From Hyphomicrobiales bacterium (GTDB lineage: Bacteria > Pseudomonadota > Alphaproteobacteria > Rhizobiales > Ancalomicrobiaceae): DNA of 64,000 bases. Below, piece after piece: positions 1 through 64,000 of the stretch. The position numbers and the translations under genes were made by a program. The notes beneath the pieces were generated by a model, which worked only from the letters and a program-made list of their open reading frames with translations, did not search any database and was not told the DNA's origin. The stretch is from contig JAJTBO010000007.1 in assembly GCA_021286855.1 (NCBI GenBank), forward strand, positions 87,781 to 151,780, read 5' to 3'. Position 1 is the first letter of the stretch; every line of letters begins with the position of its first letter.

Positions 1-618
1 CATCTCCTGCGTCATGCCGGCTGGGGCGAACGGCTGGTCCTCGTCGCGACGCTCGGACTGACGGTCTTCGTCGACCTCACCGTGGCGATCCAGGTCGGCG
101 TGGTGCTCGCCGCCATCCAGTTCATGCACAACATGGCGGAAGCCGTGGAGGTGGAGAGCCACGGCGCGGCGCATCTCGATGTGGCGCATCTCCTCGAGCG
201 CGACGTTCCCGATGCGCCGGGGATGCGGCCGGCCTATGAGAGCGCCGTCTTCGACGACGTCGTCGTCTACCGCATCCACGGGCCGTTCTTCTTCGGCGCG
301 GCGGATCGGCTCGCGCGCACCCTCGGCCGCATCGGCGATCGGCCACGCTTCCTGGTGCTCGACTTCGCCGAAGTTCCGCTGGTCGACACCACCGGCGCGA
401 CCGCGTTGAAGTCGGTGATCGATCAGGCGAGCCGGCGCGGCACCAGCGTCATCCTCTCGTCGATGTCGCGGCCCGTCCGCCGCGCCCTGGTCGGCTTCGG
501 CGTCAAGCGGCCGGAAGTGCACGTGTCGACCGCGCCCTCGATCGAGGTGGCGATCGACCGCGCCCGTCGCGGCGCGCTCCTCAAGGACGACGTCGAGGCG
601 GAGCGGACGCACGCCTGA
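1..618 (+). CDS. SulP family anion transporter, C-terminal part (5' end outside window)
   Basis: The reading frame is open from base 1, so the gene starts left of the window; 205 residues are visible. The first ~40 residues are the end of the membrane domain, with the LTVFVDLTVAIQ segment characteristic of SulP carriers. After a linker, residues ~70-185 form a STAS domain with the LVLDFAEVPLVDTTGATAL strand-helix typical of sulfate transporter/anti-sigma antagonist folds. SulP proteins move sulfate, bicarbonate or other anions across the inner membrane, usually with H+ or Na+, and the STAS domain controls traffic or assembly. The substrate cannot be told from this part. It converges on the TerC gene 22 bases downstream. 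Confidence 0.9.
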   Translation, partial: HLLRHAGWGERLVLVATLGLTVFVDLTVAIQVGVVLAAIQFMHNMAEAVEVESHGAAHLDVAHLLERDVPDAPGMRPAYESAVFDDVVVYRIHGPFFFGAADRLARTLGRIGDRPRFLVLDFAEVPLVDTTGATALKSVIDQASRRGTSVILSSMSRPVRRALVGFGVKRPEVHVSTAPSIEVAIDRARRGALLKDDVEAERTHA

Positions 619-640
619 GGCGGCGCGCCCGCTCGGAGGC

Positions 641-1390
641 TCAGGATTCCACCTTCGCCGCGGCCCGCGCCCGCGCCTTGCGCTTCTTGGCGGTGATGTT
701 GATCGCCTCGACCGCCGCCGAGAAGGCCATCGCGGCGTAGACGTAACCGCGCTCGATGTGGAAACCCATGCCGTCGGCGACCAGCGACACGCCGATCAGC
801 AAGAGGAAGGCGAGCGCCAACACCTTGGTGGTCGGGTGCTCGTTCACGAAGGCGGAGACCGGCCCGGCGGCGACGTACATCACGCCGACGGCGATGATCA
901 CCGCCGCGATCATCACCTCGACCTGCTGGGCGAGACCGACCGCCGTGATGATCGAATCGAGCGAGAAGACGATGTCGATCACGATGATCTGACCGACCAC
1001 CAGCGAGAAGGCGCGCGACGCGGTCCGCGCCATCTCCTCCTCGACATGCTCCTCGAGCTCCTCGTGGATGTGGTTGACCGCCTTGTACATCAGGAAGGCG
1101 CCGCCGCCGATCAGGATCAGGTCCTTCACCGACAGCGGATGGCCGAGGATCGTCAGGACCGGATCCTTCAGCGACACGATCCACGAGATCGCGAAGAGCA
1201 GCGCGATGCGGAAGAGCAGCGCCAGCCCCATGCCGATCCGCCGCGCCCGCGCCGCTTCGGCCGCCGAAAGATGGCTCGTCGCCACCGACAGGAACACGAC
1301 GTTGTCGATGCCGAGCACGATCTCGAGCGCCGTCAGCGTGACCAGCGACGCCCACGCCGTGGGATCGGAGAGAAGGGCGACGAAGTCCAT
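641..1390 (-). CDS. TerC family integral membrane protein
   Basis: The 249-residue protein has seven or more hydrophobic segments and the TerC family signature LGIDNVVFLS near residue 25, with a second acidic membrane motif (FSLDSI) in the middle of the protein. Acidic residues inside membrane segments fit a role in metal ion (often manganese) export or in metal loading of secreted proteins, as shown for some TerC/Alx proteins; tellurite resistance itself is not implied. GAGGATCGCCC lies just before the ATG. It is the last gene of a probable three-gene minus-strand operon (NTF2-like, DUF2182, TerC), 27 bases behind the DUF2182 stop. Confidence 0.88.
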   Translation of the reverse strand: MDFVALLSDPTAWASLVTLTALEIVLGIDNVVFLSVATSHLSAAEAARARRIGMGLALLFRIALLFAISWIVSLKDPVLTILGHPLSVKDLILIGGGAFLMYKAVNHIHEELEEHVEEEMARTASRAFSLVVGQIIVIDIVFSLDSIITAVGLAQQVEVMIAAVIIAVGVMYVAAGPVSAFVNEHPTTKVLALAFLLLIGVSLVADGMGFHIERGYVYAAMAFSAAVEAINITAKKRKARARAAAKVES

Positions 1391-1417
1391 GGGCGATCCT
1401 CTTCGAGGCGGGGAAGG

Positions 1418-2341
1418 TCAGAAGAAACGGGAAATGAGAACCGTGCCGACCGGCGAGGCGAGCACCAGTCCCGCGCCCCAGGCGAGGAAGACGACGCCGA
1501 CGATGCGGCTGACCCAGACGGTCGGCGACAGCTTCTCGATCGTCATGATCGCGCCGAGGATGGCGATCCAGATCACGTTCATCACGCCGACCGCGAACAT
1601 CACCACCATCAACGCCCAGCAGCAGCCCATGCAGTCGAGCCCCTGCGCGATCCCCTGACGGAAGACGCCCATCAGCTGGTTCGTCCAGTGGTCGGCGAAG
1701 AACGGCCGCGGCGTGCGGCAGCGCGCCAGACACGCCCATTTCAGCGGCGAGAACTGATAGAGCCCGGCGGCGAAGATCGTCGTGCCGGTGAGCACCTCGC
1801 TCATCGGCAGCCCGGCCGGCGTCAGCAGGCGCGCCTGGGTGAGCAGGCCCTGCGCCGCCGTCGCCACCGCCGAGAAGGCGATCCAGACGGCGAGATAGCC
1901 GAGCGCCAGCAGCACCGGCGAGACGATCGTCTCACCCGCCCGCCGCCGCTCCTCGCCGAGATCGGCGTAGGCGCGGAACACCGGCACGGCGGTCGGCAAC
2001 ATCATCGCCATCACCATCGCCACCCACATGGCGAAGACGAGGATCCAGTCGCGGAGATTCCAGGCGCCGTCGACCGGTCCGCACAGGACCGTCAGCGCCG
2101 CCCGCGTCTCCGGCGTGAGCTCGGCGAGGCCGTTGAGGCGATTGAAGATCCCCATGCCCGGACCGAGCGTCGCCATGTCGGTGGTCGCCAGCATGCCGAC
2201 GATCATCGCCCCCATCCACGCCCAACCGAGCGCGAAGGCGATCGCGACGAACGCCGCCACGGCGAGATGCGGACGCGCGAAGAAGGCGACCGTCGTCGCG
2301 TTCGCCTCGGCCGTCTCGGTCGGTTCGGTTCGTCTCGTCAT
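1418..2341 (-). CDS. DUF2182 family membrane protein
   Basis: The 307-residue protein has about seven predicted membrane helices and the features of DUF2182 (predicted metal-binding integral membrane proteins): the FAMWVAMVMAMMLP segment, the YQFSPLKWACLARCRTP stretch and a DCMGCCWALM cysteine cluster in a later helix. The paired cysteines fit metal binding, but no reaction is established for the family. I chose the ATG at 2341, which avoids overlap with the upstream gene; an ATG at 2407 in the same frame would add 22 non-conserved residues and overlap that gene by 11 bases. Shine-Dalgarno signals are weak at both, so the start is uncertain. It sits between the NTF2-like gene and terC. Confidence 0.82.
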   Translation of the reverse strand: MTRRTEPTETAEANATTVAFFARPHLAVAAFVAIAFALGWAWMGAMIVGMLATTDMATLGPGMGIFNRLNGLAELTPETRAALTVLCGPVDGAWNLRDWILVFAMWVAMVMAMMLPTAVPVFRAYADLGEERRRAGETIVSPVLLALGYLAVWIAFSAVATAAQGLLTQARLLTPAGLPMSEVLTGTTIFAAGLYQFSPLKWACLARCRTPRPFFADHWTNQLMGVFRQGIAQGLDCMGCCWALMVVMFAVGVMNVIWIAILGAIMTIEKLSPTVWVSRIVGVVFLAWGAGLVLASPVGTVLISRFF

Positions 2342-2396
2342 TCGGACTGAGATGGTCCGGGACGCCGGTCGACGCAAGTCCCCGCGCCCGCTTTCT

Positions 2397-2792
2397 TCAT
2401 TCCGCATCGCTCTGCGGCAGCGACCAGTGGGTGTGGACGATCCGCGGCCCCTGCGGCCCCAGTCGGTAGACCTCGCTCGCCTGCCAATGCGTCGCCACGC
2501 CGGTCTCGCCCGTCGAACGGAACCGATAGGAGAGCAGGACCATCTCGCCGCTCTCGACGATGCGCGGGTCGAGGATCTCGAACGAGCGGACCTTCACCTG
2601 CCCCCTCAGCGCCTCGTAATGGGTGGCGAGCGCCGCCCGTCCGTCGATCCGCTGCCACAGGAACGGCTCGAAATAGCCGACGTCGTCCGCCGAAATCTCC
2701 AGAAATCCACTCGGATCGCCTCGGCACCAGCGCTCGAGCGCCGCCCGTTCCGCCCTCAGGACAGGATGTTCCTGCATCTCCAGCTCGGCCAT
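2397..2792 (-). CDS. NTF2-like (SnoaL/DUF4440-type) protein
   Basis: This is a 131-residue soluble protein with the pattern of a small NTF2-like alpha+beta cone fold: an N-terminal helix (RAERAALERWCRGDPSGFLEIS), the turn DVGYFEPF, then beta strands ending in VHTHWSLP. Family members include steroid-isomerase-like and polyketide-cyclase-like enzymes as well as ligand binders, so a specific function cannot be given. The protein has no signal peptide. It heads a minus-strand operon with the DUF2182 and TerC genes and diverges from the UbiH-like gene; the 185-base gap between them should hold both promoters. Confidence 0.8.
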   Translation of the reverse strand: MAELEMQEHPVLRAERAALERWCRGDPSGFLEISADDVGYFEPFLWQRIDGRAALATHYEALRGQVKVRSFEILDPRIVESGEMVLLSYRFRSTGETGVATHWQASEVYRLGPQGPRIVHTHWSLPQSDAE

Positions 2793-2977
2793 GGCTCGAT
2801 GGTCCTTTCCGCTCGCGCCTCGGACGGCGAGAGGATACCGGAGCCGATCGTCACACGAGATCCGCTCGATCCCGGATGGCGCGTGCGAAGCGGGCTGTCG
2901 CGCCGCCCCGCGCCTGCTAAGAAGATCGACGCGCCCGGCCGACCGTCGAGCGCGTCGAGAACGAAGGAAGAGCGCCC

Positions 2978-4204
2978 ATGCCCGCCGCCGACACCGTGTC
3001 CCGTTTCGACGTCGCCGTGGTCGGCGCCGGGCCGGCCGGCCTCGCCGCCGCCGCGCTCCTCGCCGAAGAGGGCTTCGCCACCGCGCTGATCGCGCCGCCG
3101 AGCCGGCCGGACGACGTGCGCACCACCGCTCTGCTCGGCGGCTCCGTTCCGTTCCTGAAGAGCCTCGGCGTCTGGACGGCGATCGAGGCGGCCGGCGCAG
3201 CCCTCGCCACCATGCGCCTCGTCGACGCCACCGACCGACTGATCCGCGCTCCGGAAGCGAATTTCCACGCCCGCGAGATCGGCCTTCCCGCCTTCGGCGT
3301 CAACGTCGTCAATCGCGAGCTGACCCGGATCCTCGACGAGAAGGTCGCCTCGCTGCCGAACCTCGTCCGCATCGAAGAGGTGGTGACGAACGCCGCGCCC
3401 CTCGCCGACCGCGTCGAGTTGACGCTCGCCTCCGGCCGCATCGTCGCCGCGCCGCTCGCCGTCGCCGCCGACGGCAAGGCCTCCCGTCTGCGCGAGGCCG
3501 CCGGCATCGACGTGACCACCTGGGCGCACCCGCAGTCGGCGCTGGTCCTGAACCTTTCCCACGAGCGGCCCCACCACGACGTCTCGACCGAATTCCATAC
3601 GAAGACCGGCCCCTACGTCCTGGTGCCGCTGCCGGGCGACCGCTCCTCGGTGGTGTTGATCGAGACGCCGGAGGAGGCCGAGCGCCTGCGCGCGCTCCCC
3701 GACGCGGACCTCTCACGCGAACTCGAACGCCGCGCCCGCTCCCTCCTCGGCCGCATGACGGTCGAGCCCGGCCGGCAGGTCTGGCCGCTGTCGAGCCTCG
3801 TCGCCAAGTCCTACGGCGCCAAGCGCATCGCGCTGGTCGGCGAGACCGCCCACACTTTCCCGCCGATCGGCGCGCAGGGCCTCAATCTGACGCTGCGCGA
3901 CGTCGCCTCGCTCGGCGAGATCCTCGCCGCCGCCCGCCGCGACCACGCCGACCTCGGCGCGCCCGCGGTCCTGGCGAAATACGAACGCGCCCGCCGCCTC
4001 GACGTCGAGACCCGCACCCGCGGCGTCGACGTCGCCAATCGGGCGCTGCTCTCCGATCTCCTGCCGGTTCAGGCGGCGCGCGCCGTCGGCTTCTTCCTCG
4101 CCGACCGGCTGCCGCCGCTGCGTCGCCTCGTCATGCGCGAGGGTCTGACGCCGAGCCTCCTCGCCCCCCGCCGGATGCGCGGCCTCGACCTGCCGCGCGG
4201 CTGA
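2978..4204 (+). CDS. UbiH/Coq6-type FAD-dependent monooxygenase
   Basis: The 408-residue flavoprotein hydroxylase has the dinucleotide-binding GAGPAG at residues 16-21, a DG motif in the middle (VAADGKASRLRE) and the second FAD motif GETAHTFPPIGAQGLN near residues 287-302, the arrangement of UbiH/UbiF/VisC/Coq6 enzymes. These hydroxylate the aromatic ring of ubiquinone intermediates at the inner membrane; alphaproteobacteria often have a single hydroxylase (UbiL or UbiM) acting at more than one position. No other ubi genes are nearby, so the exact position hydroxylated is not inferable. GAAGGAAGAGCGCCC precedes the ATG. It converges on the AEC transporter gene. Confidence 0.88.
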   Translation: MPAADTVSRFDVAVVGAGPAGLAAAALLAEEGFATALIAPPSRPDDVRTTALLGGSVPFLKSLGVWTAIEAAGAALATMRLVDATDRLIRAPEANFHAREIGLPAFGVNVVNRELTRILDEKVASLPNLVRIEEVVTNAAPLADRVELTLASGRIVAAPLAVAADGKASRLREAAGIDVTTWAHPQSALVLNLSHERPHHDVSTEFHTKTGPYVLVPLPGDRSSVVLIETPEEAERLRALPDADLSRELERRARSLLGRMTVEPGRQVWPLSSLVAKSYGAKRIALVGETAHTFPPIGAQGLNLTLRDVASLGEILAAARRDHADLGAPAVLAKYERARRLDVETRTRGVDVANRALLSDLLPVQAARAVGFFLADRLPPLRRLVMREGLTPSLLAPRRMRGLDLPRG

Positions 4205-4216
4205 TCGCCTCGGCGC

Positions 4217-5179
4217 TCAGAACCCGATGAGCGCCGTCGGCAACAGATCGTGCGTCACCAGCCACAGGAAGCCGGTGACGGTCGCGACCGAGACCAGGGT
4301 GCCGATCAGCACGATCGCCGAGGCCTGCGAGACGTGGGCATGGTACTGCTGCGCCAGCACGTAGACATTGAGCGCCGGCGGCAGACAGGCCATCAGCAGC
4401 GCCGTCAGCAGCCACACCCTGTCGAAGCCGCCGATCCAGGTCAGCAGCGCGAAGACGACGACGGGGTGGAGGATCAGCTTGACGAAGAGCACCACCGGGA
4501 TTTCGGCGGTGATCTTCTCGACCGGCCTCAGCCCCACCGTCACGCCCATGGCGAACAGCGCGCAGGGCGCGGCCGCCTGCATCAGCGAGGTCAGCATCTT
4601 GTCGACGAAGACCGGCGGCCGCAGCCCGGTCGCCGCCGCCGCGACGCCGAAGATCGTCGCCAGGATGAACGGGTGCAGGAAGATCCGCTTGACGATGATC
4701 AGCGCGGTCGAGGCGGCGCTCTGCCGTTCGCCCGACAGCGCCATCAGGAGCGGCACCAGGGTGAAGAGCAGCGCGTTGTCGAAACAGAAGACCAGCGCCG
4801 TCGGCACCGTCGCCGCCGGCCCGAGAGTGGCGAGCGTCAGGCCCGGCCCCATGTAGCCGACGTTCGAATAGGCCCCGGCCACCGCCGTGATCGTCGCCTC
4901 GCGCAGGCGACCGCGGTTGAAGAACAGCCCGACCAGGAGCGACAAGCCGAACATCGTCGCCGTCGCGTAGGTCGTGGTGGCGATGAACGACCACTGGGTC
5001 AGCTGTTCGATCGGCGTCTTGGAGAGCAGCTGGAAGAACAGCGCCGGCAGCGACACGTAGACGATGAAGAAATTGAGCCAGACCAACCCTTCCGCCGGCA
5101 GCCCGCGCCATTTGCCGCAGGCCCAGCCGATGAAGATCAGGCCGAAGAAGGGCAGCGCGAGGTTGAGGACCTGTTCCAT
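4217..5179 (-). CDS. AEC (auxin efflux carrier) family transporter
   Basis: This 320-residue inner-membrane protein has about ten hydrophobic helices in two related halves. Helix 4 contains [12 protein letters not shown], the conserved N-x-G-(F/Y)-M-G-P signature of AEC carriers. The family includes malonate and other small organic-acid carriers (MdcF and relatives). The ATG at 5179 has CGGAG upstream and begins with the first helix ([22 protein letters not shown]); the 33 in-frame residues upstream are arginine-rich and are excluded. The CoA-ester lyase gene is divergent, 242 bases away. Confidence 0.88.
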
Positions 5180-5421
5180 GGGGCTCCGGCCGACGACGAA
5201 CGGCGAAAGGGTCGGGATCTCCCGGAATCCGACCGGGCGAGGCGGCCGACGATGACCGCCCGTCCGTCTCCCCGTCAACCCCGCGCCGGCGTCGCGGCGA
5301 TCCGGGAAGCGAACATCAGACTTTCTTTCACTTGTGCGTCGCCGTCGGCCGATCTAGGACCTTTCAACCGTTTCGCAGTGCAGCAGGCGCATTCGCCCCC
5401 CAGTTCCTCCCGGAGGCTCCC

Positions 5422-6474
5422 ATGACGACCAAGACCCCCAAGGCCTTCTTCAAGCCGCTCGCCATCGGCGCGCCGGAGCCCTTCCGTGAGCTGCCGGTGA
5501 CGCTGGAGCGCATGATCCACTTCGTGCCGCCGCACATGGAGAAGGTCCGCGCCAAGGTGCCGGAGCTCGCGGCCAAGGTCGACGTCGTCCTCGGCAACCT
5601 CGAGGACGCCATCCCCGCCGATCAGAAGATCGCCGCCCGCAAGGGCTTCATCGAGATGGGCAAGGCGACCGACTTCGCGAGCCTCGGCACCGGCCTGTGG
5701 ACCCGCATCAACTGCCTGAACTCGCCCTGGGTGCTCGACGACGTCACCGAGATCGTCGCCGAACTCGGCGACAAGCTCGACGTGATCATGCTGCCGAAGG
5801 TCGAGGGCCCCTGGGACATCCACTTCCTCGACCAGCTCCTCGCCCTGCTCGAGGCGAAGCACGGCGTGAAGAAGCCGATCCTGATCCACGCCATCCTGGA
5901 GACGGCGGAAGGCGTCAAGAACGTCGAGGCGATCGCCACCGCCAGCCCGCGCATGCACGGCATGAGCCTCGGCCCGGCCGATCTCGCCGCCTCGCGCGGC
6001 ATGAAGACCACCCGCGTCGGCGGCGGTCATCCCGAATATCAGGTCCTCCAGGACGCGAACGGCGACGCGCCGCGCACCCGCTTCCAGCAGGACCTCTGGC
6101 ATTACACCGTCGCCAAGATGGTCGACGCCTGCCAGTCGGCCGGCATCAAGGCCTTCTACGGCCCGTTCGGCGACTTCGCCGACCTCGCCGCCTGCGAGGC
6201 GCAGTTCCGCAACGCCTTCCTCATGGGCTGCCTCGGCGCCTGGTCGCTGCATCCCACCCAGATCGACATCGCCAAGCGGGTGTTCTCGCCCGATCCGGGT
6301 GAGGTCGCCTTCGCCAAGAAGATCCTCGACGCCATGCCCGACGGCACCGGCGCGGTGATGATCGACGGCAAGATGCAGGACGACGCCACCTGGAAGCAGG
6401 CCAAGGTGATCGTCGATCTGGCGAGGCTCGTCGCCTCCAAGGATCCCGAGCTCGCCGCCGCCTACGGCCTCTGA
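5422..6474 (+). CDS. HpcH/HpaI-type CoA ester lyase (malyl-CoA / citramalyl-CoA lyase-like)
   Basis: The 350-residue TIM-barrel protein belongs to the CitE/malyl-CoA lyase group. Recognisable parts are the VVLNLEDAIP-like strand ([15 protein letters not shown], metal-binding acidic residues), LPKVEGPWD, the [10 protein letters not shown] metal-ligand strand (Glu) and [11 protein letters not shown]. Such enzymes cleave or form C-C bonds in malyl-, methylmalyl- or citramalyl-CoA with Mg2+. The protein is longer than most malyl-CoA lyases (about 320) and no serine or ethylmalonyl-CoA pathway genes are next to it, so the substrate is open. The ATG at 5422 follows GGAGGCTCCC. A strong terminator begins 17 bases after the stop, so it is probably monocistronic. 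Confidence 0.8.
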
Positions 6475-6491
6475 TGCCGCATCTGCGATGA

Positions 6492-6530
6492 AAACACCCC
6501 CACGCAAGCGCTGCGTGGGGGTGTTTCTTT
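6492..6530 (+). terminator. Rho-independent terminator of the CoA ester lyase gene
   Basis: Two perfect 15-base arms (AAACACCCCCACGCA and its complement) enclose a four-base AGCG loop, and the right arm ends in TTTCTTT. It lies directly after the lyase stop and before hspQ. Confidence 0.92.
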
Positions 6531-6687
6531 ACGAACCGACGATCAAATTCGGGTTCAAATCGGTTCGAAACACGCTCTGCTGCGCTGCGATCTTGACTCC
6601 CGCACCGCCGTCGTGATCGTCTCGAGGCGTGGGCTGTCGAGGATGGCGTTCCGTCGGGGGACGACGTCCGTGCGTGGGAGTGGAGCG

Positions 6688-7029
6688 TTGACCGAAGAGC
6701 CGAGGATCCGCGTCGCCAAGTTCGGCATCGGCCAGGTGGTTCGCCACCGCGTCTATCCGTTCCGCGGCGTCGTCTTCGACGTCGATCCGGTCTTCGCCAA
6801 CACCGAGGAATGGTGGGAGGCGATCCCCGAGGACGTCCGTCCCACCAAGGACCAGCCCTTCTATCATCTCTACGCCGAGAACGCCGAGAACGAGTACGTC
6901 GCCTACGTCTCGGAGCAGAACCTCGTCGCCGACCAGAGCGGCGAGCCGTTGCGCCATCCCCAGATCGAAGAGACCTTCTTCGAGACCGACGACGGCGCCT
7001 TCGTCGAACGCCACCGCGCGGTGAACTGA
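6688..7029 (+). CDS. hspQ: Heat shock protein HspQ
   Basis: The 113-residue protein resembles HspQ/YccV (hemimethylated-DNA-binding fold): it has the KFGIGQVVRHRVYPFRGVV strand region, then DVDPVF, EEWW, QPFYHLYAE, YVAYVSEQNL and the HP.. end. HspQ is a Lon protease specificity enhancer in enterobacteria. I chose the TTG at 6688 because GGGAG lies upstream at a good distance and it gives the usual family length; an ATG at 6613 would add 25 residues with no family resemblance. The gene stands alone, bounded by terminators on both sides. Confidence 0.88.
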   Translation: MTEEPRIRVAKFGIGQVVRHRVYPFRGVVFDVDPVFANTEEWWEAIPEDVRPTKDQPFYHLYAENAENEYVAYVSEQNLVADQSGEPLRHPQIEETFFETDDGAFVERHRAVN

Positions 7030-7055
7030 ATCGAACCGAGCGATCGGATGTGAAG

Positions 7056-7080
7056 AAGCCCGGGCGTCGTCCGGGCTTTC
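7056..7080 (+). terminator. Rho-independent terminator of hspQ
   Basis: The stem AAGCCCGG / CCGGGCTT encloses a short loop and is followed by TCGTCGTTT. It lies 26 bases after the hspQ stop and just before the 3' end of the convergent SLAC1/TehA gene. Confidence 0.85.
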
Positions 7081-7092
7081 GTCGTTTCGGCC

Positions 7093-8082
7093 TCAGGGCG
7101 TCGGAGCCGGCGTCGGCGGCTGCAGCGGCGGCACGTACTTGCCCTGCGCCATCCGCATCACGCTCAGGACGAAGAACCCGCCGATGATCAGATTGGCCAG
7201 CACGAACAGCGCCGGTGCGAGCAGCGCCACGGTCCCTTCCGCGCCGCGCTCGACCATCCGCATCGCCCCGAGCGGCAGCGCCGCCACGGCGAAGGAGAAG
7301 GCCCAATAGGGCGCGCCGAACGGTTGCTGCCGGATCCAGGGGATCAGCCGCGCCATGATCGCCGCCTGCAGCAGCGCGTAACCGAAGAGGCCGAGCGCCA
7401 GCGCATCCGGCGCGCCGCTCGTCACCGAGAGCCAGGAGACCAGTCCGACCGCCGGCGGCGCCATGTGGATGCCGATCGTCGCGCGGATCGGCGGCGGCAG
7501 CGCCGGCTGGTGCAGGAAGCGCTGCCAGAGCAGCGCCTCGATCACGATCCACGACAGCAGTCCCGCGCCGAAGGCCATCTTCGCCGCATCCGCGACGCCG
7601 AGCGCGGAAAGCGCCATCGCCGCGACGAAGGAGCCGCCGACGGTGGGCAGGAGCAGCACCGGCGTCGTCGCCTCCGCCCCCCGTCCGCCGGTCCACAGCC
7701 GGCCGACGTACCACAGCGCGAAGGCGATCTGCGCCGCCACGAAGACGAGGAGCAACGCCTTGCCGATCATCCCGAGGAGTGGCAGCGCCGCCAGCGTCGC
7801 GATCATGCCGGAAAGGGGCGCGAGCGCCAGGAAACCGCCGGCGACCGGATGCGTCGCCTCGCCGATCGCCGCCTTCCGCGCCGCCGTCCACTTCGCGACC
7901 ATCGCCGCGAAGACCACGAGCCAGACGGCGCAGGCGAGCAACGACACCGCGTCGCCGATCGCGTTCGGCAGACCCCACAGCTTCGCCGCCACGCGCCAGC
8001 CGTTGGCGAGCCCGCCGAGGCCGAGCACCATCGCGAAGAAGGCGGCGGGAATGCGGGCGGCGAAGGGCGGGGCGGCGGTCAT
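7093..8082 (-). CDS. SLAC1/TehA-type anion channel or dicarboxylate carrier
   Basis: The 329-residue, roughly ten-helix membrane protein opens with FAARIPAAFFAMVLGLGGLANGWR, the first helix pattern of the TehA/SLAC1/Mae1 family, and keeps small-residue pairs and internal helix repeats throughout. Family members form anion channels (SLAC1), carry tellurite or dicarboxylates (TehA, Mae1), or export sulfite; specificity is unknown here. The ATG at 8082 follows GGAGATCGCG, a better signal than an in-frame start 24 bases upstream. The C-terminus is a proline-rich tail (PPLQPPTPAPTP). Confidence 0.87.
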   Translation of the reverse strand: MTAAPPFAARIPAAFFAMVLGLGGLANGWRVAAKLWGLPNAIGDAVSLLACAVWLVVFAAMVAKWTAARKAAIGEATHPVAGGFLALAPLSGMIATLAALPLLGMIGKALLLVFVAAQIAFALWYVGRLWTGGRGAEATTPVLLLPTVGGSFVAAMALSALGVADAAKMAFGAGLLSWIVIEALLWQRFLHQPALPPPIRATIGIHMAPPAVGLVSWLSVTSGAPDALALGLFGYALLQAAIMARLIPWIRQQPFGAPYWAFSFAVAALPLGAMRMVERGAEGTVALLAPALFVLANLIIGGFFVLSVMRMAQGKYVPPLQPPTPAPTP

Positions 8083-8261
8083 CGCGATCTCCGTCTCGGG
8101 GAACATGAGAAGATCCGCATATCAGATCTCGACGCCCCTGAGGAGCGCCCGGACGCCGCACTCTCGAACGACGTCGTCAACCCGGCGTTGAGCACGTCCC
8201 TGAACCGCGTGGAAACATTTCAGCGGTTATGAGAGGAGCCGCCCCTCTGGAGAACCGCGCG

Positions 8262-9524
8262 ATGGAGACCAGGACTTTCGGCCGCCGTGGCCTCGACCGG
8301 CCGAAATCCCCGGCGGCCGCCCGAGCCCTCGGCTTCGCCGACGTGCCGCAACCGCGCCGCGCCGAGCCCTCGCCGCTCCTCCGCGACGACGACGGAACCG
8401 CGCCCGGCGACATGTCGATGACCCAGGCGCTCGATCTTCTGCCGGTGTTGACGCTTCTCCTCTGTCTCGTGCTGGCGGCGGTCTTCGCCCTCCAGACTCG
8501 CCTCGCCTTCGATCTCGGCCGCGATTCGCGGATGAGCCACGAATCGCTGATGGCCTTCGGCGCGGCGAGCCGCGATCTCGTCTTCGGCGGCGGCGAGTGG
8601 TGGCGCGTCTTCACCGCGCCGCTCCTGCATGCCGACGTCGGTCATCTCGGCGGCAATCTCTTCGCCCTGGCGATCGTCGGCGTGCGCCTGGAGAGCCTGA
8701 TCGGCCGCGCCTGGCTCGCTGCGATCTTCGTCTTCTCCGGCCTCGCCGGCATGGCCGGCTCCTTCCTCGGCAATCCGCCGGAACTGATCACCGTCGGGGC
8801 CTCCGGCGCGATCATCGGCGTCGTCGCCGCGCTCTTCGTGATGAGCCTGACCCGCGTCGCCGATCCCGCCACCGCCCGCTCGATCCGCTCCACCGCCCTC
8901 TATTTCGGCGGACCGGCGCTCGCCCCCCTCGCCTTCGGCGGCGGCGGCGGCACCGATTGGTTCGCCCATCTCGGCGGCGCGATCGGCGGAGCCTCGCTCG
9001 GCCTCGCCATGCTCGCCACGTGGCGTCCGGGCGCGCCGCGCCCCTCCTTCGGCCGCGAGGCGGCGACCTTCGCCGGCGCCGTTCTGGCGATCGCGATCGG
9101 TTCGGGCCTGATCGGCGCGATCGACTATGGCCGTTGGGCGGCGCGCGCGGTCGACCGCATCCCGCAATCCGCGATGCCCACCGGCGTCGACCTCTCGGCC
9201 GCCGAGGACGCGGTCCGGCGCTGGCCGAAGGATCCGCGCGGTCGGCTGACGCTCGGCGTCGCGCTTCTCGCAGACCACCGCCCCGCCGCCGCCGAGGACG
9301 CGCTGAACGCCGCCATCGATCTGGCCGCGGCCGATCCGACCGCGTCGACCCGACGCGTCACGACCTCGTTGGCGCGCGCCTATCTCACCCTCGCCCTCGC
9401 CGCGCAGGGCCGCATCGCCGAGGCCCGCGTCCAGTCGACCGAGGTCTGCGACGCCGGCGGCACGATCGGCCGGCGCTTCGGTTCGATCCGCAAGTCGTTG
9501 GTCAAACTCGACGTCTGCCGCTGA
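8262..9524 (+). CDS. Rhomboid family intramembrane serine protease with TPR-like C-terminal region
   Basis: The 420-residue protein has a short cytosolic N-terminus and a rhomboid core with WWRVFTAPLLHADVGHLGGNLFAL (the HxxxHxxxN-type loop region), nucleophile serine in GASGAI (S181) and the partner histidine in WFAHLGGAIGG (H236). The Ser-His dyad is therefore intact and the protease should be active in the inner membrane. After a last helix, residues ~300-420 are helical and repeat-like (RGRLTLGVALLADHRPAAAEDALNAAID), resembling TPRs that could bind partners. The ATG at 8262 has GGAGA nine bases upstream. Substrates are unknown. Confidence 0.88.
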   Translation: METRTFGRRGLDRPKSPAAARALGFADVPQPRRAEPSPLLRDDDGTAPGDMSMTQALDLLPVLTLLLCLVLAAVFALQTRLAFDLGRDSRMSHESLMAFGAASRDLVFGGGEWWRVFTAPLLHADVGHLGGNLFALAIVGVRLESLIGRAWLAAIFVFSGLAGMAGSFLGNPPELITVGASGAIIGVVAALFVMSLTRVADPATARSIRSTALYFGGPALAPLAFGGGGGTDWFAHLGGAIGGASLGLAMLATWRPGAPRPSFGREAATFAGAVLAIAIGSGLIGAIDYGRWAARAVDRIPQSAMPTGVDLSAAEDAVRRWPKDPRGRLTLGVALLADHRPAAAEDALNAAIDLAAADPTASTRRVTTSLARAYLTLALAAQGRIAEARVQSTEVCDAGGTIGRRFGSIRKSLVKLDVCR

Positions 9525-9531
9525 CGACGCG

Positions 9532-10926
9532 TCACGCGTCGGCGCGCGGCTCCGCTCGCGGCGGCTTCGCCTCGCCGCCGTCTTCGTCATCGCCGTCGTC
9601 GTCGACCGTCACTTCGCGGCGTCCGCTCTTGCGGCCCATGTCGATCAGGAAGCCGTCGGCGAGCGCCCGATAGAGCGGCTCAGGCGCGACCATCCGCGAC
9701 TGGCCGTAGCCGAGCATCGAGGCGACCATCAGCGGGATGACGTTGCCGTGGTTGTCGGTCATCTCCATGATGATGACGAAGGCGGTCATCGGCGACTGCA
9801 CCACCCCGGCGAAATAGGCGGCCATGCCGAGCACGGCGACGAGCCCGGCCTGATCGGTGGAAAACAGCTGGGCGATCCAGCCGCCGAGCCCCGCGCCGAC
9901 CGACAGGGACGGCGCGAAGATGCCGCCGGGAATGCCCGAGATCGCGGTCACCAGCGTCGCCGCGAACTTGCCGAACCAGAAGGTTCCCCCCGGTTCGCTG
10001 CCGTCGATCGCGCCCTTGGCGATCTCGTAACCGGTGCCGAAGGTCGCCCCGCCGCTCGCCACGCCGATCGCCGCGACGATCAGGCCGCAGACCAGAGCGA
10101 CGAGAAGTTCGCGCCGCATCCCGACCGGCGCGCACCAACGCTTCAGCGCCCGCGTGCCCTCCAGCATGCCGCGCGAGAAGAGCCCCCCGGCGACGCCGCC
10201 GACGACGCCGCACACCGCCACCAACGCCCAGTCGCCGACGTCGTGGACGCGGCCGGTGCTCCAGCCGAAATAGTTGTAGTTGCCGACGAGGCCGAGCGAG
10301 ACGAGGCCCGAGATGATCACCGCGTAGAGCACCAGACCGTTGGTGCGCTGCTCGAAGGCCTTGCTCATCTCCTCGATGGCGAAGACGATGCCGGCGAGCG
10401 GCGTGTTGAAGGCGCCGGCGATGCCGGCCGCCGACCCGGCCAGGATCAGGGCCTTCTCGCGCTGCACGCCGCCCCAGATGCCGAACTGCAGCATCACCGC
10501 CGCGCCGACCTGCACCGTCGGCCCCTCACGCCCGATCGAAGCGCCCGAGGCGAGCCCGAGCGTGGTGAGGACGATCTTGGCGAGGATGACGCGCGGCGAC
10601 AGGAGCGCCAGCCGGTCGTCGGTCGCCCTCAGATCGCGCGCCGCCATCGCCTGCGGAATGCCGCTGCCCGCCGAAGCCGGCGCGAACCGGCGCGTCGTCC
10701 AACGGATCAGGACGAATCCGGCCGGCGTCACCAGCAACGGCAACCACCAGATCTTCGCCTCTTCGAACAGGAACAGGTTCTGCCCGGCGTTCGACAGAAT
10801 GGCGAAGCCGACCGAGGCGAGGCCGACGAAGAGCGCGCCCGACCAGAAGACCAGCCGTCGCTGCCACATCAGTTTCGATAGAAACCGCGCCGACAGACGC
10901 CGACGATCGATCTTCTTGGGTCTCAT
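9532..10926 (-). CDS. ClC family chloride channel or H+/Cl- antiporter
   Basis: The 464-residue membrane protein carries the ClC selectivity-filter motifs in order: GSGIP (about residues 86-90), GREGP with the gating glutamate E134, and GGIFAPSL. The gating glutamate suggests either exchange or gated channel activity; the inner-gate glutamate that marks antiporters cannot be assigned with confidence by eye. There is no C-terminal CBS pair; instead the tail is acidic (VDDDGDDEDGGE). I chose the ATG at 10926 (MRPKKIDRRR), close to the first helix; earlier in-frame starts to 11025 add a low-complexity arginine-rich stretch. The ribosome-binding site is weak. Confidence 0.88.
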   Translation of the reverse strand: MRPKKIDRRRLSARFLSKLMWQRRLVFWSGALFVGLASVGFAILSNAGQNLFLFEEAKIWWLPLLVTPAGFVLIRWTTRRFAPASAGSGIPQAMAARDLRATDDRLALLSPRVILAKIVLTTLGLASGASIGREGPTVQVGAAVMLQFGIWGGVQREKALILAGSAAGIAGAFNTPLAGIVFAIEEMSKAFEQRTNGLVLYAVIISGLVSLGLVGNYNYFGWSTGRVHDVGDWALVAVCGVVGGVAGGLFSRGMLEGTRALKRWCAPVGMRRELLVALVCGLIVAAIGVASGGATFGTGYEIAKGAIDGSEPGGTFWFGKFAATLVTAISGIPGGIFAPSLSVGAGLGGWIAQLFSTDQAGLVAVLGMAAYFAGVVQSPMTAFVIIMEMTDNHGNVIPLMVASMLGYGQSRMVAPEPLYRALADGFLIDMGRKSGRREVTVDDDGDDEDGGEAKPPRAEPRADA

Positions 10927-11106
10927 GACGTCGAGGCGATATCCGAGGAACGTGCCGCCGCGGCGAACCGCAAACGCTCGAGCAGGTTCGAACGACGGTC
11001 GCACGCGAAAGGAAGCGTCGACCATAACAGGATCGCCGCTCCCGTGAACCCCGAAATCGCCCGCGTTCGTCGCGCCGCCGCCCTGCGCGACGGCGCGGCG
11101 CTCCTC

Positions 11107-12234
11107 TCAGCGGAAGGTGCGCAGGTAGTAGCCCTCGAAGATCCGCTTCAGCCAATGGAAGACGATCGACTTCGGCCCGACGAAGTTGAACTTCTCGTTG
11201 CGGAACACGACCATGCCGGCGTCGAGCGTGTCGACGATGCAGATCAGCTCCGGCTTGAACGCCTCGCTCGGCTCGCGCCCGGACAGCGTCGCCACGACGT
11301 TGGCCGCCGCCGCCTTGGCCTGCAGATCGGCCTGATGCGCCTGTTTCGGCATCCAGTCCGGCCCGGGGAAGGAGCCGGCGTCGCCGACCACCCACACCCC
11401 CGGCCGTCCCTCGACCCGACACAGGCCGTCGGCGACGATCATGCCGCCCGGCGACAGCGGCAGATCGGCGTTCGCGAGCCACGCCGGGCCGGTCAGCCCC
11501 GGCATGAACAGGATCAGATCGGCGTCGATCTCGCCGCCCTCGGTGACGACCTTCTTTTCCTCGATCCGCACCATCTTGTGGCCGAGATGGGTGCGGATGC
11601 CGCGCTTCGCCATCTCGGCGAGAAGCCCGTCGACCGCCTTCGGTCCGAGCCGCTGGCCGGGGCGGGTGGCCGGATTGAAGAAGACGATCTCGAACTTGTC
11701 GCGCCGACCGTGCTTCCGGAGCCACGTGTCGATGATGAAGAGGAATTCGAACATCGGGCCGCCGCGCATGGCGCCCTGCTCGTTCGGATTGGTGGCGAAG
11801 CCGATGGCGATCGTGCCGCCGCTCATCGCCTCCAGCCGACGCTCGATCTCCTCGCCGACGGCGATGCCCTCGCAGGGGATCAGCGCGTTTTCGATGCCCG
11901 GCAGTTTGCGGATGAAGCGCCCGCCGGTGGCGATCACCAGCTGGTCGTTGACGAACTCGCCCGCGTCGGTGAGCACCCGGCGGCCGCCGTCGGCGAGCCC
12001 GGTGACCGAGGCCTGGACGAAGTCGACCTTCTGCTCCTTGAAGAAATGGGCGAGCGGGATCCTCAGATCCTCGCCCTTTCTCAGATGCGTCGGGATCCAG
12101 ATCGTGCTGGGCAGATAGTGCAGATGATCGCGCGGCGAGATCACCCGGATCTCGCCCGTCCATCCCTTGCGGCGCAGCTGGCGCACCGTGGTCAGCGCCC
12201 CGAAGCCCGACCCCAGAACCGTGATGGTCTTCAC
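11107..12234 (-). CDS. Sulfide:quinone-oxidoreductase-like FAD flavoprotein
   Basis: The 375-residue protein starts with an FAD fold (TVLGSGFGALTT, GSGFGA at residues 8-13), has a second nucleotide-like segment (TIAIGFATNPNEQGAM), the LIPCEG cysteine, the VWVVGDAGSFPG FAD motif and a second candidate cysteine in ELICIVDTLDAG. This layout is that of sulfide:quinone oxidoreductases and related membrane-peripheral disulfide reductases that pass electrons to quinone; an NDH-2-type role is the alternative. The start is GTG at 12234, with GAGGAGGGACTGC upstream. That GTG overlaps the TGA of the DUF2202 gene by four bases (GTGA), so the two are translationally coupled. Confidence 0.8.
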   Translation of the reverse strand: MKTITVLGSGFGALTTVRQLRRKGWTGEIRVISPRDHLHYLPSTIWIPTHLRKGEDLRIPLAHFFKEQKVDFVQASVTGLADGGRRVLTDAGEFVNDQLVIATGGRFIRKLPGIENALIPCEGIAVGEEIERRLEAMSGGTIAIGFATNPNEQGAMRGGPMFEFLFIIDTWLRKHGRRDKFEIVFFNPATRPGQRLGPKAVDGLLAEMAKRGIRTHLGHKMVRIEEKKVVTEGGEIDADLILFMPGLTGPAWLANADLPLSPGGMIVADGLCRVEGRPGVWVVGDAGSFPGPDWMPKQAHQADLQAKAAAANVVATLSGREPSEAFKPELICIVDTLDAGMVVFRNEKFNFVGPKSIVFHWLKRIFEGYYLRTFR

Positions 12235-12776
12235 GCAGTCCCTCCTCGATGATGGTGATGCTCGGCCCAATGCCGGAACGCCGGCAGGTGCCGGTCGCGC
12301 GAGGCCTCGGCGAGGTGTCGGAACACCCGCTCGACGTCGGCCCACCCCTTCGCGAGGGGCATCAACTCCTCCTCGTAGAGCGCGACATTCTCCTCTTCCG
12401 CGGTGACCGCGATGCGACAGGCGCAGGTCGCCGTCGCCGGCACCGCACGGCGAACCTCGGCCGATCCGAGATGAACGTTCTGCGGCACCGCGAGCCCGCG
12501 CCGTCGCAGCAGTCCGGCGAGCGCGTCGGCCTGTCGCGCCTCCGCCGCGACGATCATACGAAACGGCATCGCGCCGGGAAACCGGTCGAGCACCGCCGTG
12601 TAGAAGGCCTGGGCGCGATGTTCGTCGTCGAGCGCGGCGAGAATCGCGTCGTGCGCCCGCGGCGTGAGCGGCGCCGTCGCCTCCGGTCGGAGCGAGGCGA
12701 AGCCGAAACAACCGCCGCGCCGTCGAAGACGCCGCGTCTCGTCGCATCGAACCGCCGTATGACCCTGCCACGCCAT
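12231..12776 (-). CDS. DUF2202 ferritin-like protein
   Basis: The 181-residue protein has a C-terminal helical region with the DUF2202 pattern: AALDDEHRAQAFYTAVLDRF, then FRMIVAAEARQADAL (the E..H-like metal motif of ferritin-like folds, with Q where the family often has H), then TAEEENVALYEEEL and a final HLAEASRDRHLPAF. Such four-helix proteins bind two metals and may handle iron or peroxide. A cysteine pair (TCAC) lies between the helix pairs. I chose the ATG at 12776, preceded by GGGAGGCGGAC; further upstream codons are arginine-rich. It is coupled by a GTGA overlap to the SQR-like flavoprotein, implying joint function. Confidence 0.75.
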   Translation of the reverse strand: MAWQGHTAVRCDETRRLRRRGGCFGFASLRPEATAPLTPRAHDAILAALDDEHRAQAFYTAVLDRFPGAMPFRMIVAAEARQADALAGLLRRRGLAVPQNVHLGSAEVRRAVPATATCACRIAVTAEEENVALYEEELMPLAKGWADVERVFRHLAEASRDRHLPAFRHWAEHHHHRGGTA

Positions 12777-12869
12777 GTCCGCCTCCCGTGCGACGCCCGC
12801 TCGAGGGGCCTCGCTCCGTGCGTCGAGCCGCATCTTCGCCGCTTCGACGAGCCGATCATGGCGCATGAA

Positions 12870-12898
12870 GTTATATTGTCAATGTAAGTTTATGTCGC
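12870..12898 (-). promoter_or_regulatory. Promoter with dyad-symmetric operator upstream of the DUF2202-SQR operon
   Basis: On the minus strand a -35-like GCGACA and a -10-like TATAAC are 17 bases apart. A 17-base imperfect palindrome at 12871-12887 (TTATATTGTCAATGTAA) fills the spacer and -10, in an AT-rich island within GC-rich DNA. The position suits a repressor that blocks RNA polymerase. It lies about 95 bases before the DUF2202 start. Confidence 0.5.
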
Positions 12899-12905
12899 GC
12901 CCGCC

Positions 12906-13817
12906 TCAACCGGCCTCGATCGTCTTCAGCGCCAGCACCGCGGCGGAGGCGCGGTTCTCCACGCCGAGTTTGGCGAAGACCGTCTCGAGGTGCTTGTTCA
13001 CGGTGCGTGGGCTGAGGCCGAGAATGTCGCCGATGTCGCGGTTCGACTTGCCGCGCGCCACCCACAGACACACCTCCGCCTCGCGCGCGGTCAGCCCGAA
13101 GCGCCGCCTGAGCGCCGCCTCCTCGCCGCCCGCCTCGTCGATCATCAGCCGCCACAGCCATTCGTCGTCGCCGGCGCGGCCGAGCCCGTTGAGCTGCAGC
13201 CGACGCGTCTCGGTCTCCTCGACGACGATCGGCCCGGCCGAACCCTCGGTGATCGCCGCCGCGATTCGCGCCCCGACCTCCGCCGACAGCCCCTCTTCGC
13301 CGGCGAGGTCGGCGACGAGCTTGCCCGCCTGCGGCGTCGCCCAGGAGAGGCGTCCGGCCCGATCGGTGGCGAGCAGAAAGCGGCCGGCGGTGTCGAGCGC
13401 CATCCGCGCCGAGCGTTCGCGCCGGGCGTTGGCGAGATGGACGCGGATGCGCGCGGTCAGCTCGTCGAGCACGATCGGCTTCGTGACGTAGTCGACGCCG
13501 CCGGCGGCGAAGCCCTCGACGATGTGTTCGGTCTCGGTCAGCCCGGTCATGAACAGGATCGGCACGTCGGCGGTCGCCGGCAGCTTCTTCAGCCGCCGCG
13601 TCGTCTCGAACCCGTCGATCCCCGGCATGACGGCGTCCATCAGGATCACGTCGGGCGTGATCCGCTCGACGATGCCGAGCGCCTGTTCGCCCCCCGTCGC
13701 CACCAGCACCATCGCGCCCTGCGCCTCGAGCGTCTGGGTGAGGAAGCCGAGCGTGTCCGGGTTGTCGTCGACCACCAGGACGATGTCGCGGCTCTTGGTC
13801 GCATCAGGCGTCGCCAT
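12906..13817 (-). CDS. LuxR/FixJ-type response regulator
   Basis: The 303-residue protein has an N-terminal receiver (LVVDDN at 14-19, phospho-acceptor D61 in VILMDAVMPG, lysine in YVTKPI near 111), a middle segment resembling a small PAS-like fold (GRFLLATDRAGRLSWATPQAGKLV), and a C-terminal LuxR helix-turn-helix (LTAREAEVCLWVARGKSNRDIGDILGLSPRTVNKHLETVFAKLGV). It should bind DNA as a dimer when phosphorylated. Its ATG at 13817 overlaps the end of the hybrid kinase gene by 14 bases, making that kinase the probable partner and the divergent urt promoter the probable target. Confidence 0.88.
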   Translation of the reverse strand: MATPDATKSRDIVLVVDDNPDTLGFLTQTLEAQGAMVLVATGGEQALGIVERITPDVILMDAVMPGIDGFETTRRLKKLPATADVPILFMTGLTETEHIVEGFAAGGVDYVTKPIVLDELTARIRVHLANARRERSARMALDTAGRFLLATDRAGRLSWATPQAGKLVADLAGEEGLSAEVGARIAAAITEGSAGPIVVEETETRRLQLNGLGRAGDDEWLWRLMIDEAGGEEAALRRRFGLTAREAEVCLWVARGKSNRDIGDILGLSPRTVNKHLETVFAKLGVENRASAAVLALKTIEAG

Positions 13818-16800
13818 CCGAGGCCTCCAGCAATCGCACCAGGCGGTCCATGTCGAAGGCCTCGGCGGCGCGGGCGAGTTCGACCAGCCGCTTGCCCGGC
13901 GCGCCGCCGCCCGCGCGGATCTCCGTCTCGATCGCCTCGAGCTTCGAGACGACGCCGCGAACATAGCCGATCCCCGCCCACTGCAGGAGGTCGCGCGCCT
14001 CCTCCCGTGTCGGTCGATCGTCGTAGGCCGCCGCCGCCGGTTCGGCGGTCGTCGACGCCGCCGGCTCGCTCGTCCAATCGAGACCGAGATGCGCCTGCAG
14101 CCGATCGATCAGGCGCGACAGATCGAACGGCTTGGCGATCAGATCGTCGTGCGCGGCGATCTCCGCCTCCGGCGGCGGCGTCTCGCCGACATTGGCCGAG
14201 AGCACGACGATGCGCCCGCCGTACCCGGCTTCGCGCAGCCGCGTCGCCACCTCCCACCCGTCCATGCCCGGCATGGAGAGGTCGAGCAGGATCAGATCCG
14301 GCGGTGAGGCGGCCACCGCCTCGAGACAGCTCGGCCCGTCCTCCGCCTCCTCGATCGCAAAACCGATCGGCTCCAGCGCCGCCCGGACGAGATCGCGGTG
14401 ATCGGGGTTGTCGTCGACCACCAGGATCCGCCGCCGCGCGCCCTCGTAACCGGTGATCGCCGGCGCGCTCGCCGTCGCCTGCGGCCGCGCCACGACGGAG
14501 AGATGCATCCGCACCCGGAAGCGGGTCCCCGCCCCGGGCGTGCTGTCGACGCGCACGTCGCCGCCCATCAGCGTCACGATCATCTTGGTGATGGTCAGTC
14601 CGAGCCCGAGCCCCGGCTTGCGCCGCGCGCTCTCGCCGCGCTCGAACGGCTCGAAGATGCGGGCGAGATCCTTCGCCTCGATGCCCACCCCGGTGTCGAC
14701 GACGGTGAAGGTCGCGATCTCATGGCGCATGCCGACGTCGAGATGGACATCGCCGGCGTTGGTGAACTTGATCGCATTGGTGAGCAGATTGGTCAGCACC
14801 TGCCGGAGCCGCTTCTCGTCGGTCGCCACCACTTCCGGCAGCTTCGTCGGCCGGGTGAAACGGAAGGTCAGGCCCTTCGCTTCGGCCTGCGGTCGGAACA
14901 TCTCGACGAGGCCGTCGAGGAAGTCGGAGAAGCGGATCTCGTCGCGGGAGAGTTCGAGCCGGCCCGCCTCGATCTTGGAAATGTCGAGGAGCCCGTCGAT
15001 CAGGCCGGAGAGATGCTCCGCCGAACGCCTGATGACCTTGACCGAATGGGCCCGCCCGTTGGTGATCCCGGCGTCGCGCTCCAACACCTGCGCGTAACCG
15101 AGCACCGCGTTGAGCGGCGTCCGCAGTTCATGGGAGAGCCCGACCAGATAACGGCTCTTGGCGAAGTTCGCCGCCTCCGCCGCCTCCTTGGCCTTCTGCA
15201 GCGCCGCGTCGGTGCGCTCGTGCGCCGCGATCTCGTCGAGCAGCAGGCCGGTCTGGCGCGCCGATTCCTCCTCCGCCACCCGTCGGCTCTCGTGCGCCAG
15301 CACGAAGAACCACGCCACCACCCCGGCGACGATCAGCAGCACGAAGAACGCCGCCCAGAGCGCCCGCGTCAGCGCCGCCTCGATCGCCGGATCGCGGGGA
15401 TCCGACTGGAAGTGGATGACGAGGAGGACGAGGCCGATCGCCGTCATGAGAAGCGCCAGGATCGCGACATATTCCAAGAGCCGCGGGCTCAACCGCGTCG
15501 CCAGCGCCGACGGCAGCAGCGCCTTGGTCCAGGCGCGCGCCTGCGCCGAGATCCGGCCCTCCGGCTTGCACTGGTCGCGACAGCGCGCGTCGAGCGAACA
15601 GCACAGCGAGCAGATCGGCGCGCCATAGGCCGGGCAATGGGCGCTGTCCTCCGGTTCGAAGTCGTGCTCGCAGACCGAACAGCGGATCAGGCTCTCCCGC
15701 GCCCAGTCCGCCTCCGGTCGGCGCGCGAAGTACCATTTGCCGCCGGTCGCCCAGGCCAGGAGCGGCACCATCGCCATCGAGACCGCCAGCGCCACGAAGG
15801 GCGCGAAGGCCTGCGCCAGAGCCCCGAAACGGCCGGTCGCGGCGAAGAGCGCCAGCGCCGCCGCAATCGTCATCGACCCGACCCCGACCGGATTGACGTC
15901 CGGCAGATGCGCCCGCTTGAACTCGATCCCCGGCGGCGACAGGCCGAGCGGCTTGGCGATGCCGAGATCCGCCGACACCGCCCCGAGCCAGGCGACCGCG
16001 ACGATGGCGAAGAGCCCGAGCGTCTTCTCCAGCGCCTCGTAGATGCCGAGCTCCATCAGCAAGAGCGCGATCGCCACGTTGAAGACCAGCCAGACCACCC
16101 GGCCGGGATGGGAATGCGTCACGCGGGAAAAGAAGTTCGACCACGCCAGCGAGCCCGCGTAGGCGTTCATCACGTTGATCTTGAGCTGCGAGACGACGAC
16201 GAAGAAGGCGGTGAGCGCCACCGCCGCCTCCTTCGACGGGATCATGTAGGAGAAGGCGACGTCGTACATCCAGGCCGGTTCCGCCGCGTGCCCCTCCGGC
16301 ACGCCGAGCCTGAGCGCCACCACCGCCAGCAGCGACCCGGCGAAGAGCTTCGGCGCGCCGAGCACCACCCAGCCGGGACCTGCGAAGAAGGTGGCGATCC
16401 GGTGCGCCCGCGCCCCTTCGACGATCCGCGCCGGCAGAAACCGCAGGAAATCGACCTGCTCGCCGATCTGCGGCATCAATCCGAGGATCACCGACGAGGC
16501 GAGGCCGAAACGGACGAGATCGAACTCCTCCATCCATGTTCCCGGCTGTCCGCCCCGCGCCGCGCCGCCGAACTGGATCCAGGCCGAGAACTGCGCCGGA
16601 TCCTTCCAGGCGATGAAGGCGAAGGGCAGGACGTTGAGGACGATCCAGAACGGCTGGGTGAACAGCTGGAAGCGCGAGATCGCGGTGATGCCGTAGACCA
16701 CCAGCGGGATCACCGCGAGCGCCGACAGGATGTAGGAGAACCACAGCGGCCAGCCGAAGGCGAGCTTCAGCGCCGACGACATGATCGAGGCTTCGATGGC

Positions 16801-17190
16801 GAAGAGGATGAAGGTGAAGCTCGCATAGACCAGCGACGTCACCGTCGAGCCGATGTAGCCGAACCCCGCCCCGCGCGTCAGAAGATCGATGTCGACGCCG
16901 TGTTTCGCCGCCGCGCGCGCCACCGGCCAACCGGTGACCAGCAGGACGATCGACACGACGACGATCGCCGCGGCGGCGTTGACGAAGCCGTGGGCGAGCG
17001 TGATCGTGCCCCCGATCGCCTCCAGCGCCAGGAACGAGATCGCCCCGATCGCCGTCTGTGCGACGCGCGGCGCCGACCAGCGCCGGGCGCTCTTCGCGGT
17101 GAAGCGCAGCGCATAGTCCTCGAGCGTCTGGTCCGCCACCCAGCGATTGTAGTCGCGGCGAACGGGAAGGATGCGCTGTCGTCCGGCCAT
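13804..17190 (-). CDS. Hybrid histidine kinase with NCS1 permease-like sensor domain
   Basis: The 1128-residue inner-membrane protein is a fusion. Residues ~20-490 are a complete 10-12 helix transporter resembling NCS1 purine/cytosine/allantoin/hydantoin permeases (KINVMNAYAGSLAWSNFFSR is the clearest piece). Residues ~503-541 hold eight cysteines (CSVC, then C, C, CC, C, C), probably a metal or Fe-S site. Two further helices (568-630) and a coiled coil lead to HisKA (SHELRTPLN, ~685), HATPase (NLLTNAIKF, GVGI, GLGLGL) and a receiver with the ILLDLSMPG aspartate (920-1035). The ATG at 17190 follows GAGAGGACGC. It is divergent from urtA and overlaps the LuxR regulator, so it probably senses urea or a related amide. 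Confidence 0.88.
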   Translation of the reverse strand: MAGRQRILPVRRDYNRWVADQTLEDYALRFTAKSARRWSAPRVAQTAIGAISFLALEAIGGTITLAHGFVNAAAAIVVVSIVLLVTGWPVARAAAKHGVDIDLLTRGAGFGYIGSTVTSLVYASFTFILFAIEASIMSSALKLAFGWPLWFSYILSALAVIPLVVYGITAISRFQLFTQPFWIVLNVLPFAFIAWKDPAQFSAWIQFGGAARGGQPGTWMEEFDLVRFGLASSVILGLMPQIGEQVDFLRFLPARIVEGARAHRIATFFAGPGWVVLGAPKLFAGSLLAVVALRLGVPEGHAAEPAWMYDVAFSYMIPSKEAAVALTAFFVVVSQLKINVMNAYAGSLAWSNFFSRVTHSHPGRVVWLVFNVAIALLLMELGIYEALEKTLGLFAIVAVAWLGAVSADLGIAKPLGLSPPGIEFKRAHLPDVNPVGVGSMTIAAALALFAATGRFGALAQAFAPFVALAVSMAMVPLLAWATGGKWYFARRPEADWARESLIRCSVCEHDFEPEDSAHCPAYGAPICSLCCSLDARCRDQCKPEGRISAQARAWTKALLPSALATRLSPRLLEYVAILALLMTAIGLVLLVIHFQSDPRDPAIEAALTRALWAAFFVLLIVAGVVAWFFVLAHESRRVAEEESARQTGLLLDEIAAHERTDAALQKAKEAAEAANFAKSRYLVGLSHELRTPLNAVLGYAQVLERDAGITNGRAHSVKVIRRSAEHLSGLIDGLLDISKIEAGRLELSRDEIRFSDFLDGLVEMFRPQAEAKGLTFRFTRPTKLPEVVATDEKRLRQVLTNLLTNAIKFTNAGDVHLDVGMRHEIATFTVVDTGVGIEAKDLARIFEPFERGESARRKPGLGLGLTITKMIVTLMGGDVRVDSTPGAGTRFRVRMHLSVVARPQATASAPAITGYEGARRRILVVDDNPDHRDLVRAALEPIGFAIEEAEDGPSCLEAVAASPPDLILLDLSMPGMDGWEVATRLREAGYGGRIVVLSANVGETPPPEAEIAAHDDLIAKPFDLSRLIDRLQAHLGLDWTSEPAASTTAEPAAAAYDDRPTREEARDLLQWAGIGYVRGVVSKLEAIETEIRAGGGAPGKRLVELARAAEAFDMDRLVRLLEASDGDA

Positions 17191-17328
17191 GCGTCCTCTC
17201 GACCAGGGCGTCGGCGCGGCGCGCGCCGAACGTTTCGCCTTTTCGCCTCTTTCGAGGTCGTTCGTCCATGTCCGCGAGACGGCGGCGCGCCGATTTTTCC
17301 GGCAAGCGGCGTCCTTGGGCAGAAACTG

Positions 17329-17340
17329 CGTCAATTGACG
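17329..17340. promoter_or_regulatory. Perfect palindrome in the urtA / sensor-kinase divergent promoter region
   Basis: CGTCAATTGACG is a perfect 12-base palindrome placed 94 bases before the urtA start and 139 bases before the kinase start. It includes a TTGACG that could serve as a -35 for urtA, although I see no convincing -10. It is a candidate site for the neighbouring LuxR-type regulator. Confidence 0.45.
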
Positions 17341-17433
17341 TATGGGTCGGGAACGCCGGCCGCGCTCAACTCTCCCCCGAGCGGGCCCGAGGGCCGGGAC
17401 CGTCCTCTCAGTCGAAACTCCGGGGGAGTATTC

Positions 17434-18720
17434 ATGACCTTCAACGAGAAGCTTCTGGGCGCGATCGTCGGCGCCGCCATTTCGGCCGGCGCCTTCTCTT
17501 CCGCCGCCCGCGCCGAGGACACCATCAAGATCGGCATCCTGCACTCGCTCTCCGGCACCATGGCGATCTCGGAGACGACGCTGAAGGACACCATGCTCTT
17601 CCTCATCGACGAGCAGAACAAGAAGGGCGGCGTCCTCGGCAAGAAGCTCGAGGCGGTCGTCGTCGACCCGGCCTCCAACTGGCCGCTCTTCGCCGAGAAG
17701 GCGCGCGAGCTGATCGCCAAGGACAAGGTCTCGGCCGTGTTCGGCTGCTGGACCTCGGTGTCGCGCAAGTCCGTGCTGCCGGTCTTCAAGGAGCTGAACA
17801 ACATCCTCTTCTACCCCGTCCAGTACGAGGGTGAGGAGAGCGAGCGCAACGTCTTCTACACCGGCGCCGCGCCGAACCAGCAGGCGATCCCGGCCGTCGA
17901 CTACCTGATGTCGAAGGACGGCGGCGAAGTGAAGCGTTGGGTGCTCGCCGGCACCGACTACGTCTATCCGCGCACCACCAACAAGATCCTCGAGGCCTAT
18001 CTCAAGGCCAAGGGCGTCGCCGCCGAAGACATCATGATCAATTACACGCCGTTCGGTCACTCCGACTGGCAGACGATCGTCTCGGACATCAAGAAGTTCG
18101 GCTCCGCCGGCAAGAAGACTGCGGTCGTGTCGACCATCAACGGCGACGCCAACGTGCCCTTCTACAAGGAGCTCGGCAACCAGGGCGTCAAGGCGACCGA
18201 CATCCCGGTCGTCGCCTTCTCGGTCGGCGAAGAAGAGCTCGCCGGCATCGACACCAAGCCGCTGGTCGGCCACCTCGCCGCGTGGAACTACTTCCAGTCC
18301 GTCAAGGACCCGGCGAACGAGGCCTTCATCGCCAAGTGGAAGGAATACACCAAGAACCCGAAGCGCGTGACCAACGACCCGATGGAAGCCCACGTGATCG
18401 GCTTCCAGATGTGGGTGAAGGCGGTCGAGAAGGCCGGCACCGTCGATCCGGACAAGGTCATCGACGCGCTTCCGGGCATCCAGGCGCCGAACCTGACCGG
18501 CGGCATGTCGACCATGCTCCCGAACCACCACATCACCAAGCCGGTGCTGATCGGCGAGATCAAGGCCGACGGCCAGTTCGACGTGGTGTGGAAGACCAAG
18601 GACCTCGTCCCCGGCGACGCCTGGACCGACTTCCTGCCCGGCTCCAAGGACCTCGAGGCCGACTGGGTCACGCTCAAGTGCGGCAACTACAACACCGTCA
18701 CCAAGAAGTGCGGCGGCTGA
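17434..18720 (+). CDS. urtA: Urea ABC transporter substrate-binding protein UrtA
   Basis: The 428-residue periplasmic binding protein has a signal peptide (residues 1-28, GAAISAGAFSSAARAED) and a mature part beginning DTIKIGILHSLSGTMAISE, the UrtA form of the branched-amino-acid-binding fold. Diagnostic stretches include AVFGCWTSVSRKSVLPVF, PVQYEGEE and TDYVYPRTTN. UrtA captures urea (and short amides) for the UrtBCDE importer. CGGGGGAG precedes the ATG. It is the first gene of the operon and is separated from urtB by about 400 bases rich in stem-loops, which may keep it more highly expressed than the membrane genes. Confidence 0.95.
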   Translation: MTFNEKLLGAIVGAAISAGAFSSAARAEDTIKIGILHSLSGTMAISETTLKDTMLFLIDEQNKKGGVLGKKLEAVVVDPASNWPLFAEKARELIAKDKVSAVFGCWTSVSRKSVLPVFKELNNILFYPVQYEGEESERNVFYTGAAPNQQAIPAVDYLMSKDGGEVKRWVLAGTDYVYPRTTNKILEAYLKAKGVAAEDIMINYTPFGHSDWQTIVSDIKKFGSAGKKTAVVSTINGDANVPFYKELGNQGVKATDIPVVAFSVGEEELAGIDTKPLVGHLAAWNYFQSVKDPANEAFIAKWKEYTKNPKRVTNDPMEAHVIGFQMWVKAVEKAGTVDPDKVIDALPGIQAPNLTGGMSTMLPNHHITKPVLIGEIKADGQFDVVWKTKDLVPGDAWTDFLPGSKDLEADWVTLKCGNYNTVTKKCGG

Positions 18721-18750
18721 TCGGTTCCCCCGACATCCGAGCGATGGAAC

Positions 18751-18801
18751 GTCACCCGGGGCGCGCCCCGGGTGACCCCTTCTCCCGCGAGGGGAGAAGG
18801 G
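18751..18801. repeat. Tandem palindromes (RIME1-like unit) after urtA
   Basis: A perfect 26-base palindrome (18751-18776, half-site GTCACCCGGGGCG) is followed directly by a second stem, CCCTTCTCCC / GGGAGAAGGG with a five-base loop (18777-18801). The second stem matches palindrome I of the RIME1-type repeat at 54.37 kb. The pair could end or slow transcription or protect the urtA 3' end. Confidence 0.75.
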
Positions 18802-18954
18802 CGGCCGCATCCCGCGGTCGAACCCGAAATCCCGATGCCCTCTCTCGAGACGGCGTCGCCCGACGGGAAGCGAGATCGACGATGCCGGCCCACATTGGTT
18901 GTGACCTACCCTCTCGATCCGACCGGCGAGACGTGAAGGCGCCCCCATCCGGCC

Positions 18955-18977
18955 CTCTCCCCCTTCGAGGGGGAGAG
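18955..18977. repeat. Palindromic repeat in the urtA-urtB gap
   Basis: CTCTCCCCCT and AGGGGGAGAG are perfect inverted arms around a TCG loop. CATCCGGCC just to the left resembles the flank of a RIME-type unit in inverted orientation. It is the second of three such structures between urtA and urtB. Confidence 0.7.
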
Positions 18978-19048
18978 ACGGAGAGAGGGGGACGAGGCTC
19001 CGCCTCGATCGCCCGAACGCGCGAAACGTCGATCCCCCCCCTCCCCAA

Positions 19049-19071
19049 CCCTCCCCCTCGAGGGGGGAGGG
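19049..19071. repeat. Palindromic repeat at the 5' edge of urtB
   Basis: CCCTCCCCC and GGGGGGAGGG flank a TCGA centre, giving a near-perfect inverted repeat. It sits immediately before the codons for the hydrophobic leader of UrtB and leaves no ATG, GTG or TTG in frame between the repeat and that leader. Confidence 0.7.
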
Positions 19072-19118
19072 AGCAGCGCCCTCGCCGCTTCGCCGCCGCG
19101 CTCTTCTTCGCCGTCGCC

Positions 19119-20678
19119 ATGCTCTTCGGCGCGGTTCTTCCGGCCGCCGCTCAGGACATCTCCGCCGCTCTCGTCAAACTGACCGCCGACGGCTACGCCG
19201 ACACCGCCGAAGCGATCGGCGACCTCGCGACCTCGGGTCATCCGCGCGCCGCGGTCATCGTCCAGGCGATCGCCGACAAGACCCTCGAATTCGACGCCGC
19301 CACCAAGACGGTGGCGATCCGAGACGGCGGCAAGGTCGTCGACGCAGCGACCGGCGACGCGATCGCCGCCCCGCCCGCCGGCCTCTCGCCCGTCCGCGTC
19401 AACAACCGCGTCCGATCGGCCATTTCGGCCGCCATGGGCGCGCTGACGCTGATGTCGCCCGATCCGGCGAAGCGACGCGACGCGGCGGACGCCGTCTTCA
19501 AGTCGCGCGACCAGGGCGCGCTCGCGACCCTCGACGCCGCGATCGCCAAGGAGAAGGACGGCGCGATCCGCGAGGCGCTGCGCGTCGCCCGCGCCGCCGT
19601 GATCCTGACCAAGGCCGACGCTTCGGAGACCGACCGCGTCGAAGCCGCCTCGATCGTGCGCGAACGCGGCGATCAGGACGCCGTGTCGCTGCTTCGCTCG
19701 CTGCCCTCCGACACGCCGAAGCGCGTGCAGGACGCCGCCCAGACCGCCGCCAAGGCGATCGAGACGACGCTCGCCCTGTGGGGCGGCGTTCAGAACGCCC
19801 TCTACGGCCTATCGCTCGGCTCGGTGCTGCTGCTCGCCGCGATCGGCCTCGCCATCACCTTCGGCGTGATGGGCATCATCAACATGGCGCACGGCGAGCT
19901 CGTCATGCTCGGCGCCTACACCACGTTCGTCGTCCAGGAGGTGATCCGCTCGCATGCGCCGGCCCTCTTCGACTGGTCGCTCGCCCTCGCCCTGCCGCTC
20001 GCCTTCCTGGTCTCCGGCCTCGTCGGCGTGCTGATCGAACGCACCGTCATCCGCTGGCTCTACGGCCGGCCGCTCGAGACCCTGCTCGCCACCTGGGGCA
20101 TCTCGCTGATCCTGCAACAGGCGGTGCGCACCCTCTTCGGCGCCAACAACCGCGAGGTCGGCGCGCCGAGCTGGATGTCCGGCTCGCTCGATCTCGGGGC
20201 CCTGACGCTGACCACCGGACGCATGTGGATCATGGTCTTCGCCCTGATCGTCTTCCTCGGCCTGATGCTGATCCTGAAGAAGACCGCCGCCGGCCTACAG
20301 ATGCGCGCCGTCACCCAGAACCGCGCCATGGCCTCGGCGATGGGCATCAAGACGCCTTGGGTCGACGCGCTCACCTTCGGGCTCGGCTGCGGCATCGCCG
20401 GCATCGCCGGCGTGGCGCTCTCCCAGATCGACAACGTCTCGCCGAACCTCGGCCAGGGCTACATCATCGACAGCTTCATGGTCGTGGTCTTCGGCGGCGT
20501 CGGCAATCTCTGGGGCACGCTGGTCGGCGCGCTGACGCTCGGCGTCGTCAACAAGTTCCTGGAGCCGGTCGCCGGCGCGGTGCTGGGCAAGATCCTGGTG
20601 CTGGTCTTCATCATCCTGTTCATTCAGAAGCGTCCGCGGGGCCTGTTCGCCCTCAAGGGCCGGGCGGTGGAAGCATGA
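19119..20678 (+). CDS. urtB: Urea ABC transporter permease UrtB
   Basis: UrtB has a periplasmic N-terminal helical domain (~residues 10-205 here: AALVKLTADGYADTAEAIGDLA and following) then a LivH-type permease of about eight helices (GVMGIINMAHGELVMLGAY, GNLWGTLVGALTLGVVNKFLEP). It forms the channel with UrtC. The start is uncertain. The hydrophobic signal sequence (RRFAAALFFAVAMLFGAVLPAAAQ) begins about ten codons before the only nearby ATG at 19119; the next in-frame ATG is at 18882, across a palindromic repeat. The 19119 start gives 519 residues, near family length, but leaves a short leader. It overlaps urtC by ATGA. Confidence 0.9.
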   Translation: MLFGAVLPAAAQDISAALVKLTADGYADTAEAIGDLATSGHPRAAVIVQAIADKTLEFDAATKTVAIRDGGKVVDAATGDAIAAPPAGLSPVRVNNRVRSAISAAMGALTLMSPDPAKRRDAADAVFKSRDQGALATLDAAIAKEKDGAIREALRVARAAVILTKADASETDRVEAASIVRERGDQDAVSLLRSLPSDTPKRVQDAAQTAAKAIETTLALWGGVQNALYGLSLGSVLLLAAIGLAITFGVMGIINMAHGELVMLGAYTTFVVQEVIRSHAPALFDWSLALALPLAFLVSGLVGVLIERTVIRWLYGRPLETLLATWGISLILQQAVRTLFGANNREVGAPSWMSGSLDLGALTLTTGRMWIMVFALIVFLGLMLILKKTAAGLQMRAVTQNRAMASAMGIKTPWVDALTFGLGCGIAGIAGVALSQIDNVSPNLGQGYIIDSFMVVVFGGVGNLWGTLVGALTLGVVNKFLEPVAGAVLGKILVLVFIILFIQKRPRGLFALKGRAVEA

Positions 20679-21814
20679 TCACACACTTCCTCCTGAAGGG
20701 GCTCGACCGCCGCGTCGTCGTCGCCCTCCTGCTGATCCTCGCGGTCGCCGTGCTGGTGCCGGTGCTCAATCTGGTCGTGCCGGAAGGCTCGCCCTTCCAC
20801 GTGCCCACCTACCTCGTCACGCTCTTCGGCAAATACGCGACCTATGCCGCGCTCGCCCTGGCGCTCGATCTGGTCTGGGGCTTCTGCGGCATCCTGTCGC
20901 TCGGCCACGGCGCCTTCTTCGCCCTCGGCGGCTACGCCATGGGCATGTATCTGATGCGCCAGATCGGCACGCGCGGCGTCTACGGCGATCCGATCCTGCC
21001 GGACTTCATGGTCTTCCTGAACTGGAAGAGCCTGCCCTGGTACTGGCACGGCTTCGACCATTTCGCCTTCGCCGCCTTGATGGTGGTGCTCGTGCCCGGG
21101 CTCTTGGCGCTGGTCTTCGGCGGCCTCGCCTTCCGCTCCCGCGTCACCGGCGTCTATCTGTCGATCATCACCCAGGCGATGACCTACGCCCTGCTGCTCG
21201 CCTTCTTCCGCAACGACATGGGCTTCGGCGGCAACAACGGCCTGACCGACTTCAAGGACATCGTCGGCTTCAACGTCCAGGCCGACGGGACGCGCGCCGC
21301 GCTCTTCGCCCTCTCCTGCCTGACGGTGGCGGCGGGGCTGCTGTTCTCGGCCGCGATCGTCCATTCCAAGCTCGGCAAGGTCCTCGTCGCCATCCGCGAC
21401 GCGGAGAGCCGCACCCGCTTCATCGGCTACCGGGTGGCGACCTACAAGACCTTCGTCTTCGTCGTCTCAGCGATGCTCGCCGGCGTCGCCGGAGCGCTCT
21501 ACGTGCCGCAGGTCGGCATCATCAACCCCGGCGAATTCTCGCCCGCCAACTCGATCGAAGCGGTGATCTGGGTGGCGGTCGGAGGCCGCGGCACCCTGAT
21601 CGGCCCGATCGTCGGCGCCCTCGCCGTCAACTGGGGCAAGACCTGGTTCACCGGGGTCCTGCCCGAACTGTGGCTCTTCGCCCTCGGTCTGCTCTTCGTC
21701 CTGGTGACGCTGTTCCTGCCCAAGGGCATCGTCGGCACGATCTCCGACCTCTTCGCTCGCCGTCGCGCCGCCCCGCCGGTCGACCCGACCGCCCAGCCCC
21801 AGCCCGCGGAGTGA
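20675..21814 (+). CDS. urtC: Urea ABC transporter permease UrtC
   Basis: The 379-residue LivM-type permease has about ten helices and the conserved SLGHGAFFALGGYAMGMYLM loop, TGVYLSIITQAMTYALLLAFFRNDMGFGGNNGLTDF-type stretch and the EAVIWVAVGGRGTLIGPIVGA coupling segment. It pairs with UrtB to form the urea channel in the inner membrane. Its ATG overlaps the urtB TGA (ATGA), so the two subunits are translationally coupled. The proline-rich tail ends nine bases before the urtD start. Confidence 0.95.
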   Translation: MITHFLLKGLDRRVVVALLLILAVAVLVPVLNLVVPEGSPFHVPTYLVTLFGKYATYAALALALDLVWGFCGILSLGHGAFFALGGYAMGMYLMRQIGTRGVYGDPILPDFMVFLNWKSLPWYWHGFDHFAFAALMVVLVPGLLALVFGGLAFRSRVTGVYLSIITQAMTYALLLAFFRNDMGFGGNNGLTDFKDIVGFNVQADGTRAALFALSCLTVAAGLLFSAAIVHSKLGKVLVAIRDAESRTRFIGYRVATYKTFVFVVSAMLAGVAGALYVPQVGIINPGEFSPANSIEAVIWVAVGGRGTLIGPIVGALAVNWGKTWFTGVLPELWLFALGLLFVLVTLFLPKGIVGTISDLFARRRAAPPVDPTAQPQPAE

Positions 21815-21822
21815 GAGAGACC

Positions 21823-22584
21823 ATGGCCCACGAGCTCGCCTCCCAGTCCCTGCTCTACCTCGACGACGTCAAGGTCTCCTTCGACGGCTTCAAGGCCCTG
21901 AAGGGCCTCAGCCTCGTCATCGAACCGGGCGAAATGCGCGCCATCATCGGCCCGAACGGCGCCGGCAAGACCACCATGATGGACTGCATCACCGGCAAGA
22001 CCCGGCCCGACGAGGGCGAGGTCCTGTTCGAGGGCGGCTCGATCGACCTGACCGGCCTCGACGAGGCCGCGATCGCCGAACTCGGCATCGGCCGCAAGTT
22101 CCAGAAGCCGACCGTCTTCGAGAGCCACACCGTCGAGGACAACGTCTATCTGGCGCTGAAGGCCGATCGCGGCCCCTTCGCCACCCTGTTCCATCGTCTC
22201 TCCGGGGCCGAGGCCGCCCGCATCGACGAGATCCTGGAGACGGTCCATCTCGCCGAACGCCGCGCCGAATTGGCGAAGAACCTGTCGCACGGCCAGAAGC
22301 AGTGGCTGGAGATCGGCATGTTGCTCGCCCAGGAGCCGAAACTCCTGCTCGTCGACGAACCGGTCGCCGGCATGACCGACGCCGAGACCATGCAGACCGC
22401 GGCGCTCTTGCGGCGGATCCACGCCTCCGGCAAGTCGGTGGTCGTCGTCGAGCACGACATGGCCTTCGTCCGCGAGCTCGGCGTCAAGGTGACGGTGCTG
22501 CACGAGGGCGGCGTGCTCTCGGAAGGGACCATCGACCATGTCGCGAGCGACCCGAAGGTCATCGAAGTCTATCTGGGACGCTGA
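21823..22584 (+). CDS. urtD: Urea ABC transporter ATP-binding protein UrtD
   Basis: The 253-residue LivG-type ATPase has Walker A GPNGAGKT (about residues 46-53), Q-loop region GRKFQKPTVFE, the signature LSHGQKQWLEIGM (UrtD proteins typically have LSHGQKQWLEIG rather than LSGGQQ), Walker B LLLVDEPVAGM and the switch histidine in VVEHDM. It powers urea import with UrtE. GAGAGA lies in the short gap after urtC, and urtE follows three bases after the stop. Confidence 0.95.
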   Translation: MAHELASQSLLYLDDVKVSFDGFKALKGLSLVIEPGEMRAIIGPNGAGKTTMMDCITGKTRPDEGEVLFEGGSIDLTGLDEAAIAELGIGRKFQKPTVFESHTVEDNVYLALKADRGPFATLFHRLSGAEAARIDEILETVHLAERRAELAKNLSHGQKQWLEIGMLLAQEPKLLLVDEPVAGMTDAETMQTAALLRRIHASGKSVVVVEHDMAFVRELGVKVTVLHEGGVLSEGTIDHVASDPKVIEVYLGR

Positions 22585-22587
22585 GCC

Positions 22588-23283
22588 ATGCTGACCGTCG
22601 AAAACGTCGATCTGTTCTATGGCGCGGCGCAGGCCCTGCGCGGCGTCTCCACCACCGCGAAGATCGGCGAGATCACCTGCGTGCTCGGCCGCAACGGCGT
22701 CGGCAAGACCTCGCTGATGCGCGCCATCGTCGGCCAACAGCCGATCGCCAAGGGAAAGATCGCCTGGGAGGGCCGCGACCTCGCCCATGTCGCGCCCTAC
22801 GACCGGGCCCGCGCCGGCATCGCCTTCGTGCCGCAGGGCCGCGAGATCTTCCCGCTGCTGACGGTGGAGGAGAACCTCCAGACCGGCTTCGCCTGCCTGC
22901 CGAGATCCGAGAAGCAGATCCCCGACGAGGTCTTCGAACTCTTCCCCGTGCTCGGCGACATGCTGCGTCGGCGCGGCGGCGATCTTTCAGGAGGTCAGCA
23001 ACAGCAATTGGCCATCGGCCGGGCTCTGGTCACCCGCCCGCGCCTCCTCGTCCTCGACGAACCGACCGAGGGCATTCAGCCCTCGATCATCAAGGACATC
23101 GGCCGTGCGCTCGAATATCTGCGCGGCAAGGGGACGATGGCGATCCTGCTGGTCGAGCAGTATTTCGACTTCGCCCGCGAACTCGCCGACCACTACACGG
23201 TGCTCGATCGCGGCGAAGTGGTGATCGAAGGCGCCAAGGGCGACGTCGACCCGGAAGCGGTCCGGGCGAAGATCGCAGTGTGA
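22588..23283 (+). CDS. urtE: Urea ABC transporter ATP-binding protein UrtE
   Basis: The 231-residue LivF-type ATPase has Walker A GRNGVGKTSLMRA, PQGREIFPLLTVEENL at the Q-loop, the LSGGQQQQLAIGRAL signature, Walker B LLVLDEPTEGIQPSII and the LLVEQYFDFA segment typical of LivF/UrtE. It is the last gene of the urtABCDE operon. In many bacteria urease genes follow urtE; here the next gene is on the opposite strand and unrelated, so urease must be encoded elsewhere. Confidence 0.95.
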   Translation: MLTVENVDLFYGAAQALRGVSTTAKIGEITCVLGRNGVGKTSLMRAIVGQQPIAKGKIAWEGRDLAHVAPYDRARAGIAFVPQGREIFPLLTVEENLQTGFACLPRSEKQIPDEVFELFPVLGDMLRRRGGDLSGGQQQQLAIGRALVTRPRLLVLDEPTEGIQPSIIKDIGRALEYLRGKGTMAILLVEQYFDFARELADHYTVLDRGEVVIEGAKGDVDPEAVRAKIAV

Positions 23284-23307
23284 CCCCCGCCCGCCCTCGC
23301 ATACGTC

Positions 23308-23814
23308 TCAGTGCGGCAGGATCACCGAAAAGATCACGTGCCGCTCCTCCTTGCCGCCCGCCTTGGCGGCGGCGGAGAGCGACGTGTCGTGGCTGACGCC
23401 GGTCAGTCCGACCCGCTCCAGGCGCTTGTCGATCTCGGCCGACGAAACCTTGAGGATCGGCTCGAGATCGGCGATGCGCGCATCGCCCATCGCGCGATAC
23501 ATCGCCATCTGCGGATTGCCGCCGACCCCGCCGAGCTCCATCACGCCGGGAACGGCGAAGGCCAGCGCGGCGACGAGCGATGCGCCGAGCGGCCACATCA
23601 GCCACCCCCGTTTGAAATAGCTGGTCATCGGCAACCAGTTTTTCCACACATGCAGTACGAACGGGATGATCAGCACCATGCTGAGCCACTCGTGCATGCC
23701 ACGAAACGCTGCAGTTCCGACATGGAAGAACAGCGAAATTCCGGAAATCAACGAGATCACGAAGAGACCGGTGGTGAAAGGCGTCGCATAACGATTGACC
23801 ATGTCGCGAAACAT
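23308..23814 (-). CDS. DUF4405 membrane protein (cytochrome b561-like)
   Basis: The 168-residue protein has three membrane helices near residues 12-35, 42-62 and 76-96 and matches the DUF4405 pattern: FVISLISGISLFFHVG, then HEWLSMVLIIPFVLHVWKNW, in which histidines at both helix ends could hold heme, as in small cytochrome b-type proteins. A soluble C-terminal region follows with SSAEIDKRLERVGL and a heat-stable alanine-rich tail, seen in DUF4405 proteins with a DUF4405-associated periplasmic domain. The ATG at 23814 has AAGGAG ten bases upstream. Function is unknown; a role in membrane electron transfer is an inference. Confidence 0.72.
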   Translation of the reverse strand: MFRDMVNRYATPFTTGLFVISLISGISLFFHVGTAAFRGMHEWLSMVLIIPFVLHVWKNWLPMTSYFKRGWLMWPLGASLVAALAFAVPGVMELGGVGGNPQMAMYRAMGDARIADLEPILKVSSAEIDKRLERVGLTGVSHDTSLSAAAKAGGKEERHVIFSVILPH

Positions 23815-24015
23815 GTCGGAAACTCCTTCGAGAAAGACCGTCGAGCGACGGATCGGCGCGTTCGACGTCTCGGGAATACACCCGTCATCGATCACGGCCT
23901 CGTGAATTCGCCGTAATATTTCCCCGCCGCGCCGAACGACGCCGCCCTCGCAGACGAAAAACGCGCGCCGGAGGCCCGGCGCGCGTCGCAATGTCGCAAG
24001 CGAGACGGCGATCGA

Positions 24016-24735
24016 TCAGGGCTTCGGCGCTTCCGCCGGCTTCGCCCCGTCCTGCAGCTTCTTGGCGGCCTCTTCGGCGCGCTTCTGCAGCTCCTGCTGC
24101 AGCTGCTCCTGGTTCTGCTGACCGGCGCTCGGGTCGATGCCCTCGCCTTCGATCGCCTTCTTGAAGGTCGACAGCACGAACGGGAACGACATCGGCTTCT
24201 GCTGGATGTTGAGCGAGGTGACGATCAGGGCCTTGCCCTTCTTCATCTCCTCGATCGACTTGTCGGCGATCTCCATCTCGGCGTAGCAGGCGTTGGGGAA
24301 GCAGATCGTGTACTTCGCCTCCATCTGCTTGCCCTTGTCGATCTGGACGCGCATGCCAGGCTGGATCAGCACCACCGGCGGCACGGCGAGCAGCAGAACC
24401 TTCTTGGCGTCGCCCTCGATGTCGCGCAGCGCCACCGAAGCGACCAACTGGCCTTCGGTCGAGCGCAGCTCCTTGGCGACGAGGCAGACGTTCTTCTTCT
24501 CGGCGTCCTTCGAGCAGATCTTGACCCACGGCAGCGGATCGTCCGCCGCGGCTTCCGGCTTGGCCGGAGCCTCCTTGGCGGGCGCGGGCTTGGCCGCCGG
24601 CTTGGCGGCGGGCGCCGGCGCGGCGGACTGGGCCTGAGCGATCGCCGGAACGGCGACGAGGCCGAAGGCGGCGATCAGAAGGCCCGCGGCGCCGGAGCGC
24701 ATCGTCGAAACCGCACGAAGGAAGTTGTCAGCCAT
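24016..24735 (-). CDS. IalB family invasion-associated periplasmic protein
   Basis: The 239-residue protein has a signal peptide (LLIAAFGLVAVPAIAQAQS), an Ala/Pro/Lys-rich linker (~residues 37-65) and an IalB domain (WVKICSKDAEKKNVCLVAKEL, IQPGMRVQIDKGK, YTICFPNACYAEMEIAD) whose four cysteines in two pairs are the usual disulfide set. It ends with a Gln/Glu-rich coiled-coil-like stretch (QNQEQLQQELQKRAEEAAKKLQ). IalB was named for Bartonella erythrocyte invasion but is widespread in free-living Hyphomicrobiales, where its role is unclear. It is divergent from the binding-protein gene; the 350-base gap shows no further gene or clear motif. Confidence 0.87.
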   Translation of the reverse strand: MADNFLRAVSTMRSGAAGLLIAAFGLVAVPAIAQAQSAAPAPAAKPAAKPAPAKEAPAKPEAAADDPLPWVKICSKDAEKKNVCLVAKELRSTEGQLVASVALRDIEGDAKKVLLLAVPPVVLIQPGMRVQIDKGKQMEAKYTICFPNACYAEMEIADKSIEEMKKGKALIVTSLNIQQKPMSFPFVLSTFKKAIEGEGIDPSAGQQNQEQLQQELQKRAEEAAKKLQDGAKPAEAPKP

Positions 24736-25085
24736 GGAAACCACATCCTCGAAGAAGATCGCATCGTCCCGGGATCTCTCGCCGACCCCGCGACATCGTC
24801 CGCATCTCGCGCACCCGTCGTCCGACCGCCCGCTTCGCGCGCCGTCGGTTCCGGGGGGACATGCCGATCGATCTGGGCGAAACCGTGTCCCGCCCGAGTT
24901 CGTCACGATGCATAGCCTCTCGGCGGCGCGATTTCCAGCCTGCCGAAGGACGAGACCGCGAAGCCTCTCCCACGCTCCCCTCCGCATCCGACTTCCGCGC
25001 GGCGGCCGAGGCTGGCATCCTCGCTGAGATTCGCGGGCGACCATCACGCGCCGCCCGCTCGATTTTCGTGAAGGGAGAGCCGTCC
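24736..25085. other. Divergent intergenic region, no recognisable element
   Basis: The 350 bases between the IalB and binding-protein genes should hold both promoters. An in-frame extension of the binding-protein frame crosses it, but its predicted residues are not signal-peptide-like. I see no inverted repeat, riboswitch or small gene here. Confidence 0.5.
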
Positions 25086-26960
25086 TTGTCGGACCTGCCG
25101 AGGCATCGCGACGCGACCTTGCGCCGGCGTGCGGCGACCGCCTTCGCGCTGGCGGCCGCGCTCCTCTGCGCCCTCGCGCCGGCCGACCTCGCCGCCGCGC
25201 CGCGCCCCGCCATCGCCGCGCACGGCGAACCGGCGCTCCCCCCCGGCTTCGACCATTTCCCCTGGGCCGATCCTTCCGCGCCGAAGGGCGGCCGCATCAC
25301 CCTCGGCGTGGTCGGCTCGTTCGATTCGCTGAACCCCTTCGTCTTCAAGGGCAACGCCGCCTCCGGCCTGCGCTTCGGCGCGGAAGGCTCCGCCAACGTC
25401 TTCGAGAGCCTGATGGAGCGCAGCCTCGACGAACCCTTCACCCTCTACGGGCTCCTCGCCGAGACCATCGACGTCGCCGACGACTATTCCACCGTCGACT
25501 TCCGCCTCCGCCCCGAGGCGCGCTTCTCCGATCGCACGCCGGTGACGCCGGACGACGTCGTCTTCTCCTTCGAGACCCTGCGCGAGAAGGGCCTGCCCTA
25601 CATGCGCGCCAACTATCGCGACGTCGTCGGCGTCGAGAAGCTCGACGCGCGCACCGTCCGCTTCCGTCTGAAGTCGGCCGAAAACCGCGAGCTGCCGCTG
25701 ATCCTCGGCCTGATGCCGATCCTGCCGGCGCACGACTGGGCCGACCGGGAATTCGAGGCGACCCGCATCGATCCGCCGATCGGCTCCGGCCCCTATCGGG
25801 TCGAGGCGGTCGAACCCGGCGCCCGCCTCGCCCTGAAGCGCGATCCCGACTATTGGGGCCGCGATCTTCCCGCCCGCCGTGGCCTCTACAACGCCGACGA
25901 GCTGCGCTGGGAATATTTCCGTGACCTCAACGCCCTCCTCGAGGCCTTCAAGAAGGGCATCGTCGACATCCTCCCCGAGAGCGACCCCAGCCGCTGGTCG
26001 ACGGCCTACGACTTTCCCTCCGTCGAAGAAGGCCGCGTCGTCAAGGAGACCATCGCCCTCGACGTGCCGCGCGGTATGACCGGCTTCGCGCTCAACACCC
26101 GTCGCCCGCTCTTTTCCGACGTCCGCGTCCGCGAGGCGGTGATGCGGCTGTTCGATTTCGAATGGGCCAACCGCAATCTCTATTGGGGCCTCTACCAACG
26201 GCAGGTCGGCTATTTCGACGGCTCCGAGCTCTCCGCCTACGGCCGCCCGGCCGACGCCCGCGAGACGGCGATCCTCGCCCCCTTCCCGAACGCCCTGCCG
26301 CCGGCCTTCCTCGACGGCTCCTGGCGCATGCCGGCGACCGACGGCTCCGGCCGCGATCGCCGCGCGTTGAAGGCCGCCCTCGACCTGCTCGAGGCCGCCG
26401 GCTGGCGCTTCGAAGGCGGCCGCCTCGTCTCGAAGGCGGGCCACCCCTTCTCCTTCGAGATCCTGACCCAGACCCGCGAACAGGAACGCCTCGCCATGGG
26501 CTGGCAGCGCACCCTCGCCGCGCTCGGCATGGAGGCCCGGATCCGCACCGTCGATTCGGCGCAATACGAACTGCGCCGCAAGACCTTCGACTTCGACGCC
26601 ACCATGTGGGTGTGGTCGGCCTCCGCCTCGCCCGGCAACGAGCAGATCCATCGCTGGTCCTCCGCCGCCGCCGACGAGGAGGGCTCGTTCAACCTGCCCG
26701 GGGTGAAGAGCCCGGTGGTCGACGCGGCGATCGCCGCCCTTCTCGCCGCGCGCGACCGGCCGAGCCTCGTCGCCGCCGCCCGCCTGCTCGATCGGGCGTT
26801 GTCCGCAGGTTTCTGGGTCGTTCCGCTGTTTCATCCGCCCGGACAGTGGCTCGCCCACTGGACGCGAATCGAACATCCGCGCAACACTCCGGGATCGGGA
26901 TGGACGCTGCCGGCCTGGTGGGTCCGTCCCGACACGAAGGACGAAGGGGGGAAGTCATGA
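25086..26960 (+). CDS. Extracellular solute-binding protein family 5 (YejA-like)
   Basis: The 624-residue periplasmic protein has a signal peptide (RRRAATAFALAAALLCALAPADLAAAPR) and the family 5 signature region VFESLMERSLDEPFTLYGLLAETI, followed by TPDDVVFSFETLREKG and the FDATMWVWSASASPGNEQIHRW segment of the YejA/microcin-C-peptide group. It should bind a peptide or peptide-like ligand for an ABC importer. No yejBEF-type permease or ATPase genes are next to it, which is unusual. I chose the TTG at 25086 (GGGAGAGCCGTCC upstream) because it puts the signal peptide at the N-terminus. Its TGA overlaps the next ATG (ATGA). Confidence 0.85.
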   Translation: MSDLPRHRDATLRRRAATAFALAAALLCALAPADLAAAPRPAIAAHGEPALPPGFDHFPWADPSAPKGGRITLGVVGSFDSLNPFVFKGNAASGLRFGAEGSANVFESLMERSLDEPFTLYGLLAETIDVADDYSTVDFRLRPEARFSDRTPVTPDDVVFSFETLREKGLPYMRANYRDVVGVEKLDARTVRFRLKSAENRELPLILGLMPILPAHDWADREFEATRIDPPIGSGPYRVEAVEPGARLALKRDPDYWGRDLPARRGLYNADELRWEYFRDLNALLEAFKKGIVDILPESDPSRWSTAYDFPSVEEGRVVKETIALDVPRGMTGFALNTRRPLFSDVRVREAVMRLFDFEWANRNLYWGLYQRQVGYFDGSELSAYGRPADARETAILAPFPNALPPAFLDGSWRMPATDGSGRDRRALKAALDLLEAAGWRFEGGRLVSKAGHPFSFEILTQTREQERLAMGWQRTLAALGMEARIRTVDSAQYELRRKTFDFDATMWVWSASASPGNEQIHRWSSAAADEEGSFNLPGVKSPVVDAAIAALLAARDRPSLVAAARLLDRALSAGFWVVPLFHPPGQWLAHWTRIEHPRNTPGSGWTLPAWWVRPDTKDEGGKS

Positions 26961-28669
26961 TCGTCGCTCGCGAGGACGAATCGCGCGCCCATGTCGCGAC
27001 CGGCGCGTGGGGGCGCGTCACCCTCGATCAGATCGTCGCGCGCAACGCCGAGACCCGCCCCGATCACCTCGCGCTCGTCGACTTCGCCGATCGCGCCGAA
27101 TGGACCTGCGGCGCGCCCGAACGCCTCACCTGGAAGGCGCTCGACGTCCGCGTCGAGGCGCTCGCCGCCTTCTTCGCCGCCGTCGGCCTGAAGTCCGACA
27201 CCGTCGTCGCCCTGCAGATGCCGCCGACCAGCGACGCCGTCGTCGCGCTCTTCGCCTGTTCGCGCGCCGGCCTGATCGTCGCGCCGCTGCCGCTCGCCGC
27301 CCGCGAGGCCGACGCCGCCGCGCTCTGCCGCCGGCTCGGCGTGCGCGCCATCGTCACCGTCGCGCGCACCGAAGAGGAGACGCACGGCGTCCGCCTGCGC
27401 GACGTCGCCGCCGATCTCTTCCAGATCCGCTTCGTCTTCGGCGCCGGCGGCGATCTGCCCGATGGGCTGGTCGATCTTTCCGCCGTCTTCGACGAGGCCG
27501 CCGCCCTCGGCGCCGCGCCGGCGCTCGGCCGCAAGGGCAATCCGGCCGATCACGCCTTCACGGTCGAGGTCGCCGCCCTCGCCGACGACGCCCGCGACGA
27601 GAGCCTCGGCGACGCCGGCCGCTCCCTGCCGTTGCCGCGCTCGCACAACCACTGGATCGCCACCGGCCTGATGACCCTGCTCGAGGCCGGCGTCGGCCGC
27701 GATTCGGTGATCCTGTCGCCCTTCGCCCCCTCCGGCGTGGTCGGCGTCGGCGTCGCCGTGGTGCCCTGGCTGATCGCCGGCGCGACCCTGGCTCTCGGCC
27801 TGCCGCGCTCGACCGACGTGCTCGCCGACGAGGCCGAACGGCTCGGCGCCACCCACGTCGCCGCGCCGGCGCCGCACGCCGCCCGCCTCGCCGACCGGCT
27901 GGCCCTGCGCCGCCTGTCGCCGACCCTGCTCGCCGTCGCCGAGGAGGAGCCGGAGGATCGGCCGATGCCCGCCGGCGTCGACGTCGTCGACGTCACGCCG
28001 CTCGGCGCCTACGGCCTGGTCGCCCGCCGCCGCGCCGAGCCGAGCGGCCCGCGCCCGCTGCCGATCGGCCCCTGCGCCGCCCCCGCCGACGCGCCGAACG
28101 CGCCCGTGCTGGTCGAGATCCGCCTGAAGGCGATCCCCCAGCGCGCCGGCCAGATGGTCTCCGGCCGCCCGCTCGGCGGCGAGGTGCAGCTCCGTGGCGC
28201 CATGGCGCCGCACTTCAACTGGCCGACCACCGCCCAGGAGCGCAAACATCGGCCGCGCGATCCGGAAGGCTGGATGGCGACCGGCCTCGGCGCGCGCGTC
28301 GTCACCGCTCAGCCGCCGACCTGCGAACTCGCCGGGCGCATCGACGAGACCGTCCGCATCGGCCAGACCCTCTACGATCTGACCGTCGTCGACGCGCTCT
28401 ATCGCGCCGTCGACGGCGTCGCCGACGCCGCCGCCTTCCTGGTCGAGACGCCGGAGACCGGCCGCGCCGTCGCCGCCGCGGTGGTGCCCGCCCCCGGCCG
28501 GCGCTTCGATCCGGAGAGCTTCCGCGCGGCGATCGCCGAATCCCGCGTCGGCCTCGCCGAGATCCCGGTCCGGGTCTTCGCCGTGCCGGCGATCGCCCGC
28601 GGCCCGTCCGGCCGCATCCTGCGCTCCGGCATGGCTCAGCATCTGATGACCCTGCCGCGCGCCCGCTGA
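26957..28669 (+). CDS. Degenerate AMP-binding/acyl-CoA-synthetase-like protein
   Basis: The 570-residue protein keeps the overall plan of class I adenylate-forming enzymes: N-terminal LTWKALDVRVEALAAFFAAVGLKSDTVVALQMP, a core Rossmann-like region, and a C-terminal subdomain (AGRIDETVRIGQTLYDLTVVDALYRAVDGVADAAAF ... GPSGRILRS). The phosphate-binding motif (Y-T-S-G-T-T-G-x-P-K) is replaced around residues 205-235 by a stretch with no glycine-rich loop, and the acidic A7 motif (TGD) reads MATGLGAR. Catalysis therefore looks lost or altered. It is coupled to the binding-protein gene by an ATGA overlap, so it may act in the same uptake process. Confidence 0.72.
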   Translation: MIVAREDESRAHVATGAWGRVTLDQIVARNAETRPDHLALVDFADRAEWTCGAPERLTWKALDVRVEALAAFFAAVGLKSDTVVALQMPPTSDAVVALFACSRAGLIVAPLPLAAREADAAALCRRLGVRAIVTVARTEEETHGVRLRDVAADLFQIRFVFGAGGDLPDGLVDLSAVFDEAAALGAAPALGRKGNPADHAFTVEVAALADDARDESLGDAGRSLPLPRSHNHWIATGLMTLLEAGVGRDSVILSPFAPSGVVGVGVAVVPWLIAGATLALGLPRSTDVLADEAERLGATHVAAPAPHAARLADRLALRRLSPTLLAVAEEEPEDRPMPAGVDVVDVTPLGAYGLVARRRAEPSGPRPLPIGPCAAPADAPNAPVLVEIRLKAIPQRAGQMVSGRPLGGEVQLRGAMAPHFNWPTTAQERKHRPRDPEGWMATGLGARVVTAQPPTCELAGRIDETVRIGQTLYDLTVVDALYRAVDGVADAAAFLVETPETGRAVAAAVVPAPGRRFDPESFRAAIAESRVGLAEIPVRVFAVPAIARGPSGRILRSGMAQHLMTLPRAR

Positions 28670-28747
28670 TCGCTCGTTGCGACGGGTCGGAGAGCATTCG
28701 GTAACCACGCGGAGGCTAGGATCGGGCGTTTGGGAGATCCTGCCGCC

Positions 28748-30061
28748 ATGTCCTACCGTGGACGCGTCCTCGTCGTCGAAGAAACTCCGCGCCCCGACAC
28801 CCGTCGCCTGTGGGAGGGCATCCGCGCCGACGGCTGGGACGTCCGCGCCCTGCCGCTCGCCCGCGCCGCCGAACGCGCCGCCCACGACCACCCCGACGTC
28901 GTCGTGCTGAACTTCGCCGCCGCCGAGGACGAGACCGACCGAACCCGCTATCGCGACGCCGCCGCCCGCATCGCCATGTTGCGCGGCCCCCGCCGCCTGC
29001 CGGTGGTCGCCCTCGACGAGCATCGCAGCGACGACGATCGGGCGATCGGCCTCTCCGACGTGTTGCGCGCGCCCTGGTCGATCGCCCAGGTCTCGGCCCG
29101 CCTCGGCTCGCTCGCCCGCCTCGCCGGCATGCGCGCCGAAATGCTGCGCCGCCTCGACACCGCCGCCCGCTTCGGCCTGTCGCGCGCCGAACCCGACCTC
29201 GGCGGCGCGCTCGCCGACGCCCACGTCCTGGTGGTCGGCGCCGGCATCCGCTACTTCACCATCGAACGGGCCCTCGCCAAGCGCTCGACCCTGATCGGCG
29301 CCTTCACCATCGACACCGCGGTCGACTACCTCGAACGTCGGCCCTTCGACGCCGTCGTCGTCAACCTGCCGCTCGAGGACGGCATCGAGTTCCTCGAACT
29401 GCTGCGCCGCAACCCAGACACCTTCGCCCTGCCCGCCGTCGTCCTGACCGGCGAGAGCGAACCGCGCCTCGTCGAGGCCATCCGCGAGGCCGGTGCCACC
29501 GACGTCGTCTTCGCCGACGAGGGCGAAGCGCTGTTCGCCGGCCGCGTCGAAGCCGCGATGACCGAGCATCGCATGCGGCTGGCGCTCAAGGCGGCCTACG
29601 GCGACACCCGTCACGAACAGACGCTCGACGCGACCACCGGCCTCTATCGCCGCGCCTTTCTGATGGAGCATCTCGCGACGCTCTTCGAAGACGCCCGCGA
29701 CCACGACGAACCGCTCGCCGTGGTCGGCCTGCGCATCGTCGAACTGGCCGAGATCAACGGGGAGTTCGGTTGGGCCGCCGGCGACCGGCTGCTCGCCCAG
29801 ATCGGCCGCATCGTCGCCCGTCTGGTGCGCGGCGAGGACCTCGCCGCCCGCGCCGGCGGCGATCGCCTCGCGCTGCTGTTGCCGGGCTGCGACGCGGAGA
29901 CGGCGCGCCCCGCCGCCGATCGCATCGTCGGCATTCTCGAGACCACCGCCTTCTCGCTGCCCGGCGCCACCGGCCCGGTCTACGTGACGCTGGAGGTCGG
30001 CGTCGTCGACCTCGACGGCGACGAGACCGCCGCCGCTCTCCTCGCTCGCGCCTACGCCTGA
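28748..30061 (+). CDS. REC-REC-GGDEF protein with degenerate active site and intact I-site (PopA-like)
   Basis: The 437-residue protein resembles PleD/PopA in architecture: receiver-like domains at ~residues 5-120 (VLVVEE ... VVVLNF) and 155-275 (VLVVGA ... VVVNLPL), then a GGDEF domain (~285-435, DATTGLYRRAFLMEHL). Both receivers have Asn where the phospho-acceptor Asp belongs. The GGDEF signature reads GGDRL, with the catalytic Glu replaced by Arg, but the inhibitory I-site RxxD (RGED) is kept five residues before it. It is therefore likely a c-di-GMP-binding effector rather than a cyclase. I preferred the ATG at 28748 over a TTG at 28730. It overlaps the convergent deacetylase by ten bases. 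Confidence 0.8.
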   Translation: MSYRGRVLVVEETPRPDTRRLWEGIRADGWDVRALPLARAAERAAHDHPDVVVLNFAAAEDETDRTRYRDAAARIAMLRGPRRLPVVALDEHRSDDDRAIGLSDVLRAPWSIAQVSARLGSLARLAGMRAEMLRRLDTAARFGLSRAEPDLGGALADAHVLVVGAGIRYFTIERALAKRSTLIGAFTIDTAVDYLERRPFDAVVVNLPLEDGIEFLELLRRNPDTFALPAVVLTGESEPRLVEAIREAGATDVVFADEGEALFAGRVEAAMTEHRMRLALKAAYGDTRHEQTLDATTGLYRRAFLMEHLATLFEDARDHDEPLAVVGLRIVELAEINGEFGWAAGDRLLAQIGRIVARLVRGEDLAARAGGDRLALLLPGCDAETARPAADRIVGILETTAFSLPGATGPVYVTLEVGVVDLDGDETAAALLARAYA

Positions 30062-30912
30062 GCCACGTCGCTCATCCGCCCGAGCCGGAGGCCGGAGGCG
30101 GAGAGGTCGCGGGCGAAGGCCTCGCTCGCCAGATGATCGTATTCGGCCCTTCGCGCCGCGTCGATCGCGTCCGACGGATCCGCCGGCAAGGCCGAATGCG
30201 CCGGATGGCACATCACCAGCGGGCGGGGCCCGAGCGCCGTCAGAAACTTCGGGAAGACCGACGCGAACCGATCCGGCCGAAACGCGGTGACGCCGCCGAA
30301 CCCTTCGTTGACGACGATGCCGCGCGCCCGCGCCGCCGCCGAAAAGCCCGTCGCCAGCGCCGTCAGGAACGCCGCCTTGGCCGGCTCGACGCCGCGACGG
30401 ACGATCGCGCCCGGCCGCTCCGAACAATCGCGCAGCCAGGTCCGGCGCGGATCGAGAAGCCCGATGTCGAAGGCGGCGAACAGGCCGCGCCGCACGCCGG
30501 GGAAGACATGGACGTGCTGGTGGCCGTCGAGAAAGTCCGGATCGCGCCCGACCACCGCCCGAAAACGATCCAGCTGCCGCCCGATCTCCGCCGTGATCTC
30601 CTCGTAGTCGATGCGTCCCGTCAGCGAGCGGGAGAGGACGCGTCCGAGCGTCGCCGCTTCGCCGTGCGCGTCGAGCGTGCGGATCGGCCCGAGCGGAGCG
30701 AGTTCGGTGAGCGTGAAGTGCAGTCCGATGTCGATCCGATCGGCCAGCGGCGCGAGCAGCGCGGCGTCGCGCTCGAAACGCGGGCCCGCCACCATGCAGC
30801 TCGTCGCCGAGAGACGTCCGGCCCGCGCCAGCGACACGACGCCCGCATCGATCGCCGGCGACAGACCGAAGTCGTCGGCGCACAAGACGATGCTTCCCAC
30901 CACCCTCGACAT
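30052..30912 (-). CDS. ChbG/HpnK (YdjC-like) carbohydrate deacetylase
   Basis: The 286-residue YdjC-family metal-dependent deacetylase has CADDFGLSPAID (catalytic and metal-binding Asp), IGLHFTLTE (His ligand) and DGHQHVHVFPGV (HxH motif), the set found in ChbG, HpnK and NaxD. Enzymes of this family remove N-acetyl groups from sugars, including polyprenyl-phosphate-linked GalNAc in Francisella (NaxD). The ATG at 30912 follows AAAGAGGG. It is divergent from a polyprenyl-phosphate GT2 and a YfhO-type membrane protein, and the shared context favours a lipid-linked sugar substrate over chitobiose or hopanoid. I see no hopanoid genes in the window. Confidence 0.82.
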   Translation of the reverse strand: MSRVVGSIVLCADDFGLSPAIDAGVVSLARAGRLSATSCMVAGPRFERDAALLAPLADRIDIGLHFTLTELAPLGPIRTLDAHGEAATLGRVLSRSLTGRIDYEEITAEIGRQLDRFRAVVGRDPDFLDGHQHVHVFPGVRRGLFAAFDIGLLDPRRTWLRDCSERPGAIVRRGVEPAKAAFLTALATGFSAAARARGIVVNEGFGGVTAFRPDRFASVFPKFLTALGPRPLVMCHPAHSALPADPSDAIDAARRAEYDHLASEAFARDLSASGLRLGRMSDVAQA

Positions 30913-31073
30913 CCCTCTTTCGCGACGCCTAGGTACGCTCGGCGCGGCGCGAGACTTCGCCCCCGCGCGTCGCACGACTTCACCATTGACGCCTCGCCGA
31001 ATACCGGCGAAGTCTTCGCCGCCCGGCGGCCATTGGATACACGACGGGCCGCGCCAGTGAAAGGACCGAGACC

Positions 31074-32105
31074 ATGACGTCTGCGCCGGCCTCCCCGACG
31101 CGAACCCCGCTCAGAGCCCGTCTGGTCAGCGTCGTGCTGCCCATGCACAACGAGCGCGACGGCCTCGATCGGCTGTTCGGCCGGCTCGTGCCGGTGCTGG
31201 AGAGCCTCGGCGCGCCCTTCGAGATCGTCTGCGTCGACGACGGCTCGCGCGACGACACTTGGGCCCGGCTGAAGGAGGCGCGCGCCCGCGTGCCGAACCT
31301 CAAGATCGTCACCTTCTCGCGCAACTTCGGCAAGGAGATCGCCGTCACCGCCGGCCTCGCCCACACCAAGGGCGACGTGGTGATCGTGATGGACAGCGAC
31401 CTCCAGCATCCGCCGGAGGCGATCCCGGATCTCGTCGCCCATTGGAACGGCGGCGACTTCGACGTGGTTTTCGCCCGCCGCGTCGACCTCGATCGCGGCA
31501 CCTTCCTGCGCAACGCCTTCTCGCAGGCCTTCTACCGCGCCTTCGACTACATGAGCGAGATCAGCGTCGACCGCGAGACCGGCGACTTCGGCGCCTACGA
31601 CCGCAAGGTGATCGACGCCTTCCTCGCCATGCCCGAGCGCAACCGCTTCAACCGCGGCCTGTTCGCCTGGGCCGGGTTCCGCACCACCACCCTTCCGGTG
31701 ACCATGGAGGAGCGGCAGACCGGCGCGTCGTCCTGGGGCTTCGTCAAGCTCGTCCGCCTCGCCATCGCCGCGATCACCTCCTTCGGCACCCTGCCCCTGA
31801 AGATCTGGGCGGTGATCGGGACGATCGTGTCGCTGTCCTCGCTGCTCTACGGCGCCTGGGTGGTGATGAAGACCCTGATCTTCGGCGCCGACGTGCCGGG
31901 CTTCCCGTCCCTGATGGTGGCGATCCTGTTCTTCTCCGGCATCCAGCTCGTCGGCCTCGGCATCATCGGCGAATATCTCGGTCAGGTGTTCTTCGAGGTG
32001 AAGCGGCGACCGCTCTACTTCGTCCGCGAGACCCACGGCTTCGACGAGACGCCGGCCGCCCCGGCCGCGGCGCCGCAGTCCCACCCGACGGAGACGCGAG
32101 GGTGA
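31074..32105 (+). CDS. Polyprenyl-phosphate glycosyltransferase, GT2 (GtrB/ArnC/FlmF-like)
   Basis: The 343-residue protein has an N-terminal GT2 domain with VSVVLPMHNE, VCVDDGSRDDT, VTFSRNFGKEIAVTAG and MDSDLQHPPEAI (DxD-type metal site), the pattern of DPM1/ArnC/GtrB enzymes, then RQTGASSWGFVKL before two C-terminal membrane helices (~residues 240-265 and 280-305). These enzymes load a sugar from a nucleotide donor onto undecaprenyl phosphate at the cytoplasmic face. Its TGA overlaps the GTG of the following membrane protein gene (GTGA), and it is divergent from the YdjC-family deacetylase. Confidence 0.9.
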   Translation: MTSAPASPTRTPLRARLVSVVLPMHNERDGLDRLFGRLVPVLESLGAPFEIVCVDDGSRDDTWARLKEARARVPNLKIVTFSRNFGKEIAVTAGLAHTKGDVVIVMDSDLQHPPEAIPDLVAHWNGGDFDVVFARRVDLDRGTFLRNAFSQAFYRAFDYMSEISVDRETGDFGAYDRKVIDAFLAMPERNRFNRGLFAWAGFRTTTLPVTMEERQTGASSWGFVKLVRLAIAAITSFGTLPLKIWAVIGTIVSLSSLLYGAWVVMKTLIFGADVPGFPSLMVAILFFSGIQLVGLGIIGEYLGQVFFEVKRRPLYFVRETHGFDETPAAPAAAPQSHPTETRG

Positions 32106-34513
32106 ACGCCACCGAGCGCAGCGCGCGGATCGGCGCGCCGGATCTCTGGTTCGTCCTCGTCGTCCTCGCCCTCGCCTGGGTCTGGCTGACGCGGCCGTGG
32201 CTGTTCGGCGGCCTCACCGTGCCGTGGGACGCGGAGGCGCATTTCCGCGCCCAGCTCGGCTTTCTCGCCCATTCGATCCACGAGGGCCGAGGGATCGCCT
32301 GGAACCCCTGGATCTTCGCCGGTTGGTCGCAGATTTCCGACCCGCAGTCGCTGATCTTCGTGCCGGTCTTCCTGATTCTGGCGCTGGTCGATCCCGATCC
32401 GTCCGCCCAGGCGATGGACGCGGCCGTCTTCGTCCAACTCGCGGTCGGCGGCCTCTTCCTGGCGCTGTGGTTCCGTGATCGCGGCTGGCACGCCGGCGGC
32501 GCCGTCGTCGCCGCCCTCGCCTTCGCCTTCGGCGGCTCCGCCGCATGGCGTCTGCAGCACACGGGACAGGTGGCGACCTTCGCCATGCTGCCGGTGGTGC
32601 TCTTCTGCCTCGACCGTATGGTCGCGCGGCGTTCGATCTGGTGGGGTCTGTGGACCGGCGTCGCCGCCGGCCTTCTCGTCATGGGCCGGGATCAGATCGC
32701 GCTTCTGTCGATCTACTATCTCTTCGGCCATGCCCTGTGGGAGATCTTCACCCGGCCGCGGCCGCTCGGCCACTTCGCCGCGACCATCCTGCCCGGCCTC
32801 GCCGTGATCGTCGGCGGCCTTCTCGTCGTCGCCGTTCCGGTCGCGATGACGATGCTGCTCGTCGAACATTCCAACCGCCCGGCGATCGACTTCATCGGCG
32901 CCGGCAAGGGCTCGCTGCCGCCCGAAGCGCTGATCTCCGCGGTGATCGCCGATCTCTTCGGCCAGGGCGACCAGAAGGTGGACTATTGGGGGCCGCCGTC
33001 CCCGGCCTTCGGCTACACCGACGTCTATCTCGCCCAGAACATGGGCGCGGTCTACGCCGGCGCGATCCCGATCCTGACCATCCTCCTCGCCGGCATCGGC
33101 CGCGGCCGCCTCTTCGCCAAGGAGATCGGCTGGCAGGCGATCGCCGCCGCGTTCTTCGTCCTCTACACCGTCGGCTGGTACACGCCCGCCTTCCACGTCT
33201 TCTACGACGTGATGCCCGGCGTCAAACTCTACCGCCGCCCCGCCGACGGCGCCTTCCTGATCGGTTTCGCCATCGCCGTGCTCGGCGGCTGGCTGACCCA
33301 CCGGCTGCTGACCGAACCCCGCCCCGGCCCTTCCTCCCTCCCGGTCAAGGCTATCCAGGCGACGATCCTCGCGATCGTCTTCGCCGTGCTGCCGATCGCC
33401 TTCGGCCTCCACGCCGATCGCCTCGCCCTGGTCTGGAAGCCGCTCCTGACCGCGCTCGCCTTCGCCGCCGCCGGCGGCGTCGTGATCGTCGCCGCCCGCG
33501 CCTTCGTGCGCGACGGCTCGCCCCGCGGCGGCGCGATCGCCGTCGCCCTGCTCGGCCTCTTCACCGCCTTCGATCTCTCCTGGAACAACGCGCCGAACGA
33601 ATCGACCGCCTATCCGACCGCCACCTTCGACGCCCTGAACACGCAGACGAAGGACCCGGTCGTCGCCTTCCTGAAGGCGAAGGTCGCCGAGAACGACCAC
33701 GGCGTCCGCCGCGATCGCGTCGAACTGGTCGGCATCGGCTTCCATTGGCCGAACATCGGCATGCTGCACGGGCTCGAACACACGCTCGGCTACAACCCGC
33801 TCCGCACCGCGATCTACGAGGCCGCCACCGGCGCCATCGACCACATCGCCATCCCCGAGCAGAAGACCTTCACGTCGCTGAACCCGTCCTACGACGCCCT
33901 CCTCGACGACATGCTCGGACTTCGCTGGATCGCCACGTCGCTGCCGATCGAGAAGATCGATCACGCCCTGAAGCCGGGCCGCCTGACCGAAGTCGCCCAC
34001 TTTCCGGCCATCCCCGGGATCTACCCCGCCCCCGGCCGCCCCGAGACCTGGATCTACGAGAACCCGCGCGCCCTGCCGCGCGTCCTCCTCGTCGACCGCG
34101 CCCGTCTGATCGATCAGCGCATGGTCCTCGCCGAAGGGCGCTGGCCCGACGGCTTCGACCCGACCCGCGAGGTTCTGGTCCACCTGAGCGGCGAAGGCAC
34201 CTGGGAGGGGCCGACCCCGGCCGCCGAACCGACCGCGACCCCGCCCGGCAAGGCCGAGATCGTCCGATACCTCAACACCGAGGTGGCGATCGACGTCGAC
34301 ATGGAACGCCCCGGCTTCCTCGTCCTCAACGACGCCTGGCACCGCTGGTGGAAGGTCGAGATCGACGGCGCGCCGACCGATCTCTACCGGGCGAACCTGC
34401 TCTTCCGCACGCTTCGGGTGCCCGCCGGTCGGCACCGGGTGCGCTTCACCTTCCGCCCCTTCGAGGGGGTCTGGCGCGATTTTCCCATTCTGCTCGGCGC
34501 CAAGGCGAAATGA
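32102..34513 (+). CDS. YfhO-like multi-helix membrane glycosyltransferase (GT-C type)
   Basis: The 803-residue protein has about a dozen helices in residues 15-500 and a C-terminal soluble part ending with VLNDAWHRWWKVEIDGAPTDLYRANLLFRTLRVPAG, the beta-rich YfhO ending seen in bacterial GT-C proteins that use polyprenyl-phosphate sugars. The first periplasmic loop (PWDAEAHFRAQLGFLAHSIHEGRGIAWNPW) has the acidic residues expected of GT-C catalytic loops. It likely transfers a lipid-linked sugar to a cell-envelope acceptor on the periplasmic side. It starts at GTG 32102 inside the GT2 stop codon and is therefore coupled to it. Confidence 0.82.
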   Translation: MNATERSARIGAPDLWFVLVVLALAWVWLTRPWLFGGLTVPWDAEAHFRAQLGFLAHSIHEGRGIAWNPWIFAGWSQISDPQSLIFVPVFLILALVDPDPSAQAMDAAVFVQLAVGGLFLALWFRDRGWHAGGAVVAALAFAFGGSAAWRLQHTGQVATFAMLPVVLFCLDRMVARRSIWWGLWTGVAAGLLVMGRDQIALLSIYYLFGHALWEIFTRPRPLGHFAATILPGLAVIVGGLLVVAVPVAMTMLLVEHSNRPAIDFIGAGKGSLPPEALISAVIADLFGQGDQKVDYWGPPSPAFGYTDVYLAQNMGAVYAGAIPILTILLAGIGRGRLFAKEIGWQAIAAAFFVLYTVGWYTPAFHVFYDVMPGVKLYRRPADGAFLIGFAIAVLGGWLTHRLLTEPRPGPSSLPVKAIQATILAIVFAVLPIAFGLHADRLALVWKPLLTALAFAAAGGVVIVAARAFVRDGSPRGGAIAVALLGLFTAFDLSWNNAPNESTAYPTATFDALNTQTKDPVVAFLKAKVAENDHGVRRDRVELVGIGFHWPNIGMLHGLEHTLGYNPLRTAIYEAATGAIDHIAIPEQKTFTSLNPSYDALLDDMLGLRWIATSLPIEKIDHALKPGRLTEVAHFPAIPGIYPAPGRPETWIYENPRALPRVLLVDRARLIDQRMVLAEGRWPDGFDPTREVLVHLSGEGTWEGPTPAAEPTATPPGKAEIVRYLNTEVAIDVDMERPGFLVLNDAWHRWWKVEIDGAPTDLYRANLLFRTLRVPAGRHRVRFTFRPFEGVWRDFPILLGAKAK

Positions 34514-34616
34514 ACCGTCGGCGAGGCGTCGCGATCGCCGGCGAAACCCGTTAGAGTGACGTTTCACGGACGCCGCTTCGCCCGGCGTCTCCCTCCGTCC
34601 CCGCCCCCGATCGCCG

Positions 34617-35777
34617 ATGACCCTCTCCGCCACCGAGATTCTCGCCCGCCTCGTCGCCTTCGACACCACCAGCCGCAACTCCAATCTGCCGCTGATCGAA
34701 TGGGTCGAGGAGCTTCTCAGCCGTCACGGCGTGCCCTTCGAGCGGGTCTATGATCCGACCGGAACCAAGGCCTGCCTGTGGGCGACCGTCGGCCCGAAGG
34801 ACGTCGCCGGCTACGTCCTGTCCGGCCACACCGACGTCGTCCCCGTCGACGACCAGGATTGGGCGACCGACCCCTTCACCCTCACCGAAGTGGGGTCTCG
34901 CCTCTACGGCCGCGGCACGTCCGACATGAAGGGCTTCTCCGCGGTGTTCCTCTCGCGTCTCGAGAAGATGCTCGAAGAACCGCTCGCAAAGCCGATCCAC
35001 ATCTGCCTTTCCCACGACGAGGAAGTCGGCTGTATCGGGGTGCGCAACGCACTCGCCCGGATCGACGAGCTCGCCCCCGTCACGCCGCTCGCCGCCTTCG
35101 TCGGCGAACCGACCGAGATGGCCGTCGTCGTCGCCCACAAGGCGAAGTGGTCCTATCGGGTGAGCGTGCGAGGCCACGCTTGCCACTCCTCGCTCGCCCC
35201 GAAGGGCGTCAACGCCATCGAGGCGGCGGCCGAGGTGATCGCCGAGATCCGCGCCATCGGCCGCGACTTCGAGGCGACGGGCCCGCGCGATCCCCTCTAC
35301 GACGTGCCCTTCTCGACCTCCCACGTCGGCGTCATCCACGGCGGCACCGCGCTCAACATCGTGCCCGAGCACTGCGTCTTCGAATTCGAGTTCCGCATGC
35401 TCGCCGGCGTCGATCACCAGCCCTTCGAGGACCGCCTGCGCGCCCATGTCGCCGAGAAGATCGAGCCCTGGATGAAGGCGCGCGCGCCGGAGGCCGGGAT
35501 CACGCTCGAGATGGTCAACGGCTTCCCCGGCTTCGACACGCCGCCCGAAGCCGACGCCACCGTGCTCGCCAAGCGTCTCGCCGGCCGCAACGACCACACC
35601 AAGGTCGCCTACGGCACCGAAGCCGGCCTCTTCGTCGCCATGGCCAAGATCCCGACCGTGGTGGTCGGCCCCGGCTCGATCGGACAGGCCCACATCCCCA
35701 ACGAGTTCATCGAGAAGAGCGAACTCGACAAGTGCGGCGTCTTCGTCGACCGCCTGATCGACCACTGCCGGACCTGA
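34617..35777 (+). CDS. argE: Acetylornithine deacetylase ArgE
   Basis: This is a 386-residue M20 family metallohydrolase. Metal-binding motifs are SGHTDVVPV (~70), YGRGTSDMKG (~97-106), the catalytic HDEEVGCIG (~130) and GEPTEM; the C-terminal GPGSIGQAHIPNE carries the last His. The dimerisation domain occupies ~175-290. It matches the ArgE branch found in alphaproteobacteria, which frees ornithine from N-acetylornithine in arginine synthesis; these bacteria often also use ArgJ, so it may serve peripheral catabolism. There is no clear ribosome-binding site before the ATG. It converges on the FlhB-like gene. Confidence 0.9.
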   Translation: MTLSATEILARLVAFDTTSRNSNLPLIEWVEELLSRHGVPFERVYDPTGTKACLWATVGPKDVAGYVLSGHTDVVPVDDQDWATDPFTLTEVGSRLYGRGTSDMKGFSAVFLSRLEKMLEEPLAKPIHICLSHDEEVGCIGVRNALARIDELAPVTPLAAFVGEPTEMAVVVAHKAKWSYRVSVRGHACHSSLAPKGVNAIEAAAEVIAEIRAIGRDFEATGPRDPLYDVPFSTSHVGVIHGGTALNIVPEHCVFEFEFRMLAGVDHQPFEDRLRAHVAEKIEPWMKARAPEAGITLEMVNGFPGFDTPPEADATVLAKRLAGRNDHTKVAYGTEAGLFVAMAKIPTVVVGPGSIGQAHIPNEFIEKSELDKCGVFVDRLIDHCRT

Positions 35778-35789
35778 CGCGCGGCGCGC

Positions 35790-36062
35790 TCACTTCATCT
35801 TGCCCGACGCCCGGAGCACGAAGGCGATGACCTCGGCCACCGCCTTGAACAGCGGCTCGGGAATCGGCCGATCGAGCTCGACCGCCGACAGCGCCTTGGC
35901 CAGCAGCGGGTTCTCCTCGACCGGCACGCCGGCCTCCTCGGCCTTGGCGACGATCGTCTCGGCGACGTGGCCCTCGCCCCGGGCGACAACGGTCGGGACC
36001 CCCTTGCCCTCCCACTTGAGGGCGACCGCCAGACGCTTCGACAAATCGTCTTTGTCGCTCAT
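35790..36062 (-). CDS. FlhB C-terminal-domain homologue (EscU/YscU/HrcU-type switch protein)
   Basis: The 90-residue protein is equivalent to the cytoplasmic C-terminal domain of FlhB alone: RLAVALKWEGKGVPTVVARGEGHVAETIVAKAEEAGVPVEENPLLAKAL and so on, ending KAVAEVIAFVLRASGKMK. The autocleavage NPTH that precedes this part in FlhB is absent, as expected for a stand-alone domain, and there are no membrane helices. I chose the ATG at 36062 over an adjacent GTG. It lies seven bases after a FliK-like gene, the same pairing as the FliK-like/FlhB-C genes ylqG-ylqH of Bacillus. Confidence 0.85.
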   Translation of the reverse strand: MSDKDDLSKRLAVALKWEGKGVPTVVARGEGHVAETIVAKAEEAGVPVEENPLLAKALSAVELDRPIPEPLFKAVAEVIAFVLRASGKMK

Positions 36063-36069
36063 CACGCCC

Positions 36070-38751
36070 TCACAGACTGACGTCGATGAAGTGGCCGGAC
36101 GGCGCGCCGCCCTCGCCGCGGGTCGTCGGCGGTTCGCCGGCCGAGACGTGGACCGCCTCGACCACCAGCCGATCGTCGGCGAGCGCCGCCGTCAGTTCGC
36201 CCACGTCGGCCGCGAGCCGCCGCGCCATCTCCGGCCGTTCGATCCACAAGCCGACCGACAGGTGATCGCCGGAAAGTCCGATCTGCGCATGCACCGGTCC
36301 GATCGGCTCGACGTCGAGGGCGAAGCGCACCCGCCAGCCGGGCGCGCGTCCCGCCTCGTCCTTGCCCCCGCCCGACCCGTCGCGTTCGACCGTCATCTGC
36401 ACGATCGAGGTGCCGGCCGGCGTGGCGAGCGGCAGCTCCGCCGTCCATTCGCGCGCGCCGCGCGCCACCGGGTTGACCTCGTCGCCATGCGTGTCGAGCA
36501 CCGCATATTGCTCGAGCAGGATGCGTTGCAGCGCCCCTTCGGTGCGATCGAGCGTCCGCCGGCCGAGCGCTTCGGCCGCCTCGCGCGTCGTCGCCGTCTC
36601 TCGCGCGGCCACGCCCTGCGCGATCGGCGCCTGTCCCTTGCGCGGCGGCGGCGGCCGCGTCCCGCGCTCGCGAACCCCGCCGGCGAGCGCCGCCGCGCTG
36701 GTCGCGCCGGCCTCCTCGGCCGCCCCGAGCGCGCCGGCCGTCGACATCGTCGCCGCCGCCACGGATCCCGCAACTTCCTCGCTGCCGACCACGACCTGCG
36801 CCGCCGGTCCGAGCGCGCCGCCCGGCGCGCCCGGCGCGCCCGCAACGGGCGCCGGAGCCACGATCGGCGAGGCGGGGGGCGTCGATGAAACCGTCTCCGA
36901 CGCGCCCCCGCTCGTCGTCGGCCCCGTAGCCGAAAGCGGGGCTGTGGGCGCGGCCGCGGTCGAAACGGCCGTGGTCGCCCCGGTGGACGACGCCGCACCG
37001 CCGCTCGCCGGCCCGGCCGAACCGAGCGGCGAGGCCCCGCTCGACGAGGCCGGCGTCGCACCGGCGACGATCGTCGGCGAGGCGATCACGGTCGGAGGCG
37101 CGGACGCCGGACCCGAAGTCGTCGCGGCAGGCAACGAGGGCGAAGTCGACGGTGATGCAGGGTGCGACGGCGGCGCGCCGGCGACCGCCGCAGGATCGCG
37201 CCCCGCCGTCTGCCCCGATGCGGCGACGGCCGAGGGAGCGGCCCCCGGCGAGACCGAAGGTGCGACCGAAGGCGGAGCTCCACCCGTCGCTGCGGTCGGC
37301 GTCGGCGGGAGCCCGCTCGTCGTCGCGATCACGCCGGGCGTCGAAGCGGCGGCGGCCGTCGGTGACGATGGCGCGGCGGACGCCGCCGGGTTCGCCGCGC
37401 CTGAGGTCTGCGCAGACGCCGCCGCTGCCGGCGGGACGGATACGGCCGAGGATGCGCCGCGAGCCGGCGAAGCGTCGCTCGACGCAGAAGGCGTCGTCGC
37501 CGGGTTCGCCGATGTCGCCGTCGCCGCGGCGGGTCCGGTCGCCGGCGGCGGCGACGCGGCCGGCCTCCCGATCTGCGGCGCGGCGGCGCTCGCCGCCTCG
37601 GGCGTCTGAGCGGCGAAGAGGGAAGCGCCGGGCCCGTCAGCCCGTGCGGCGCCCGTTTCCGCCGACGCCGACGACGACGATCCCGTCGCAGGGGTCGTCG
37701 TCGGCGGCGACGGGACGGCGGGACGGCTCGCCGTCGGCGATGTCGCCGCTCCGCTCGTCGTCTCCGTCGGGTTCGATGGCGTCGCGGCCCCGCCGCCGGT
37801 CGAACCGAAAACCGGCGGGGTCGCAGCCGGTCTTGCCGAGGCCGGCGGTCCGCCATAGGCCGCCGCCGCCAGACGCGCTTGCGCCCCGACTTGGCTCTCC
37901 GCGGCGACCGCCGTCCGTCCCACCGTCGCGCCGCCGCCATAGGCGGCGCGCACCGCCAGACCGCTCGCCGAGGTCGTCGCTTCGGCGCTCCGCCCCGCGG
38001 TCGCCGACGAGGCGGACGCAGCCGGCGCGCCGGAGGTCGCGGCCGACCCGGCCGTCGTCCTACCCGGTCCCGTCGCCGCGTTGCCGCTCGCCGTCGAACC
38101 GCCGACCCAACCGCGCAACACCGCCCGCAACCCGCCGAGCAAAGCCTTGAGATCGTTCGCCGCCGCTTCGCCGCCGCCGGTCGCGGTCTGCGCCCGCGCC
38201 TCGAGGAAGAGACCCGAATTGCGGAAGGCCGAAGCCACGCTCGTCGCCGTCGGCGGCGCGTCGGCGGCGAGCCGCCCCTGCATCAAGCGGCCGACCAGCG
38301 CCGCCACCGGCTCCGGCACGCTGCCCTTCGGCGCGGAGGCGAGGCCGGCGATCGCCGCGTAGAGCGGCGCGAGCCCGCTCTGCGTCGTGACGGCGCGCGC
38401 CACCGCCCGGCCGAGCGCCTCGCGTCCCGGATCCGCCGCAGCGCTCGGGGCGCCGCCGCCGGACGTCGTCTCCGTCGCGGAGGACGAGGTGAGTTCGAGC
38501 TTCAGCGTCGATTGGCCGTCGCCGCCGGCGACCGCCCGCACTTCGAAGCGCAGGAGATCGCCGACCGCCGCCGAGGTCTGGCCGAGATCGACCTCGAGCG
38601 GCCCCTGCCGGCTCGCCAGCGTGGCGACCTGTCCGGCGAGCGCCATCACCCGCGCCTCGACGATCCGCCCCTCGGTGAGCGTCGAGAGATCGAGCCCGCT
38701 CGACGACGCCGCGAGCGCCGGTCCGACCGACAGGGACGTCTCCCCGACCAT
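36070..38751 (-). CDS. FliK-like hook-length-control domain protein with long Ala/Pro/Ser/Thr linker
   Basis: The 893-residue protein has an N-terminal ~110-residue beta-rich domain (RIVEARVMALAGQVATLASRQGPLEVDLG), a helical part to ~190, a very long low-complexity linker (~195-690) built of Ala, Ser, Thr, Pro and Gly, and a C-terminal domain of ~140 residues (WTAELPLATPAGTSIVQMTVERD ... VHAQIGLSGDHLSVGLWIERPEMARRLAADVGEL) that fits the FliK C-terminal domain. FliK measures hook length and switches export through FlhB. No flagellar genes surround it; the FlhB C-terminal homologue is the only partner. The alanine content and repeated AATPS-type runs could be mistaken for a wrong frame, but both ends are conserved-looking. 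Confidence 0.78.
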   Translation of the reverse strand: MVGETSLSVGPALAASSSGLDLSTLTEGRIVEARVMALAGQVATLASRQGPLEVDLGQTSAAVGDLLRFEVRAVAGGDGQSTLKLELTSSSATETTSGGGAPSAAADPGREALGRAVARAVTTQSGLAPLYAAIAGLASAPKGSVPEPVAALVGRLMQGRLAADAPPTATSVASAFRNSGLFLEARAQTATGGGEAAANDLKALLGGLRAVLRGWVGGSTASGNAATGPGRTTAGSAATSGAPAASASSATAGRSAEATTSASGLAVRAAYGGGATVGRTAVAAESQVGAQARLAAAAYGGPPASARPAATPPVFGSTGGGAATPSNPTETTSGAATSPTASRPAVPSPPTTTPATGSSSSASAETGAARADGPGASLFAAQTPEAASAAAPQIGRPAASPPPATGPAAATATSANPATTPSASSDASPARGASSAVSVPPAAAASAQTSGAANPAASAAPSSPTAAAASTPGVIATTSGLPPTPTAATGGAPPSVAPSVSPGAAPSAVAASGQTAGRDPAAVAGAPPSHPASPSTSPSLPAATTSGPASAPPTVIASPTIVAGATPASSSGASPLGSAGPASGGAASSTGATTAVSTAAAPTAPLSATGPTTSGGASETVSSTPPASPIVAPAPVAGAPGAPGGALGPAAQVVVGSEEVAGSVAAATMSTAGALGAAEEAGATSAAALAGGVRERGTRPPPPRKGQAPIAQGVAARETATTREAAEALGRRTLDRTEGALQRILLEQYAVLDTHGDEVNPVARGAREWTAELPLATPAGTSIVQMTVERDGSGGGKDEAGRAPGWRVRFALDVEPIGPVHAQIGLSGDHLSVGLWIERPEMARRLAADVGELTAALADDRLVVEAVHVSAGEPPTTRGEGGAPSGHFIDVSL

Positions 38752-39118
38752 CGTGCGTCTCCTCCGCGTCTCCCCGGCACGATGCTACGCCCGCCGCCCG
38801 ATCGGCGCAAAGCCGCGCCGAAGGGCGCGAATCGTCGCGTCGCTTCCCCTCCGGCGCACAGTGAACGCGATGGTCACGACGCCGTCACGAACTTGGTGTT
38901 GGAAATCGCTCGACGCCCGTCGCGTCGCTTCCTCCGAGGCGTTCTCATGTCCGCTCTGGTTCGTCTGTTCGGTCGTCTGTCCGCGCCGTCCGGTTTCGAC
39001 GCGGCGTTGCTTCTCTGCCTCCTGGGCCTGACCGGCGCGGCGCTCCTCGTCCGGTGAGCGCCTTGCCATTCTCCTCGCCGCACGGCACCGTCGAACGATC
39101 GTCCGACGAGGAGAGATC
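38752..39118. other. Intergenic region before the aminotransferase gene
   Basis: The 367-base gap between the FliK-like gene (minus) and the aminotransferase gene (plus) should hold two divergent promoters. A 36-codon reading frame at 38947-39057 is the only possible gene. I see no strong hairpin or direct repeat. Confidence 0.5.
38947..39057 (+). CDS. Possible 36-residue single-helix membrane protein
   Basis: The short frame starts at ATG 38947 after GAGGCGTTCTC and encodes a basic, then hydrophobic peptide (LVRLFGRL ... AALLLCLLGLTGAALLVR) that ends with a positively charged residue. The hydrophobic stretch is long enough for one membrane helix. I recognise no family, and in GC-rich DNA such frames occur by chance. 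It is 61 bases before the aminotransferase gene and could be its leader peptide. Confidence 0.3.
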   Translation: MSALVRLFGRLSAPSGFDAALLLCLLGLTGAALLVR

Positions 39119-40498
39119 ATGAGCGAAGCCCCTTCCCCTCCCGCCGCCCGCCACGGGATCGACGGCGCGCGCCTCGCCGCATTCCTCGCTCGCGAGCGCG
39201 CCGCCTATGTCGCCGCCCGGCCCCGGTCTGCGGCGCTGGCCGCGCGCGCCCGCGCGCACTGGCTCGACGGCGTGCCGCTGCACTGGATGACCGACTGGGG
39301 CCTGCCCTTCCCGCTCTTCGTCGCCGAAGCGCACGGCGCGACCCTCGTCGACGTCGACGGCCGGGCCCACGCCGACTTCTGCCTCGGCGACACCGGCTCG
39401 ATGTTCGGTCACGCCCCCGCGCCGGTCGTCGCCGCGATCGAGGCGCAGGCGAAGCGCGGCATGACCGCGATGATGCCGTCGGCCCTGGTTCCGGAGGTCG
39501 GCGAATTGCTCGCCGCCCGCTTCGCCCTGCCCTGGTGGCAGATCACCATGACCGCCTCCGACGCCAACCGTTCGGTGATCCGCTGGGCCCGCGCCGTCAC
39601 CGGCCGGCCGAACATCCTGATCTTCGACGGCGCCTATCACGGCGCGGTCGACGACGCCCACGTCCGCCTGAAGGACGGACGGCCGATCCTGCGTCCGGGC
39701 CTCCTCGGACAGGTCTGGGACCTGCGCGAACACACCCGCGTCGTCCCCTTCAACGATCTCGCCGCGGTCGAGGCGGCGCTGACCGACGGCTCCGTCGCCC
39801 TGGTCCTGACCGAACCGGTGATGACCAACATCGGCATGGTCCAGCCCGAGCCCGGCTTCCACGAGGGCTTGCGCGCCCTCACCCGGCGATACGGCGCGCT
39901 GCTCGCCATCGACGAGACCCACACGATCTCCTCCGGCCCCGGCGGCTACACCCGTCTCGCCGGGCTCGAGCCGGATTTCTTCGTGCTCGGCAAACCGATC
40001 GCCGGCGGCCTCCCCGCCGCCGTCTGGGGCTTCACCGACGCCGTCGCCGAGGGGATGCGCGCCGCCCGCGCCGCGACCCCCGGCTATTCCGGCATGGGCA
40101 CGACGCTGACCGCCAACGCCCTCGCCGTCGCCGCCATGCGCGCCACGTTGACCGAGGTGATGACGGATGACGCCTTCGCCCACATGACCGGCCTCGCCGG
40201 CCGTCTCGCCGCCGATCTCGAAGCCGTGCTGGCGAAGCATCGCCTGCCCTGGGTGGTCACGTCGATCGGCGCGCGCGTCGAGTTCATGCTGTCGCCGACC
40301 CGGCCGAGAAACGGCGGCGAAGCGGCGACGATCGGCGACGCCGAGATCGAGGGCGCTCTGCGCCTCGCGCTCCTGCAGCGCGGCGTGGTGATCACGCCCT
40401 TCCACAACATGATGCTGATCTCGCCGACGACCACGGCGGAGGATGTCGCCCGTCTCGTCGCCGGCCTCGACGACGCGCTCGCCGAGATCGCCGCCTGA
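39119..40498 (+). CDS. Class III PLP-dependent aminotransferase (HemL-like)
   Basis: This is a 459-residue fold-type I PLP enzyme of the class III group. The region VDGRAHADFCLGDTGSMFGHAPAPVV, TASDANRSVIRWARAVTGRPNILIFDGAYHGAVDD, LAIDETHTISSGPGG and the PLP lysine in VLGKPIAGGLPA match glutamate-1-semialdehyde aminomutase and related omega-transaminases. The T-x-S-D-A-N in place of the T-x-S-G-x-E usual in HemL and class III enzymes suggests a distinct substrate. It is likely monocistronic, with a bidirectional terminator 23 bases after the stop. Confidence 0.82.
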   Translation: MSEAPSPPAARHGIDGARLAAFLARERAAYVAARPRSAALAARARAHWLDGVPLHWMTDWGLPFPLFVAEAHGATLVDVDGRAHADFCLGDTGSMFGHAPAPVVAAIEAQAKRGMTAMMPSALVPEVGELLAARFALPWWQITMTASDANRSVIRWARAVTGRPNILIFDGAYHGAVDDAHVRLKDGRPILRPGLLGQVWDLREHTRVVPFNDLAAVEAALTDGSVALVLTEPVMTNIGMVQPEPGFHEGLRALTRRYGALLAIDETHTISSGPGGYTRLAGLEPDFFVLGKPIAGGLPAAVWGFTDAVAEGMRAARAATPGYSGMGTTLTANALAVAAMRATLTEVMTDDAFAHMTGLAGRLAADLEAVLAKHRLPWVVTSIGARVEFMLSPTRPRNGGEAATIGDAEIEGALRLALLQRGVVITPFHNMMLISPTTTAEDVARLVAGLDDALAEIAA

Positions 40499-40520
40499 GC
40501 CGACGAGAGAGCCGACAAAA

Positions 40521-40555
40521 GAAAAACGCCGCCGAAATCGGCGGCGTTTTTCTTC
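40521..40555. terminator. Bidirectional rho-independent terminator
   Basis: AACGCCGCCGA and TCGGCGGCGTT are paired arms with A/T runs on both outer sides (GAAAAA and TTTTTC), so transcripts from the aminotransferase (plus) and the small membrane protein (minus) can both end here. Confidence 0.9.
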
Positions 40556-40574
40556 CCCGAACGTCCGGGTCGGT

Positions 40575-40733
40575 TCAGATGAACTGGCCGAGATAGAGAA
40601 CCGCGTCGGTGACCGCCAGCGCGGCGATGATCGCCAACGCAGCCCGCACCAGACGCCGGTCGCGACGCGACACGCCGATCTTCTCATTCCCCTGCGACAC
40701 CGACGCCACGACGCCTTCCCCGATGACAGACAT
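40575..40733 (-). CDS. Small (52-residue) single-pass membrane protein
   Basis: The frame starts at ATG 40733, with GGGGGATTTC directly upstream, and encodes a short soluble N-terminus (SVIGEGVVASVSQGNEKIGV), a basic segment (SRRDRRLVR) and one membrane helix (AALAIIAALAVTDAVLYLGQF) at the C-terminus. The strong ribosome-binding site, positive-inside pattern and a terminator 20 bases downstream support a real gene. I recognise no family. It sits between the aminotransferase gene (convergent) and recJ (same strand, upstream). Confidence 0.65.
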   Translation of the reverse strand: MSVIGEGVVASVSQGNEKIGVSRRDRRLVRAALAIIAALAVTDAVLYLGQFI

Positions 40734-40834
40734 GAAATCCCCCGAACGGATCGAAACTTCACGATGGAAGCATCGAATCCTTCATCTTACCGATCGATGA
40801 ATCGTTGCCCCCAAAAACGGGAAATTCCAGGGCG

Positions 40835-42658
40835 TCACAAGCCCCGGATCCGCGGTTCGGCCACATCGACGACACGAAGTTGCACTCTTGCATCACCTTG
40901 CCAGTGGTCCAGGCCGAGCGCGCCGACGACGTGCAGCGGCCGGCCGCGCGCGCCGAGGATCGTCTTCCCCATCGGTTCGGCCGCCGCGCGGAAGGCGATC
41001 GCCTTGAGGCTCGCCCCGTCGCCGCTCGAAAGCGACAGCCGCACGTGCCCCTGGCCCACTTCGTCTGCGAAGGCGACCCGATGCGCCGGAAAGGCGAACA
41101 ACGGCTCGGGATGGCCCGACCCGTAGGGCCCCGCCTTCTCCAGCGTCTCGACCAGCTCCACCGTCGCGCCGCGCGCCGTCAGCGCTCCGTCGACGGCGAG
41201 GCTCCGTTCGGCGAGCGCCGTCTCGACGCCGGCGGCCAATCGTTCGGCGAGGAAGTCGCGCACCGCGTCGAGCCGCTCGCGCGCCACGGTGAGGCCGGCC
41301 GCCATGGCGTGGCCGCCGCCCTTGACGAGCAGCCCCGCCTCGACCGCCGCCCGGACCGCCGCGCCGAGATCGACCCCGCCGACCGACCGGCCGGAGCCGA
41401 CGCCGAGTTCGCCGCGATCGAAGGCGACCGCGAAGGCCGGCCGACGCCAACGCTCCTTCAGCCGTGACGCGATCAGCCCGACCACGCCCGGATGCCAATC
41501 GGGCGAGGAGGCGATCACCACCGGCCCCGGATCGGTCCCGTAGTGGGCCACCACCTGCGCGTCGGCCTCCTCGACCATCGCCGCCTCCATGAGCTGACGC
41601 TCCTTGTTGAGCCGGTCGAGTTCGGCGGCGATCCGTTCGGCCTCGACCGGATCGTCGGTGGCGAGCAGGCGTGCGCCGAGCCCGGCGTCGCCGATGCGGC
41701 CGCCGGCGTTGATCCGCGGCCCGATCAGGAAGCCGAGATGGTAGGGCGACAGCGGCCCCGACACCCGCGCCACCGCCGCGAGCGCCGCGAGGCCGGCGTT
41801 GCCGCGCCGCCGCGCCACCTGCAGCCCCTTGACCACGAAGGCGCGGTTGAGCCCGACGAGCGGCACCACGTCGGCGACCGTGCCGAGCGCCACGAGATCG
41901 AGCAGGCTCAGCAGATCCGGCTCGCGCCGGCCGGCGAAGAAGTTGCGCCGGCGAAGTTCCCGATTGAGCGCCACCAGCGTCACGAAGGCGACGCCGACCG
42001 CCGAGAGATGGCCGAGACCGGAGAGATCGTCGTGCCGGTTGGGATTGATCACCGCCGCCGCCGGCGGCAGTTCGACGCCGCAGCCGTGATGATCGACCAC
42101 CACGGCGTCGAGCCCGAGCCGGCGGGCGTGGGCGAGCGCCTCGTGGCTGGTCGAGCCACAGTCGAGGGTGACGAGAAGCCGCGCGCCCTGCCCCGCCAGC
42201 CCCTCGATCGCCTCCGGGTTCGGGCCGTAGCCTTCGATCAGGCGGTCCGGCACATAGACGATCGGATCGGCCCCGAGCGCCAGGAGATGCCGACGCATCA
42301 CCGCGGCGGAGGTCGCCCCATCGACGTCGTAGTCGGCGAAGAGCGCGATCTTCTCGCCGCGCTCGACCGCGTCGGCGATCCGGGCGACGCCCGTATCCAT
42401 CGCCGTGACGATCGACGGGTCGGGCAGCAGGTCCTTGATGGTCGGGTCGAGAAAGGCGAGCGCCGCCTCGGCGTCGACGCCGCGCGCCGTCAGCACCCGC
42501 GCCACGATCTCCGGCAGATCGAGCCGCTGCGCGAGGCCGAGCGCCCGCGCCGCGCCGACCGCATCGAGCCGATCGCGCCACGTCCGTCCGGACGCCGACG
42601 AGGTGACGTCGAGCACGGCGCGATCGGCGCCTTCGTCGGAAAATCCGCTCAGGCGCAT
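40835..42658 (-). CDS. recJ: Single-stranded-DNA-specific exonuclease RecJ
   Basis: The 607-residue protein has the DHH phosphoesterase motifs ADYDVDGATSAAV (about residues 107-119), LDCGSTS, VDHHGC (DHH), then the DHHA1 part (GLIASRLKERWRRPAFAVAFDRGELGVGSGRS) and a C-terminal OB-like domain. RecJ digests single-stranded DNA 5' to 3' in recombination and mismatch and base-excision repair, with Mn2+ or Mg2+. GAGGAGGGAGCG precedes the ATG. It is the last gene of the hom-glpX-recJ group, 25 bases after glpX, an order conserved in many alphaproteobacteria. Confidence 0.95.
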   Translation of the reverse strand: MRLSGFSDEGADRAVLDVTSSASGRTWRDRLDAVGAARALGLAQRLDLPEIVARVLTARGVDAEAALAFLDPTIKDLLPDPSIVTAMDTGVARIADAVERGEKIALFADYDVDGATSAAVMRRHLLALGADPIVYVPDRLIEGYGPNPEAIEGLAGQGARLLVTLDCGSTSHEALAHARRLGLDAVVVDHHGCGVELPPAAAVINPNRHDDLSGLGHLSAVGVAFVTLVALNRELRRRNFFAGRREPDLLSLLDLVALGTVADVVPLVGLNRAFVVKGLQVARRRGNAGLAALAAVARVSGPLSPYHLGFLIGPRINAGGRIGDAGLGARLLATDDPVEAERIAAELDRLNKERQLMEAAMVEEADAQVVAHYGTDPGPVVIASSPDWHPGVVGLIASRLKERWRRPAFAVAFDRGELGVGSGRSVGGVDLGAAVRAAVEAGLLVKGGGHAMAAGLTVARERLDAVRDFLAERLAAGVETALAERSLAVDGALTARGATVELVETLEKAGPYGSGHPEPLFAFPAHRVAFADEVGQGHVRLSLSSGDGASLKAIAFRAAAEPMGKTILGARGRPLHVVGALGLDHWQGDARVQLRVVDVAEPRIRGL

Positions 42659-42683
42659 CGCTCCCTCCTCGCGTCGCCCGCCG

Positions 42684-43691
42684 TCATCCCTCGAACTTGT
42701 CGAGCTGGGTGTGGCGCGCCCGGATCCACCGCACCGTGCCGGTCGACGAGCGCATCACCACCGTATGGGTGGTGACCTGGTTGCGCCCGAACTTGACGCC
42801 CTGCAGGAAGTTTCCGTCGGTGACGCCGGTCGCGGCGAACAGCACGTCGCCGCGGACCATGTCGTCGAGGCCGTAGATCTTGCGCGGGTCCTCGATGCCG
42901 AGGGCGCGGGCGCGGGCCACCTTGTCGGGCCGGTCGAGCATCAGCCGCCCCTCCATCTGCCCGCCGATGCACCGGAGCGCCGCCGCCGCCAGCACGCCCT
43001 CCGGCGCGCCGCCGATGCCCATGTAGATGTCGATGCCGGTCTCCTCCGGCTCGGTGGTGTGGATGACCCCGGTGACGTCGCCGTCGCCGATCAGGCGGAT
43101 CGAGGCGCCGGTCGCCCTGACCTCCTCGATCAGACGCGCATGGCGCGGACGATCGAGGATGCAGGCGGTGATCTCCTCGATCGGCCGGCCCTTGGCCTCG
43201 GCGAGCGCCGTCAGGTTCTCCGACGGCGTCCGATCGAGGCCGACGAGCCCGGCCGGATAGCCCGGCCCGATGGCGATCTTGTCCATGTAGACGTCCGGCG
43301 CCTTCAGGAGCCCCCCGGCCTCGGCGATCGCCACCACGGTGATCGAGTTGGGCAGGTTCTTGGCGCAGATCGTGGTGCCTTCGAGCGCCACAACGGCGAT
43401 GTCGACGGCCGGACCGCGGCCGGCGCCGACCTTCTCGCCGATCCAAAGCTTCTCGACTTCGTCGCGTTCGCCCTCGCCGATCACCACCGTGCCGTCGACC
43501 GGCAGGCGCGCCAGCTCGTCGCACATCGCCTCGACCGCGACGCGGTCGGCCGCCATTTCGTCGCCGCGGCCCCTGAGCCGCGCCGCCGCCACCGCCGTGC
43601 GCTCGGTGGCGCGCGCCAATTCGAGCGTCAGGATCCGATCGAGAGCCGCGCCCTCGTCCGCCTTGCGAACCTTCGTCTTCGCCGAAGACAT
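42684..43691 (-). CDS. glpX: Class II fructose-1,6-bisphosphatase GlpX
   Basis: The 335-residue enzyme is recognisable by VVIGEGERDEVEKL (metal-binding Glu residues), GPAVDIAVVALEGTTICAKNLPNS (Li+-sensitive phosphatase-type DxxEGT), the MDKIAIGPGYP loop and YMGIGGAPEGVLAAAALRC. It hydrolyses fructose-1,6-bisphosphate in gluconeogenesis and, in some alphaproteobacteria, also sedoheptulose-1,7-bisphosphate. GAGGAGACGGACG precedes the ATG. It lies 57 bases after hom and 25 before recJ and is very probably cotranscribed. Confidence 0.95.
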   Translation of the reverse strand: MSSAKTKVRKADEGAALDRILTLELARATERTAVAAARLRGRGDEMAADRVAVEAMCDELARLPVDGTVVIGEGERDEVEKLWIGEKVGAGRGPAVDIAVVALEGTTICAKNLPNSITVVAIAEAGGLLKAPDVYMDKIAIGPGYPAGLVGLDRTPSENLTALAEAKGRPIEEITACILDRPRHARLIEEVRATGASIRLIGDGDVTGVIHTTEPEETGIDIYMGIGGAPEGVLAAAALRCIGGQMEGRLMLDRPDKVARARALGIEDPRKIYGLDDMVRGDVLFAATGVTDGNFLQGVKFGRNQVTTHTVVMRSSTGTVRWIRARHTQLDKFEG

Positions 43692-43748
43692 CGTCCGTCT
43701 CCTCTCCCGCGTCGCGGCTTCATGGGCTCGCGACGCGTGTCGCCTTCT

Positions 43749-45074
43749 TCAGAAGGTCTCGATCCGAATGAATCGCGGCGGGCTCGAGACGTGACCGTCT
43801 TTTTCCACATCCGCCAGAGCGGCTCGGATCGCCGTCTCCGTGGTCTGATAGGTCAACATGATCACCGGCTGCGGCTCGCTCGCCCGCTGATCGGCCGGCG
43901 CGTCGGCCGACGGGCGGCGCGAACGCTGCACGATCGATTCGAGGCTGATGCCGCGTTCCGCCATCCGCGTCGCGATCGCCGCGAAGGCGCCCGGCCGATC
44001 ATGCACCATCAAGCGCACATAATAACCGCCGGAATGGCCGGCGACGTTCGACTTGAGATAGGGAGCCATGTGCTCGGACGGCTTGCCCATCGTCGACAGC
44101 GCCGTGCCGCGCGCGATGTCGGCGATGTCGGAGACGACCGACGAGGCCGTCGCGTCGCCGCCCGCGCCCGGGCCGACCAACATCAGCTGACCGACGAAGT
44201 CGGCCTCGACCGCCACCGCGTTGAGCACGCCGTCGATCCGCGCGATCGCCGAAGACTTCGGCACCATCGTCGGATGCACCCGCTGCTCGATGCCGCCGCC
44301 TTCCGCCCGTTCGGCGATGCCGAGCAGCTTGATCTTGTAGCCGAGCTCGTCCGCCTTCTCGATGTCGTCGAGGGTGATCGCCTCGACGCCCTCGATCGAG
44401 ATCGCGTCGACGTCGATCTGGGTGCCGAAGGCGAGCGAGGTGAGCAGCGCCAGCTTGTGCGCCGTGTCGAAACCGCCGACGTCGAAGGTCGGATCGGCCT
44501 CGGCGTAGCCGAGCCGCTGCGCTTCCTTCACGCAGGTGTCGAACGACAGCCGTTCGGTCTGCATCCGGGTCAGGATGTAGTTGCAGGTGCCGTTGAGGAT
44601 GCCGAACACCCGCGTCACCGAATTGCCGGCGAGGCTCTCGCGCAGCGTCTTGATGATCGGGATGCCGCCGGCGACCGCCGCCTCGAAGTTGAGGCTGACG
44701 CCCTTTTCTTCCGCCATCCGCGCCAGCTCGACGCCGTGCCGGGCGAGCAGCGCCTTGTTGGCGGTGACTACGTGTTTGCCCGAAGCGAGCGCCGCCCGGA
44801 CCGAGGCTTCGGCCGCGCCGCCCGCCCCGCCCATCAACTCGACGAAGACGTCGATGTCCGGGCTTTCGGCGAGCTTCACCGGATCCTGGAACCAGTTGAC
44901 CGAAGCGAGATCGACGCCGCGATCCTTGGTGCGGTCGCGCGCCGAGACGGCGCGCACCACGATCTTTCGGCCGCAGCGCTGCGACAGATCATCGGCATGT
45001 TTCTGCAGGACGCGGACGACGGAGGCGCCGACGACGCCGAGACCGGCGATGCCCAGGCGGAGAGTGGATTGCAT
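43749..45074 (-). CDS. hom: Homoserine dehydrogenase
   Basis: The 441-residue enzyme has an N-terminal NAD(P) fold (LGIAGLGVVGASVVRVL), a catalytic domain (AVAGGIPIIKTLRESLAGNSVTRVFGILNGTCNYILTRM, EADPTFDVGGFDTAHKLALL with the catalytic Lys/Asp set) and a C-terminal ACT domain (~350-430, YYVRLMVHDRPGAFAAIATRMAERGISLESIVQ) for allosteric inhibition, probably by threonine. It reduces aspartate semialdehyde to homoserine for threonine and methionine. It is preceded by an aminotransferase gene 85 bases upstream, the usual rhizobial order. Confidence 0.95.
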   Translation of the reverse strand: MQSTLRLGIAGLGVVGASVVRVLQKHADDLSQRCGRKIVVRAVSARDRTKDRGVDLASVNWFQDPVKLAESPDIDVFVELMGGAGGAAEASVRAALASGKHVVTANKALLARHGVELARMAEEKGVSLNFEAAVAGGIPIIKTLRESLAGNSVTRVFGILNGTCNYILTRMQTERLSFDTCVKEAQRLGYAEADPTFDVGGFDTAHKLALLTSLAFGTQIDVDAISIEGVEAITLDDIEKADELGYKIKLLGIAERAEGGGIEQRVHPTMVPKSSAIARIDGVLNAVAVEADFVGQLMLVGPGAGGDATASSVVSDIADIARGTALSTMGKPSEHMAPYLKSNVAGHSGGYYVRLMVHDRPGAFAAIATRMAERGISLESIVQRSRRPSADAPADQRASEPQPVIMLTYQTTETAIRAALADVEKDGHVSSPPRFIRIETF

Positions 45075-45159
45075 GGAAGGCTTCCCGGAAGGACCGGACG
45101 AGCGAGGCGCCGAGCCGACGCCTCGCCCGAACCGTAGGTTCGGACGAGGACGGAGGCGA

Positions 45160-46377
45160 TCAACCGTTGGCGCTGAGCGGAATGACGTTGTGCAACGTCT
45201 TGTCCGCCTGATCGAAGAAGCGGCGAATGTTGCGCGCCGCCTGCCTCAGCCGCTGCTCGTTCTCCACCAGCGCCAGACGGACGTATTCGTCGCCCTGCTC
45301 GCCGAAGCCGATGCCCGGCGCCACCGCCACTTCCGCCTTCTCGATCAGGAGCTTGGCGAATTCGACGCTGCCCAGATGACGGAACTTCTCCGGGATCGGC
45401 GCCCAGGCGAACATCGACGCCTTCGGCGAGGGAATCGGGAAGCCCGAGGTCGCGAACGCCTCGACCATCACGTCGCGGCGCTTGCGATAGACTTCGCGGA
45501 TCTCCTCGATGCAGGCCTCGCCGGAATTCAGCGCATGGCTCGCCGCCACCTGGATCGGCGTGTAGGCGCCGTAATCGAGATAGGACTTGACCCGCGCCAG
45601 CGCCGCGATCAGCCGCTCGTTGCCGACAGCGAAGCCCATCCGCCAGCCCGGCATCGAGAACGACTTCGACATCGAGGTGAACTCGACCGCCACGTCCATC
45701 GCGCCCGGCACCTGCAGCACCGAAGGCGGCGGGTCGTCGTCGAAGTAGATTTCGGAATAGGCCAGGTCGGAGAGCACGAAGAGCTCGTGCTTCTTCGCGA
45801 AGGCGATCACGTCCTTGTAGAAGTCGAGATCGGCGGTGACCGCCGTCGGGTTCGACGGGTAGCACAGGATGACCGCGATCGGCTTCGGGATCGAGTGGAC
45901 CACCGCCCGTTCCATCGCGCGGAAGAACTCCGGCCCCGGCTCGATCGGGATCGAACGGATGACGCCGCCGACCATCAGGAAGCCGAAGGCGTGGATCGGA
46001 TAGCTCGGATTGGGGCACAGCACCACGTCGCCCGGCGCGGTGATCGCCTGCGCCATGTTGGCGAAGCCTTCCTTCGAGCCGAGGGTGGCCACCACCTGGG
46101 TGTCGGGATTGAGCTTCACCCCGAACCGGCGCGCATAGTAGTTCGCCTGAGCGCGGCGCAGGCCGGGAATGCCCTTGGAGGCCGAATAACGGTTGGTCCG
46201 CGGCTTGCCGATCGTCTCGATCAGCTTCTCCTCGATGAACCGCGGCGTCGGCAGATCGGGGTTGCCCATGCCGAGATCGATGATGTCCGCGCCGTTCGCT
46301 CGCGCCTGCGCCTTGAGTCGGTTGACCTGTTCGAAGACGTAAACCGGCAGACGCCGGATCTTGTGGAACTCGTCCAT
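45160..46377 (-). CDS. Class I/II PLP aminotransferase (AlaC / LL-DAP aminotransferase-like)
   Basis: The 405-residue fold-type I aminotransferase has IIDLGMGNPDLPTP, TNRYSASKGIPGLRRAQ, GSKEGFANMAQA, CPNPSYPIHAFG, CYPSNPTAVT, LSDLAYSEIYFDD and the PLP lysine in FTSMSKSFSMPGWRMGF. These segments match AlaC-type alanine/glutamate-pyruvate enzymes, which databases often label LL-diaminopimelate aminotransferase; the actual substrate is open. It heads the hom-glpX-recJ group and diverges from phaC with a small lipoprotein gene between them. AGAAGGTCTGGACCC lies before the ATG. Confidence 0.88.
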   Translation of the reverse strand: MDEFHKIRRLPVYVFEQVNRLKAQARANGADIIDLGMGNPDLPTPRFIEEKLIETIGKPRTNRYSASKGIPGLRRAQANYYARRFGVKLNPDTQVVATLGSKEGFANMAQAITAPGDVVLCPNPSYPIHAFGFLMVGGVIRSIPIEPGPEFFRAMERAVVHSIPKPIAVILCYPSNPTAVTADLDFYKDVIAFAKKHELFVLSDLAYSEIYFDDDPPPSVLQVPGAMDVAVEFTSMSKSFSMPGWRMGFAVGNERLIAALARVKSYLDYGAYTPIQVAASHALNSGEACIEEIREVYRKRRDVMVEAFATSGFPIPSPKASMFAWAPIPEKFRHLGSVEFAKLLIEKAEVAVAPGIGFGEQGDEYVRLALVENEQRLRQAARNIRRFFDQADKTLHNVIPLSANG

Positions 46378-46626
46378 GGGTCCAGACCTTCTCGTCGGCG
46401 TCGTCCCGTCGGCTGCGGGGGACGAGCGCGCTCGTCACACGGCGCGGATCGCGACGACGAATCCGGCCGCGGCGTCACGCGCCCGGCCGTTTCGTTCGGC
46501 GATTCGCATCTGCCTCGCCACGACATTCGCGTCGCGCGAGGGGATCGCCTTTTAACAGATGTTCGGCGCGTTGACACCCGCCGTTCGCAGCTCTCGTCCG
46601 ATCGATCCGCCGATCACCGCCGCAGC

Positions 46627-47076
46627 TCACTGCGTCGGCGCGGCGCCCGATTCGATCAGCGTCTCGGCGTCGCGCTTCGAGCGACGGCCGAGCTCCTGCA
46701 ACTCGCCGATCACCGACGACGGCGCGGAGCCGTCCGTTCCGGCCCGCTGCCGCGCGCCCAGCGCCAGCAATTCGGCCTCGAGCTTGTCCTGGTCGGCGCT
46801 CGAACGGGCCGTTCCGGGAAGCCGGCGCGCGGTGTCGACATTGACGTTGGGATATCCGTCGACGCCGGTCGCCGCGATCGGAGCGGCCGCGATCTCGCTC
46901 GGCGCATGGACGAGCGGCGACTTCGCCGCCGGCTCCACCGTCGCGGCGTGCGGCGTGTAGACCACGGTGTCGACGCTCGAGCATCCCGTGAGGAGAGCGA
47001 ATGCCAGAACCGCCGCCGACACGGCGGTCACGGCTGGCCTTTGTGCTATGAAATTCTGCGTTGCTCGTTTCGTCAC
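46627..47076 (-). CDS. Small putative lipoprotein, unknown function
   Basis: The 149-residue protein begins with a basic N-terminus, a hydrophobic stretch and a lipobox (AFALLTGCSS, cysteine at about residue 32), so it should be a membrane-anchored lipoprotein. The remainder is Ala/Pro-rich and then helical (DQDKLEAELLALGARQRAG, SVIGELQELGRRSKRDAETL). I recognise no domain. It starts at GTG with AAGGA about ten bases upstream. It lies between the aminotransferase and phaC genes, where other rhizobia also have a small unknown gene. Confidence 0.7.
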   Translation of the reverse strand: MTKRATQNFIAQRPAVTAVSAAVLAFALLTGCSSVDTVVYTPHAATVEPAAKSPLVHAPSEIAAAPIAATGVDGYPNVNVDTARRLPGTARSSADQDKLEAELLALGARQRAGTDGSAPSSVIGELQELGRRSKRDAETLIESGAAPTQ

Positions 47077-47243
47077 GACCTGCGAGCATCCTTCGCGAGG
47101 GAGGGTCTCTCACGATCATACTCGGTCGGGTGCGATTGTCACCAGAACCGAAGGTCGCGGAGAGCCGAACGTGGTGAACGGAATTCCGACGGCCGCGCCA
47201 CGACGAGATCGAAAACGAACCGTCGGCAGGGAAAGACACGTTC

Positions 47244-49046
47244 ATGGCCGAGACCGAGCCGAACCCTCTGCTGCGCTATCTGGTGAACAATCCGGACGCT
47301 TTCGCCACCAATCTCGCCCGCGCCCTCGAACAGGCCGGCAAGGCCGCCGCGGCCTACATGAAGCCGCGCGAGACCGGTGAGACCAGCGACATCGCCGGCG
47401 AGGAGCTCGCCATCGTCACCAAGACGATCGCCCATGTCGGCGAATGGTGGCTCGCCGATCCGGCCCGCACCATCCAGGCGCAGAATCGTCTGGTCGGCGG
47501 CTGGATCGACCTGTGGTCGTCGACGATGAAGCGGATGACCGGCGAGCCGACCACGCCCGTCGCCGAACCCGATCCGCGCGACAAGCGCTTCGCCGACCCG
47601 GAGTGGAAGGACAACACGTTCTTCGACTTCCTCAAGCAGTTCTATCTGATCACCTCGCGCTGGGCCGACGACATGGTCCGCGAGGCCGACATCGACGAGA
47701 AAACCCGCACCAAGGCGGACTTCTGGGTCCGTCAGATCACAGCGGCGCTGTCGCCCTCCAACTTCCTCCTGACCAATCCGGAGCTGTTGCGCGAGACCCT
47801 CGCCTCCAACGGCGACAATCTGGTCCGCGGCATGAAGATGCTCGCCGAGGACATCGCCGCCGGCGGCGGCGACCTGAAGATCCGCCAGTCCGATCCGAAC
47901 CGCTTCAAGGTCGGCGAGAATCTGGCGATGACGCCCGGCAAGGTGATCTGGCAGAACGACGTCTGTCAGCTGATCCAATACACGCCGACGACGCCGGAAG
48001 TGCGCAAGCGGCCGCTGCTGATCGTGCCGCCGTGGATCAACAAGTTCTACATTCTCGATCTCAATCCCGAGAAGAGCTTCATCCGCTGGGCGGTGGCGCA
48101 GGGCCTCACCGTCTTCGTCATCTCCTGGGTCAACCCGGACGAGAAACAGGCGCAGAAGTCCTTCGAACACTACATGAAGGAAGGCATTCTCGAGAGCATC
48201 GACGTGATCGAGAAGGCCACCGGCGAGCGCGAGGTCGACGCCATCGGCTATTGCGTCGGCGGCACGCTGCTCTCCGTGACGCTCGCCTGGATGGCGGCGA
48301 CCGGCGACGACCGCATCAAGTCGACGACGCTCTTCACCACCCAGGTCGACTTCAAGTTCGCCGGCGAGCTGCTCGTCTTCGTCGACGAGGATCAGATCAA
48401 GGTGGTCGAATCCAAGATGGCCGAGCGCGGCTTCCTCGAGGGCCGGTCGATGGCCAACGCCTTCAACATGCTGCGCGCCAACGATCTGATCTGGCCCTAT
48501 TTCGTCAACAACTACCTGAAGGGCAAGGAACCCTTCCCCTTCGACCTGCTCTATTGGAACTCCGATTCGACCCGCATGCCGGCGGCCAACCACAGCTACT
48601 ATCTGCGCAACTGCTACCTCGAGAACAACCTCACCTCGGGCAAGATGGAGCTGGCCGGCGTCAAGCTCGATCTCTCCAAGGTGAAGATCCCGATCTACAA
48701 CCTCGCCGCCCGCGAGGACCACATCGCCCCGGCGAAATCGGTCTTCGAAGGCTCGAAGTTCTTCGGCGGCCCGGTGCAGTACGTGGTCGGCGGCTCCGGC
48801 CACATCGCCGGCGTCGTCAACCCGGCCGACAAGCCGAAGTACCAGTACTGGACCGGCGGCAAGGTCGAGGGCGCGCTCGAGGATTGGTACAAGGGCGCGA
48901 CCGAGCACCCCGGCACGTGGTGGCCGCATTGGCGCGACTGGCTGTTCTCGCTCGCGCCCGAGATGGTGCCGGCGCGCCAGCCCGGCGGCAAGAAGGTGAA
49001 GCCGATCGAGGACGCCCCCGGCTCCTACGTCCGCGCCAAGGCCTGA
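47244..49046 (+). CDS. phaC: Class I polyhydroxyalkanoate synthase PhaC
   Basis: The 600-residue alpha/beta-hydrolase polymerase has an N-terminal domain (~1-220) and a catalytic domain with lipase-like box AIGYCVGG (nucleophile C337), D492 in AAREDHIAP and H520 in GGSGHIAG, the complete catalytic triad. [13 protein letters not shown] and [10 protein letters not shown] are PhaC signatures. Length and lack of a PhaE/PhaR partner point to class I, which polymerises short-chain 3-hydroxyacyl-CoA into storage granules. There is no phaAB or phasin gene beside it. It ends at a bidirectional terminator shared with bluB. Confidence 0.95.
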
Positions 49047-49070
49047 CGTTTCCTGTCAACGACGAATCGC

Positions 49071-49103
49071 GACGCCGAGATCCACCCGGATCTCGGCGTC
49101 TCC
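49071..49103. terminator. Terminator between phaC and bluB
   Basis: GACGCCGAGATCC and GGATCTCGGCGTC are perfect 13-base arms around an ACCC loop, with a T-rich but interrupted tail (TCCGTCTT). It lies 24 bases after phaC and five before the bluB stop on the other strand. Confidence 0.8.
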
Positions 49104-49107
49104 GTCT

Positions 49108-50100
<993 letters not shown>

Positions 50101-50139
50101 CTCCCTCGATGCCATGGCCGACGCGGCGAGGAAAGCGCG

Positions 50140-50180
50140 GAATGCGAAGAACCCGCCCGGATCGCTCCGGACGGGCTCGG
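50140..50180 (-). terminator. Terminator of dctA
   Basis: AGCCCGTCCGGA and TCCGGGCGGGT pair with one mismatch around a GCGA loop on the minus strand, followed by TCTTCGCATT. It lies 25 bases beyond the dctA stop and ends the dctA transcript before the riboswitch. Confidence 0.75.
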
Positions 50181-50201
50181 TTTCGCACGATCCTCGAGGC
50201 C

Positions 50202-51545
50202 TCACTCGGCGGCGACCTTCGCCTCCACCACGCCGGGCGCCGCAACCGGCTTCTTGGAGAGCGCCGCGGCGAGCTTGTCGCGGTCGAGTTCGCCCTCCCA
50301 CCACGCGATCACCACGGTGGCCACGCCGTTGCCGACGAGATTGGTCAGAGCGCGGCATTCCGACATGAACTTGTCGATGCCGAGCACGATCGCCATGCCC
50401 GGGACGAGGCGCGGATCGACCACCGCCAGCGTCGCGGCCAGCGTCACGAAGCCGGCGCCGGTGACGCCCGAAGCGCCCTTCGAGGTCAGCATGGCGACGA
50501 TCAAGATGGTGATCTGCTGCTGGAAGGAGAGGTCGAAGCCGAGCGCCTGGCCGATGAACAGCGTGGCGAGCGTCATGTAGATGTTGGTGCCGTCGAGGTT
50601 GAACGAATAACCCGTCGGCACCACGAGGCCGACCACCGGCTTCGAACACCCCGCCGCCTGGAGCTTCGCCATCAGCTGCGGCAGCGCCGATTCCGACGAC
50701 GAGGTGCCGAGCACGACCAGCAACTCGTCCTTGATGTAGGCGAGGAAGCGGACGATCGAGAAGCCGGCGACCTTGGCGATGGCGCCGAGCACGACGAAGA
50801 CGAACAGCGCCGCGGTCGCATAGAAGGTGGCGATCAGGCCGGCGAGATTGCCGAGCGCCTGCGGCCCGAACTTGCCGATCGTATAGGCCATCGCGCCGAA
50901 CGCGCCGATCGGAGCGGCCTTCATCACGATGCCGATCACGCCGAACACGCCGAGCGCGATGTCGTCGATCAGGGTGCGCACCGGCTTGCCCTTCTCGCCG
51001 AGCGCCATCAGCGCGAAGCCGAACAGGATCGAGAAGAGGAGCACCTGAAGCACGTCGCCGTTGGCGAAGGCGCCGACGACGCTGTCCGGGATGATGTGCA
51101 GCACGAAGTCGACCGACTTGATCTGCTTCTCCGGCGCCATGTACTGGGCGACCGCCGCCGCGTTGGCCTGCCCCTGGAAGCCGTGCCCGGGCGCCACGAT
51201 GTTGCCGACCAGAAGGCCGATGGCGAGCGCGAAGGTCGAGACGATCTCGAAATAGATCAGCGCCTTGACGCCGACCCGGCCGACCTTCTTGGCGTCGTCG
51301 ATGTGCGCGATGCCCGACACCACCGTGCAGAAGATGATCGGCGCGATCACCATCTTGATCAGCTTGATGAAGCCGTCGCCCATCGCCTTGACCCACGGAT
51401 CGGTGGCGAAATGCGGGAACATCCAGCCGACCACCGCGCCCAGCACGATGGCGATCAGCACCTGGACGTAGAGGATCTGGTGCCAGCTCTTCTTCACCTC
51501 GGCCGGCATCTCCGGCAGGACATGGTCGGGCATGTGGACGTGCAT
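50202..51545 (-). CDS. dctA: C4-dicarboxylate/cation symporter DctA
   Basis: The 447-residue carrier is of the DAACS (glutamate transporter) fold: eight helices with the substrate loops (HP1: [20 protein letters not shown]-like [11 protein letters not shown] in helix 7; [12 protein letters not shown] in HP2). The signature stretches [12 protein letters not shown] and SSSESALP mark DctA, which imports succinate, malate and fumarate with Na+ or H+. GGGGAG precedes the ATG. The dctBD sensor-regulator pair, often divergent from dctA in rhizobia, is not here; the upstream region instead borders argC. Confidence 0.93.
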
Positions 51546-51676
51546 GGACGTGTCTCCCCCTGCGCTCGGAACCTCCGTTCCGAGCCGCGTCTCGCGATCT
51601 TCGATGTCGATGACGCATGCATCCGGGGAAGGTCTTCCCCGCGCCGGCGTTGGAGACGTTCCGCTAAGACATGAGG

Positions 51677-51705
51677 CCGCAATGCGGCAATTGCGGTTTT
51701 CCGCA
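51677..51705. promoter_or_regulatory. Inverted-repeat operator candidate upstream of dctA (proximal)
   Basis: TGCGG-TTTT-CCGCA at 51692-51705 is a perfect dyad, and an overlapping dyad CCGCA-A-TGCGG lies at 51677-51687. They share the TGCGG half-site with the distal dyad about 79 bases away. Spacing and symmetry fit a dimeric activator such as DctD. Confidence 0.5.
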
Positions 51706-51770
51706 GACGCCGCTCTCGATTGCGCCGAGATCGTTGTTTTTCAAGATCTTGGCCGATTCGGATCGGCCCC

Positions 51771-51784
51771 TGTGGTTTTCCACA
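51771..51784. promoter_or_regulatory. Inverted-repeat operator candidate upstream of dctA (distal)
   Basis: TGTGG-TTTT-CCACA is a perfect 14-base dyad with the same centre (TTTT) and one changed base per half-site relative to the proximal repeat. It lies 226 bases before the dctA start. Confidence 0.5.
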
Positions 51785-51885
51785 TGCGGAGAGTTGCGTA
51801 GCGCGCCCGCGAAGCCGTTTCGCTCGAGCGAAACGAAGCGGGGCGGCAGAAGGCCGCCCCGCGTCTCGAAGCCTCCGCCCGCCGC

Positions 51886-52929
51886 TCAGGGGAACATGCC
51901 GACCGCCTCGATGCCCAGCGCCTCGTCCCAGCCCATCATCACGTTCATGTTCTGGATCGCCTGGCCGGAGGCCCCCTTCACCAGATTGTCGATGACGCAC
52001 ATGACGATCGCCCGGCCCGGCCGGCGGTCCTTGAAGACCGAGATGTAGGCGCGGTTGGAGCCGCGCACGTGGCGGGTCTGCGGCACGACGCCGAACGGCA
52101 ACACCTTCACGAAGGTCTCGCCGGCGAAGCGCTTCTCCAGGATCTCGAAGAGCGACTGCGGCGTCGCCTCACCGACGCATTTGACGTAGACGGTCGCCAG
52201 CATGCCCCGGTTCATCGGCACGAGATGCGGCGTGAAGGCGGCGACGACCTGCCGGCCGGCGGCGCGCGAGAAGCCCTCCTCGAGCTCGGCCATGTGGCGA
52301 TGGTGGCCGACGCCATAGGCGTGGAACCCTTCCGAGACCTCGGTGAAGAGGTTCGCCTCCTTGGCCGAACGCCCGGCGCCGGAGACCCCCGACTTGGCGT
52401 CGATGACGATCTCGTCCGGATCGATCGCGCCCGCCTCGAGCAGCGGAATCACCGGCAGTTGGCTACAGGTCGTGTAGCAGCCCGGATTGGCGACGAGCCG
52501 CGCCGCGGCGACCTTCTCGCGCGCGAATTCGGTGATGCCGTAGACGGCCTCCGCCTGCAGCTCCAGCGCCTGATGGGCATGGCCGTACCAATATTCGTAG
52601 GCCGCCGGGTCGGAGAGACGGAAGTCGGCGGAGAGATCGACGATCTTGATCCGCTTCGGCACCGTCTTCAGCACTTCCTGGGTGGTCGCGTGCGGCAGCG
52701 CGCAGAAGACCAGATCGACCTTCTCCCAATCCACCTCGGCGATGGTGATCAGCCGCGGCAGATCGCAGCCGACGAACTGCGGGAAGGCCTCCGCCATCGT
52801 CGACCCCGCCTTTCGGTCCGCCGTGAGCGCGGCGATGCGCACCTTCGGATGATTGAGCAGAAAGCGCAGCAGTTCCGCTCCGGTGTAGCCGGAAGCCCCG
52901 AGAATGGCGACGTCGATGATGTCGGACAT
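51886..52929 (-). CDS. argC: N-acetyl-gamma-glutamyl-phosphate reductase ArgC
   Basis: The 347-residue enzyme has an N-terminal NADP fold (VAILGASGYTGAELLRFL), the phosphate-substrate region ALPHATTQEV, the catalytic cysteine in VANPGCYTT and the SGVSGAGRSAKEAN and H-containing GVGHHRHMAELE segments of type 1 ArgC. It makes N-acetylglutamate semialdehyde in arginine synthesis. GAGGATCGAGATCCC precedes the ATG at 52929; the frame is open upstream but carries no ArgC-like residues. A promoter region of 186 bases separates it from the divergent patatin-like gene. Confidence 0.95.
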   Translation of the reverse strand: MSDIIDVAILGASGYTGAELLRFLLNHPKVRIAALTADRKAGSTMAEAFPQFVGCDLPRLITIAEVDWEKVDLVFCALPHATTQEVLKTVPKRIKIVDLSADFRLSDPAAYEYWYGHAHQALELQAEAVYGITEFAREKVAAARLVANPGCYTTCSQLPVIPLLEAGAIDPDEIVIDAKSGVSGAGRSAKEANLFTEVSEGFHAYGVGHHRHMAELEEGFSRAAGRQVVAAFTPHLVPMNRGMLATVYVKCVGEATPQSLFEILEKRFAGETFVKVLPFGVVPQTRHVRGSNRAYISVFKDRRPGRAIVMCVIDNLVKGASGQAIQNMNVMMGWDEALGIEAVGMFP

Positions 52930-53115
52930 GGGATCTCGATCCTCGGATGGAGAAGGAGCCGACGGTATGACGGATTTCGGCGACGAGGGGAAGACGTCGC
53001 CGCGACCTCTTCGCACGCGCAAAGAGTGCGCCGCCGCGCGACATTTTCCTTCGGTCGGCCTATCATGTCGCCCCGTCCGCAGGGCGGACCGCCCTTCGGT
53101 CGAGGGGAGGTCGAC

Positions 53116-54339
53116 ATGAGCGACAAGCAAGAGATCTTCAGGTTCGCGACCGCATCGGAAACCGAGGCGGCGATCGATTTCGACTGGAGCGGACATCCCG
53201 TCGAGGAGGGCGTCGGCATCGCGCTCTCCGGCGGCGGCTACCGCGCCATGCTCTTCCACGTCGGGGCGCTGATCCGCCTCAACGAATTGGGGCTCCTCGC
53301 CGGAGCTCGCCGCATCGCCTCCGTCTCCGGCGGTTCGATCGCCGCCGGCCTGCTCGCCGCCGATTGGCGCGGCTATGGCCAACCGAAGGACGGCGTCCTG
53401 CCTCATCTCGCCGAGAGCCTGGCGGCGCGCGCGATCGCGCTGTCCAAGGCTTCGATCGACGTCGGCGCGGTGCTCGCCGGCTGGCTCCCCTTCGTCACCG
53501 CCGCCGGCGCTCTGGCGAAGAGCTGGGACGACCTGATCTTCAAGGGCCGCACCCTGCAGAACCTGCCCGACGACGCGCCGACCTTCGTCTTCTGCGCCAC
53601 CAATCTGGCGACCGGCGCGATGTGGCGCTTCACCAAGGCCTATGCCGGCGATTGGCTGGTCGGCCGCATCCGCGATCCGCAGTTCCCGCTCGCCACGGCG
53701 GTGGCGGCGTCCTCGGCCTTCCCGCCGGTGCTCTCGCCGCTCGAACTCGACGTCGGCCGCTGCGTCATCGAGGATTGGCCGGAGACCGGGACCAAACGCC
53801 CCTTCGATCCCGCTCCCTTCCGCAAGAAGATCCTGCTGACCGACGGCGGCGTCTACGACAACCACGGCCTGGAGCCGATCGTGAAGCGGTATGCGACGCT
53901 GTTCGTCTCCGACGCCGGCGCGCCCTTCGAGCGCACGCCCGAGGTCCACACCGACCTCGTCAACCAGCCGCTCCGGGTCTTCGCCATCGCCGACGGCCAA
54001 TCCCGCTCCCTGCGCCGCCGCGACCTGATCGATCGCTTCGCGCGTGGCCGCAAGGCGGCGAAGAACGGCGTCCTCGCCGCCGAGGAGCTCCGGGATGGCG
54101 CGCGCCTCGGCGCCTATTGGGCGATCGACACCGATCCGAGGAAGCTCCCGGCCCCGAACGCGATCGACATCCCCGACGACGAGGTCCGCCGCCTCGCCGC
54201 CGTGCGCACCATGCTCTCCGATCCGGGCGAGGCGACCGCCCGCGCCCTGATCGATTGGGGCTACGCCATCGCCGACCGCTCGCTGAGGATCAACTACGTC
54301 GGCGCCTTGCCGAACGTGCCGGCGAAACGCCCGACGTGA
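53116..54339 (+). CDS. Patatin-like phospholipase
   Basis: The 407-residue acyl hydrolase has the oxyanion-hole glycines in GIALSGGGYRAMLFHVGAL (~residues 35-55), the nucleophile in ASVSGGSIAAGLLA (Ser in G-G-S-I, about residue 77) and the catalytic aspartate in LLTDGGVYDNHGLEPI (~residue 242). The Ser-Asp dyad is therefore complete. There is no signal peptide, suggesting cytosolic or inner-leaflet action on phospholipid or thioester substrates. GGGGAGGTCGAC precedes the ATG. It is monocistronic, with a RIME1-like repeat beginning 13 bases after the stop. Confidence 0.88.
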   Translation: MSDKQEIFRFATASETEAAIDFDWSGHPVEEGVGIALSGGGYRAMLFHVGALIRLNELGLLAGARRIASVSGGSIAAGLLAADWRGYGQPKDGVLPHLAESLAARAIALSKASIDVGAVLAGWLPFVTAAGALAKSWDDLIFKGRTLQNLPDDAPTFVFCATNLATGAMWRFTKAYAGDWLVGRIRDPQFPLATAVAASSAFPPVLSPLELDVGRCVIEDWPETGTKRPFDPAPFRKKILLTDGGVYDNHGLEPIVKRYATLFVSDAGAPFERTPEVHTDLVNQPLRVFAIADGQSRSLRRRDLIDRFARGRKAAKNGVLAAEELRDGARLGAYWAIDTDPRKLPAPNAIDIPDDEVRRLAAVRTMLSDPGEATARALIDWGYAIADRSLRINYVGALPNVPAKRPT

Positions 54340-54351
54340 GCATCCGCCCTT

Positions 54352-54420
54352 CCCTTCTCCCCTCGCGCCTTCCTTCTCCCCTCGCGGGAGAAGGTGGCCC
54401 GAAGGGCCGGATGAGGGGGC
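54352..54420. repeat. RIME1-like palindromic repeat
   Basis: Palindrome I is CCTTCTCCC-CTCGC-GGGAGAAGG (54372-54394) and palindrome II is GGCCC-GAA-GGGCC (54396-54408), followed by GGATGAGGGGGC, the layout of the RIME1 intergenic element of rhizobia. The left arm of palindrome I is partly duplicated just before it (54352-54367). It lies between the patatin-like gene and speB and could end both transcripts. Confidence 0.85.
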
Positions 54421-54487
54421 GGCCGTCGCCGCGACCCTCGACGATCCGAGGCCCGAAAACGCCCGTCGTAAGGGAATTGGCGCGACC

Positions 54488-55474
54488 TCACCGGCCGCGC
54501 CGTTTCTCCGCCTCGAGCCCGAGCCAGGTCTGCGCGACCGCGGCCGCCGCGATCGCGGTGACGTCGGCGTGGTCGTAAGGAGGAGCCACCTCGACTACGT
54601 CGCCGCCGACGAAGTCGATCCGGCCGAGAACCCTGAGGATCGCCAGCGCCTCGCGGCTCGTCAGCCCGCCGGCGACGGGCGTCCCCGTCCCCGGCGCGAA
54701 GGCCGGATCGAGACAATCGATGTCGAAGGTCAGATAGGCCTTGGCGTCGCCGACCCGGGCCCAGATCCTGTCGACGACGTCGCGAATGCCCTTGGTCTCG
54801 AGCTCCCAGCCCCAGACGATCTCGAGCCCGCAGTCGCGCGGCGCATGCGTCCGGATGCCGATCTGGATCGAGCGAGAGGCGTCGATCACCCCGGCCTCGA
54901 CGCCGCGCCGCACGAAGGCCCCGTGGTCGGTCCAATGCCCCGGCCCGGCCGCCCCTTCGTCGCCCCAGGTGTCCTGATGGGCGTCGAAATGGACGATGGC
55001 GAGCGGCCCGTATTTTTCTGCGTGGGCGACGAGCAGCGGATAGGTCACCGAATGATCGCCGCCGAGGGAGAACAGCTTCACCCCCGCCGAAATCACCTCT
55101 GCCGCCTGCGCATGGACGCAGTCGAGCGCCTCCCAGGGCTTGGTGTAGTCCCACGACACGTCGCCGCGATCGACCACGGTCAGAACCTCGAACGGGTCCT
55201 GATGGAACGGATACTGCGGATCGCCGTCGAGGATCGCCGAGGCGCGACGGATCGCCTGCGGCCCGAACCGCGCGCCGGTTCGGTTGGAGACCGCCGCATC
55301 GAAGGGAATGCCGAGAATGGCGACGTCGACCCCTTCGAGCTCGCGCGAATAGCGCCGCCGCATGAAGGACAGCGCCCCGCCATAGGTCGGCTCCGCCGCC
55401 CCGCCCGAGAGCGGGCCGAAGACGGCGTTGTCGGTCGGACGGGGGCGCAGCGGATCGCCGGTGCCTTGGGCCAT
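54488..55474 (-). CDS. speB: Agmatinase (ureohydrolase family)
   Basis: The 328-residue metallohydrolase has the binuclear manganese motifs SLGGDHSVTYP, VHFDAHQDTWGDE and YLTFDIDCLDPAFAPGTGTPVAGGLT, all with the usual His/Asp ligands. It hydrolyses agmatine to putrescine and urea, a link to the urea uptake genes in the same window. A guanidinopropionase or similar specificity cannot be excluded. CCGGAGACCGAC precedes the ATG. It converges on the patatin-like gene and diverges from the SH3 gene. Confidence 0.87.
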   Translation of the reverse strand: MAQGTGDPLRPRPTDNAVFGPLSGGAAEPTYGGALSFMRRRYSRELEGVDVAILGIPFDAAVSNRTGARFGPQAIRRASAILDGDPQYPFHQDPFEVLTVVDRGDVSWDYTKPWEALDCVHAQAAEVISAGVKLFSLGGDHSVTYPLLVAHAEKYGPLAIVHFDAHQDTWGDEGAAGPGHWTDHGAFVRRGVEAGVIDASRSIQIGIRTHAPRDCGLEIVWGWELETKGIRDVVDRIWARVGDAKAYLTFDIDCLDPAFAPGTGTPVAGGLTSREALAILRVLGRIDFVGGDVVEVAPPYDHADVTAIAAAAVAQTWLGLEAEKRRGR

Positions 55475-55641
55475 GTCGGTCTCCGGTTTGACGGTCGAGG
55501 CTCGTCCCGACGATAGCGGGAACCGCGACGAAGGGAAGCGCCCGACGATCGACCGGCTGGACGGCGCAGGGGCGCGCCCGTTACCCTTCCTTCATCCCGA
55601 TCGCCGCGCCGGCCGACAAGGCGCTCCTCGGAGGCCGTCCC

Positions 55642-55941
55642 ATGAGGTTCCTCGCCGCTCCCCTCTTCGCCGCCGCGCTCTTCGCCGCCGCCCCGACCGC
55701 CGCCTTCGCCGAAGACGGCAGCCATTGCGTCGTCGCCGATCCGACCGGCACCCAGCTCAACGTGCGCGAGAGCCCGAACGGCCGCATCGTCGGCTCGATC
55801 GCCAACGGCGTCTGGGTGTGGGTGCGAACACGCGCCGAGGTCAGGGGCAAGACCTGGGCCTACATCCACGATTCCGACATGGTCGCCCACATCGGCGACC
55901 CGCTCGGCTGGGTCTTCGACGCCTATCTGAAGTGCATGTGA
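55642..55941 (+). CDS. Secreted SH3-domain protein
   Basis: The 99-residue protein has a signal peptide (FLAAPLFAAALFAAAPTAAFAED) and one bacterial SH3-like domain (GTQLNVRESPNGRIVGSIANGVWVWVRTRAEVRGKTWAYI). Such domains bind peptidoglycan or other envelope components. Cysteines near both ends (HCVV and the penultimate CM) may form a disulfide. There are no neighbours on the same strand; it converges with rpsI across a hairpin. Confidence 0.82.
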   Translation: MRFLAAPLFAAALFAAAPTAAFAEDGSHCVVADPTGTQLNVRESPNGRIVGSIANGVWVWVRTRAEVRGKTWAYIHDSDMVAHIGDPLGWVFDAYLKCM

Positions 55942-55990
55942 GGCCGCGAGCGGCGGCCGGTCGACCGGCGTTCGCTCCGCCGCAACGAAG

Positions 55991-56016
55991 AAGGGCGGCC
56001 CCTGCGGACCGCCCCT
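55991..56016 (-). terminator. Terminator of the rplM-rpsI operon
   Basis: On the minus strand GGGCGGTCC and GGGCCGCCC arms enclose GCAG and are followed by TTCTTCG. It starts 27 bases after the rpsI stop. Confidence 0.72.
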
Positions 56017-56043
56017 CCCGAAAGTCGGCTCTGCCTCGCGCGA

Positions 56044-56529
56044 TCAGCGCTTGGAGAACTGGAAGCTCCGGCGCGCCTTGCGCTTGCCGTACTTCTTGCG
56101 CTCGACCGTGCGGCTGTCGCGGGTCAGGAAGCCGTAGGGCTTCAGCACGCCGCGCAGTTCCGGCTCGAAATAGGTGAGCGCCTTGGAGATGCCGTGACGC
56201 AGAGCGCCCGCCTGCCCCGACAGACCGCCGCCCTCGCAGGTGGCGATGATGTCGAACTGGCCGTCGCGATCGGCGGCCAGGATCGGCTGGAGGATCAGCA
56301 TCTGGAGGACCGGACGCGCGAAATAGGCGCTGAAGTCCTTGCCGTCGACGGTGATCTTGCCGGTGCCGCGGGTCAACCAGACGCGGGCGACCGCATCCTT
56401 GCGCTTGCCGGTGGCGTAGGCGCGGCCGTACTCGTCGACCTTGCGCTCGTGGACCGGAGCGGCGACCGCCTCGGCCTTGGCGACGCCGACCGCGGCGCCG
56501 AGTTCCTCGAAGGACTGAATCTCGGCCAT
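56044..56529 (-). CDS. rpsI: 30S ribosomal protein S9
   Basis: The 161-residue protein has an N-terminal extension (~30 residues, common in alphaproteobacteria) followed by the S9 core: [46 protein letters not shown] and the C-terminal tail [26 protein letters not shown] that reaches the P-site tRNA. Its ATG is two bases after the rplM stop, so it is coupled to rplM. Confidence 0.97.
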
Positions 56530-56531
56530 CG

Positions 56532-56993
56532 TCAGGCCCTCGCATTCTTACGGTTGAGAGCGGCGACGTCGAGCGCCACCGGCTGCTGCGCCTCGTGCGG
56601 ATGCGTGGCGCCGGCGTAGATCTTCAGATGCGTCATCTGCTTGCGGGCGAGCGGGCCACGCGGCAGCATGCGCTGCACGGCCTTCTCCAGCACGCGCTCC
56701 GGGAACCGGCCCTCGAGGATCTTGCGCGCGGTGCGCTCCTTGATGCCGCCCGGATAACCGGTGTGCCAGTAGTAGACCTTGTCTTCGTACTTGTTGCCGG
56801 TGAACACCACCTTGTCGGCGTTGACCACGATGACGTTGTCACCGAGATCGACGTGCGGCGTGAAGGTCGGCAGGTGCTTGCCGCGCAGGCGCATGGCGAT
56901 CAGCGAAGCGAGACGCCCCACCACCAGGCCCTGGGCGTCGATGAGCACCCACTTCTTTTCGACCTCCGCCGGCTTGGCGGAAAACGTCTTCAT
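56532..56993 (-). CDS. rplM: 50S ribosomal protein L13
   Basis: The 153-residue protein matches L13 along its length: [58 protein letters not shown] and [37 protein letters not shown]. It is an early-assembling 50S protein. GAGGTGAGAATC precedes the ATG. It is the first gene of the rplM-rpsI operon and has a consensus-like promoter and a structured leader upstream. Confidence 0.97.
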
Positions 56994-57045
56994 GATTCTC
57001 ACCTCGTGCCGGTCGATTGCTCCGGCGCGAGGCCGGATACGACGA

Positions 57046-57063
57046 GGCGGCCCGCGGGCCGCC
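57046..57063 (-). promoter_or_regulatory. Palindrome in the rplM leader
   Basis: GGCGGCCCGCGGGCCGCC is a perfect 18-base palindrome in the predicted 5' untranslated leader of rplM, about 55 bases before the start codon. It can fold as a very stable hairpin. E. coli L13 is known to repress its own mRNA, so this may be a control site, but no family consensus is known to me. Confidence 0.45.
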
Positions 57064-57076
57064 GTCTCCGGGCGCT

Positions 57077-57105
57077 GAATTACGTGACTTCCCACCCCCT
57101 GTCAA
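57077..57105 (-). promoter_or_regulatory. Sigma-70-type promoter of rplM-rpsI
   Basis: On the minus strand TTGACA (57105-57100) and TAATTC (57082-57077) are spaced by exactly 17 bases. Transcription should start near 57070, giving a leader of about 77 bases before rplM. It is the best-matching housekeeping promoter I see in the window. Confidence 0.75.
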
Positions 57106-57194
57106 GCGAGTGAAGTCGCCGAGAGAGAGCGAGAAACGACGAAATATCATGAGGTTGAAGGATACGGTATCATATTACGTAATGATTGGTAGCA

Positions 57195-57653
57195 TCATAC
57201 CGCAGATTTCGTCGGCTCCGGAATCGAATAGGTCAGGACCGCATGGGCGACCGGGTCGCTCTCGCCCTCCGACAGGATCAGGCAGTCGACCACGACGAGG
57301 CGCTTGCCGCGCTTCAGGATCCGCGTCTCGGCGATCAGATCGCCCGGGGCGGGCTTCTTCAGAAAGTTGATGTTGGCCGAGGTGGTCACCGCATGTCCCA
57401 CCGGCCCGATCGCCGCCAACACCGCCATGAAGGCGGCGACGTCGGCGAGGAAGAACTGCGTCGGCCCGGAGATCGTGCCGCCGGGCCTGAGGTGCTGCGC
57501 GCCGGTGGCGAACCGCACCCGGGCGTGACGCGCGTCGGCCGCCTCGACGGTCAGCGCGCCGGCGCCGGCGACCTGCGGAAACTCCGCCGCGATATAGGCC
57601 GCGACCTCTTCCGCGGTCATCGCCGCCCGGCTCCGCGTTCCACTCGTCGCCAT
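57195..57653 (-). CDS. PaaI family (hotdog-fold) thioesterase
   Basis: The 152-residue protein has the hotdog-fold pattern: HLRPGGTISGPTQFFLADVAAFMAVLAAIGPVGHAVTTSANINFLKKPAPGDL, where the GG..SGP and D..A central helix carries the acidic or polar catalytic position. Such enzymes hydrolyse acyl-CoA thioesters, possibly from phenylacetate or short-chain metabolism. GGGAGGGCGGG gives a strong start at ATG 57653. It is divergent from an enoyl-CoA hydratase, so both probably act on CoA esters. Confidence 0.82.
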   Translation of the reverse strand: MATSGTRSRAAMTAEEVAAYIAAEFPQVAGAGALTVEAADARHARVRFATGAQHLRPGGTISGPTQFFLADVAAFMAVLAAIGPVGHAVTTSANINFLKKPAPGDLIAETRILKRGKRLVVVDCLILSEGESDPVAHAVLTYSIPEPTKSAV

Positions 57654-57754
57654 CCCGCCCTCCCCTGGTCTATGCTGCGTCGTCCGTCCGTCTTCGCTCT
57701 CGAGCATAGACTGACGGAAACGAAAACGAGAAGACCTATGGGAGAGGAAGCATC

Positions 57755-58561
57755 ATGACGGTGTCGCTGTTCGAACCGCCGATCCGCATCGACGACGCCG
57801 ACGGCCTGCGCCGCGTCACCCTCGCCGATCCCGGCCGCCGCAACGCCCTGTCGCTGCGCATGATCGCCGCGCTCACCGACGCGATCGCCCAGTCCGGCGT
57901 CGACGACGCCGTGCGGGTGGTGATCCTCGCCGCCGAGGGGCCGGCCTTTTCCGCCGGTCACGACCTGAAGGAGCTGACCGCCGCCCGCGCCATGGACGAT
58001 CGCGGCCGCGCCGTCTTCGAGGAGACGATGCGCGCCTGCGCCGATCTGATGCTGGCGATCGTCCGCTGTCCGAAACCGGTGATCGCCGAGGTCGCCGGCG
58101 TCGCCACCGCCGCCGGCTGCCAACTGGTCGCCACCTGCGATCTGGCGGTCGCCGCCGAGACCGCGAAATTCGCCACCCCCGGCGTCCACATCGGCCTGTT
58201 CTGCTCGACCCCGATGGTGGCGCTGACCCGCAATCTCGCCCGCAAGCACGCAATGGAGATGCTGCTCACCGGCGCGCCGGTCGACGCGGCCGAGGCGCAG
58301 CGCCTCGGCCTGGTCAATCGCGTCGTCGCCGCCGAGACGCTCACCGCCGAGACCGAGACCCTCGCCCGCCTGATCGCCTCGAAGTCGCCGCTCACCCTGA
58401 AGATCGGCAAGGAGGCCTTCTACGCCCAGGCCGAGATGGGTCTCGCCGAGGCCTACGACTACGCCGCCCGCGTCATGGTCGAGAACATGCTGACCCGCGA
58501 CGCCGAGGAGGGCATCTCCGCCTTCGTCGAAAAGCGTCATCCGACCTGGGAAGGACGCTGA
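57755..58561 (+). CDS. Enoyl-CoA hydratase/isomerase family protein
   Basis: The 268-residue crotonase-fold protein has oxyanion-hole segments AFSAGHDLKEL and VAGVATAAGCQLVATCDLAVA (with GC in place of the common GG) and the region FATPGVHIGLFCSTPMVALTR where catalytic acids usually sit. The usual Glu pair is not obvious, so it may be a hydratase-like enzyme of unknown substrate (ECHDC3-like). GGGAGAGGAAGCATC precedes the ATG. It is followed eight bases later by a small membrane protein gene on the same strand. Confidence 0.83.
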   Translation: MTVSLFEPPIRIDDADGLRRVTLADPGRRNALSLRMIAALTDAIAQSGVDDAVRVVILAAEGPAFSAGHDLKELTAARAMDDRGRAVFEETMRACADLMLAIVRCPKPVIAEVAGVATAAGCQLVATCDLAVAAETAKFATPGVHIGLFCSTPMVALTRNLARKHAMEMLLTGAPVDAAEAQRLGLVNRVVAAETLTAETETLARLIASKSPLTLKIGKEAFYAQAEMGLAEAYDYAARVMVENMLTRDAEEGISAFVEKRHPTWEGR

Positions 58562-58569
58562 GGGGCGAG

Positions 58570-59070
58570 ATGACCGAGGCGAACGCGGAGCTTCCTCCCC
58601 TTCGGCCGCCGCCGTGGTGGCGACGGCACGACCTCGCGCCGCTCGGCTGGGTCGGCGTCGGCCTGCTCCTGCTCGTCGTCGAACTCGTCGGGATGTGGCT
58701 GATCCCGCCGGCGCCGGACGAGCGGGGCCGCGCCGTCTGGGCGATCGGCTCGGCTTTCCTTCATGCCGCGTCGATCCTTCTCGGCACGCTGATGGTGGCG
58801 ACCCTGCCCCGCCGCCATCACGCCGTCCGCCGGATCGTCTCCCGCCTCTCGGTCGCGATCTTCGGATTGGCCACCCTCGCCTCCCACGGCTGGGCGCTCT
58901 GGGTGATCTTCGCGCGGCTCCATGCCCCCGATGAAATCGGGTTGCGTTTCGATCCGATGGTGAACGTCGTCGGCGGGCTCTATATCGCCTTCGGCTGGCT
59001 CGCCTTCCTGGCGCTCCTCACCCTCGCCGCCTGGATCGGCCGGGCGATCGGCGGCCCCGGCGATCGTTGA
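58570..59070 (+). CDS. Four-helix membrane protein of unknown function
   Basis: The 166-residue protein has four hydrophobic helices near residues 26-45, 57-77, 93-113 and 132-157, joined by arginine/histidine-rich cytosolic loops ([15 protein letters not shown]). I recognise no family. GAGGGGCGAG before its ATG and the eight-base gap to the enoyl-CoA hydratase indicate cotranscription. Confidence 0.65.
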
Positions 59071-59105
59071 ACCCATCGGAAGCGCCGATCGCCGACTGGT
59101 CATAA

Positions 59106-59122
59106 AATCGTCCATGACGATT
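59106..59122. promoter_or_regulatory. Inverted repeat upstream of the catalase gene
   Basis: AATCGTC and GACGATT are perfect seven-base arms around CAT, placed 85 bases before the catalase start in an AT-richer segment. It is a candidate site for a peroxide-responsive regulator, but does not match the OxyR consensus well enough to name one. Confidence 0.4.
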
Positions 59123-59206
59123 GAATTTTTTCAAACCATCGATTGGACCGATCAAATATCCTCCGGCATCGTCCTCCTCGGCCGAAACACGACCGAGGAC
59201 GACGCC

Positions 59207-60658
59207 ATGACCGATCATACCCCTCCCCGCCTGACCACCACCGCCGGCGCGCCGGTGTCCGACAACCAGAACAGCCTGACCATGGGCCGCTCCGGCCCGG
59301 TCGCGCTGCAGGATTGGCAGCTGATCGAGAAGCTCGCCCATCAGAACCGCGAGCGCATCCCCGAACGCGTCGTCCACGCCAAGGGCTGGGGCGCCTTCGG
59401 CACGCTGACCGTGACGAACGACGTCACCCGGTACAGCCGCGCCAAGATCTTCGAGACCGTCGGCAAGAAGACCGATCTGCTGATCCGCTTCTCCACCGTC
59501 GCCGGCGAACTCGGCGCGGCCGACGCCGAACGCGACGTGCGCGGCTTCGCGATCAAATTCTACACCGAAGAGGGCAACTGGGACCTCGTCGGCAACAACA
59601 CGCCGGTGTTCTTCATCCGCGATCCCCTGAAGTTCCCCGACTTCATCCACACCCAGAAGCGCCATCCGGTCAGCCATCTGCGCTCGCCGACCGCGATGTG
59701 GGACTTCTGGTCGCTGTCGCCGGAGAGCCTGCATCAGGTGACGATCCTGTTCTCCGATCGTGGCCTGCCGGTCGCGCCCCAGTACATGAACGGCTACGGC
59801 TCCCACACCTATTCGTTCTGGAACGCGGATGGCGAACGCTTCTGGGTCAAGTTCCACTTCAAGACCCTGCAGGGCCATCGCCATTACACCAACGCCGAAG
59901 CCGGCGACGTCATCGCCGAGAGCCGCGAGAGCTACCAGGAGGAGCTCTTCGGCGGCATCGCCGCCGGTCGCTTCCCGCGCTGGAAGATGCAGGTGCAGGT
60001 GGTCGCCGAGGCCGACGTGGCGAAGTTCGACTTCGATCCCTTCGACCTGACCAAGGTCTGGCCGCATGCCCTCGCGCCGCTCGAGGACGTCGGCGTCGTC
60101 GAGTTGAACCGCAACGCGGAGAACTATTTCGCCGAGATCGAGCAGGCCGCCTTCTCGCCGTCGAACATGGTCCCCGGCATCGGCGCTTCGCCCGACCGGA
60201 TGCTCCAGGCGCGGATCTTCTCCTACGCCGACGCCCATCGCTACCGGCTCGGCACCCACTACGAGGCGCTGCCGGTCAACGCCCCGAAGTGCCCGGTCCA
60301 CCACTACCACAAGGACGGCGCGATGCGCTTCTTCGGCGGCCGCACCGGCAATCCGGACGCCTATTACGAGCCGAACTCCTTCGGCGGCGCGGTCGAGGAC
60401 GCCTCCGTCGCCGAACCGCCGCTGACGATCGAAGGTTCGATGACCCGCTACGACCACCGGCTCGGGACCGACGACTTCCGTCAACCCCGCGCCCTGTTCG
60501 AACTCTTCGACGCGGGCGAGAAGGCCCGGCTCTTCGCCAACGTCGCCGCCGCCATGGGCGGGGTCCCGGAATTCATCGTCGAACGCCAGCTGGCGCTCTT
60601 CGCGAAGGTCCACCCCGACTACGCCGCCGGCGTCCGCGCCGCCCTCGCGGCCGCGTGA
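59207..60658 (+). CDS. Monofunctional heme catalase, small subunit (clade 3)
   Basis: The 483-residue catalase has the catalytic histidine in [16 protein letters not shown] (~residue 56), Asn in [23 protein letters not shown], and the proximal heme ligand in the [24 protein letters not shown] region (Tyr in RIFSYADA). Length and lack of a C-terminal flavodoxin-like domain place it with small-subunit clade 3 enzymes. It breaks down hydrogen peroxide in the cytosol. GAGGAC precedes the ATG. A bidirectional terminator separates it from folE. Confidence 0.93.
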
Positions 60659-60672
60659 CCGGTGAGAACGAC

Positions 60673-60700
60673 GAAGGCCGCGGATCGCTCCGCGGCCTTC
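60673..60700. terminator. Bidirectional terminator between catalase and folE
   Basis: GAAGGCCGCGGA and TCCGCGGCCTTC are perfect 12-base arms around a TCGC loop, 14 bases after the catalase stop and 25 before the folE stop. The T-runs are short, so termination may be incomplete. Confidence 0.78.
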
Positions 60701-60725
60701 GCATGTCTCGCGATCGCAAGGACGC

Positions 60726-61355
60726 TCAGCGCGCGCCCTTCACCATCATCATGAAGCGGGCCTGCTCGGCCGCGTCTTCCTTGAAGACGCCGGTGAATTC
60801 GGTGGTCAGCGTCGAGACGCCCGACTTCTGCACGCCGCGCATCGACATGCACATGTGCTCCGCCTCGATCAGGATCGCCACGCCGCGCGGGTTCAGGTGA
60901 TCCTCGATCGCCTTGATGATCTGCGCCGTCAGGCTCTCCTGGGTCTGCAGGCGACGCGCGTAGACGTCGACCAGACGGGCGAGTTTCGACAGGCCCACGA
61001 CGCCGTTGCGCGGATAATAGGCGATGTGCGCCTTGCCGACGAACGGCACCATGTGGTGCTCGCAGTGGGAAAAGAACGGAATGTCGCGCACCAGCACGAT
61101 CGATCCGTAGCCCTCGACCTCTTCGAAGACACGGTCGAGCACTTCGGCGGGATCGGCGCGATATCCGCCATAGAGTTCCTCGAAGGCCTTGACCACGCGC
61201 TTCGGCGTGTCGAGAAGGCCTTCGCGGTTCGGATCGTCGCCTGCCCACAGGAGCAGGGTGCGAACGGCGGCTTCGGCGTCTTCGCGGCTGGGTCGAGCGA
61301 CCGGCGCGAACTTCGCGGCGTCCGCCTCGCGGCGGACATCGACGACGGCATCCAT
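60726..61355 (-). CDS. folE: GTP cyclohydrolase I FolE
   Basis: The 209-residue enzyme is a type IA GTP cyclohydrolase: zinc ligands in [22 protein letters not shown] and the cysteine in [11 protein letters not shown], and the [10 protein letters not shown] and [11 protein letters not shown] segments are typical. It makes dihydroneopterin triphosphate for folate. GAGGAGATTTCACCG precedes the ATG at 61355. The Fe-S scaffold gene is divergent, and the shared intergenic DNA contains an AT-rich stretch. Confidence 0.95.
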
Positions 61356-61497
61356 CGGTGAAATCTCCTCGTGATGGAAGAATTCGCCCAAATCCTCGGT
61401 TCCACTTCTCTGTTCGACACCGGATCTGGGGATCCCTCCCGCCGGTCGCACGCCTCACGCTCGATTCTCGAGACGTCCTGGGCCGACCGCGGTTCAC

Positions 61498-61515
61498 CAG
61501 TATATAATAAACCGT
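61498..61515. promoter_or_regulatory. AT-rich promoter element between folE and the Fe-S scaffold gene
   Basis: The stretch contains TATAAT (61503-61508) on the plus strand and TATACT on the minus strand, then CCGTACGG. It is a plausible pair of -10 elements for the two divergent genes, though I see no good -35 for either. Confidence 0.4.
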
Positions 61516-61567
61516 ACGGCTCGCGACAGGGGTCGGCGTGTCGCGGTTTTCCACGATGGTGCGTTCG

Positions 61568-62008
61568 ATGATCGACGACGTTTACAACAAGCAAATTCTG
61601 GCGCTTGCGTTGGACATACCGCGCATCGGCCGGCTCGCCGCGCCGCAGGGCTCCGCCACGCGCCTGTCGAAGCTGTGCGGCTCGAAGATCACCGTCGACC
61701 TCGTCCTCGACGGCGACCGCGTCGTCGACTACGCCCAGGAGGTCAAGGCCTGCGCGCTCGGCCAATGCTCCGCCTCGATCCTGGCGAAAAACGTCGTCGG
61801 CGCGACCGTCGCCGAGATCCGCGCCGTCCGCGACGCCTTCCAGGCGATGCTGAAGGAGAACGGCCCCGCCCCGACCGGCCGCTTCGCCGACCTCGCCCTG
61901 CTGGAGCCGGTGCGCGACTACAAGGCCCGCCATACCTCGGTGCTGCTCCCCTTCGAAGCGACGCTCGAAGCGGCGGCGGCGATCGAGAAGGCCCGTGCGG
62001 CGGAGTGA
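61568..62008 (+). CDS. Iron-sulfur cluster assembly scaffold (NifU/IscU-like) protein
   Basis: The 146-residue protein matches NifU N-terminal/IscU-like scaffolds: DDVYNKQILALALDIPRIGRL, LCGSKITVDLVL, VKACALGQCSASILAKNVVGATVAEI. The cysteines in LCGS and ACALGQC are the cluster-binding candidates. The start is uncertain: the ATG at 61568 matches family N-termini but has no ribosome-binding site, while a GTG at 61538 has AGGGG upstream. The neighbour folE is a common partner in this group of bacteria. Confidence 0.85.
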   Translation: MIDDVYNKQILALALDIPRIGRLAAPQGSATRLSKLCGSKITVDLVLDGDRVVDYAQEVKACALGQCSASILAKNVVGATVAEIRAVRDAFQAMLKENGPAPTGRFADLALLEPVRDYKARHTSVLLPFEATLEAAAAIEKARAAE

Positions 62009-62052
62009 GGCCAGGAGGACGTCGGCGCGCCTCTCGAATGGTGGTTCAGGTC

Positions 62053-62181
62053 GTGCGCGATGGTTCGAGACGGGCCTGCGGCCCTCCTCACCATGACGCG
62101 TATGTGTTTGTGGCGATTACAAAAAACGCCTCATGGTGAGGAGGCTCGCCCTCGGGCGAGCCGTCTCGAACCATCGCGCAC
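62053..62181. repeat. 129-base inverted-repeat intergenic element
   Basis: A perfect 21-base terminal arm (62053-62073, beginning GTGCGCGATGG) is repeated inverted at 62161-62181. A 14-base inner arm, CCTCCTCACCATGA (62083-62096), is repeated inverted at 62131-62144. Each side also has a small hairpin (GGCC-TGC-GGCC left; CTCGCCC-TC-GGGCGAG right), and the centre is AT-richer. It looks like a mobile or structural intergenic repeat, without a coding region. Confidence 0.88.
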
Positions 62182-62245
62182 CGAGCCCGCCCAAGCACGA
62201 AACCATCGCGCCCCCCCGCCGCCTCGGCTGCCCCCCCGCTCCGCC

Positions 62246-64000
62246 TCAGATGTCCAGCGTCGCCTCGTCGGCGAAGGCGGCGCGTTCCTGGATGAAGGCG
62301 AAGCGCGCTTCCGGCTTGTTGCCCATCAACCGCTCGACCGAATCCGCCGTCGGCGCCTCGCTGTCGTCGAGGATCTGGACCTTGAGCAGGGTGCGCGAGC
62401 GCGGATCCATCGTCGTCTCCTTGAGCTGGTTCGGCATCATCTCGCCGAGGCCCTTGAAGCGCCCGATCTCCGGCTTCTTGTTCTTGAACATCGTCCGCAG
62501 GAGCTCGTCGCGATGCGCCTCGTCGCGCGCATAGGCCGACTTCGCCCCATGTGTGAGCCGGTAGAGCGGCGGCACCGCCAGATAGAGATGGCCGTGCCGG
62601 ACGAGATTGGGCATCTCCCGCCAGAAGAACGTCACGAGCAACGAGGCGATGTGCGCCCCGTCGACGTCGGCGTCGGTCATCACGATGATCTTGTCGTAGC
62701 GCAGATCCTCGTCGCGGTATTGCGCCCGCATGCCGCAGCCGAGCGCCTGGACGAGGTCGGCGAGCTGCTGGTTGGCCTGGAGCTTGTCGCGCGTCGCCGA
62801 GGCGACGTTGAGGATCTTGCCGCGCAGCGGCAACACCGCCTGATTGGCGCGGTTGCGCGCCTGCTTGGCCGAGCCGCCGGCCGAATCGCCCTCGACGATG
62901 AAGAGTTCCGACCCCTGCGCCGCCGAATTGGCGCAGTCGGCGAGCTTGCCGGGAAGCCGAAGCTTGCGAACCGCCGTCTTGCGCGCCACCTCCTTCTCCT
63001 GGCGACGCCGGAGCCGCTCGTCGGCCCGCTCGATCGTCCATTCCAGGAGTTTCGCCGCGTTGGCCGGCGAGGCGGCGATGAAGTGGTCGAAGGCGTCCTT
63101 GATCGCCCCGTCGACGATCCGGGTCGCTTCCGCGGTGGCGAGCTTGTCCTTGGTCTGGCCGACGAACTCCGGCTCGCGAATGAACACCGACAGCATCGCC
63201 CCGGCCGAGGTCATCACGTCGTCGGTGGTCAGCTGCGCGGCGCGCTTGTTGCCGACGAGGTCGGCGTAGGACTTGAGCCCGCGCAGCAGCGCCAACCGGA
63301 GGCCCGCCTCGTGCGTGCCGCCTTCCGGCGTCGGCACGGTGTTGCAGTAGGAGGAGACGAAGCCGTCGCCGGCGAACCAGGCGACCGCCCATTCGACCGA
63401 GCCGTGGCCGCTCGTCTGCGGGGTCCGGCCGGCGAAGACGTCGTCGACGACCAGCCGCTCGCCCTCCAGACGTTCCTTCAAGAAGTCCTTGAGGCCGCCG
63501 GGAAAATGGAACACCGCCTTGTCCGCGACCGGATCGGCCGCGTCGACGCAGTCCGCCGCGCAGGACCAACGGATCTCGACGCCGCCGAACAGATAGGACT
63601 TCGAGCGCGCCATGCGGAAGATCCGCGCCGCCTCGAACCGCGCGCCCGCCCCGAAGATCTGCGGATCCGGGCGAAACCGCACGGTGGTGCCGCGCCGGTT
63701 CATCACCTCGCCGAGATCCTCGAGGCCCCCCAGCGGAATGCCGCGCGAAAACCGCTGCCGCCACAGACGCCGGTTCTTGGCGACCTCGACCTCGAGCAGT
63801 TCGGAGAGCGCGTTGACCACCGACACGCCGACGCCGTGCAGGCCGCCGGAGGTCTCATAGGCCTTGCCGTCGAACTTGCCGCCCGAATGCAGCATCGTCA
63901 TGATCACTTCGAGCGCCGACTTGCCCGGAAACTTCGGATGCGGATCGACCGGGATGCCGCGGCCGTTGTCGGTGATGGTCAGCGTGCCGTCGGCGTCGAG
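62246..64000 (-). CDS. parE: DNA topoisomerase IV subunit B ParE (5' end outside window)
   Basis: The visible 584 codons run from within the ATPase domain (TITDNGRGIPVDPHPKFPGKSALEVIMTMLHSGGKFDG and GGLHGVGVSVVNALS) through the transducer and the TOPRIM region (ELFIVEGDSAGGSAKQARNR with the metal-binding Glu, DEDLRYDKIIVMTDADVDGAHI) to the ParE-type end MGNKPEARFAFIQERAAFADEATLDI. The lack of a GyrB-like insert and the C-terminal sequence favour ParE over GyrB. With ParC it decatenates daughter chromosomes. The start lies beyond the window's right edge. Confidence 0.95.
   Translation of the reverse strand, partial: LDADGTLTITDNGRGIPVDPHPKFPGKSALEVIMTMLHSGGKFDGKAYETSGGLHGVGVSVVNALSELLEVEVAKNRRLWRQRFSRGIPLGGLEDLGEVMNRRGTTVRFRPDPQIFGAGARFEAARIFRMARSKSYLFGGVEIRWSCAADCVDAADPVADKAVFHFPGGLKDFLKERLEGERLVVDDVFAGRTPQTSGHGSVEWAVAWFAGDGFVSSYCNTVPTPEGGTHEAGLRLALLRGLKSYADLVGNKRAAQLTTDDVMTSAGAMLSVFIREPEFVGQTKDKLATAEATRIVDGAIKDAFDHFIAASPANAAKLLEWTIERADERLRRRQEKEVARKTAVRKLRLPGKLADCANSAAQGSELFIVEGDSAGGSAKQARNRANQAVLPLRGKILNVASATRDKLQANQQLADLVQALGCGMRAQYRDEDLRYDKIIVMTDADVDGAHIASLLVTFFWREMPNLVRHGHLYLAVPPLYRLTHGAKSAYARDEAHRDELLRTMFKNKKPEIGRFKGLGEMMPNQLKETTMDPRSRTLLKVQILDDSEAPTADSVERLMGNKPEARFAFIQERAAFADEATLDI

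Follow-up and report, generated by a model that had tools for sequence, protein, structure and literature searches.

The hybrid histidine kinase encoded beside the urea ABC transporter genes of the window (the whole 64,000-nucleotide stretch analysed here) carries a predicted NCS1-like permease in the same polypeptide, and together with its partner response regulator it probably senses urea and is predicted to activate the divergent urtABCDE operon via a palindrome at 17327–17342. A sequence-only reading of this DNA had placed a permease and a kinase in one protein, with an eight-cysteine cluster ahead of the kinase core, a LuxR-type regulator gene overlapping the kinase gene, and urtA divergent from it. 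This architecture holds up: a predicted NCS1-like fold, the cysteine module (residues 504–541, with HisKA further along), two predicted helices and a hybrid kinase core were all found in the chain, the measured overlap of regulator and kinase genes is 14 bases, and the kinase (13804–17190, minus strand) is divergent from urtA (17434–18720, plus strand).

Table 1. Features of the kinase, regulator and urt region, in window coordinates.
Feature	Position	Strand	Basis
LuxR/NarL-type response regulator, 303 aa, 14-base overlap with kinase	12906..13817	-	
Permease-fused hybrid histidine kinase, 1128 aa	13804..17190	-	
Kinase's own receiver domain, Asp970	14098..14427	-	Pfam
HATPase_c catalytic domain	14500..14823	-	Pfam
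HisKA phospho-acceptor domain, His687	14962..15159	-	Pfam
Two more predicted helices and start of signalling helix, residues 569-640	15271..15486	-	Secondary structure of model; membrane placement putative
Eight-cysteine module, residues 504-541, CX2CX11CX7CX2CCX5CX3C	15568..15681	-	
NCS1-like transmembrane domain, residues 40-482 (predicted)	15745..17073	-	AF2 model, fold matches, bridge to PF02133
Predicted operator TGCGTCAATTGACGTA; differs from the family consensus TACGTCAATTGACGTA at one position	17327..17342	.	
Putative weak -10-like hexamer position (TCAACT here), poor match	17366..17371	+	Column conservation, 48 aligned promoters
urtA, urea ABC transporter binding protein	17434..18720	+	TIGR03407, 562.8 bits (cut-off 492.75)
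urtB, permease, start codon uncertain	19119..20678	+	TIGR03409
urtC, permease	20675..21814	+	TIGR03408
urtD, ATPase	21811..22584	+	TIGR03411
urtE, ATPase	22588..23283	+	TIGR03410

The catalytic residues H687, D832, D970 and K1020 are invariant in an alignment of 20 kinase proteins. Pfam matches give a hybrid kinase core and a LuxR-type regulator, as in the SLC5/STAC histidine kinases, and no SSF-type (SLC5) Pfam match was found in the window kinase. The regulator consists of a receiver and a GerE helix-turn-helix domain (Pfam), which fits the NarL/LuxR-type response regulators, and UrtA to UrtE, encoded in one operon, all exceed their NCBIfam cut-offs. Just 3′ of the regulator gene, at 11107–12234, the window also encodes an FAD-type oxidoreductase with a below-cut-off match to sulfide:quinone reductase.

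Assigning the N-terminal domain to the NCS1 family depended on structure. By our own count, the AF2 model of this domain has 12 membrane helices, with TM1 and TM6 broken, and structure comparison matched residues about 21–515 of the model to the fold of the NCS1 transporters Mhp1 and CodB, with SLC5 folds also among the matches and ranked under NCS1. The PDB titles describe the solved NCS1 structures that were matched as one hydantoin-binding and one cytosine transporter. Direct matches to PF02133 were found neither for the window kinase at E ≤ 0.01 nor for its residues 1–680 at E ≤ 1, and the family was not among the best 25 of 27 families for 43 aligned kinase members. Against the sequences of solved structures, phmmer with residues 1–495 gave no match at E ≤ 10 and profile A2 gave one chance match, while hhalign of profile A2 with three NCS1 proteins returned 14% probability. 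A standalone permease at locus L206 provides a bridge, being 27% identical to window residues 21–493 (E 2e-36, in a single comparison) and matching PF02133 with 36.4 bits (cut-off 23.5). It is because of the fold match and this bridge, not of a direct sequence match to solved structures, that we describe the N-terminal part of the kinase as a predicted, complete NCS1-like permease fold and a candidate sensor or carrier. At L206 (8949–13370), the standalone NCS1 permease akin to the kinase domain is followed by a CN_hydrolase protein and then by a Peripla_BP_5 protein that we take to be AmiC-like, making this permease operon a candidate transporter for an amide or nitrile product.

Of 157 loci examined, the 156 with a kinase all carry the eight-cysteine motif without deviation; the remaining one, the standalone permease, is without it. 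Across the source genome, it is present in only two proteins, the window kinase and a second kinase of the same type. The module sits between predicted TM12 and two further helices in the model, and should therefore be cytoplasmic. Its region has no Pfam match at the place where SLC5/STAC kinases carry STAC, in a library that may be without a STAC model.

Kinase homologues number at least 8000. The comparison of kinase/urtA neighbourhoods that the sequence-only reading had called for was run on an even draw of 199 genomes from the order; 50 kinase matches turned up in 48 of them. By coordinates, at least 42 of the 50 have a urtA-family gene divergent and upstream, at a gap of 230–3626 bp (under 700 bp in 39 of 42), and reading of L106 and L112 added two further divergent loci. 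The remainder comprises two kinases at contig ends and four beside a formamidase and an AmiS/UreI channel, these four forming a distant branch without the C-terminal receiver. At L091 (7349–8551) and L092 (7210–8412), the receiver-less kinase is followed by a protein with receiver, HisKA and HATPase domains, an unusual partner. The class sample yielded a kinase in 22 of 289 genomes; of 18 further loci read, 12 have the kinase divergent from a gene of the urtA family (1.2–1.5 kb off in three cases), two have urtA near on the same strand, and four are without it. A kinase match was present in 42 of 299 genomes of the phylum sample, where 22 kinases outside the class and one additional order locus were read (six further order kinases seen here, and a kinase fragment in genome G472 of the class sample, stand without a neighbourhood reading). 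These 23 loci include 16 divergent arrangements, one with urtA downstream, two with urt genes about 8.5 kb away, one with formamidase and AmiS/UreI, one contig end and two with none of these. Outside the order, a urtA-family gene is divergent in 28 of the 40 loci read.

Pooling the order, class and phylum kinases (n = 91), 72 have a urtA-family gene in divergent orientation, three have urtA near in another arrangement, two have urt genes at about 8.5 kb, five adjoin formamidase and AmiS/UreI, three lie at contig ends, and six show no link. In these six (L160, L161, L163, L167, L201 and L204, the first three sharing one genus code), tblastn found no urea/amide gene of six types within about 9 kb. 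Hydantoin or nucleobase genes were absent from the neighbours annotated, in an annotation not aimed at such genes. A pair found mostly away from urt genes had been named beforehand as the outcome that would break the link to urea; the opposite was found. The earlier proposal of urea or a small amide as the signal is likewise supported, the partners being urtA, a urt-like operon with formamidase, formamidase with AmiS/UreI, or aliphatic amidase.

The second kinase of the source genome is 57% identical to the window kinase, has its own regulator, and is not its sister on the kinase tree. Opposite this second pair lies another ABC operon; all five of its subunits likewise score above the Urt model cut-offs, and it continues with the formamidase FmdA (NF045496) and an FmdB-type zinc ribbon protein. 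Since the formamidase-linked binding protein exceeds the UrtA cut-off too (550.4 bits), the NCBI UrtA model cannot separate urea from amide, and we use our own label, urtA2, for the formamidase-linked urtA-like type. Amide genes were counted in a different set, 116 kinase loci made up of best hits, fetched order loci, the window and its paralogue: formamidase accompanies 30 of 32 urtA2-type loci, the two misses ending early, and aliphatic amidase accompanies 15 of 32, versus 0 of 75 urtA-type loci; one Bradyrhizobium kinase, L088, has the aliphatic amidase gene itself as its divergent partner. The urease alpha gene of the source genome lies on another contig, C33, where a search with the family consensus, allowing up to three mismatches, found no palindrome. 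Urease was thus rejected as a co-target, and the regulon looks dedicated to uptake.

The window kinase and its paralogue have the same palindrome in their intergenic regions. Among 80 kinase/target intergenic regions, TACG-N8-CGTA is present in 72, with 1.4 expected from the same loci (the palindrome and formamidase counts draw on the 80 best homologue loci, which are best hits and not a sample and do not enter the 91); as the loci are related, these are 72 copies and not 72 events (near-copies occur, L077 and L104 being identical in the tree). In the window copy, TGCGTCAATTGACGTA, a single letter deviates; seven further regions are without the motif. Many Bradyrhizobium-type copies have the TACG and CGTA ends alone in common with the urea-type consensus. 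The window by itself holds one palindrome, against 0.02 expected. In urtA-type rows it lies 58–163 bases from the urtA start and 76 to 1355 from the kinase, with a second copy close to the kinase in L029; where kinase and urtA are displaced by 1.6–7.8 kb, the single copy precedes urtA, not the kinase, in 27 of 27 loci. Of the 18 class loci, 12 have the palindrome ahead of the kinase and 6 do not. Outside the class, 13 of 22 loci have it before the kinase, fmdA or a gene of the urtA family and 9 do not, with copies before fmdA where this gene is set apart (L184, L187, L188, L189 and L192).

Exact TACGTCNNTTGACGTA occurs at 22 sites in 21 of the 199 order genomes, and 20 of the 22 lie before these genes; the kinase is present in 20 of the 21 genomes, versus 48 of 199 overall, and the reversed sequence used as a control gave 0 sites. 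In the source genome, allowing up to two mismatches to the consensus returned only the two kinase loci (one mismatch in the window, two at the paralogue), a third site at three mismatches (C41:877) lying at the end of an unrelated-looking gene. Kinase-linked urtA intergenic regions carry the palindrome in 48 of 48 cases, the window's variant letter allowed; urtA upstream regions of kinase-less genomes carry it in 0 of 20. It is also missing from the formamidase/channel branch (L091–L094, L207), from the amiE-linked L088 and from five amide-type intergenic regions of the order (L096–L100), and L084 and L086 are one letter short of it. Downstream of the operator is a second conserved block, xATxxT, whose last T falls 36.5 bases after the operator centre. 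If this block, which resembles a weak -10 box, serves as one, the predicted operator would be centred near -43, a position typical of activators.

Target choice appears to have been revised during evolution. When the N-terminal parts of 115 kinases were placed on a tree, three changes of target type accounted for the four types, the minimum possible, in a count that leaves out four rows of unclassed target type. When class and phylum members were added, the three main target types needed six changes, and urtA-linked kinases fell on several separate branches; this was a quick tree with some open forks, its count of changes leaves out target-less rows, and three quarters of the urtA rows L012–L073 were thinned from it (L078, with a cut translation, is in neither tree). 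Repeated changes of type on the trees imply that targets were exchanged more than once, and wherever the target is recognisable, the swaps stayed within urea/amide handling. M341/T341, F394/Y394, P280 and W264, fixed or nearly fixed between branches in the first set, were considered as a urea-versus-amide code and rejected. M341/T341 failed outside the order: the TM8 position is T or A in urtA-linked kinases of the class and phylum too, so that we treat it as a clade marker.

The simplest reading of these observations is substrate induction through a transceptor kinase. The ligand, urea here and formamide, acetamide or some other short-chain amide in sister branches, would fill the NCS1-like central cavity and shift the conformational state of the domain, and the cytoplasmic eight-cysteine module with its helix pair would relay that shift to the HisKA/HATPase core. 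Phosphate would then pass to the LuxR-type regulator, either directly or with the kinase receiver acting as a sink or tuner, and a regulator dimer bound to TACGTCAATTGACGTA, some 43 bases ahead of the inferred urtA start, would recruit RNA polymerase. The sequences themselves show the gene architecture, the match of the fold, linkage across the phylum, and a conserved palindrome that is specific within the genome. Urea or amide is the putative ligand and the permease domain the putative place of sensing, perhaps also a carrier; binding of the regulator to the palindrome, with activation as the effect, is predicted. More tentatively, and with slightly less than even confidence, we suggest that NCS1 transceptor kinases throughout the Pseudomonadota read urea and short-chain amides directly in the permease cavity, that the invariant eight-cysteine coupler stands in for STAC, and that on several branches the switch moved from one kind of uptake system to another (amide or urea, through an ABC transporter or a UreI-type channel) within the same chemical class.

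Several features of this scheme have precedents. In CrbS/CrbR and RpuS/RpuR (PMC5715377, PMC9100948), as here, one protein unites a transporter domain and a kinase that has a receiver of its own, and there is a partner regulator (LuxR-type in CrbR) that induces solute uptake or use genes via a promoter-region repeat, as we propose here; rpuS lies 220 bp from the mctP operon that it controls. These systems differ from ours in having SLC5 where the window kinase is NCS1-like, STAC in place of the eight-cysteine module, and acetate or pyruvate instead of the proposed urea or amide, and the operator here is a predicted 16-base palindrome. CbrA of Pseudomonas also joins transporter and kinase in one polypeptide with a cytoplasmic domain between, proposed in the available portion of a 2026 preprint to relay transporter motions (PMC13022988). 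Unlike the window kinase, CbrA has SLC5, STAC (whose position the cysteine module occupies here) and PAS domains, and is a global regulator rather than a switch for one or two operons. Mhp1 and CodB share the fold of residues about 21–515 and are without a kinase. A dedicated response to short-chain amides is known from AmiC/AmiR, in which a soluble binding protein, AmiC, controls an antiterminator, with neither permease nor phosphorelay; the likeness lies in the amide response, and amiE is also a neighbour at some kinase loci here.

A different site of perception has to be weighed against sensing in the permease. The pair could control urt or fmd genes in response to a signal read in the cytoplasm, by the cysteine module or as a nitrogen, redox or metal cue, with the permease as carrier or anchor; we regard this as unlikely, though deserving of some weight. 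The cysteine module accompanies all 156 kinases and not the standalone permease, and for CbrA the SLC5 domain is reported not to be essential for signal perception (work cited in PMC9100948), and activation not to depend on transport (PMC5715377); sensing thus does not have to reside in a permease merely because it is fused. On the other hand, an input specific to a ligand is suggested by targets that follow urea/amide handling, and in the order set 132 of 584 compared kinase columns do not vary between the urea, amide and channel branches. N339, N342, Q241 and E244, candidate residues of the cavity, are among the invariant ones. The accessible part of the CbrA preprint, moreover, places the ligand in the transporter core, with STAC docked beneath it, and proposes a relay running from the core to STAC (PMC13022988).

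Two further explanations shift the operator or the signal elsewhere, and sensing of urea or amide by the kinase remains preferred over both. That the palindrome belongs to another urea/amide regulator, with the kinase pair merely travelling along, seems improbable. Among the matches listed, 78 of 125 urtA-bearing genomes of the order sample are without the kinase, so that urt operons can do without it and other regulators exist; the palindrome is missing at some kinase loci, and its pairing with this regulator is a prediction. Such a regulator is nevertheless hard to reconcile with a kinase in 20 of 21 genomes with the exact site, with the absence of the palindrome from all 20 kinase-less urtA upstream regions, and with source-genome matches at up to two mismatches that are the two kinase loci only. 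Slighter still is the chance that the signal is general nitrogen status or another solute, such as a hydantoin or nucleobase, with urea/amide genes as one output. The hydantoin-binding and cytosine-transporting proteins among the solved NCS1 structures would fit it, whereas the recurrent partners in the 91 neighbourhoods are urt, fmd-type ABC, FmdA, AmiE and AmiS/UreI, and a urease gene on a palindrome-free contig leaves a regulon apparently dedicated to uptake.

In full-text literature that mostly lacks subscription papers, no title or abstract opening was found to describe an NCS1-fused kinase or its pairing with urt or fmd genes, and the term NCS1 does not occur in the accessible part of PMC7918813. 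If the proposal is true, NCS1 would be a second transporter family in transceptor kinases, which the partly available sources describe with SLC5 alone, and urea and amides would have a dedicated, widespread two-component system with a defined operator and a regulon of one or two operons. An inexpensive, non-toxic ligand and a clean reporter would then allow sensing by ligand binding to be told from sensing by transport, and thousands of proteins named merely as hybrid histidine kinases could gain a likely function.

Minor features of the operator regions were also noted. On the urtA strand, immediately after the operator, a further short dyad, TGC-N3/4-GCA (e.g. GTGCATTGCAC), was seen by eye in L011, L039, L045, L048, L055, L114 and others, and not in the window or Devosia loci; it is possibly a second regulator site. 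In L160, L161 and L163, TACG-N8-CGTA occurs no more than about 200 bases ahead of the kinase match, making autoregulation, with targets elsewhere, possible. Two exact operator-like sites lie away from any kinase (G034:C141:343406, L210; G046:C1:479344, L209), the gene caller giving nothing at the former and neighbours at the latter. In L071, there are two operator copies, one at position 9909, before the kinase, and the other at position 22551, before a urtA gene about 12 kb away.
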